From the IMG/VR virus record IMGVR_UViG_3300028829_004631, positions 1-30,050 of that record: a stretch of DNA of 30,050 nucleotides; one strand, given 5' to 3'. Below, in pieces: positions 1 to 30,050 of the stretch. A model generated the notes under the pieces. The model was given only the letters and a program-made list of their open reading frames with translations. It was not told the DNA's origin and made no database searches. Numbering within the stretch: position 1 is the first letter of the stretch; each line of letters opens with the position of its first letter. This DNA comes from a virus. Made by a program: the position numbers and the translations under genes.

Positions 1-144
1 AAATGGCAGACGTCAGTTTGAGTTTAAACAAATTGATAGAGAAAATCACTGGTTTGATTGCTTAAACTATGCTCTTGCTATGGGCTACTTTTTTAGAAAA
101 ACTAGATCAAGTAAGAAAAGACCAACTGATTACAAGAAAAAGCC
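1..144. repeat. Terminal direct repeat, left copy (same as 29907-30050)
   Basis: Bases 1-144 are identical to 29907-30050, and the terminase reading frame continues correctly through the join. The simplest reading is a circular assembly whose ends overlap by 144 bp, giving a 29,906-bp genome. It is not necessarily a physical terminal repeat, because the breakpoint lies in the middle of a gene. Confidence 0.97.
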
Positions 145-178
145 ACTTAGCGAAAACCACCAACCCGAAGAAATGTAA
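1..178 (+). CDS. Terminase large subunit, C-terminal end (continues from 28297-30050)
   Basis: This is the 3' end of the gene that begins at 28297; read across the circular join the whole protein is 595 aa. The frame starts with the codon at base 2 and ends at TAA 176-178. The fragment carries the last acidic nuclease motif of GpA-type terminases, seen here as N-H-W-F-D-C followed by LNYALA. A basic tail rich in K and R follows. The stop overlaps the next start by one base (TAATG), so translation is probably coupled. The catalytic ATPase motifs are in the other part of the gene. Confidence 0.93.
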   Translation, partial: NGRRQFEFKQIDRENHWFDCLNYALAMGYFFRKTRSSKKRPTDYKKKPLSENHQPEEM

Positions 179-954
179 TGCCGAGGAGAAAAAAATTCGA
201 AATAGACATTACTGGATTTGGGGAAGTCATTAGCTCTTTAAGTAAATTGTCTGGTGCTGGTTTTAAAAAAACAATTAAGGCAGAAATCGGTCACGTATTG
301 CACGCATCAATTAGAAGAACACCAATTGCAAGCACAGCAAAAATTATTGCCCGAACAATGCCTGAAGGATACAAAGTGCCGAAGCTAAGAGGTGTAGGAA
401 AACGATTAGTTACGCATTACAAAGGTCACATATACCACGCAGGGAAATTGATACGAGCACAAGATGGCGTTAAAGGTGGGTTTTATTATACTCGCCCAAA
501 TAATACGAAATTTCCTGGACAAAAATGGATGAATAAACCTTTGAAAGGTGGAGGATCAACACAAGAATGGGAAGTGTTTCTTGAAGAGCAAAGAAAAAAA
601 GTGTTAGAAAGAAACGCTAAGAAAGGGCTGTCAGCTGGAGTATTTTACGCAATGGCAAAAAAGGGAAAAATAGTATTTCCAAAAACTCCGAAAGGGAATA
701 AATTTATATCATCAAGCGAAGTTCAAAAAATGGCTCGAAGCTTTGTTAATGTTAGTGAAGTCGGACAATCTTATAATTATTCAATTTTACTAGAATCAAA
801 AAAATTAAATGTTGCGAAATACAATCAACTGCAAAACAAGCTTTTATTATCGACAGCCGGAAGAATTAAATATTTTACTAAGAATATGGAAAAAGGCTTC
901 ACAAAAGAAATCCAAAAACTGATGCCTAAAAGATACCCGTTAATTTTTACATGA
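178..954 (+). CDS. Putative HK97-gp10-like neck or minor tail protein
   Basis: A 258-aa basic protein of uncertain identity. The N-terminus (about residues 5-50, containing ITGFGEVISSLSKLSG and then an I-R-R-T-P stretch) resembles the start of HK97-gp10/lambda-Z type proteins that complete the neck or tail terminator. The middle is an unusual Lys- and Gly-rich insertion, so it is longer than the usual 130-190 aa of that family. It overlaps the terminase stop (TAATG) and the next gene (ATGA), which places it firmly in the head operon. In lambda the Z gene lies after FII, not next to the terminase, so the position is shifted if the assignment is right. The function is an inference from weak resemblance; the gene itself is certain. 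Confidence 0.5.
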   Translation: MPRRKKFEIDITGFGEVISSLSKLSGAGFKKTIKAEIGHVLHASIRRTPIASTAKIIARTMPEGYKVPKLRGVGKRLVTHYKGHIYHAGKLIRAQDGVKGGFYYTRPNNTKFPGQKWMNKPLKGGGSTQEWEVFLEEQRKKVLERNAKKGLSAGVFYAMAKKGKIVFPKTPKGNKFISSSEVQKMARSFVNVSEVGQSYNYSILLESKKLNVAKYNQLQNKLLLSTAGRIKYFTKNMEKGFTKEIQKLMPKRYPLIFT

Positions 955-1226
955 GCATTTACAGTTATAAGTCAGATGAAGAAAAGAAAACTTTTCTTGA
1001 AAAACGTATTCAGCGACTAGAGGCGACTTTAGAGCGACTTGAAACTATTGGCATGACTTCAATTTCATCAGCAGGTCAGTCAAAATCTTTTCGAAATCAA
1101 GAGGATATAAGAATGGAACTTGAAAGAGCTTACCGAGAGTATGAAATAATTAATGCTCGCATGAGCGACGATCCTATAAACCCAACATTTAAAGAAATAG
1201 TTGTATGCGACAGAAAACACTACTAG
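951..1226 (+). CDS. gpW-like head-tail joining protein
   Basis: A 91-aa protein with an N-terminal helical segment (residues 10-35, EKRIQRLEATLERLE), a short beta-like stretch (ISSAGQSKSFRNQ) and a second helix (about 52-70). This helix, hairpin, helix layout and the G-x-S-x-x-F-R pattern fit the gpW fold, which plugs the bottom of the portal and accepts the tail connector. Lambda W is 68 aa and also lies just before the portal gene B. Start and stop overlap both neighbours (ATGA with the upstream gene, 22 bp with the portal). The C-terminal 20 residues have no counterpart that I know of. Confidence 0.65.
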   Translation: MSIYSYKSDEEKKTFLEKRIQRLEATLERLETIGMTSISSAGQSKSFRNQEDIRMELERAYREYEIINARMSDDPINPTFKEIVVCDRKHY

Positions 1227-3025
1227 ATCAATACGGAAATAAAGTTGAGTTTGGTTATCAAGCAAGTCGACCATCCTGGCGAAAAAAAAATGATGCACTT
1301 GACCGGTCCTCTATTTTAGAAACTGAAGATAAAGTTTTATCTAAAGGAAATAGATTAGAATTACTTAGCACACTTCGAGATTTAGAAAGAAATAATCCGA
1401 TTTGTCGATCAATAGTTCAAGTTTTCATTTCAAACCTAGGCGCTTGCAATTTCAACTCAACATCGTCAAACGATATTTATAACGAAAAAAGGAACGATCT
1501 TTTCGCGAAATATTTTAAAAATTGCGAAGCAAGCGGGATGGGAATGCAAAAAGTGTTACAGCATATTATTGCAGACTTATTGCTTGCTGGAGAAGTTTTT
1601 ATTTTGTTAACTAAATCCGGATCCTTTCAATTATTGCCAAGTGAGAGAATTGCTTCAAGTTACAACTCGAACGAGCAAAAAACAAACGAAAACGATGGAA
1701 TAGTTTTATCAAAAACAGGCACGCCAATTAGTTATCGAATTGCCGGAATAAAAGACGGAGTAATTGATTTTAATAAAGGTACTTACGTTTCTGCAAATAA
1801 TATTATTCATATATCAAACAATATTAGAATAGGCCAAATGCGAGGCACGCCATTACTAGCAAGCGCTTGTAAAACTTTAGAAGATATTCATTCAGTTCAA
1901 ACAGCATACACTGCTAAAGTAAAAGTCAGCTCAGCGCTTACGGGTTTTATTACAAGCAACCAACCTTATTCTGCGCGATGGGATGGCAACGAATTTGAAG
2001 AAGAACCAGCACGATCAAATTACAAAAAACTTTATTCAGGTTCTTTGCTATTGTTAGAAAATGGAGAATCAGTGCAAACAATACAAGGAGGCGCAGTTGA
2101 TGGCGTTGATAATTTTTTGCTTCACTTAATTTCATTTGCTTGCTCATCAGTTGGAATAACAGTAGAAAACTTGGTCGGATGGTCAAACGCAAGCTTTAGC
2201 AGTTCAAAAGCAACTAGGGAAGTTACAAACCACAGATTTGGACAAGTTCGAGAAAACTTAGAGGATTCTTTTCTTAGAAGATTGTGCCGATGGAGAACCT
2301 ATAAATTTGAATCAACAGAGGAATTAGAACTAAGTGAAGAGCGAACTGAATACAATTTCAACTGGTCGAGATCGCCAACTTTAGACCGAAGGCAAGATGC
2401 TCAAACAGATAAAATTTTGCTTGAAAATAATTTAGCTTCTCATTCAAAAATCTTTGCAAACAACGGGCTAGACTTCAAGGAAGAATTAGATCAAATAGCA
2501 AAGGATCAGCAAATGCTAAATCAGGCATTAAACCCAGAGGTTAAAGTTAATCCTATTGCTGAATCCTTGGGCGGGCTGTCTCCTTTAGTTGCAACGAAAA
2601 TTTTAGACAGCATGACTGAAGACGAAGTTCGAGGATTAGTTGGGTTATCGTCAAAGCCAAAAGATGAGCCATTAACAGAGGAAGAACAAATTGAATTAGA
2701 GCAAGATATAGAATTGCTTAAATTTGAGTCATTTAACGATTACCCGGATTCAGCATCAAATAATGCTAAACGAGCAATTAAATATAAAGAAGAAAATGGA
2801 TCAAAGTGCGGAACTGCTGTAGGCTGGACTCGAGCTAGGCAGTTAGCAGAAAAAAAAAGTATTAGCAGAGAAACGATTGCGCGCATGGCAAGTTTTAAAA
2901 GACATCAGCAACACAAAGACGTTCCATATTCAGAAGGTTGTGGGGGAATTATGTGGGATGCCTGGGGAGGGACGTCTGGAGTTGAGTGGGCAATCAAAAA
3001 ACTAAAAGCAATTGATAAAAAATAA
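1205..3025 (+). CDS. Lambda-type portal protein with an extra C-terminal domain
   Basis: A 606-aa portal, the dodecameric ring through which DNA enters and leaves the head. Residues about 30-440 follow the lambda-B family: a run like LRDLERNNPICRSIVQVFIS, then the N-L-G-A region, a 'DLLLAGEVFILL' strand and a HISNNIRIGQMRGTP segment corresponding to the conserved I-H-x-x-x-x-x-R-x-G-Q-x-R-G of the family. Residues 512-606 form a separate module starting DYPDSASNNA, containing GSKCGTAVGW, ARMASFKRHQ and EGCGGIMWDAWGG, and ending in a Lys-rich helix. I have seen this kind of module on phage head proteins but cannot give it a function. The start overlaps the gpW-like gene by 22 bp. A terminator-like hairpin follows the gene. 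Confidence 0.9.
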   Translation: MRQKTLLDQYGNKVEFGYQASRPSWRKKNDALDRSSILETEDKVLSKGNRLELLSTLRDLERNNPICRSIVQVFISNLGACNFNSTSSNDIYNEKRNDLFAKYFKNCEASGMGMQKVLQHIIADLLLAGEVFILLTKSGSFQLLPSERIASSYNSNEQKTNENDGIVLSKTGTPISYRIAGIKDGVIDFNKGTYVSANNIIHISNNIRIGQMRGTPLLASACKTLEDIHSVQTAYTAKVKVSSALTGFITSNQPYSARWDGNEFEEEPARSNYKKLYSGSLLLLENGESVQTIQGGAVDGVDNFLLHLISFACSSVGITVENLVGWSNASFSSSKATREVTNHRFGQVRENLEDSFLRRLCRWRTYKFESTEELELSEERTEYNFNWSRSPTLDRRQDAQTDKILLENNLASHSKIFANNGLDFKEELDQIAKDQQMLNQALNPEVKVNPIAESLGGLSPLVATKILDSMTEDEVRGLVGLSSKPKDEPLTEEEQIELEQDIELLKFESFNDYPDSASNNAKRAIKYKEENGSKCGTAVGWTRARQLAEKKSISRETIARMASFKRHQQHKDVPYSEGCGGIMWDAWGGTSGVEWAIKKLKAIDKK

Positions 3026-3075
3026 TTTAGCTTGTAAATGAAAACTCAAATCCTATTATAAAGCTTTTTTAGGCA

Positions 3076-3116
3076 CCTCACCATGAAAGCAAGTGCTGTA
3101 GTGGTGGGGTTTTTTT
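3076..3116 (+). terminator. Rho-independent terminator or attenuator between portal and protease genes
   Basis: The arm CCTCACCAT (3076-3084) pairs with GTGGTGGGG (3101-3109) to give nine pairs including two G-U. The 16-base loop contains AGCA and TGCT, and a run of seven T follows (3110-3116). It lies in the 144-bp gap between the portal and protease genes, so it would cut or attenuate the late transcript inside the head operon. No clear promoter was found between it and the next start at 3170. Confidence 0.75.
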
Positions 3117-3169
3117 GTATCTGTTTTTTTTTCTTGCAATCTTTTTAAGAAATTGCCAATCCTTAAAAC

Positions 3170-4078
3170 ATGATAAAGAACTTTCAATTTAAAAATATTT
3201 GTTTAGACGAAAATTCAATTAATCAAGACGAAGGAAAATTAATTGGAGTTAGTCTTATTTCCACACCTGAAGCAAAAGGTCATAATGTTTTGCTCGATGA
3301 AAAATCTATAGAAAGTTTTTACGATGCAGTACAAGGCAAAACCATTAAAGCTTATTATACTCATTCTGCTCAGAATGATGCGTTGGATTCCATTGGGCTT
3401 TGGTCAAATTTTAGAATTGTTAAAGACGAAGAATACACAAAACTACTTGGAGACTTTGAAGCTTTGTCTGCATGGAAAGAAAATAATCCAAAGGATTATG
3501 AAATGCTTTTTGAATTGGCTAAAAAAGCACCTGAAGCCTTTGGCGTTTCAGCAGAATTTGAGTCGCGCGTTATTTATTATAACGAAGATGGCGAAGAAGT
3601 TGAATACGCGCAAGACGAAGAAGTAGAGCAAGAAATTTATGCTCGTGCTGTTAATGTTTCCGCTTTTAGCATTGTCGCTAGCCCTGCTGCTAATCCTACT
3701 GGTTTATTTGCAGAGGAAAAGAAAACGGAAACACTTGCGAAACCTTTGCTTAAACTCCAAGAAAAAAACGACAAATTGGAAATGGAGTTAAGTACAAGTA
3801 ATAAATCTCTTGAGATATATTCTGAAAAGCTAAGCGAATCAGAAGCAAAAATTTTAACACTTGAAACTGAAATAAAAGATTTAGAAAAAAGTATGTCAGA
3901 ATTAAAAAACAAGTTTGCTGACACAATAACATCACTTGGATCTGATCCGGTATTTGTTCAAGAAGTGCAAGCTCCAAAAACATTTGACGAGCAACTTGCT
4001 CAATGCAATTCCTGGCAAGAAAAAAATAATTTAATTAAACAAAACATGAGCCAACTCATGTCAAATTGGAAACGATAA
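3170..4078 (+). CDS. Prohead maturation protease with fused scaffold-like coiled coil
   Basis: A 302-aa protein made of two parts. Residues 1-182 look like a phage prohead protease: ISTPEAKGHN near the start, H65 in YYTHSAQ, S127 in FGVSAEF, and the closing VSAFSIVASPAANPTGLF pattern, which resembles the strand after the catalytic Ser in HK97-type and T4-type prohead proteases. H65 and S127 are my best candidates for catalytic residues. Residues about 188-255 are a long Glu/Lys-rich heptad-like coiled coil typical of a scaffolding (delta) domain, followed by a C-terminal tail. It precedes the capsid gene, as expected for a factor that assembles and then matures the prohead. The start has no Shine-Dalgarno sequence. 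Confidence 0.8.
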   Translation: MIKNFQFKNICLDENSINQDEGKLIGVSLISTPEAKGHNVLLDEKSIESFYDAVQGKTIKAYYTHSAQNDALDSIGLWSNFRIVKDEEYTKLLGDFEALSAWKENNPKDYEMLFELAKKAPEAFGVSAEFESRVIYYNEDGEEVEYAQDEEVEQEIYARAVNVSAFSIVASPAANPTGLFAEEKKTETLAKPLLKLQEKNDKLEMELSTSNKSLEIYSEKLSESEAKILTLETEIKDLEKSMSELKNKFADTITSLGSDPVFVQEVQAPKTFDEQLAQCNSWQEKNNLIKQNMSQLMSNWKR

Positions 4079-4091
4079 ACAAAACACCACA

Positions 4092-4979
4092 ATGGCAAAT
4101 TCAATTACTTCAGAAATAACAATCTCAACAGCAGTTGAGACTCTCGGAAATATGTTGGCTCCTCTTAGTCAATTTACTTTAAATATTACCAACGATGTAG
4201 TTGGCAGACAAGCTAATGTAAAAGTTCCGATTGTGGATACTGATGACGTTGCTCGAGTTTATGATTCGACAAATGGATATACTGCTTCTTCCGATACAGA
4301 TGTTAGCACTGTTACCGTATCACTAAATGAACAGATTAAGCCTTTTCATTTAAACGATAATGACATGAATCAGTCACCTTTGACTATTCAAAATTATGCT
4401 AGGCAAAACGCAAACGAGTTTGGTCGTCATTTAATGGCGTTAGTATATACAGCAGTCCAGGGTGAAGTTGATACTACAGGCACAAAGTTAATAAACGAAA
4501 TATCTAAAGATGCGAGTGCAGTTGATTTAGCTACTATCAAATCGGTTCATGCGAGTTTAGATGCAAACGGAGCTAATCCTAATAGACATCTTTTATTAGG
4601 AGCAGGCGCTAGTAATAACTTGCTTCCAAGTTCAATCGAAACATTTGGAAATTCAGTTTTAGAACAAGGTAGATTTCAGCAATTATTTGGAATGGGCGTA
4701 TCTGTTACTAATGCACATGGCACACTAACATCAGGAGATGTTCATTCAGTTGCCTGTCCATCGGATGCTTTGATTATTGCTAATCGAGTACCTGACACAA
4801 GTGGATCCGCAACATTAGAAGAGTTTACGCCTTTCACAATTGAAGGTTTAGGAATCCAGTGTGCATACAGACGATTTTTTGATGCTGCTAAAGGTATTCA
4901 TTACGGTGCTTTTACTACAATTTTTGGAACTGCTGTAGCAAAACCTGCTCAAATGGTTGCAATAACCGAAGCAACATAA
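4092..4979 (+). CDS. Major capsid protein
   Basis: A 295-aa protein directly after the protease/scaffold gene, the standard place for the major capsid. It begins MANSITSEITISTAVETLG, runs through a beta-rich region (VGRQANVKVPIVDTDDVARV), and has the N-E-F-G-R-H-L-x-A-L helix and the loop-and-strand pattern (PFTIEGLGIQCAYRRFFD) found near the C-terminus of P22/HK97-fold coat proteins of many marine phages. It lacks the N-terminal delta domain of HK97, which agrees with a separate scaffold fused to the protease. The assignment rests on position, length and overall pattern rather than on an active site. Confidence 0.82.
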   Translation: MANSITSEITISTAVETLGNMLAPLSQFTLNITNDVVGRQANVKVPIVDTDDVARVYDSTNGYTASSDTDVSTVTVSLNEQIKPFHLNDNDMNQSPLTIQNYARQNANEFGRHLMALVYTAVQGEVDTTGTKLINEISKDASAVDLATIKSVHASLDANGANPNRHLLLGAGASNNLLPSSIETFGNSVLEQGRFQQLFGMGVSVTNAHGTLTSGDVHSVACPSDALIIANRVPDTSGSATLEEFTPFTIEGLGIQCAYRRFFDAAKGIHYGAFTTIFGTAVAKPAQMVAITEAT

Positions 4980-4983
4980 TCAG

Positions 4984-5673
4984 ATGTCTACAGTCAACAC
5001 AACGGGAATCTTCCCGAGCACAAAGTTTATTTCAACTAATTCATTAGGTGATCTACAAGAAGTAGTTGGTCAAGCTGAAGTGCCAAACATTGATGATACA
5101 CTTGTTCACGACGGAGTAACATATTCAGCAACAGGTGACTCTGGAATTTCGGTAACAATTACCGAAAACGCCTCTGCTGATTCCATTGCTTATAACTCAA
5201 CTTCAAAGATTCTTACAATTGAGTTGCAAAGTGGTGTCTCCTCAAGAACACAAAGCGAGATCGAAGCATTATATAGTGGCGCAGGCATCGATGTTACTGA
5301 TGCAGTACAAATTGCAGTAGCAAGTGGTGCAAGTAACTTATCTTCTACATTAACAGCAGAACCTTTAACAGGTGGTCAAGATTACGTGGCACCAACATCA
5401 GGTGACCTTGAAGCTAGTACAGACTACATCTTAATTAAGCGGGATGACTTATACGATTTGGCAGACAGCGAAAAGAATGATGGCAGAAAATTTATTTGGG
5501 GGATAATAAACAAAGCATCAGATGTCTGGGCAGGATTAGGCGATGCACCTGATAACCTTACCATTTCGAAAACCACACCTTCTTCTGTAGATAGTGGAAC
5601 AGCATTGCAACAGACTTACACTATTAAGGCTAAGTATGCAGTAAGTGGTTTGGACTTGAAGGACGAAGCTTAA
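4984..5673 (+). CDS. Putative capsid decoration or head-fibre protein
   Basis: A 229-aa Ser/Thr/Ala/Gly-rich, acidic protein with only a few charged clusters, starting 4 bp after the capsid gene ends. Residues about 40-125 form a beta-rich module (GVTYSATGDSGISVTITEN, then SKILTIELQSG, then VQIAVASGASNLS), and residues about 143-229 form a second module (DYILIKRDDLYDL, then GRKFIWGIINKASDVW, then TALQQTYTIKAKYAV). The position matches the decoration/FI region of lambda-like genomes. The C-terminal module is of a type I associate with phage structural proteins, but I cannot name it. The function is inferred from position and composition. Confidence 0.5.
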   Translation: MSTVNTTGIFPSTKFISTNSLGDLQEVVGQAEVPNIDDTLVHDGVTYSATGDSGISVTITENASADSIAYNSTSKILTIELQSGVSSRTQSEIEALYSGAGIDVTDAVQIAVASGASNLSSTLTAEPLTGGQDYVAPTSGDLEASTDYILIKRDDLYDLADSEKNDGRKFIWGIINKASDVWAGLGDAPDNLTISKTTPSSVDSGTALQQTYTIKAKYAVSGLDLKDEA

Positions 5674-5688
5674 ACACACACTTTGCCC

Positions 5689-7719
5689 ATGAACTTGGGT
5701 GAAGCCCTTGCACAGATCCTCCTCGCTGAGATTAATACCCTTGGCGAGGATGTTTTGTTTAGAAATAAACAATTTAAAGCACAAGTTAGTACAAGCGATC
5801 AGCTTAAAGCTATGGAAATTGGTGGTTATTTTGAAAATCAATCGCTACAAATTATATTTCCAAAATATACATTGATTAACCTGGCCTCGAGGCCAAGAAT
5901 AAATGAAGTAATCCAGGTACGTGGAAATGCTTTTAGAATACACTCGGTAAGAGTAATGGAATCTGAGCATGGTTACGATTTAACTACTGAGCTTATTCCG
6001 GACTATCCACTAATTGATAATGAAGGCGGGTTAATACCAAATCGACCAAGTGATATAAGTTCAATTATTACTTTAGGTAGACCAAAGGATGTTATAGCTG
6101 AAATTATAACTAAACCAAATAGCGTAAATGATGTGCAAACAGCAAGAGATCCACTTGCTCCAAGCGAAATTAATGCTGAAGCTAAATATATTGATTTATA
6201 TTTAATAGCAGGTCAGTCTAATGCACATGGTCATAGTGCTGTCATAGACCTATCAGAGGCTCAATCAAGCGACATAAGTGTAGGTTTTTATACATCATGG
6301 CACGAAAACACCTCTGACGCCACTACAGAGCAGTATTATACTAACTATAAAAGCTCGATGGTATTAGGAGAAACACGTGGCGAAGGAACATCATCAAGCT
6401 TAGACTCAAGTAACTTTGGAATTGAGTGGGGGTTTGCTAAGAAAATAGAAGAACTAAATACTGAATCAAGCGAAATTGGCATAATTAAATATGCTGTTGG
6501 TGCTAGTTCAATTGATGACTCGGCTTTATCTGATTGGGATTTAAATAAAGATAATGAATGCTGGCAAGGTTTAAAAAATACTTTAGCAAATGCAATAGCT
6601 ACTATTAAAGCAGAGGGTAAAAATGCAAGATGGAAAGGCTTAGTATGGTATCAAGGTGAAAGTAATTCCAACACACCTTCGTGGGAATATAAAGCAAAAT
6701 TAATAGAGCTAATATCAGCAATTGAAACAGAATTAGATATAGCAAGTTTATCTGCTGTATTTTGTGCTCCTGCAAGTGCAACTGGAACCGACCTACAAGT
6801 TAACAATGCTTTTACTAGTTTAGCGCGATCAAAGAACTTTTATAATTATATTAAAATATCTGAGTACCACGACGGAATAAATAACAACGTACACCTGTCT
6901 GCACAAAATATGTACGATGCAGGAATTGCAGTTGGTAATGCAATGGCATTAGCAGTAGCAAGTACTGCCACAGAAGTAGAGTTTTCGCCTGATGTAACGC
7001 AAACAAAGTTGTGGGTTGATGCAGATGACAGCACAATGATAACAGCAGATAGTACGACTAATGTATTAGAAAAAATTGTTTCTAAGTCTGATAATGTTGT
7101 TACCGATTTTTATCCACAAACCAATGACAGCAACCATACTCCGACTGTTATAGTAGAAGCTAATGCTATAGCAAATCGTAACTGCCTAACCTTTTCGGAT
7201 AACAGAGAATTTGTGCAATCTGATGGACAGATTAATATGACCAATAAAGTACAAGATTGGTTTATAGTAGCAAAGCCTAATATAAATCATAATCAGGATT
7301 CGATCTGGGCAACAGAATTAGGCAGAGCAATAACCCTAATTCCTCTAACAGGTAATTTGTTTAAATGGTATTATGGTGGGACCCCTGCTACTGATTCCTT
7401 TGCAACAACAGATCAAAGCGACCAACTTGGTTTATATCAAATAAGATGGCACACATCAGGCGATCACACAAGCACTTGGTTTAATGGCGTGCAAATTAAC
7501 TCACAAAGAGCATTTGGAGCAGATATATCTTTTGTAAAAATACAGCATCAGTTTATGGCTCAGTATGGAACTACACCACTTTACACTAATGATGGTAAGT
7601 TTTGTGAGGCAATTGCAACAACTGAATTAAGTAATCGTAAAAAGATTGAAGGGTATTTAGCTCACAAGTGGGGAATAACTTTGCCTATTAACCATGAGTA
7701 TAGATATTATGCTCCATAG
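5689..7719 (+). CDS. Head-tail connector-like domain fused to SASA/SGNH esterase and lectin-like domain
   Basis: A 676-aa modular protein. Residues 1-105 form a small beta domain (DVLFRNKQFKA, then NEVIQVRGNAFRIHSV) resembling lambda FII-type head-tail attachment proteins, and the gene sits in the FII position. Residues 115-165 are a linker with repeats such as NRPSDI, GRPKDV and PLAPSEI. Residues 168-425 are a carbohydrate O-acetylesterase domain (SASA, SGNH fold): nucleophile S177 in GQSNAHG, the NFGIE helix, GLVWYQGESN (318-326), and H402 in VHLSAQ. Residues about 430-676 are a Con-A/LamG-like lectin domain ending in KKIEGYLAHKWG. I infer deacetylation of capsule or O-antigen sugars. The ATG at 5689 is preferred over an in-frame TTG at 5683. 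The catalytic Asp expected three residues before H402 is Asn. Confidence 0.8.
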   Translation: MNLGEALAQILLAEINTLGEDVLFRNKQFKAQVSTSDQLKAMEIGGYFENQSLQIIFPKYTLINLASRPRINEVIQVRGNAFRIHSVRVMESEHGYDLTTELIPDYPLIDNEGGLIPNRPSDISSIITLGRPKDVIAEIITKPNSVNDVQTARDPLAPSEINAEAKYIDLYLIAGQSNAHGHSAVIDLSEAQSSDISVGFYTSWHENTSDATTEQYYTNYKSSMVLGETRGEGTSSSLDSSNFGIEWGFAKKIEELNTESSEIGIIKYAVGASSIDDSALSDWDLNKDNECWQGLKNTLANAIATIKAEGKNARWKGLVWYQGESNSNTPSWEYKAKLIELISAIETELDIASLSAVFCAPASATGTDLQVNNAFTSLARSKNFYNYIKISEYHDGINNNVHLSAQNMYDAGIAVGNAMALAVASTATEVEFSPDVTQTKLWVDADDSTMITADSTTNVLEKIVSKSDNVVTDFYPQTNDSNHTPTVIVEANAIANRNCLTFSDNREFVQSDGQINMTNKVQDWFIVAKPNINHNQDSIWATELGRAITLIPLTGNLFKWYYGGTPATDSFATTDQSDQLGLYQIRWHTSGDHTSTWFNGVQINSQRAFGADISFVKIQHQFMAQYGTTPLYTNDGKFCEAIATTELSNRKKIEGYLAHKWGITLPINHEYRYYAP

Positions 7720-7721
7720 TT

Positions 7722-8159
7722 ATGAGTAACTTTTTGCAATATGAAAAGAACATTGAAGACTTAATTGTAAGTCATTTTATAGCGAATGGGCTGGATTGTG
7801 TCAGGTCCGTTTCAATTGATAATCTTGGAGCTACAAATTGCCAAATCGTTTTAGAATATCAAGGCGCCTTAGATACACATCGCCAAATGATTGAAACTTT
7901 CCAGGAGTATGACCTTCACCAAGGGAATTTAATTATTCAGCTAACAACTTTCCGGGATAATAAAATAAACCACCATGAGCGAATGGGATTAGTAAGGAAG
8001 TTGATGCTTAACTCAAGTGTTGCATCAAATAAATCGATTTACGAAATATACGATTTAATGCCTGAATCAGTTACATTAGCACAAGACGGAGAAAATAATC
8101 TTGACCAAACTACTTTTTCCTATTCCATTAAATGGAAAGTTGATATTTCAAAAATTTAA
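7722..8159 (+). CDS. Putative tail terminator protein (gpU-like)
   Basis: A 145-aa protein between the connector region and the tail-tube candidate, which is where tail terminators (lambda U type) are found. It contains an alternating strand and helix pattern: VRSVSIDNLGATNCQIVLEYQG, LIIQLTTFRDNKINHHERMG, then a helix, and a closing strand FSYSIKWKVDIS. Such proteins form a hexameric ring that stops tube polymerisation and joins the tail to the head. It starts 2 bp after the preceding stop and has no Shine-Dalgarno sequence. The family assignment is inferred mainly from gene order. Confidence 0.55.
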   Translation: MSNFLQYEKNIEDLIVSHFIANGLDCVRSVSIDNLGATNCQIVLEYQGALDTHRQMIETFQEYDLHQGNLIIQLTTFRDNKINHHERMGLVRKLMLNSSVASNKSIYEIYDLMPESVTLAQDGENNLDQTTFSYSIKWKVDISKI

Positions 8160-8171
8160 AATTTACTTATT

Positions 8172-8528
8172 ATGGCAGTAACACAAGATGGCACAAATTA
8201 TTCTTTTGGTGGATTAGTAGTAACTATCAATGCAAACGAATATCTATTTCAAGAAATCTCAGTTTCGGAAGGCACGAATGTAATTGAGCTAGAAGGAACT
8301 GACGGAGATATTATTTCTCAGGTATTCGTTGGAAGACCAAGAGAAGCAAGCGGAACGGCAGTCGTTGAGAACGATACTAACCTTCTTAAAAGAGGTGATG
8401 AGTTTTCGTTCCAGGTTCACCCGACTGAATCTGATAACACTACCTTTCTTATTACTGATACATCAATTACCAAAAGTAATGGTGCCTTTTCAACGCAGAC
8501 TTTTTCTGCTAGAGCAAAGCTGAACTAA
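8172..8528 (+). CDS. Putative tail tube (major tail) protein
   Basis: A 118-aa, almost wholly beta-strand protein (FGGLVVTINANEYLFQEIS, SGTAVVENDTNLLKRG, STQTFSARAKLN) placed between the tail terminator and the tail assembly chaperone, as tube proteins are. The tube fold is a small beta sandwich, so size and composition fit, although most siphovirus tube proteins are longer (130-250 aa). No catalytic motif is visible. It overlaps the next gene by one base (TAATG). An alternative is a small tail-associated decoration protein; no other gene between 7722 and 9168 looks like a better tube candidate. Confidence 0.5.
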   Translation: MAVTQDGTNYSFGGLVVTINANEYLFQEISVSEGTNVIELEGTDGDIISQVFVGRPREASGTAVVENDTNLLKRGDEFSFQVHPTESDNTTFLITDTSITKSNGAFSTQTFSARAKLN

Positions 8529-9118
8529 TGATTGCATTGCCTGAGGATGTCAGGCAACAAATAGAGGAAGCGGAAACGCATCAGCAAGAAGCTTGGCTAA
8601 ATTTAAATGCAACCATTGCAGGAATTGAAGTTAGGCAAATAACTTTAAAAGATTATTTTATTCTTAAAGGTGTAGAATCTCCGGTTTTAACTGGGCAAAA
8701 TTTCTCACCATCAGATTTAGGCATTTTCTTGTGGATCCTTTCACCTGAGTTTAAAACTTGCCCAAAAGCTAGAGATAAGTTTTGCAAAAAAGTTTACGAT
8801 GTACATTTAGCAACAGCAGTTAAAGAGGTTCAAAAGTTTTTAGAGGCAACCTTTGTAGATGCTGATACAGCAGAGGAGCAAAATAGAAAATCTTACACAA
8901 CTTTTCTTGCTCACCAGGTTGATGTTTATGGTCGCGAGTATGGATGGTCAATTAAAGAAACAATGAACTTGCCACTCAGACAAATTTTTCAACTGAATAC
9001 AGCCATCAGCGAACGAATTGCAATTGCAAATGGCGAACGATATACAAAGCTTAGAGAGATTGATATGATTGAGGCGAAAGCTATGCTTGATCAATTCAGA
9101 CAAAACAAAAGCAACTAG
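8528..9118 (+). CDS. Putative tail assembly chaperone
   Basis: A 196-aa, mainly helical protein directly before the tape measure gene, the standard place for lambda G/GT-type chaperones that coat the tape measure during tail assembly. The segment 'IEVRQITLKDYFILKGVESP' followed by DLGIFLWILSPEF and a K-A-R-x-K-F-C-K-K-V helix resembles this family in phages of diverse hosts. I checked the 3' end for a programmed frameshift: the -1 and +1 frames both close within a few codons, so there is no long extended product here. Confidence 0.6.
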   Translation: MIALPEDVRQQIEEAETHQQEAWLNLNATIAGIEVRQITLKDYFILKGVESPVLTGQNFSPSDLGIFLWILSPEFKTCPKARDKFCKKVYDVHLATAVKEVQKFLEATFVDADTAEEQNRKSYTTFLAHQVDVYGREYGWSIKETMNLPLRQIFQLNTAISERIAIANGERYTKLREIDMIEAKAMLDQFRQNKSN

Positions 9119-9167
9119 GCATAAAATGTAAGTGACAAACTCAGCGTTATTGCTTTAGTTTGGCACA

Positions 9168-11918
9168 ATGGCATTTTCAAATCACGTAAAGGTATTATTC
9201 GGAGCTGACACCAAAGACTTCCAAAAAGGATTATCAAGCGCGCAACGCCAAACAAATAAATTCGCAGATGTTTTTAAAAACAAATTCGTAGGATTATTAG
9301 GCGCAGCAGCAATTGCAGGCACTACTAAAAAAATAATAGAGTTTGGTGCATCGATTGGAGACGTCGCTGATCGGTTAGGAGTAGGTACAGAGTTCCTTCA
9401 AAAGTTTCAATATGCAGCTTCCCAAAATGGTGTTGCATCAAATGAAGCTAGTATTGCACTGCAAAGATTTACGAGAAGAGTAGCAGAAGCTAAAGCAAAA
9501 GGTGGCCCATTAAAAGAAACTTTAGACAGGCTGGGAATATCATTAAACGACAGTCAAGGAAACGCAAAATCTAGCGAGCAAGTTTTTCAAGATTTCGGAA
9601 AAGCGCTTTCAAGAATGAGCGATCCGGCAGACAAGCTTAGAACAGCTTTTCAATTTTTAGATACTGAAGGAGCAAAGCTAACGCAGTTATTTAGAGATGG
9701 CGTGCCAACTATTGCAGAATATGGCAAGGAAGCTGAAAAGCTAGGACTAATAGTCAAGGATGATCAAGTTAAAGCCTTGCAAGAAGCATCAGGAGCAATG
9801 GAAGAAATGGGGAAATCTTTCATGGGCTTTTTAGCAACAGGAGCAAAGCCTATTTCAATTGCAATAAAAGGGCTTAGTGCAATGCTAAATTCATTTACTG
9901 CTTTTATAAAAGAAAACAGTGTTGCTGTTGGAATAGCATCAAGTGTCACTTTGCTGTGGGTTACAAGATTAAAAATGCTACAAGGTGCCCTGGGCGTTAT
10001 TGGATTGGTAAAAGGACTAGGAGTAGCAAGTGGCATTACAGCGCGAAGCATGAAGCTTTTTGCAATCGCGATTAAGTCAATAGCATTGTTGAAATTTAGC
10101 ACAGGTTTAAAAGCTATAATTCTTGGGATCAAGGCGCTTAATATAGCAGTATTACTAAATCCATTTGGCATATTATTAGCAGGCGTAACTGCCATCATTG
10201 CACCATTCATTATTTTTCATAAGCGACTTAATGATGCAACTGAAGCTTTGAGGACAGGTGCAATCGAGGCCGAGAAAAGATATGCAGAATCCTTAAAAAC
10301 TGTAAGAAAAGAAATTGCCACCACAATAGAGAAAATAGGATTACTAAGAAAAGAATTGGATGAATTAAAAAATGGTGGTCCTGTGGAGCTAACTCTTGAA
10401 ATGGAGGTCGATAAATTAAAACTTGTCACTCGGGAACTTGAGGTTCAAAAGAAAATTGGCATGAGAGCTTTGAAGGATTTGGCAGACCAAGAAGAAATGC
10501 AAGTCAAGTTAATTGAGTTTAAGAAAAAGGAAAACCAAGAAGCACATCGGATTCGGGATGCAGAGGATAAATTAGCTAAAATACAAAAACAAAAACTCGA
10601 TCAAGTAGCAAAACAATTTGAAGTCAGAATAAAAGAGAAAAAGAACTTAAAAGAAATTGCAGAGGTAAATCAAAAAATTACAGACAGAGATCAAATACGA
10701 CTGCAAGGATTAGAAGAAGTTTTATTAACCAGAGATGAAGAAACTTTAGCACTAAAAAGACAAACAGAACTTTTAAAATTAGCCAAAGGTGGCAATAATG
10801 ATTTACTAGAAAAAGCAAAGCAAAGACATTCATGGGAAGATAAAATTTTAGCTTTAATGAAGGATGGGAAAATGACCTTTGCAGAAGCTAAAAAATTGGC
10901 ATCAGAAAGATTAAAAGTAGATAATGCGCTAGAGGTCGCTGAAGGAAAAATTGCTGAGAAAATAAAGGATCAAAAGAATGCCAAGGGAGGCGTAAATAAT
11001 GAAGCAGTTCGTGCAATAGAATTAGCAGAACAAGAAAGGCAGAAGCATTTAGCTAATCAAAAAATATTTGACGATGAGCTTCGTATATTGCAAATGCGAG
11101 CCAATGGAATGAATGATCAAGCAGATGCTTTAGAAAAACAATTAGGTTTGCGAAAGCAAGCAAAAGACTTAGCAGAACAATTAGGGATCGCTGAAGGCAA
11201 AGCTCTGGACTTAGTTAAGAAAAGAGAATTAGCAGAAATAAATATAAACTTGCAAAAGTTAAAACAAGAAGCTGGAGCATTAAGGCAAGGAGCATTAGAA
11301 GAACTTGCCAAAAAGAAAGTTGGCGATGCTATTGATCGAAACGAAAGAGTTAGGATTCGAGCAGGAAAAGATGTTTTAAGATTAGATGAAAGAATTTTAA
11401 AGCTACAAAAACAAGGAGGCAATCGAGCTCAAAAAGAAATTGAAAAGCTAAAGCAAGTCAAAGAGCGAAAGCTAGAAATAGCATTAGACGACAAGACTAA
11501 AGATGATATTAAACAACTAGAGAAAAAAGCAATCGAGTTAAAAGATAATCATGCTTTGCAAATGAAAGGCCTGGAAGCAGAACGAAAAAAGCTTGATGCT
11601 AAAAAAGAGGAAGTTGCACAAGAAGGCGAACAGGCAGAGCAGAAAGTTAAACAGCAAGGCGAGGAAGAAGAAAAGCGAATCAAAGAGGTACACGAAGCAA
11701 ACAAAAAAGAAATAGTTGAAGTAGGAGTTAAAGCAAAGCAAGCCATTGATAATGTAGCTCAGAAAATTGCAAACATTAAGATTCCGGAAATGAAAATGCC
11801 ATCAATCAGCCCGCCAATTGTTAACAATCAGGTAGTAGTAAACATAGAGTCTGAACTTAAGGAATCAACACAGCAATCAATTCTTGGAGCAGTTCGTGGC
11901 AAATTTGTAAATCAATGA
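9168..11918 (+). CDS. Tape measure protein
   Basis: A 916-aa protein, the largest in the genome. The N-terminus (VKVLFGADTKDFQKGLSSA) is the usual start of phage tape measures. Residues about 240-350 hold several hydrophobic helices (for example AVLLNPFGILLAGVTAIIAP), which can insert into host membrane. Residues 360-880 are very rich in Lys, Glu, Gln and Ala with long heptad-like helices. At roughly 0.15 nm per residue it would set a tail of about 135-140 nm, a general rule and not a measurement. It follows the chaperone after a 49-bp gap and overlaps the next gene by ATGA. No lytic-enzyme domain was seen in it. Confidence 0.92.
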   Translation: MAFSNHVKVLFGADTKDFQKGLSSAQRQTNKFADVFKNKFVGLLGAAAIAGTTKKIIEFGASIGDVADRLGVGTEFLQKFQYAASQNGVASNEASIALQRFTRRVAEAKAKGGPLKETLDRLGISLNDSQGNAKSSEQVFQDFGKALSRMSDPADKLRTAFQFLDTEGAKLTQLFRDGVPTIAEYGKEAEKLGLIVKDDQVKALQEASGAMEEMGKSFMGFLATGAKPISIAIKGLSAMLNSFTAFIKENSVAVGIASSVTLLWVTRLKMLQGALGVIGLVKGLGVASGITARSMKLFAIAIKSIALLKFSTGLKAIILGIKALNIAVLLNPFGILLAGVTAIIAPFIIFHKRLNDATEALRTGAIEAEKRYAESLKTVRKEIATTIEKIGLLRKELDELKNGGPVELTLEMEVDKLKLVTRELEVQKKIGMRALKDLADQEEMQVKLIEFKKKENQEAHRIRDAEDKLAKIQKQKLDQVAKQFEVRIKEKKNLKEIAEVNQKITDRDQIRLQGLEEVLLTRDEETLALKRQTELLKLAKGGNNDLLEKAKQRHSWEDKILALMKDGKMTFAEAKKLASERLKVDNALEVAEGKIAEKIKDQKNAKGGVNNEAVRAIELAEQERQKHLANQKIFDDELRILQMRANGMNDQADALEKQLGLRKQAKDLAEQLGIAEGKALDLVKKRELAEININLQKLKQEAGALRQGALEELAKKKVGDAIDRNERVRIRAGKDVLRLDERILKLQKQGGNRAQKEIEKLKQVKERKLEIALDDKTKDDIKQLEKKAIELKDNHALQMKGLEAERKKLDAKKEEVAQEGEQAEQKVKQQGEEEEKRIKEVHEANKKEIVEVGVKAKQAIDNVAQKIANIKIPEMKMPSISPPIVNNQVVVNIESELKESTQQSILGAVRGKFVNQ

Positions 11919-12319
11919 AACTAAAAAGAAAAATTGGTAAAGCAGTTGTTTCGTTACACAATAGAAAAATTGGTGGTGGAAGTAAGGTTAAGTCAAATAA
12001 TGAAATTACAAATCAAGCAATTAACTTCATAAATAGAAAGGCTGACTTTAAAATGGCTCAAGCCCAGAGGCCAAAACAGCCTGCATTTAAAGGCTTTAAA
12101 TTGAAAGGTGATGCGTTTGCAAACAATCAAGAAGTAACACAGCAAAAAGCTCAACAAAAAGCAGAGGTTGAATTTGGACAAGACAAGGCTAAGATGGATG
12201 ACTTGAGAAGCAAAGGAATAAATTTTGGTGGATCTGCAAACACAAGCCAAAAAAATAAGGTCGAGCTTGGACAAGATAAGGCGAAGATGGATGATTTAAA
12301 AAGTAAAGGTATAAGATGA
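11915..12319 (+). CDS. Small basic tail-region protein with a duplicated C-terminal motif
   Basis: A 134-aa protein of unknown function, starting inside the tape measure stop (ATGA). The N-terminal third is strongly basic (MKLKRKIGKA, HNRKIGGGSKVK). The C-terminal part carries a near-exact duplication: residues 85-102 (VEFGQDKAKMDDLRSKGI) and 116-133 (VELGQDKAKMDDLKSKGI), separated by a short Gly/Ser/Asn linker. The two DNA copies differ mostly at synonymous positions, so the protein repeat is kept by selection. Position just after the tape measure suggests a tail-tip or tail-assembly role, but nothing identifies it. Confidence 0.75.
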   Translation: MKLKRKIGKAVVSLHNRKIGGGSKVKSNNEITNQAINFINRKADFKMAQAQRPKQPAFKGFKLKGDAFANNQEVTQQKAQQKAEVEFGQDKAKMDDLRSKGINFGGSANTSQKNKVELGQDKAKMDDLKSKGIR

Positions 12320-13269
12320 ATTTTACAACAGACGGAAACTTACAAAACCCTACACCAATCTCAAGGCCAGTAATTAGTTATCCATTGCCAAACTTTACAA
12401 AATTAAAAGTTTACACACAGGAGTTCGCGCAAATCGCTAAAAACTACACAGGCGTTCCATTTGGCCAAAAGCATCACGAGTATCCCAATGCTGTATTGGC
12501 AGAGCAGACAGGCTTTTCTATTGAGCAAGGCACGATCGCTCAGTTTACAAGGGTATATGTAGAACTGCCTACACAAATGAAGCAAGAAAGCAGTTATCCT
12601 GTACCATATCATTATAAAGAACCATTTCAAACACAGCACACTTTTGTAGGTTTTAGGGCAAATGATCGTTATACAAAAAAATATAGTGCTCAAGGCGAAG
12701 CAATATATTCTAAAAAAGACTTAGTTAGCCTAAGAGAGCCTTTGCAGATGTCAGTAATTGCAACTAGACGGATCCAGTTTTTAAATTTATTAAGCGCAGA
12801 AAATGCAGTTACAGAATCAGTAAGTAGTCCGACTGATGTAACAAACACAACTCAAATAGAATACCAAGGAGCATTTTATTTTCCAATAAATGTTGAACAG
12901 AAAGAAGGTTATGCAAACATTACAATCGATACAGGGAATGGAAACACACAAGTCGTGTCGTCAAATAATGTTAAAATAGTTCGTACGCCTGCTGACGGAG
13001 TAGAATTTAGTAAAATTCAAATATTAGAACCATTTCAAGCTTACGTAGTACCAGAGGTATATATGAAGGTCGGAGAAAATTCATACCCACGAGTTATCGA
13101 AAGAAATATGGAAACGGATTACGTACAAGAACAATATTCGATTCCATCATACGCCCAATATTTAGCTTATATACAATATAAAGTTCCATTAAGAATTGAG
13201 ACACAGCAAGTTGAAAAGTTCATGGGTATTATATATCAAAAATCTGACACATCGGTAGAAGCAAGATGA
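12316..13269 (+). CDS. Conserved-looking tail tip protein of unknown function
   Basis: A 317-aa protein coupled by ATGA overlap to both neighbours. It is rich in beta strands and aromatic residues (GTIAQFTRVYVELPTQ, HTFVGFRANDRY, FQAYVVPEVYMKVG) with many Tyr and Gln residues. Its position after the tape measure matches the distal tail or tail-hub proteins of siphoviruses, but I do not recognise a distal-tail (Dit) or hub (Tal) signature in it. There is no signal peptide and no transmembrane segment. Confidence 0.6.
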   Translation: MNFTTDGNLQNPTPISRPVISYPLPNFTKLKVYTQEFAQIAKNYTGVPFGQKHHEYPNAVLAEQTGFSIEQGTIAQFTRVYVELPTQMKQESSYPVPYHYKEPFQTQHTFVGFRANDRYTKKYSAQGEAIYSKKDLVSLREPLQMSVIATRRIQFLNLLSAENAVTESVSSPTDVTNTTQIEYQGAFYFPINVEQKEGYANITIDTGNGNTQVVSSNNVKIVRTPADGVEFSKIQILEPFQAYVVPEVYMKVGENSYPRVIERNMETDYVQEQYSIPSYAQYLAYIQYKVPLRIETQQVEKFMGIIYQKSDTSVEAR

Positions 13270-13526
13270 AAAAAATTGACTATGTCAGACAAGGTCAAAC
13301 ACCAACGTTATTAGACACAGGAAAGGCTAATGAGCTTATTGAAGTGCTAAATGCCTTACTTAATATTAAAGTAACAACAGGAGAAAACCCATTAGTTACT
13401 TATGGCAAAAATGGAGTTAATATACGAGTGCCAAATACAGCAGATATTGATGCAGACGAAACAGAAATATGGTCAGTAATAGATGGCATTGCAGTTAAGA
13501 AAACTTTTTTAACTACAGATGGCTAA
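13266..13526 (+). CDS. Small tail-region protein, unknown
   Basis: An 86-aa protein starting in an ATGA overlap and ending 8 bp inside the next gene. It begins with a basic strand (MKKIDYVRQGQTPTL), has one predicted helix (residues 20-33, KANELIEVLNALLN) and then strands up to the C-terminus (GVNIRVPNTADI, EIWSVIDGIAVKK). The size and gene position suggest a small tail-tip adaptor, but the sequence does not show it directly. Confidence 0.6.
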   Translation: MKKIDYVRQGQTPTLLDTGKANELIEVLNALLNIKVTTGENPLVTYGKNGVNIRVPNTADIDADETEIWSVIDGIAVKKTFLTTDG

Positions 13527-14703
13527 TCAAAACTTTGCAACAGAAGAGGACTTTGAGCAATGTATAAAAGATGGTTGCTACATAAACCTGGATGAACACG
13601 AATTGCCTGAAAAAGTTGAACCATACTTTGCAAAAGTAGGCTCTGATTTACTTATTCCATACAACGGTGTTAGTAATGTAAATGGCACATTCGAATATAA
13701 CTCTGCTAGAAAAGTTATTCTTAATAAGCACCAAACTGTATTTGGCGATGAGCTTGAGTATCACGACACAGGCGAGATATACGTTCCGGTTGAATATACA
13801 AGGCATAGCGAAATCATATTTAAAATAACTGAAGATGATTTAGGAGATGAATTAACTGCATCAATTATAGAAAATTTCTTTCAGTTGCGAAGGCATAAAT
13901 ATAACTTAAACTTAAGCATTAGCGGAATAGTACAGACTGCTTCCTATGCAGATAGATATACATCAAGCTTGTCAGGCAGTTTAGAATTATTTTATGGGCC
14001 TAAAATGAATTACCCATTTATAATGGAAGACAAAAGGTTTTACCATCAACCTGGGCAAATTCAATCTGAAACACTTGAGGTGCCTTATTACATATTACCA
14101 AGAGGTCGTGGTTTACACGCAGACGATTTAAATGGCAAATATGAGCAACAGGGATTTGGTTATCTTAAAGGCTCAGGCACAGGCACAGGCATAAGAATAT
14201 ATGATGACTTTGACCTATGGATGTACAGATTAAGAAGACCTGAAAGAGGTGGTGGAGCAGATGATCCAGAGCATTCAGTTGATGCAATGCTTGCTTTTAC
14301 TCGAGGAGGATTTAATCAAATGATTCCTAGAATTTGTGAACTGCACGAATGGACAGGAGGCTATGACGAAGACTTCCAAAAGATAACTGAGCAAGTTGGC
14401 TGGGGTATATCAATACAAAGCATAGCAAACTTTCAGCTGTCAGTACATGGTGTGCATCCTGATGGATGGACACAACATTTAGCTCATGCTTTGCATATTG
14501 GCAATTATACTAGCGATGAGTTTTTCGAAGGACGCGAATGGGCAAAAAGAAGCAACTACAATCATAATATAAGTTATGAGTTTTTAGGTAAAAATTATAA
14601 TGTACCATGCAACATAACAGGATTTGGATTAGCACCTGATGATCAATTAACCTATGCAGTAAGTGGAAGCAAGGTTGATGAGCTTTTTGAAATTGACTCT
14701 TGA
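13519..14703 (+). CDS. Large tail protein of unknown function
   Basis: A 394-aa protein in the tail-tip gene group. It is rich in Tyr, Gly and acidic residues, with strand-rich stretches (SEIIFKITEDDLGDELT, SLSGSLELFYGPKMNYPF) and a Gly/Thr tract 'GSGTGTGIRIYDDF' encoded by a short GGCACA repeat near 14171. His-containing segments (HEWTGGYDED, LSVHGVHPDGWTQHLAH) could hold a metal or catalytic site, but I see no complete known motif. It could be a hub, spike or a tail enzyme; the strongest statement I can make is that it is a real structural-region gene. Confidence 0.55.
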   Translation: MANQNFATEEDFEQCIKDGCYINLDEHELPEKVEPYFAKVGSDLLIPYNGVSNVNGTFEYNSARKVILNKHQTVFGDELEYHDTGEIYVPVEYTRHSEIIFKITEDDLGDELTASIIENFFQLRRHKYNLNLSISGIVQTASYADRYTSSLSGSLELFYGPKMNYPFIMEDKRFYHQPGQIQSETLEVPYYILPRGRGLHADDLNGKYEQQGFGYLKGSGTGTGIRIYDDFDLWMYRLRRPERGGGADDPEHSVDAMLAFTRGGFNQMIPRICELHEWTGGYDEDFQKITEQVGWGISIQSIANFQLSVHGVHPDGWTQHLAHALHIGNYTSDEFFEGREWAKRSNYNHNISYEFLGKNYNVPCNITGFGLAPDDQLTYAVSGSKVDELFEIDS

Positions 14704-14733
14704 AAGAATTGAAAAACTTTCCATTATGAACTT

Positions 14734-15144
14734 ATGAACTTGGTTATTAATACAAGTGCTGATCCCACGAACTCACTTGTAGTTGGATTAGCAGATAACA
14801 ATACAGCAACACTTGATCCGATCTTTTTTGGTGATGTAATAAATGTAACTGCTATCTTTTCTAATGGCCTTGGAGATTATGCAGATTTTAGTGGCAGAAC
14901 AAATAATGTAATAAAAATAGGATTGGGAAATCCAAAAACTCGTTCGGAATTTTCTTCTGCCATTATGAGTTTCTCAGTTAACAAATATGAGTCTCAACTT
15001 AATATTGATACAACTGACCTGGACAATTACTTGACAGCAGACACAGCAGATTTATTTCTTGAGATTCAAATAAGTTACAGCAATCAAAACTGCGTAACTT
15101 TATGCCAAGTGCCAATTACGATTAGGGAGCAGATAATAGCATGA
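14734..15144 (+). CDS. Tail adaptor-like beta-domain protein (paralogue of the next gene's N-terminus)
   Basis: A 136-aa protein made of one domain: N-T-S-A-D-P-T-N near the start, then LDPIFFGDVINVTAIFSNG, SFSVNKYESQLNIDTTDLD and LFLEIQISYS. The same order of strands (L-x-P-[FI]-F-[FY]-x-D, a middle 'I-K-[IV]-x-[FL]-G' strand, then L-N-I-D-T) appears in residues 25-130 of the next protein, so the two are related. Domains of this kind act as the attachment end of baseplate/fibre proteins (BppU-like), so I infer a docking role. An ATG at 14726 in another frame opens only a 3-codon reading frame, so 14734 is the start. It overlaps the next gene by ATGA. Confidence 0.55.
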   Translation: MNLVINTSADPTNSLVVGLADNNTATLDPIFFGDVINVTAIFSNGLGDYADFSGRTNNVIKIGLGNPKTRSEFSSAIMSFSVNKYESQLNIDTTDLDNYLTADTADLFLEIQISYSNQNCVTLCQVPITIREQIIA

Positions 15145-17363
15145 AGTTATACCCAAATATAAATCAAAGTCCTTTATCAAACTTAAGTGTAAGCATTGAC
15201 AATACACAAAGCACGAGCTTATTGCCTTTTTTTTATAAAGACAAATTAACTTTAGAAGTATATTTGCACGATGGCGAAGGATCTTTTCCAAATGCTTATA
15301 GCGAGGCTGAGATTAAAGTAGCATTTGGCGATACAGCTAATGGTCATACGATTTTAGAAACTTATCAATTATTGCCAAACGAAACAAAAGCAACATTTAC
15401 TTTAAATATTGATACTGCTGAAATTGAATTAATTACCCGAGAAAAATTATCAAGCACTTTAAAATTTGAAATTCAAGTTACTAAAGGAAATATAACCAAA
15501 ACGTTGTCGCAATTTGATTCAATAATACGAAATCAATTCTTAAATATTGATGCTGTTGCAGATGTTGTACCATTTGCACCAGGTCAAGTTTTGGCAATTC
15601 TTGCAGTTATTCCATCAGTACCATCAGAAGTCAGCTCAAACACTACACCAACTGCTCCAAGCAACGTAGTAACAGCGACCGGAGAAACTGTGCCTTTAGC
15701 GCCAAGCGATGTAACTTCTGCCTATGAATCCGTTCCTGAGAATCCGTCTGACTTAATTGCAGAAATAGTAACTGCTCCTTTAGCAGTCGATTGGGTTATA
15801 TCTCAAAAAGGTGCTGAACCTGTTACCGAAGTATTAGCAACTGTGCTAACATCGACAGGGCCCACTGAGGTTACTGCAATTGATCTTTCAACTATTGCAC
15901 CACGAATGGCAAGATTTAGCTCTGCTGACATTGGCACAATACCATTAGAGCCAAGTGAACTTGCAGTCGATGTATCACCTTTAAAGCCACAAGATATTGA
16001 AACAGCAAGATCACCTGCTGAAATTTCCGACTTAATAGTATATGATTATGCTAACAGGCCTGCGGGTTGGCTTGGTGGACAGCCAAGTAATATAAGATCA
16101 ATTGAGTTATTTAAAGCAGGAGGTGAAGATGGAAGTGGTAAACCTACAGAAATATATGCTGTAAAATCTTTATCACGTACACCAAACGAACCTGAGCAAT
16201 ATTTTGGAAAAGCAATAACTGAAGTTGATGCAGAGCAATTAACGCCAAGCAACCCAACTTCAGTAACTTCTTACTATAATCCTTTTACGGTCGATCAATC
16301 AATAGATCCGATAACGCCTTTCACAAAAGTTATTAATGTATATGATCCTAACTATGGCTTTTATGAAGAGTCAAAATATTCGGGAGATGCACTAATGAAC
16401 TTTTTATCTTATGGTCGATCCACCGGAGGCAGATACCTTGAGCAAGTTGCAGGCAATAATAATTACTTAGCTTATGCAAACACAGGGAACATGGATGACG
16501 ATGAGATCATTTTTATTCATGCAAGCCGAAACGACGAAAAACTATATTATGCAGGCAACATCGAAGGTTATCACACGACGGAATGGCAGAACCCTACTGA
16601 TGCAGACTTGCGAACCAATACTTTTAACACAGACTTTTCTGCATATAAAACTTTTTATAATGCTAAAATAGCAAGTGGCAAAAAGCACAATGTTTATATT
16701 TTGGCACATCAACCTTGGAATGATTACAGATTTCCGAGTCGTGATGCTAACCTCACTTTTCAAAAGCATTTAGCAAAATGCGTTTATCACGATGCAGACA
16801 GGCTTTCAGACTATGGATGTTATGCAAAAATTATTCCATACTATTGGACCTGGGCAGTACAAAGCACTTTTACTAATTTGAACCATTATGGATGGCGTAA
16901 TATAAGCGAATGGCAAACAAGCATAATGGACTACCCGACTAATACTTCGCATTCTAGTTTCGCACTTGACTCAACTTCTTATAGTCCTAGTCCTCCTCAA
17001 AAAGGTTATTGGGAATATGATTTAAGTAACGCATCATGGTTAGGCTTAGGCATTGAATGGTCCTGGGGTCTTAATGCTAATGCAAACAGAACTACAGGTT
17101 CATTTAGGCAAGAATATAGTTCTGATGGAACTGATGCAGGATACATCACAGGTTATGGATATGTTATGTCTAAAGAAAAGATGCAAGTTTTGCCACAGCT
17201 TGGTCATCCTAATCATTATGCACTTTTAGGAATAGACAAACTCTGGGTACGTTACAAGTATGTATCAAGTGATCCTAACCATGCAGATGTTGTCGGGCCT
17301 TGGGTTGAATCAGAAGGAAGAATGCCCACCAACCCATATCAATTAATTAGCAGATCAATATGA
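15141..17363 (+). CDS. Modular tail fibre or baseplate protein: adaptor domain, Pro-rich linker, unknown C-terminal domain
   Basis: A 740-aa protein. Residues 1-135 are the adaptor-like beta domain shared with the preceding protein. Residues 140-310 are a low-complexity linker with a recurring P-x-x-P-S-[DEN]-[VIL] unit (PSVPSEV, PTAPSNV, PLAPSDV, PENPSDL, PLEPSEL). Residues 310-740 are a large C-terminal domain rich in Tyr, Trp and Asn (GRSTGGRYLEQ, DDDEIIFIHASRNDEKL, VYILAHQPWNDYR, GHPNHYALLGIDKLW). The His-Pro-Asn motif near the end recalls SGNH enzymes, but no convincing Ser or Asp partner is visible. I infer a receptor-binding or polysaccharide-directed role. It is coupled to both neighbours by ATGA. 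Confidence 0.6.
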   Translation: MKLYPNINQSPLSNLSVSIDNTQSTSLLPFFYKDKLTLEVYLHDGEGSFPNAYSEAEIKVAFGDTANGHTILETYQLLPNETKATFTLNIDTAEIELITREKLSSTLKFEIQVTKGNITKTLSQFDSIIRNQFLNIDAVADVVPFAPGQVLAILAVIPSVPSEVSSNTTPTAPSNVVTATGETVPLAPSDVTSAYESVPENPSDLIAEIVTAPLAVDWVISQKGAEPVTEVLATVLTSTGPTEVTAIDLSTIAPRMARFSSADIGTIPLEPSELAVDVSPLKPQDIETARSPAEISDLIVYDYANRPAGWLGGQPSNIRSIELFKAGGEDGSGKPTEIYAVKSLSRTPNEPEQYFGKAITEVDAEQLTPSNPTSVTSYYNPFTVDQSIDPITPFTKVINVYDPNYGFYEESKYSGDALMNFLSYGRSTGGRYLEQVAGNNNYLAYANTGNMDDDEIIFIHASRNDEKLYYAGNIEGYHTTEWQNPTDADLRTNTFNTDFSAYKTFYNAKIASGKKHNVYILAHQPWNDYRFPSRDANLTFQKHLAKCVYHDADRLSDYGCYAKIIPYYWTWAVQSTFTNLNHYGWRNISEWQTSIMDYPTNTSHSSFALDSTSYSPSPPQKGYWEYDLSNASWLGLGIEWSWGLNANANRTTGSFRQEYSSDGTDAGYITGYGYVMSKEKMQVLPQLGHPNHYALLGIDKLWVRYKYVSSDPNHADVVGPWVESEGRMPTNPYQLISRSI

Positions 17364-19462
17364 ACAAAATAAAAACCGAGTTTATTGATGACTCAGCTAA
17401 CGAAGACGGATTTAAATTGTCGTCAAATGATATTAGTTACAAACCAAATGGATTTAATATTTATTCTTTCAAATATAAAAACGAAACATACACTAGAACA
17501 AATACCAATACTGCCACAGCGTACGGACAGAAGCACGGTGGTTTATTTTGGAATGGAAATTATATCCAACACGACGGGAGTCAAATAAAGCAAAAAGAAA
17601 TATATTTTGCAACTTATGTTGTCGTGCCTGACGGTAATTTTACGGGAACCTGGACGATGGATGAGTTTTTTGTTAATGCTTCAAATAATGGTCAATACAG
17701 AGCAGAGCAAATTGACTTACAAAATACCTTTTCAAATTTATGGGATGGCTTTACGCAGTCACCAATTTCTGAAATTGTACTTGATAGCCCGACCGAAACA
17801 GAAATTGGCAGAATAACAAATAGTGGCGCAAGATGGCTTGAGGCTAATACTTATCTTTTATCTAGTAATTCTATACAAAAAAATAGAACAGGCGAAACCT
17901 TTAAATTAATTTCTAAAGTTAGCAGAGGTAATCGTTTTTATAATATAAGAGCTTTTAACGACATCGGAGAAAGCAATCCCGCTGAGTATGATAAAGCATC
18001 AGTATATGACAGGCACGACGTCATTTTATATATTGGTGATGAAAATGTAATAGGCTCAGGCACAACAACTAATTTAGTTAACTATGAAGGCAAATCTGTT
18101 GACACTTTAGACCAGCAAATTCCGGAAGTATTATATCGCAACTTTGAAGACGATGGAAATGGTGGATTTACCTCAGACGGTTGGCAATTAACTGACTTTG
18201 ATAATGAAGCTAATTTTGGTGCTGAAGTAAGTATGCTTGATTATTTACAGAAAAGAAAAATTCGTGGCACATCATTGTGGAAAATGGGAATAAGCGGATC
18301 AAAGCTCGATGTTGAGTTTAGTGCAAATGGTCGCGCGATTAATTATATATCTGCAAACATTGCAACACAGGTCGATTCGCTACTAAATCAATATGTGCAA
18401 GGCAGAGTCGCAATGGCTATTATTCAAGTAGGCATGGATGATTCCGCAACTGATATAGTTGATGTAATAAAAGAAACACTAAGTCAAGTTCGCATAGCTA
18501 CTAATCGAAAGGAGTTGCCAATATTATTAACTGTAACCCAGGGCGATCAAACAGACTCGAGTTTAGTTGGTGCTTGGTTAAATGAAATAGCAAATCAAGA
18601 TGTGTTTACTCATGCAATTCAAACAAATGATTTACTTAGGGAAACTGACAATAGAACTTTAACTGATGAGTCGCTAATAACATTAGGCGAAAGATATGCT
18701 ACTTTTGCAGTACCATTGCTACAAGGCAATTTAGATGTCAGCGCTTATGAACCTGTTGTCTGGATTGATCCGACTGATTTGAATTTTCAGCAATCTGGAG
18801 AACTTTCACAAATAACAAATAAAGGAAGTGGAGTTAGGTTTAAAGCATCAACAGAGCAATTGGCAGTTAGTGGAGCTACAATAAATGACCTAAATGCCAT
18901 CGACTTTGATATATCAGATCATTATGAATATGATGACTTCCATCCATGGGGAGTAAAAAACGATATTATTGAAGAAGCAGAATTATTTTTTGTCCTTAAA
19001 AGTCAGTCAAAAGAAAAAGCAAATTTATTCTTAAGTGGTGGCTCTTGGGATGCAAATGAAAGGTTTTTAGCCCATACGCCTTGGGATGCTGGGCATATTG
19101 TTTTTGATTGTGGAATAAGAGAGACAAGAGTAACTAGTCAAAATGAATATGTCTTTGAAGATGGCGAAATAATTATTCTTGGATTAACAACTTCAAAAAC
19201 TGAAAACCTTATTCAGATGACCATAAATGGCAAAATTGTAGATTCAGTATTTGCATACGGAGGCACTTGCAAAATTGGTTCAAACTTTAAATTAAATAGC
19301 ACAAACAACACAGGTCAAAATGTAATCATGGGAGAGGCGTTAATGTTTAGTAACAATATTGGACTTGACAATCGACGCAAAATTGAAGGATATTTAAGCC
19401 ATAAATGGAACATTCCTTTGCATAATTCTCATCAGTTCGCAGACATTGCACCAACCAATTAA
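17360..19462 (+). CDS. Tail tip protein with a degenerate SASA-like domain and lectin-like domain
   Basis: A 700-aa protein. The N-terminal 215 residues contain FN3-like pieces (TEFIDDSANEDGFKL at 6-20; RFYNIRAFNDIGESNP at 192-207). Residues 218-455 match the esterase domain of the 5689-7719 protein in order: DVILYIGDENVIGSG (220-234) against its DLYLIAGQSNAHG, NFGAEVSML against NFGIEWGFA, and MGISGSKLD against AVGASSIDD. The catalytic Ser position is Glu (E228), the W-Y-Q-G-E-S-N motif is lost and the catalytic His is absent, so it should be inactive. Residues 462-700 are a Con-A/LamG-like domain ending in RRKIEGYLSHKWN, the same as in the other protein. I infer a sugar-binding role without catalysis. 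Confidence 0.68.
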   Translation: MNKIKTEFIDDSANEDGFKLSSNDISYKPNGFNIYSFKYKNETYTRTNTNTATAYGQKHGGLFWNGNYIQHDGSQIKQKEIYFATYVVVPDGNFTGTWTMDEFFVNASNNGQYRAEQIDLQNTFSNLWDGFTQSPISEIVLDSPTETEIGRITNSGARWLEANTYLLSSNSIQKNRTGETFKLISKVSRGNRFYNIRAFNDIGESNPAEYDKASVYDRHDVILYIGDENVIGSGTTTNLVNYEGKSVDTLDQQIPEVLYRNFEDDGNGGFTSDGWQLTDFDNEANFGAEVSMLDYLQKRKIRGTSLWKMGISGSKLDVEFSANGRAINYISANIATQVDSLLNQYVQGRVAMAIIQVGMDDSATDIVDVIKETLSQVRIATNRKELPILLTVTQGDQTDSSLVGAWLNEIANQDVFTHAIQTNDLLRETDNRTLTDESLITLGERYATFAVPLLQGNLDVSAYEPVVWIDPTDLNFQQSGELSQITNKGSGVRFKASTEQLAVSGATINDLNAIDFDISDHYEYDDFHPWGVKNDIIEEAELFFVLKSQSKEKANLFLSGGSWDANERFLAHTPWDAGHIVFDCGIRETRVTSQNEYVFEDGEIIILGLTTSKTENLIQMTINGKIVDSVFAYGGTCKIGSNFKLNSTNNTGQNVIMGEALMFSNNIGLDNRRKIEGYLSHKWNIPLHNSHQFADIAPTN

Positions 19463-19467
19463 ACATC

Positions 19468-19803
19468 ATGGCAGTAGTACAAATTTCCTGGAAAGACAAT
19501 TCAGACAACGAAACTTCTTTCAAAATTTATAAAGGCACAACATCACCTTTGAGTAGTTCTTCAACACAAATTGGAGTCGTATCTTTATCCGGATCAACTT
19601 GGTCAGCAACTGAGTTTTCATCTGGATCAGCACCTAGCATCACTTTAACTAGTACCAATACAGGAGATTCAGCTACTCAAAATGAAACTTTTGTTTTAAC
19701 TTACGAAGAAAGTACTTCGGGAAGTTATTATTATGCTGTTAGCGCATCGAATAGCGTAGGCGACTCAGATGTAGTTACTACGTCCTCAGCGTTAACGGTG
19801 TAA
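19468..19803 (+). CDS. Single FN3-domain protein
   Basis: A 111-aa protein that is almost exactly one fibronectin type III domain. It opens with the A/B strand pattern ISWKDNSDNETSFKIYKG and closes with the F/G pattern SYYYAVSASNSVGDSD. FN3 domains are common on tails and capsids of phages and are thought to help weak carbohydrate attachment; here that is inference. The opening strand resembles the start of the preceding protein (TEFIDDSANEDGFKL), so the two may share an origin. No enzyme motif is present. Confidence 0.7.
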   Translation: MAVVQISWKDNSDNETSFKIYKGTTSPLSSSSTQIGVVSLSGSTWSATEFSSGSAPSITLTSTNTGDSATQNETFVLTYEESTSGSYYYAVSASNSVGDSDVVTTSSALTV

Positions 19804-19810
19804 ATAGGTC

Positions 19811-19828
19811 CATGACTAAAATGTCATG
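19811..19828 (+). promoter_or_regulatory. Hairpin that buries the start codon of the next gene
   Basis: CATGAC (19811-19816) and GTCATG (19823-19828) are perfect inverted repeats with a 6-base loop TAAAAT. The 3' arm contains the ATG at 19826. A 9-codon upstream frame (ATG 19812 to TAG 19839-19841) overlaps this hairpin, so its translation could open the stem and control entry to the membrane cassette. This is an inference from structure. Confidence 0.4.
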
Positions 19829-20182
19829 GCAACGCAACTAGGAGAAAATACACAGGCAAAATTATCGCTGGCTTTTATGGCAAAAGTCATTGGGATCTGT
19901 GGCACAGCAGTGTGGGGCTATAGTGTAGTTTGGAACAAATTAAACACCGTAGAGATGTCAGTTGAAAGGGTTTCACATGAAAGCACTTTGCTTGGAGACA
20001 TGGCTGCAAGAGTTGCAAACCTTGAAAAATACGTTGATCAATCTCATAAAGATTTAGAACATCTTTTGGAAATGCAAGATGAACCAATTACAAGCGACCA
20101 TCAGCAATTTGAAAGAATACATTATTTAGAAAAAGAATTAGACATAGTACGCCAAAAGCTAGATCAAATGGAATGGAAATAA
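19826..20182 (+). CDS. Small membrane-anchored coiled-coil protein (XhlA/holin-associated type)
   Basis: A 118-aa protein with one hydrophobic segment (residues about 15-32, LAFMAKVIGICGTAVWGYSV) followed by a long acidic helical region with heptad-like Leu/Val spacing (LLGDMAARVANLEKYVDQ, then HYLEKELDIVRQKLDQM). The layout is that of small holin-accessory or lysis-associated proteins of tailed phages. It opens the cassette of five tiny membrane proteins and its start is inside the hairpin at 19811-19828. No Shine-Dalgarno sequence precedes it. The function is inferred from topology and position. Confidence 0.6.
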   Translation: MATQLGENTQAKLSLAFMAKVIGICGTAVWGYSVVWNKLNTVEMSVERVSHESTLLGDMAARVANLEKYVDQSHKDLEHLLEMQDEPITSDHQQFERIHYLEKELDIVRQKLDQMEWK

Positions 20183-20349
20183 ACCCAATAATAATTGGTC
20201 TTGGCATAACTGTTTCAATATTAGGCTTTTTTTTAAACAATGTGAAACAGCAATTAGTTGAAATAAAAACCAAAGTAGAACTGATTGAAAAGTTGCTTGA
20301 AGATCGCAGGCAAGATATAAAAAGCATTTATGATAAAATAAATAAATGA
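20173..20349 (+). CDS. 58-aa single-TM protein of the lysis or membrane cassette
   Basis: A short gene starting with ATG at 20173, 10 bp before the upstream stop, and ending in a stop that overlaps the next start (ATGA at 20346). The protein has one hydrophobic segment (PIIIGLGITVSILGFFL) and a charged C-terminal coil (VKQQLVEIKTKVELIEKLLEDRR). Tight overlaps on both sides support translation. The N-terminal TM with a C-terminal charged coil fits small phage membrane proteins of the XhlA or Rz-like kind; no specific family is recognised. Confidence 0.65.
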   Translation: MEINPIIIGLGITVSILGFFLNNVKQQLVEIKTKVELIEKLLEDRRQDIKSIYDKINK

Positions 20350-20810
20350 TTGAGATATTAACCATGTTTCTTACATCAGGAGGATCTGCAATGCTTGGTT
20401 CAGTATTGAAAGGAACATTCGGAGCAATAGCAGAAAGCAGAAGCCATAAATACGAACTAGAATTAGCCCGGGAATGTCGGAACAATGAACAAGCACTTCA
20501 ATTTCAAAAGCAAATCAACTCGGGCGAAGGTGGACTATTTACAAGAGTCACTAGAAGGCTCCTGGCGCTTATTATTATGTCTACTCTTTCTGCTGTTATT
20601 ATTCTTTCAATCCTGTTCCCAGAGGCAACGATCATTGCCCCCCAAAACATTGCAGGCGAAGGAAACATCGAAATCTTTTTCGGATTCATCACTTTTCCAA
20701 AAGAGCAAGCCACTTTGGAAATAACTACTGGAGCGCTGGCATATTATTTCGTCGTTGTCTTGGCGCCAATGGTCACAGGATTTTATTTTACGCCATCGGG
20801 TAAAGGATGA
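20346..20810 (+). CDS. Candidate holin: 154-aa membrane protein
   Basis: A protein with two or three membrane segments: a weak one at residues 4-28 containing GGSAMLGSVLKGTFGA, a strong one at about 72-92 (LLALIIMSTLSAVIILSILF) and one near the C-terminus (ITTGALAYYFVVVLAPMVTGF). Between the first two is a charged helix (SRSHKYELELARECRNNEQ). Its size and topology are those of 3-TM phage holins, and it stands in the middle of the small-membrane-protein cluster. It starts and ends in ATGA overlaps. I could not identify a matching endolysin, so the holin call is inferred. Confidence 0.5.
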   Translation: MIEILTMFLTSGGSAMLGSVLKGTFGAIAESRSHKYELELARECRNNEQALQFQKQINSGEGGLFTRVTRRLLALIIMSTLSAVIILSILFPEATIIAPQNIAGEGNIEIFFGFITFPKEQATLEITTGALAYYFVVVLAPMVTGFYFTPSGKG

Positions 20811-20887
20811 TAAACGACATTATTTGGTTTGGATGTTTTTTAATTGTAGGTTTATTTTTTTTAAGCTATATCTTTCGTGATGGATAA
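20807..20887 (+). CDS. 26-aa transmembrane peptide
   Basis: Read as ATG 20807 to TAA 20885-20887; the start overlaps the upstream stop (ATGA). The peptide is MINDIIWFGCFLIVGLFFL and then SYIFRDG: one hydrophobic helix with an acidic residue before it and R-D at the end. It is short, so it could be chance, but its position between two coupled genes and 8-bp overlap with the next one support translation. Confidence 0.4.
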   Translation: MINDIIWFGCFLIVGLFFLSYIFRDG

Positions 20888-21032
20888 AACGCCACTAATA
20901 TCAACTGCTGGATTTGGAACTTCGTGGGCAATCTCACAAGTTAACGATCACGTAGGTTTATCTATTGGTGTTATGACTTTAGTTTATATAACTTTAAAAG
21001 TCATTTACCTTGTTAAAAACAAAGGCAAATAA
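20880..21032 (+). CDS. 50-aa membrane protein, possible second holin-like protein
   Basis: ATG at 20880, stop TAA at 21030-21032. The protein reads MDKTPLISTAGFGTSWAISQ, then VNDHVGLSIGVMTLVYITLK, then VIYLVKNKGK. It has a hydrophobic segment (about 24-45) and a basic C-terminal tail, the topology of small holins and antiholins, and it closes the cassette. An 8-bp overlap with the preceding peptide suggests coupling. The exact role in lysis is not shown by the sequence. Confidence 0.55.
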   Translation: MDKTPLISTAGFGTSWAISQVNDHVGLSIGVMTLVYITLKVIYLVKNKGK

Positions 21033-21082
21033 GTTTGATTTTTAAAAAACTTTAAAAAAGAGAAAAAAATTTTCACTTTTTG

Positions 21083-21111
21083 TTGACATGGGAATGTAAC
21101 GCATTTAATGT
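21083..21111 (+). promoter_or_regulatory. Strong sigma70-type promoter of the early operon
   Basis: TTGACA (21083-21088), a 17-base spacer, then TAATGT (21106-21111, four of six matches to TATAAT). It lies in the 130-bp gap between the membrane cassette and the first early gene at 21163. It is the only clear consensus promoter I found in the window. It resembles a housekeeping sigma70 promoter rather than the TTTG/TAnnTTTG pattern of Bacteroidota. Confidence 0.65.
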
Positions 21112-21115
21112 TACA
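21095..21115. promoter_or_regulatory. Dyad operator overlapping the -10 box
   Basis: TGTAAC (21095-21100) and GTTACA (21110-21115) are perfect 6-bp inverted repeats with a 9-base centre, so the whole element spans the spacer end and -10 box. This is the classic position for a repressor site. Nothing in the window is an obvious CI-like repressor, so the ligand is unknown; the 86-aa winged-helix protein at 23305 is a candidate. Confidence 0.5.
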
Positions 21116-21141
21116 AATATAAGCGACACATTGCTTATCAC

Positions 21142-21160
21142 AAAAACCTAAAAAATAAAA
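21142..21160 (+). repeat. A-rich leader repeat, copy 1
   Basis: Copy 1 of a leader with core AAAAACCTAAAAA, lying 2 bp before the ATG at 21163. Three further copies precede the genes at 21395, 22158 and 23305. It replaces a Shine-Dalgarno sequence in these genes and is likely an A-rich translation initiation element. Confidence 0.5.
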
Positions 21161-21162
21161 TT

Positions 21163-21381
21163 ATGACATTCGAACAAGTAAAAGAAAAAATATGGATACA
21201 ACTATATCGTTATGCAGACCAAATAATGAGAGCAAGAGTGTGTTGTGATGTACGTAAGATAGCAGAAGAAAATGGAGACACTATCAAAAGCTTTCGAGAG
21301 GCTTATGACTACGCATATAAAGACAATGATGTTCGCTATTACTTTGAGACTCAATTGCATTTGGAATTACCTAACAATTAA
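21163..21381 (+). CDS. Early protein of unknown function (72 aa)
   Basis: The first gene of the early operon, starting 52 bp downstream of the -10 box. The protein is helical and charged (MTFEQVKEKIWIQLYRYADQ, then a C-C pair in ARVCCDVRKIAEENG, then an acidic-aromatic region ending LELPNN). No family is recognised. The two adjacent cysteines at residues 27-28 are a visible feature but no metal motif is complete. It carries the A-rich leader, not a Shine-Dalgarno sequence. As the first product of an early operon it may act on the host, but this is inferred only from its place. Confidence 0.7.
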   Translation: MTFEQVKEKIWIQLYRYADQIMRARVCCDVRKIAEENGDTIKSFREAYDYAYKDNDVRYYFETQLHLELPNN

Positions 21382-21403
21382 AAAAACCTAAAAAATGAAA
21401 ATT
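21380..21403 (+). repeat. A-rich leader repeat, copy 2 (identical to 23290-23313)
   Basis: A 24-base block around the ATG at 21395 that is exactly the same as 23290-23313 around the ATG at 23305. The core is AAAAAACCTAAAAA, directly followed by TGAAAATT. The match includes the first bases of the coding sequence (both begin M-K-I). Confidence 0.6.
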
Positions 21404-21637
21404 AAAGAAGAAACAAAAATTGATGAAAAAATTATGCTATGGACATTGCGTGGCATACTTTCAACTAATCGATGGGAAGAAATTGATTGGCTCGTTAATT
21501 TGCATGATGAATGCAAGCAATATCCACATGAAGATGAAGATGGTTTAAAAGATCTCATGTTCGAATCTGTCGAGAAAGCAGATCCATTTATTCGCAATCA
21601 AGTTTGGCAGGCAATCATGGAGAATATAAACGCATGA
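21395..21637 (+). CDS. Early acidic protein of unknown function (80 aa)
   Basis: An 80-aa acidic helical protein (MKIKEETKIDEKIMLWTLRG, then EEIDWLVNLHDECKQ, then FIRNQVWQAIMENINA). It follows the leader repeat and ends in an ATGA overlap with the next gene. No domain was recognised. Small acidic early proteins can mimic DNA or bind host factors, but that is a general idea and not shown here. Confidence 0.7.
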   Translation: MKIKEETKIDEKIMLWTLRGILSTNRWEEIDWLVNLHDECKQYPHEDEDGLKDLMFESVEKADPFIRNQVWQAIMENINA

Positions 21638-21831
21638 GACAAGCACATCGTACATACACACACATCTGCAACAAAAGAGAGTTAAATTCTAAGGTATCCT
21701 ATTGGGAAAACCAAAAGCGAAAAGCAGAAAAGCAATTACAAAAGTTGCAAGCAGAAATTAAGGAATTAGAGAAAGAAGTAGAGTGGTTTGAAAGAATGGA
21801 CACAATGTCGCCAAATGGAAAAATATCATGA
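21634..21831 (+). CDS. Small coiled-coil protein (65 aa)
   Basis: The start ATG at 21634 overlaps the preceding stop (ATGA) and is preferred over an in-frame ATG at 21604 that would overlap by 34 bp. GGAG lies upstream at a long 12-base spacing. The protein is dominated by a coiled coil: SYWENQKRKAEKQLQKLQAE, then IKELEKEVEWFERMD. The function is unknown; it may bridge other small early proteins. Its stop overlaps the ATG at 21828. Confidence 0.65.
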   Translation: MRQAHRTYTHICNKRELNSKVSYWENQKRKAEKQLQKLQAEIKELEKEVEWFERMDTMSPNGKIS

Positions 21832-21929
21832 TTATGCACTACGAAATCAGCATTATAATTTTAACGCCTCATGTTTTAATATGCGCCTGGATCGCAATAA
21901 ATTTATTATTTCAAAAACAGGTGTCATGA
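21828..21929 (+). CDS. 33-aa hydrophobic peptide coupled on both sides
   Basis: ATG 21828 overlaps the upstream stop (ATGA) and its own TGA (21927-21929) overlaps the ATG at 21926 of the next gene. The peptide is MIMHYEISIIILTPHVLICA followed by WIAINLLFQKQVS, one long hydrophobic segment with few charges. A longer frame (21788-22153) covers this DNA, but ending the upstream gene and starting the downstream one at ATGA sites on each side of this frame is more economical. I therefore call it a likely membrane peptide. Confidence 0.45.
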   Translation: MIMHYEISIIILTPHVLICAWIAINLLFQKQVS

Positions 21930-22153
21930 TACATCAATCATGGAAGCATTTATCCGAAGATGAAATTAATGCGAGACTATCTGACAACTTAGTCTTTTTC
22001 TATGGTGAAATAGTAAAATATCTACACCCAAACATCAAGCCATGGCAAGAAGCCATCTTAGTTCATGCAGATCGTGGACTAATGAAAACATGGAGTTACT
22101 CTAAGGCACGAGCCTTCTACCATAACAAAATCAAAAAAAACCTAAAAAAATAA
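21926..22153 (+). CDS. Unknown early protein (75 aa), start set by ATGA coupling
   Basis: The 75-aa form begins MIHQSWKHLSEDEINARLSD and ends in a basic tail (NKIKKNLKK). An in-frame upstream ATG at 21788 would add 46 residues of odd composition (for example NQHYNFNASCFNM) and overlap two genes, so the short form is preferred. It contains a helix-rich core with W/H residues (YLHPNIKPWQEAILVHADRG). The 3' end encodes the A-rich leader of the next gene, so the last Lys/Asn codons double as a translation signal. Confidence 0.55.
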   Translation: MIHQSWKHLSEDEINARLSDNLVFFYGEIVKYLHPNIKPWQEAILVHADRGLMKTWSYSKARAFYHNKIKKNLKK

Positions 22154-22156
22154 AAA
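22133..22156 (+). repeat. A-rich leader repeat, copy 3
   Basis: The core AAAAAACCTAAAAA lies in the coding tail of the preceding gene (codons for K-K-N-L-K-K) and just upstream of the ATG at 22158. A slightly extended spacer (AATAAAAAT) separates it from the start. Confidence 0.5.
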
Positions 22157-22157
22157 T

Positions 22158-22847
22158 ATGATTACTTCAGAACAATATAAAGAAAATTACTCACTAGAAA
22201 TTGGAGAATTTGTTGAAAGTCGAGGAGGCTCATTTAAGGCAAGTTATTTGTCTTGGGCTCATGCTACTAGATTGCTTAAGGAAAGACATCCTGAGCTGTC
22301 TGTAGACGTTGTATCCGTAGAACACGGATATGTAATACTTCAAATGCTAAATATTCAATCAGGCGCAGAATCCGGTAAAACCTATTTTCCATGTATGGAT
22401 AATAAATTTAATGCTATAGCTGATCCTTCAGTAACAGACTTAAATTATGCTGTACAACGAGGAACGGCAAAAATTATCGCCATCAACACAGGCATTGGTC
22501 TGAAGTTATATGTTGGTGAAGACATACCATCAGACGGACATATAGCGTCCACTCAGGTCACCGTAGGAAATAATGAACCTGGTAATGCGACTGACGTACA
22601 TTGGACGAAAGCTATTGTTCCTATTGGATTCGATAAAGGTAAACAATTAGGCGAAATAATGAATCCCGATTGGCTTATAAAAAACTTTAAAGCTAACGAA
22701 AAGTTTTCGGATTCCATAGCTTTCAGAAAAGCATTAGATGATTGCCATCAAGCACGATCAATTGAAGCGATTGAGCCAATAGACGAAATCGCAGAACAAG
22801 CATCAAATGATCCTACTGATCCAGAATCTGATGAAGTGCCGTTCTAA
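22158..22847 (+). CDS. DUF1071-family protein, likely single-strand annealing protein
   Basis: A 229-aa protein whose N-terminal half shows the DUF1071 pattern: 'ASYLSWAHATRLLKERHPE' (residues 28-46), then TYFPCMDNKFNAI, then DLNYAVQRGTAKIIAINTGIGLKLYVGED. The conserved order of Y-x-S-W-A, M-D-N-x-x-N, x-N-x-x-x-Q-R and G-I/L-G-L-x-x-Y-x-G-E-D is clear. These proteins are counted among phage single-strand annealing recombinases; they anneal complementary strands during replication and repair. The C-terminus is acidic and flexible (SNDPTDPESDEVPF), as in SSB-type tails. It precedes replication genes and a RusA resolvase, a sensible partner set. Confidence 0.82.
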   Translation: MITSEQYKENYSLEIGEFVESRGGSFKASYLSWAHATRLLKERHPELSVDVVSVEHGYVILQMLNIQSGAESGKTYFPCMDNKFNAIADPSVTDLNYAVQRGTAKIIAINTGIGLKLYVGEDIPSDGHIASTQVTVGNNEPGNATDVHWTKAIVPIGFDKGKQLGEIMNPDWLIKNFKANEKFSDSIAFRKALDDCHQARSIEAIEPIDEIAEQASNDPTDPESDEVPF

Positions 22848-22863
22848 AAACAAATTTAAAGTA

Positions 22864-23283
22864 ATGAGAGAGTATCGTGATTTTTTATTTATTGTAGAAA
22901 AGAACAAAAAATCCTCAAGAATAGATTCCTTATTAAAATATGCGCACATATTAGGATGGAATTACTCACTGCTTTCTTCGCCAATTATATCAACTGCTGT
23001 TTGGAATTGCATTTTGCCAAAAAAACTAAAAATCGGATATGACACCTTTGTTGATAAAGGTTTTACACCTGATGATTTACCAACTTCTGATGCTGAATAT
23101 GTAGCACAAATGCAAGGGCAAGGCACAAAGTATAACGACCAAAACTACACAGCTTTTTGGGAATGGCAATTATATCGACCTTACACAAGTCCAATATGGA
23201 TACAAAAAAATAGCAAAAAATACACAGAACAAAATACTACTAACAGGTACGGTTATGGAAATGATCAATACCACGGAGACTAA
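22864..23283 (+). CDS. Unknown protein (139 aa)
   Basis: The ATG at 22864 (M-R-E-Y-R-D-F) is preferred over an in-frame ATG at 22807, which would overlap the annealing gene by 41 bp. The protein starts with a helical basic section (FLFIVEKNKKSSRIDSLLKY), has a Trp-rich middle (GWNYSLLSS, AVWNCILPKK) and a Tyr/Asn/Gln-rich C-terminus (RYGYGNDQYHGD). No family is recognised. The gap to the preceding stop is 16 bp, so it belongs to the early operon. It may be involved in DNA metabolism because of its neighbours, but no motif supports this. Confidence 0.6.
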   Translation: MREYRDFLFIVEKNKKSSRIDSLLKYAHILGWNYSLLSSPIISTAVWNCILPKKLKIGYDTFVDKGFTPDDLPTSDAEYVAQMQGQGTKYNDQNYTAFWEWQLYRPYTSPIWIQKNSKKYTEQNTTNRYGYGNDQYHGD

Positions 23284-23289
23284 AATACA

Positions 23290-23313
23290 AAAAAAACCTA
23301 AAAAATGAAAATT
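23290..23313 (+). repeat. A-rich leader repeat, copy 4 (identical to 21380-21403)
   Basis: The 24-base block identical to 21380-21403, placed so that ATG 23305 follows the core AAAAAACCTAAAAA directly. Two genes 1.9 kb apart share the same leader and first codons, although the rest of their coding sequences differ. Confidence 0.6.
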
Positions 23314-23565
23314 CACAATAATAGCAAAAAATCATTTAAAGACATTAATGATTTATCTGAAAGACAAACAGCAATTCTGAAATTATTAATGGATCAAATA
23401 CATCCTTTGACTGATCGCGAAATTAAGCAAAAACTTGGCTTTTACGATATGAACCAGGTTCGCCCAAGGATTACAGAATTGATTAAAAAAGATTTAATAA
23501 TGGAAGTGGATTCGGTTATTTGTAAGGTGTCAAATAAAAGTGTTAGGAGGTTATCAATATGTTAG
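23305..23565 (+). CDS. Winged-helix DNA-binding protein (86 aa)
   Basis: Residues 17-85 form a winged helix-turn-helix domain: LSERQTAILKLLMDQ, the scaffold helix PLTDREIKQKLGF, the recognition helix region MNQVRPRITELIKKDLI, and the wing with the C-x-V-S-N-K-S-V-R-R-L pattern. Similar small wHTH proteins are common in early operons of phages and may regulate transcription or assist replication initiation. It carries the A-rich leader. The site it binds is unknown, but the dyad at 21095-21115 is a natural candidate. The end overlaps the next start by 7 bp, and its codons for R-R contain a perfect Shine-Dalgarno sequence for that gene. Confidence 0.75.
   Translation: MKIHNNSKKSFKDINDLSERQTAILKLLMDQIHPLTDREIKQKLGFYDMNQVRPRITELIKKDLIMEVDSVICKVSNKSVRRLSIC
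23545..23550 (+). promoter_or_regulatory. Perfect Shine-Dalgarno AGGAGG
   Basis: AGGAGG at 23545-23550 lies 8 bases before the ATG at 23559, and is encoded inside the preceding gene. It is the strongest ribosome binding site in the window, in contrast to the SD-less late genes. Confidence 0.75.
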
Positions 23566-23837
23566 ACGGAAAACCAATACCATACCCACCACAAACTGCT
23601 GTTATATTTGCAATTTCAAATTCAATAAAATACGGAGTTGTGCTTGAGGTCCATCACACAATTAAAACTAATGGAACAGAAATAGAATATATAATTGAAA
23701 GTTTAGATGATGCTGGACAAAAAGTTAAATATAGCATTTATGACCTGAAAAAAATAAAAATCAGCATTGAGAACTGTCAATGCTTACTCAAAAGCTTGCA
23801 GAGTTATATTGTGCATAACAAAGAGGATTTGTTTTAA
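23559..23837 (+). CDS. Unknown early protein (92 aa)
   Basis: A 92-aa protein preceded by a perfect AGGAGG. It has a small beta-rich core (AVIFAISNSIKYGVVLEVHH, TEIEYIIESLDDAGQ, KYSIYDLKKIKIS) and two cysteines in ENCQCLL. The strand pattern might be a small RNA- or DNA-binding fold, but I recognise no family. The stop is TAATG-coupled to the next gene at 23837. It is part of the replication gene group. Confidence 0.65.
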   Translation: MLDGKPIPYPPQTAVIFAISNSIKYGVVLEVHHTIKTNGTEIEYIIESLDDAGQKVKYSIYDLKKIKISIENCQCLLKSLQSYIVHNKEDLF

Positions 23838-24172
23838 TGAATATGTTCGGAAAAGAAAGACCTGCTTACATGAGTCACGAAGATCCTTTGGATTTAAATT
23901 ATGATCCGGTCAGAACTGAAGCGAGAGGAAAGCCAATTAATTACAGCCCATCGATAAATAGCAAAATGAAATTTAAGCGCAACCCATTGCTATATTTTGT
24001 AGGGTTTGTACTGACTGAGGAACATGGGTGGAAGGCTGTTAGGCATTCAAGTGGTAGGATATATAAATATCAAAATGCTACGGATGTTAGCAGAATGTTA
24101 CGTATGAGTTATCCTAATTCAGAAATAAAACATAAAATATTAACGGAGGAAGAAATAAATGGCCTGGATTAA
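23837..24172 (+). CDS. Unknown early protein (111 aa)
   Basis: A 111-aa protein starting in a TAATG overlap, with GAGG at good spacing upstream. It has an N-terminal region rich in Pro and charge (DPLDLNYDPVRTEARGKPIN), a basic centre (KMKFKRNPLLYFVGFVLTEE) and a C-terminal helix (NATDVSRMLRMSYPNSEIKH). The 14-bp overlap with the replication initiator gene means they are coupled. No domain recognised; the gene neighbourhood suggests a replication accessory role. Confidence 0.6.
   Translation: MNMFGKERPAYMSHEDPLDLNYDPVRTEARGKPINYSPSINSKMKFKRNPLLYFVGFVLTEEHGWKAVRHSSGRIYKYQNATDVSRMLRMSYPNSEIKHKILTEEEINGLD
24145..24149 (+). promoter_or_regulatory. Shine-Dalgarno GGAGG before the initiator gene
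   Basis: GGAGG at 24145-24149, nine bases before the ATG at 24159. It decides this start over internal ATGs and is among the best ribosome binding sites in the window. Confidence 0.7.
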
Positions 24173-24860
24173 AGTAGAACATAATATTGCTACGAAGATT
24201 GAAGTTTTTCAAATGGCTCAAATGCTGCAAATAAATAGGCAAGAAATAGTTGGGCATTTGGTTAACTTTTGGGTTTGGGCAGATCAAAACACTGAAGATG
24301 GTAAAATATTAGGCAATACTGACGTCATTGATATTTTAACCATCCCAGACTTTGGTGATGCTCTTATCAATGTAGGTTGGCTTAACGTAATTGATCAATT
24401 TATAGAAATCCCGAAATTCCTATTACACAATGGATCATCAGCAAAAAAACGCGCCTTGACTGCTCAAAGAGTTGCAAATCACAGGAAACGACATGGTAGC
24501 GATGACAAGGTTACTGATGCGTTACTATATAAAACAATATTAAATAAAAATAAAAATGAAAGTAATAATACAGTAAACGAAATAAAAGATTTATGGAATA
24601 AGTTCTCAAAGACAAAAATAAAAGCATTAACAGTTAAAAGAATTAAGCAAATTAAAGAATTACAAGCAAATCATACAATTGAAGAAATTAGCTCAGTATT
24701 TGAAAAAGTTGCTAAAATTCCTTTTATGCAAGGAAAGAACGATCGTAATTGGATTGCTGATTTTAATTATGTGCTAAGGCCCGACAAATTCTTAAAAATT
24801 TTAGAAGGTGGTTGGGATTCACAAATAACAAAACAAAACGATGGAGATTGGACAAAATGA
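24159..24860 (+). CDS. Replication initiator / primosome protein (phage O or DnaD-like)
   Basis: A 233-aa protein. Residues 1-90 form a winged-helix-like N-terminal domain (MAWIKVEHNIATKIEVFQMA, IVGHLVNFWVWADQNTEDG). Residues 95-135 are a basic and polar linker (KKRALTAQRVANHRKRHG, then an N/K-rich run). Residues 140-225 are a C-terminal domain with LWNKFSKTKIKALTVKRIK, the PFMQGKNDRNWIADFNYVLR motif and the closing FLKILEGGW, which is the recurring end of phage initiator proteins. It is followed by a DnaC-like loader, so the pair opens the origin and delivers the host helicase. The AT-rich linker coding region could contain the origin, as in lambda O. Confidence 0.85.
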   Translation: MAWIKVEHNIATKIEVFQMAQMLQINRQEIVGHLVNFWVWADQNTEDGKILGNTDVIDILTIPDFGDALINVGWLNVIDQFIEIPKFLLHNGSSAKKRALTAQRVANHRKRHGSDDKVTDALLYKTILNKNKNESNNTVNEIKDLWNKFSKTKIKALTVKRIKQIKELQANHTIEEISSVFEKVAKIPFMQGKNDRNWIADFNYVLRPDKFLKILEGGWDSQITKQNDGDWTK

Positions 24861-25456
24861 TTGATTATTTTAAAGATATTAATTTCCCAACTGAAGAAGA
24901 AATAGCTAAAGCCAAAGAAACTGAGCAGAAGCAGCTCAGGATGGATCGATCAGATCAATTCGATAGGTTATGCCCGTTAGGCTTCAAAGACACTATATCG
25001 GATCGATTAGATCAAAATGCAGTCAAATTGTCAAAGGATTGGGCAGATGGTAATATTGAAAAGCTAAATATTCTTATAGGAGGCGCTACAGGTGTTGGCA
25101 AAACGCGATTATCTTGGTTGATATTAAAAAGAAAATTTGTCATGTATGGCCTTCGATACAATCATATCGGAGCTGAATCATTTGCAAGAAGGCTTAATAA
25201 TGAAAAGCATTTAATGGATCTCATGTGCTCTGAATCAATATTGCTATTTGATGATTTAGGTAAAGAGCGTGATACGCCAACAGCAGAGGCGGGAGTATTT
25301 GAGCTGATACGCGAAAGGATGGACAGGCAAAAGCCCACGATATACACGACAAACTACAACCCAGAAGCATTACTAGATAGGTTTATTAAAAAAGAAACAG
25401 GATCAGCAATATGCAGACGATTAAAAGAAAGCTCCTTATGTATAGCGATGAAGTAA
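24857..25456 (+). CDS. DnaC-like helicase loader ATPase
   Basis: The ATG at 24857 overlaps the upstream stop (ATGA), has GGAGA 9 bases upstream, and is preferred over an in-frame ATG at 24812. The 199-aa protein has Walker A GGATGVGKT (residues 75-83), Walker B SILLFDDLGKE (D132-D133), a sensor-1 region TIYTTNYNPE (161-170) and the R-R pair in AICRRLKE (187-188) as arginine finger. These are AAA+ features of DnaC/IstB-type helicase loaders. It cooperates with the initiator to load the host DnaB-type helicase. The C-terminus overlaps the RusA gene by up to 46 bp. Confidence 0.88.
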   Translation: MIDYFKDINFPTEEEIAKAKETEQKQLRMDRSDQFDRLCPLGFKDTISDRLDQNAVKLSKDWADGNIEKLNILIGGATGVGKTRLSWLILKRKFVMYGLRYNHIGAESFARRLNNEKHLMDLMCSESILLFDDLGKERDTPTAEAGVFELIRERMDRQKPTIYTTNYNPEALLDRFIKKETGSAICRRLKESSLCIAMK

Positions 25457-25914
25457 TTAAACAAATAATAAAACCATCGCGATTATATAAATCGTTTATT
25501 CAATGCGTACCACCAAGAAACACACATCAAGCAGGCAATCGAATATTTAAACGGAAAGGTGGTGGATTTTTTATTGGCAAAAGTCTAAAACATAAAAAGA
25601 CTAAATCTTTTTTAGAATTGCATTTAACACAAAATGCACCACCTCAACCATATAATGGGAATTTAAAAGTTAAAGTGGATTGGATATATCCGTGGCGAAC
25701 AAGCGAAACGAAGAAAAATAAAAAGTTAGGAATCTTGCCATGTAGCAAAAGACCTGATTGTGACAACATTGCAAAAGGTCTCCTGGACGCAATGCAGGCA
25801 ACAGGGTGGTTTAAGGATGATGGTCAAATATATGATTTGAGCATTTGCAAGTATTATGGTGAGCAGTGTGGAATCAATATAGAGATGACTGAAACAATTG
25901 TGTGCAGACTGTAA
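25411..25914 (+). CDS. rusA: RusA-family Holliday junction resolvase
   Basis: A 167-aa protein, or 158 aa if the in-frame ATG at 25438 is used; AGGA lies 9 bases before 25411. The RusA signature is clear in the C-terminal half: RPDCDNIAKGLLDAM, then WFKDDGQIYDLSICKYYG, then GINIEMTE. The Asp residues in PDCDN and KDD-Q are the metal-binding active site of the family. It cuts branched recombination or replication intermediates, a natural partner for the annealing protein at 22158 and a way to resolve concatemers before packaging. An N-terminal basic stretch may bind DNA. Confidence 0.88.
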   Translation: MQTIKRKLLMYSDEVIKQIIKPSRLYKSFIQCVPPRNTHQAGNRIFKRKGGGFFIGKSLKHKKTKSFLELHLTQNAPPQPYNGNLKVKVDWIYPWRTSETKKNKKLGILPCSKRPDCDNIAKGLLDAMQATGWFKDDGQIYDLSICKYYGEQCGINIEMTETIVCRL

Positions 25915-26075
25915 ACTTGAGGACCGGAATTTGTTATTTCAATAACACTAAGGAATCCATTTAAAATTATTTGGTAAAGACTGAGTGTTCGTCGGGCGAT
26001 TTGCGCGCAAACCAAAATTTAAAGTTTTGTAGACTTATTTCTTGACCGGGAAAAGGTTTAAAGTAAGTTGATGAA
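25915..26075. other. 161-bp intergenic region with GC-rich palindrome; possible cos, promoter or RNA element
   Basis: The largest gene-free region between early replication genes and the packaging side. It contains a small hairpin (GTTAT-TTCA-ATAAC near 25933-25946), a perfect 12-bp palindrome TTTGCGCGCAAA (26000-26011) in a locally GC-rich segment, a CAAAA/TTTTG inverted repeat (26013-26029) and TTGACC at 26042. No tRNA cloverleaf and no convincing terminator were found. Confidence 0.5.
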
Positions 26076-26699
26076 ATGAAAGTAAACTGCACATATACGA
26101 AACTCGTAAATATTGAAGAATTAGTTCGCCATCCAAAAAATCCAAATACTCATTCTGAAAAACAAATAAATCTTTTAGCAAAAATTTTGTTAAAAACAGG
26201 CTTCAGGTCTCCAATCGTAGTAAGCGAAAGAAGTGGATTTATTGTCAAAGGCCATGGACGATTAGAAAGCGCAATTCGTGCTGGCTTTAATACTGTTCCG
26301 ATTGATGTTCAGACTTACGAAAACGAAGCTGAAGAATACGCAGACATGATTGCTGATAATCGAATAGCAGAGCTGAGCGAAATGGATAGCGTAGCTTTAA
26401 AAGATTTAATTGAGGAACTAGACACAGGCGAGTTCGATTTAGATATGACTGGATTCTCAAGTGAAGATTTAGATTTATTGATGAGTCAATTCCATCAAGA
26501 AGAAGATTTCTCTGATAAAAACAAAGAAATAGATGTTGATGGAATGGACGAAAAAATTGAATTAGTATTCAAATTAGACCTGGAGGATTATACAAAAATT
26601 AATCAAAAACTTTTAGAAATAAATGAAGACAGAAACAAAGCATTATTGGAAATAGTTGAATCAGCTGAAAAGGTTGAAATTATTAATCAGGATGTTTGA
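26076..26699 (+). CDS. ParB/sulfiredoxin-fold nuclease-like protein
   Basis: A 207-aa protein. The N-terminal 100 residues show a ParB-like domain: NIEELVRHPKNPNTHSEKQI, the LKTGFRSPIVVSE strand, IVKGHGRLESAIRAG with the G-H-G-R phosphate-binding motif, and YADMIADNRIAELSEMD. The C-terminal part is acidic with no clear fold. Phage ParB-like proteins lie next to methyltransferases and terminases in many genomes, and some have nuclease activity; here no catalytic test is possible. The 8-bp overlap with the methyltransferase gene suggests joint use, perhaps for modified-DNA recognition or packaging control. Confidence 0.8.
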   Translation: MKVNCTYTKLVNIEELVRHPKNPNTHSEKQINLLAKILLKTGFRSPIVVSERSGFIVKGHGRLESAIRAGFNTVPIDVQTYENEAEEYADMIADNRIAELSEMDSVALKDLIEELDTGEFDLDMTGFSSEDLDLLMSQFHQEEDFSDKNKEIDVDGMDEKIELVFKLDLEDYTKINQKLLEINEDRNKALLEIVESAEKVEIINQDV

Positions 26700-27687
26700 T
26701 TATTCCTGGAAAATACAAAACGAATATCCAGCGAAGGGTATTTCAAAAAATAATAAAAAAGTATTTGGAACTTTTGTTTGTGGTGGTGGTTCAACAATGG
26801 GCTACAAGTTAGCAGGGTTTGAACATTTAGGCGGAGTAGAAATTGATCCTAGAATAGCAGAAGTTTACAAATTAAATCACAAGCCTAATCATTTATTTAT
26901 TGAAGACATAAGAGACTTTGCAAGCAGACAAAAATACCCAGAAGATTTATATAATTTAGATATTTTAGACGGTTCGCCACCTTGCTCAAGTTTTTCAATT
27001 GCAGGCAACAGAGAAAAAGATTGGGGAAAAACAAAAGCTTTTAAAGAAGGCCAAGCAGAACAGCGCCTAGATGATTTATTTTTTGATTACATAAAACTTG
27101 CAAAAAAATTACAGCCCAAAATCGTATTAGCTGAAAATGTAAAAGGGCTTATCCAGGGCAACGCAAAATCTTATGTTCATAAAATAAAAAAAGAATTTCA
27201 ACTAGCAGGGTATAAAGTTCAATTGTTTTTGCTTAATGCAGCGACTATGGGAGTTCCGCAAAAAAGAGAAAGAATTTTTTTTATTTGTCAAAGGCATGAT
27301 TTAAACTTGCCAAAATTAAATTTAAAATTTGATTGCCCAGCAATTCCATTTAGTGAAATAAGCGAAATTGATTCGACAGTTAATTTAACAAAAAAATATT
27401 CAGAATATTGGGATCAAGCAAAACAGGGAGAAAGTGTAGGAAAGTTTAAAGCCATTAAAAAACTTAAATTAAATTCTGTAAGCTACACAATTCACACAGG
27501 CGACATATATCATCCGACGCAAAAAAGAACTTTGACAAAAACAGAATACTGCAAGATCGGATCATATCCTTTAGATTATTGCTTTAAAAACATAGATCCA
27601 AAATACTTAATTGGAATGAGCGTGCCTCCGGTAATGACTGCGCAAATCGCAAATCAAATTAATATACAATGGCTGAAGAAAATATAA
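26692..27687 (+). CDS. C5-cytosine DNA methyltransferase (Dcm-like)
   Basis: The ATG at 26692 overlaps the ParB-like stop by 8 bp and is preferred over an in-frame ATG at 26656. The 331-aa enzyme has the motifs in order: I, FGTFVCGGGSTMGYKLAGF (SAM binding); IV, GSPPCSSFS with nucleophile C98; VI, ENVKGL (E148); VIII, ATMGVPQKRERIFFI; and the last motif IGMSVPPVMTAQIANQI. The S-S after the catalytic Cys and the K in Q-K-R-E-R are minor changes from the usual P-C-Q and Q-x-R-x-R. It should methylate cytosine at C5 in a specific sequence, probably protecting phage DNA from host restriction. The specificity cannot be read from sequence alone. Confidence 0.93.
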   Translation: MFDYSWKIQNEYPAKGISKNNKKVFGTFVCGGGSTMGYKLAGFEHLGGVEIDPRIAEVYKLNHKPNHLFIEDIRDFASRQKYPEDLYNLDILDGSPPCSSFSIAGNREKDWGKTKAFKEGQAEQRLDDLFFDYIKLAKKLQPKIVLAENVKGLIQGNAKSYVHKIKKEFQLAGYKVQLFLLNAATMGVPQKRERIFFICQRHDLNLPKLNLKFDCPAIPFSEISEIDSTVNLTKKYSEYWDQAKQGESVGKFKAIKKLKLNSVSYTIHTGDIYHPTQKRTLTKTEYCKIGSYPLDYCFKNIDPKYLIGMSVPPVMTAQIANQINIQWLKKI

Positions 27688-28313
27688 ATGCAAAGCAGAA
27701 GCTGTTATCAAGTCTTACTGAAAAAGTTTTAGAAGCAGAATTAAAAAACATAGTACAAAAAGTACAAAGCGGAAAAACTTTAACAGCAACAGAGCGAAAA
27801 ACACTTGAGCAAAACAAAACTCAGGAAAAATGGGAAGTTTTAGATATTTCAAGAAGTGCATTTTTTAAATACAAAAAACTCGGAATGCCTGAGCAAACTG
27901 AAGGCGCTAGAGAATGGTTACAGATTCGTGCTGGATTGGCAAAGCAAGGATCAGGTAAAATTGAAATAGGAGGTAAAACTTTTCATGCTCAAGATTTAAT
28001 TGATTTGCGTGGACAGTTAATGGAAGGGCAGGCCGAAAATATTTTTTTAAAAAACAGAATTGAGAAATTAAATGTTTTAGAAAGAGAAGGTAAATTAGTT
28101 GATGCAGATGAAGCTCAAAAAGTAATACTGCAAATCCTTTATCCTTTAAAAAAATCACTTGAGCAAATGCCTGAAAATATTAGCAACGCATTAAACCCAG
28201 AAGATCCGAGCAGAGCTGAGGCAATTCTTGAAAATGAAATAAATAATATTTTTTTAGATCTTCAGAAAAACTTTAAAAAAAATAAACAAACAGAAAATGC
28301 CAGCATTAATTGA
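27669..28313 (+). CDS. Terminase small subunit (Nu1-like)
   Basis: A 214-aa protein located directly before the large terminase and overlapping it by 17 bp. A central winged-helix-like region (LDISRSAFFKYKKLGMPEQT then EGAREWLQIR, about residues 57-85) matches the DNA-binding domain of Nu1-type small terminases. A long helical region follows, ending in the YPLKKSLEQMPENISNALNP section and an acidic C-terminus that would contact the large subunit. It recognises the packaging site and positions the motor on concatemeric DNA. The start overlaps the methyltransferase by 19 bp, so packaging and methylation are translationally coupled. Confidence 0.82.
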   Translation: MAEENINAKQKLLSSLTEKVLEAELKNIVQKVQSGKTLTATERKTLEQNKTQEKWEVLDISRSAFFKYKKLGMPEQTEGAREWLQIRAGLAKQGSGKIEIGGKTFHAQDLIDLRGQLMEGQAENIFLKNRIEKLNVLEREGKLVDADEAQKVILQILYPLKKSLEQMPENISNALNPEDPSRAEAILENEINNIFLDLQKNFKKNKQTENASIN

Positions 28314-30050
28314 CCACGCCCTGTCTGTTTTTCAACCAATTGAAAATGAATCTGTTACAACCTGGGCAGAAAAAAACATTTACATTCCTAAGGAAGTTTC
28401 ACCGTATGCAGGATATTTTAAAGCAGGGTTTAATAAATATTTATGTGAACCGTTAAATCATTTTGGAAACAAGCAAACTGATAAGTTAACTGTATGCTTT
28501 GCATCGCAAACAGGAAAAACTACATTAATGCATATTGGTTTATTATACGTTGTAACAAAAAACCCTAAGCCGGTTTTATATTTGATGCCAAGCGACGGAG
28601 CAGCTAGGCAAATAAGTAAAGAGCGCATTCAGCCTATGATGCGTGCTTCAAAAGAAGTTTCAAAAGTTTTACCTGATAACGCAGATAATTTTTCAATTCT
28701 TACTTACAACTTAAAATCTTGCAATGTTCATTTGGGAGGCGCTGGATCAGCAGGCAAGTTAGCTTCTTTTCCATGTGCTGTAGTTTGCTTCGATGAATGC
28801 GATAAAGCAGAAGTCAGAAACAAAAAAGAAGCAGGCGCAATTCAACTAGCAAGCAACAGAATAAAAGCATACGGATCGTCAAAACTATTTGTATTAGCCT
28901 CAACGCCAACAATAGATGACGGTGCAGAAACAATATATCATCACTTAAAGCATTCAACTTTTAAAACTTACAGAGTGCCTTGCCTAAATTGTGGAGAGTT
29001 TGCTGAAATAGGATTTAAAAAAGGAGAAGAAAAATTTTCTGTGCAATGGGAAAAAAAGTTTTTACAAGGTGAAGTTGACATTAATGCAACTGCAAGCACA
29101 GCGAAATTAGTTTGTCCGTATTGCGATTATGCTGTTAATGACTCAAACGCAAAAAACAAAATGGTATCGCACGACCTAGCATATTGGGAATCCACAAACC
29201 TTTCAGCAGATGAGTCGCATCAAGGTTATCATTTAAATAGTTTATATTCTAGCTATATCTCAATTAAGGATTCTGCACGTATGTTTCTTGAAGCCAAGGG
29301 CACTAATGAGCTTCAAGACTTTCGTAACTCATTTCAGGCATTACCATGGAAGCATGAAACAGAAGATACTCCAGACATAATAAAACTAAAAGAATTAGAA
29401 TCAGAGTTCGCTAAAGGAGAAACTCCGCCAAATTCAATTATAATTTTAACTGTTGATGTGCAAAAATACGAATTTTATTGGATGCTGACTGCGCACGACA
29501 CTGATGGGATTTGCCACATAATGGACAATGGGCGAGCAGACAACTTTGTAGACCTAAGCAAAATATACAAAAGATACAGTTGCGACTTTGCTGGAGTAGA
29601 CTCAGCCTATAATACGCCATTTGTATTACAGCACTTAAAGAAACTTGGAACAACATGGTTTGCCATTCGTGGTCAGCAAAAAATGCAAGGACAACTAAAC
29701 TTAGTTCCAATAAATGCTATTGACGGAAATAAGGATGAATCGAGACAGGGCACAGTCACAAGATTTGATGTCAATAATTCACACTTCAAAAGATTATTAG
29801 TGCAAATGCGAAATCAAAAAATAGCAGGTTTGGCAATATATAAAAACGCTGATGCACTTTTGTATAGGCATTTGCTTTCTGAAGTTGAAATTGAAATAAG
29901 AGATAGAAATGGCAGACGTCAGTTTGAGTTTAAACAAATTGATAGAGAAAATCACTGGTTTGATTGCTTAAACTATGCTCTTGCTATGGGCTACTTTTTT
30001 AGAAAAACTAGATCAAGTAAGAAAAGACCAACTGATTACAAGAAAAAGCC
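28297..30050 (+). CDS. Terminase large subunit (GpA-like), 5' part, continues at 1-178
   Basis: ATG at 28297; the gene runs past the right edge and is completed at 1-178 on the circular map (595 aa). Packaging ATPase motifs: Walker A ASQTGKTT (residues 69-76), Walker B AVVCFDECD (161-169, D166/E167), and the coupling motif LASTPT (200-205). A zinc-binding pattern follows (C229/C232 and C273/C276). The nuclease half has LTVDVQ (D387) and GVDSAYNT (D435), with the last acidic site in the segment at 1-178. These define the lambda GpA type, which usually goes with Nu1-like small subunits and cohesive ends. The protein translocates DNA into the prohead and cuts concatemers. Confidence 0.95.
   Translation, partial: MPALIDHALSVFQPIENESVTTWAEKNIYIPKEVSPYAGYFKAGFNKYLCEPLNHFGNKQTDKLTVCFASQTGKTTLMHIGLLYVVTKNPKPVLYLMPSDGAARQISKERIQPMMRASKEVSKVLPDNADNFSILTYNLKSCNVHLGGAGSAGKLASFPCAVVCFDECDKAEVRNKKEAGAIQLASNRIKAYGSSKLFVLASTPTIDDGAETIYHHLKHSTFKTYRVPCLNCGEFAEIGFKKGEEKFSVQWEKKFLQGEVDINATASTAKLVCPYCDYAVNDSNAKNKMVSHDLAYWESTNLSADESHQGYHLNSLYSSYISIKDSARMFLEAKGTNELQDFRNSFQALPWKHETEDTPDIIKLKELESEFAKGETPPNSIIILTVDVQKYEFYWMLTAHDTDGICHIMDNGRADNFVDLSKIYKRYSCDFAGVDSAYNTPFVLQHLKKLGTTWFAIRGQQKMQGQLNLVPINAIDGNKDESRQGTVTRFDVNNSHFKRLLVQMRNQKIAGLAIYKNADALLYRHLLSEVEIEIRDRNGRRQFEFKQIDRENHWFDCLNYALAMGYFFRKTRSSKKRPTDYKKK
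29907..30050. repeat. Terminal direct repeat, right copy (same as 1-144)
   Basis: Identical to 1-144. The terminase gene keeps its frame through the overlap, so trimming one copy gives a seamless circle of 29,906 bp. Confidence 0.97.

Follow-up and report, generated by a model that had tools for sequence, protein, structure and literature searches.

The stretch of DNA under analysis, here called the window, comprises the full 30,050 nt of IMG/VR record IMGVR_UViG_3300028829_004631 (positions 1 to 30,050). It bears a terminal direct repeat of 144 bases, and its end falls within the terminase gene. Because of this repeat, the record is probably a complete genome of roughly 30 kb. Between the capsid gene and the first tail genes lies a single unbroken reading frame that joins a candidate head-closure (stopper) domain to a linker, a putative carbohydrate esterase and a LamG-type domain. 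Its ATG at 5689 lines up with the start methionine of related proteins, and an alternative TTG start is located six bases upstream. Related viral records and contigs compared with the window are designated by L-numbers (L002, L003, L084, L093 and so on). The relevant features are the following:

951..1226, plus strand: small 91-aa protein just upstream of the portal gene, in the position of lambda adaptor gpW (placed by position, from lambda synteny)
4092..4979, plus strand: major capsid protein (phrog_283, E=1.4e-7)
4984-5673: gene for a 229-aa protein in the capsid-stopper interval, 15 bases upstream of the fusion gene
5689..7719, plus strand: whole fusion gene, stopper-linker-esterase-LamG, 676 aa, predicted 74.9 kDa
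5689..6006, plus strand: candidate stopper (head-closure) domain, residues 1 to ~106 (AF2 model, Foldseek and VIA-align matches, free-standing homologue)
6007..6189, plus strand: proline-punctuated linker of ~61 aa, residues ~107-167 (from sequence)
6190..6970, plus strand: putative SASA/SGNH carbohydrate O-acetylesterase domain (PF03629 and motif check)
6217-6219 and 6892-6894, plus strand: esterase motif residues Ser177 (GQSN) and His402 (VH), with QGES at residues 322-325 between them
6991..7716, plus strand: LamG/concanavalin-A-like C-terminal domain with the motif KIEGYLAHKWG (alignment to relatives)
7722..8159, plus strand: 145-aa protein in the tail-terminator position (by position and alignment)
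8172..8528, plus strand: gene in the position of the major tail (tail-tube) protein (by position; conserved among relatives)

The fusion gene is followed, after a gap of two bases, by the terminator-position gene; genes in the tail-tube and chaperone positions and the tape measure gene come next, and the whole order resembles lambda W-B-C-D-E-FI-FII-Z-U-V. A family search with the terminator-position protein gave nothing above threshold, and the hhalign match between gpW and the protein in its position was not significant. The 229-aa protein, which ranges from 229 to 343 aa among relatives and is absent from L084 and L085, had no convincing match in a family search and is possibly an accessory of the head or neck. 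The portal protein (window 1205-3025) ends in a domain of ~100 aa (residues ~505-606) that retains ~70-86% identity in most of 80 viral loci kept from at least 595 relatives and ~35-50% in haloarchaeal viruses and some large phages; it has no Pfam match. A tblastn search of 50,697 phage genomes with the fusion, the major capsid protein (MCP) and the major-tail-protein-position protein returned zero matches. With the MCP and the portal as queries, no prophage was found among GTDB genomes.

A candidate stopper domain at the N-terminus

The initial annotation placed the gene in the FII (connector) position and took residues 1 to ~105 for a small connector beta domain. Both statements are supported: the gene lies between the capsid and terminator-position genes, and the nearest solved structures to the predicted model of this region are stopper or head-closure proteins, lambda gpFII among them. 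The model (AF2; pLDDT 88.8, pTM 0.81) was built, as was the alignment of the domain, from nine syntenic homologues, a shallow set, and consists of an N-terminal helix followed by a beta-sandwich. The hallmarks of the stopper fold, N-terminal helix and beta-sandwich with an inserted hairpin, are thus recognizable; in the monomer model a short helix and a loop take the place of the inserted hairpin. Foldseek against the PDB ranked the stopper of R4C first (E 8e-4) and the lambda neck second (2.7e-3), then the Pam3 neck and a Gifsy-type gpFII-like protein, with the T1 stopper, GTA and the SPP1 connector lower. In VIA-align, rows 1-27 are all phage neck or connector proteins or phage-related proteins of head-closure type (Z 10.1 to 6.5), T4 neck (gp13/gp14), XM1, T1, R4C, Pam3 and lambda scoring 8.6-10.1; the first unrelated folds appear at Z ~6.2. 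Among the BFVD matches are some whose names refer to head-tail joining or attachment.

At the sequence level, an hhalign comparison of the shallow alignment with a single gpFII was not significant (E 0.21), PF05354 gave one sub-threshold match (E 0.24) among the nine members of the same shallow alignment, and a PDB sequence search with the domain profile found nothing relevant. Assignment to the stopper family rests on fold and synteny. In L084 and L085 a free-standing homologue of 106 aa is encoded immediately downstream of the capsid gene, with the terminator-position gene behind it, and therefore the N-terminal region can be regarded as a distinct domain. No second stopper candidate was found in these two records between capsid and tail tube. 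The domain profile matches exactly once per genome in eight related records, in the interval between the capsid and the terminator, the latter assigned by position. Given this single copy and the stand-alone versions in the neck slot, the modelled N-domain should be a working stopper.

Linker, putative esterase and LamG-like domains and their probable exchange among relatives

The rest of the earlier description, a proline-rich linker, a SASA/SGNH O-acetylesterase with S177 and H402 and a Con-A/LamG-like end, was also confirmed in outline. Seven prolines (107, 117, 120, 132, 143, 155 and 158) punctuate the linker, which would reach at most ~22 nm when fully extended; L003 and L004 have longer linkers of the same style. 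Proline stretches of the same PSEV/APSN type occur in a 740-aa tail-region protein of the window (15141-17363). Pfam SASA (PF03629) covers residues 169-419 with E=5.3e-21 and 75.7 bits (cutoff 24.8). Both the block I nucleophile serine (S177) and the block V catalytic histidine (H402) are present. For the third residue of the SGNH triad, the window has Asn399 and Asn400 (H-3 and H-2) ahead of H402, while L093 has an Asp at H-2. The C-terminal ~240 aa were recognized as LamG-like by alignment to relatives ending in the same KIEGYLAHKWG motif, one of which matches Pfam Laminin_G_3 (PF13385) with E=0.0014; the window protein itself gave no Pfam LamG match. AF2 modelled the full-length protein poorly (pLDDT 44), so the folds of the esterase and LamG regions are assigned from sequence profiles. 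GC content of the esterase and LamG regions is 0.36-0.37 against 0.357 for the genome, and base composition does not indicate recent import of the cassette.

A gene in the tail-tip region (window 17360-19462) encodes a degenerate SGNH domain, sub-threshold for Pfam SASA and with GDEN replacing GQSN, followed by a LamG-like end; it looks like a second, inactive cassette of this type, borne at the opposite end of the tail.

The same gene slot holds three architectures. The stopper stands alone in L084 and L085, is joined through a linker to LamG in four relatives (L003, L004, L094 and L096), and carries, behind a linker, both SASA and LamG in the window and L093, and in L087 as far as the contig end; L002 encodes a protein identical to that of the window. 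The fusion thus occurs, as the initial annotation suggested looking for, in independent related viruses, and the esterase is optional in this slot. In a tree of capsid proteins the window groups with L087, L003 and L004 at 93/97, just below the strong-support mark, and L093 falls outside. Because this group mixes stoppers with and without esterase, more than one gain or loss of the cassette is probable.

The SASA-LamG pair is also present in ~28 other viral contigs, on proteins resembling tail fibres or associated with the virion in other ways, behind N-termini of fibre type (collagen-like GxDG stretches, other leaders) and, in L101, behind a short proline-rich leader alone; none of the other SASA-LamG proteins (contigs L103-L131) matches the stopper profile. 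In the LamG tree the window is sister to L101 (100/100), and L093 falls with LamG domains of fibres, which suggests that recruitment of cassettes onto the neck was at least partly separate in the two viruses. With such different nearest kin, the C-terminal end of the stopper seems to act as a platform for exchange. On balance, we favour a wider version of this view, in which the stopper C-terminus would be a general display platform of the virus group, where the neck ring acquires, by exchange, enzymes and lectins of tail-fibre-type genes (or, in L084 and L085, the terminator acquires a linker), giving a second, neck-borne set of glycan-processing proteins.

The terminator-position proteins of L084 (5234-5974) and L085 (5452-5976), the two records with a cassette-free stopper, contain a similar proline-rich linker of APSN type, to which L084 adds a small domain at the C-terminus, as though the next ring had taken over the decoration of the neck. 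A metallophosphoesterase-like gene, with weak NCBIfam matches, lies between the terminator- and tail-tube-position genes at L084:5984-6718, L085:5987-6721 and L093:12518-13252.

A proposed enzymatic whisker of the phage neck

We propose, with a probability of about 0.78, that in a siphovirus-like phage the fusion serves as head-closure (stopper) protein and is equipped with a C-terminal enzyme/adhesin cassette that gives ~6 neck whiskers able to bind and deacetylate glycans. Its location in the neck we infer from fold and gene position; a hexameric state, outward display, enzymatic activity, a polysaccharide target and a benefit to the virion we presume. The N-domain would form a hexameric stopper ring with the adaptor on one side and the tail terminator on the other. 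In the gpFII hexamer of lambda, the helices at the N-termini grip the adaptor barrel, and the hairpin and C-terminal loop touch the terminator (PMC10721106). Stopper termini of phage 812 contact decoration proteins on the outer surface of the neck (PMC12886913), and therefore a C-terminal extension of a stopper can exit outward. The C-terminus of the fusion protein would leave the ring in this direction through the flexible proline-rich linker, which would hold the SASA/SGNH O-acetylesterase and then the glycan-binding LamG-type domain. Twelve or six copies had been suggested earlier. By analogy with lambda, whose gpFII is a hexamer (PMC10721106), six is the most likely number and twelve is not, so that about six esterase-lectin units would surround the neck on ~61-residue linkers. 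The most likely target of such whiskers would be acetylated polysaccharide, on surfaces or extracellular, which they would bind and strip of its O-acetyl groups. This would help the particle to linger on capsule, slime or debris, or to cross them, as an accessory to the receptor binders of the tail tip.

The enzyme might instead reside at the tail tip, as usual, with the stopper-like fold reused as the anchor of a tail-tip or tail-fibre protein. Weaker structural matches to tail hub proteins (3gs9, 9j1k, 6v8i) and the occurrence of the SASA-LamG pair on tail-fibre-like proteins speak for this arrangement. However, hub-type domains score only Z ~5-5.6 in VIA-align against 8-10 for most stoppers, the gene lies in the neck module and outside the tail-tip module, the free 106-aa homologue occupies the sole stopper slot of L084 and L085, and the phage has tail-tip genes of its own, one of them LamG-ended. 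The N-domain does not appear to be a fibre anchor, and its homologues belong to the neck module, contrary to the two objections raised in advance by the initial annotation, and we regard a tail-tip location as improbable. Still less credit can be given to an assembly or sequencing artefact, practically negligible in view of the identical protein in the second record L002 and the same architecture in the diverged L093 and L087; an assembly chimera is ruled out by these independent records.

Two further readings leave the protein at the neck and concern what the cassette does. It could be a structural or binding whisker with an inactive esterase, since SASA-less relatives indicate that the esterase is dispensable, the tail-tip SGNH domain of the same phage has lost the GQSN serine, and no clear catalytic Asp is found near H402. 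Against this, GQSN, QGES and VH are all intact in both the window and L093 at only 54% identity, and E. coli NanS is active without a catalytic Asp, using Ser19 and His301 (PMC9063846); we consider loss of activity unlikely. Somewhat less doubtful, and still a minority view, is that the neck enzyme serves adsorption less than the release and dispersal of virions after lysis, detaching them from acetylated slime or debris; distance from the tail tip would suit such a non-injection role.

If the fusion protein is a stopper with whiskers, as we prefer, its known counterparts each share a part of the design. It has the predicted fold, gene position and N-terminal helix plus beta-sandwich in common with lambda gpFII and the PF05354-like head-closure family; gpFII, however, has 117 aa and no cargo, against 676 aa here, and sequence similarity is not significant. 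The lactococcal neck passage structure (NPS) of TP901-1 and 936 phages is likewise elongated, neck-anchored and variably present between relatives, according to the accessible text of two reports (PMC10747895, PMC4759559), which describes carbohydrate-binding modules at the end of TP901-1 NPS (PMC10747895) and whiskers of unknown function formed by NPS of 936 phages (PMC4759559). As presented there, NPS differs in being a separate protein with its own collar-forming N-terminal domain, unfused to the stopper, and that text mentions no esterase as part of it; the fusion protein, which starts with a stopper domain, is not an NPS and may work like one. Whiskers of T4 (wac), collar spikes of XM1 and neck decoration of phage 812 are neck appendages too (PMC10491603, PMC12886913), but they are separate proteins, and the ring protein bears no fused enzyme or lectin. 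The tail-fibre-like proteins of L103-L131 show the same order of esterase and LamG-type end behind fibre-type, collagen-like or other N-termini. Cyanophage KBS-S-2A has a gene for a LamG-like virion structural protein directly before its head-closure gene (CPKG_00053 / CPKG_00054), two separate genes with no esterase, and presents an unfused counterpart of the fusion.

No enzyme fused into a stopper was found in the collection of 50,697 phage genomes or in the open-access papers searched, and open-access searches on collar plus acetylesterase plus head-tail and on head-tail connector plus lectin domain yielded none. The earlier impression that no common phage has this layout stands for the collections searched, with the correction that neck-borne adhesins are known (PMC4759559, PMC10747895). 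Those adhesins are separate proteins.

In long-tailed phages the stopper ring is a small component of the core structure. Here a relative of it bears a C-terminal load of 62 kDa, exchanged between lineages, and its enzymes are probably arranged around the neck, ~6 per virion, instead of at the tail tip alone. This suggests a natural display site for ~6 enzymes on each virion. It also offers a concrete gene for testing the role of neck whiskers, a question that is open for lactococcal NPS (PMC4759559), and indicates that evolution can make the neck a site of interaction with hosts or glycans.
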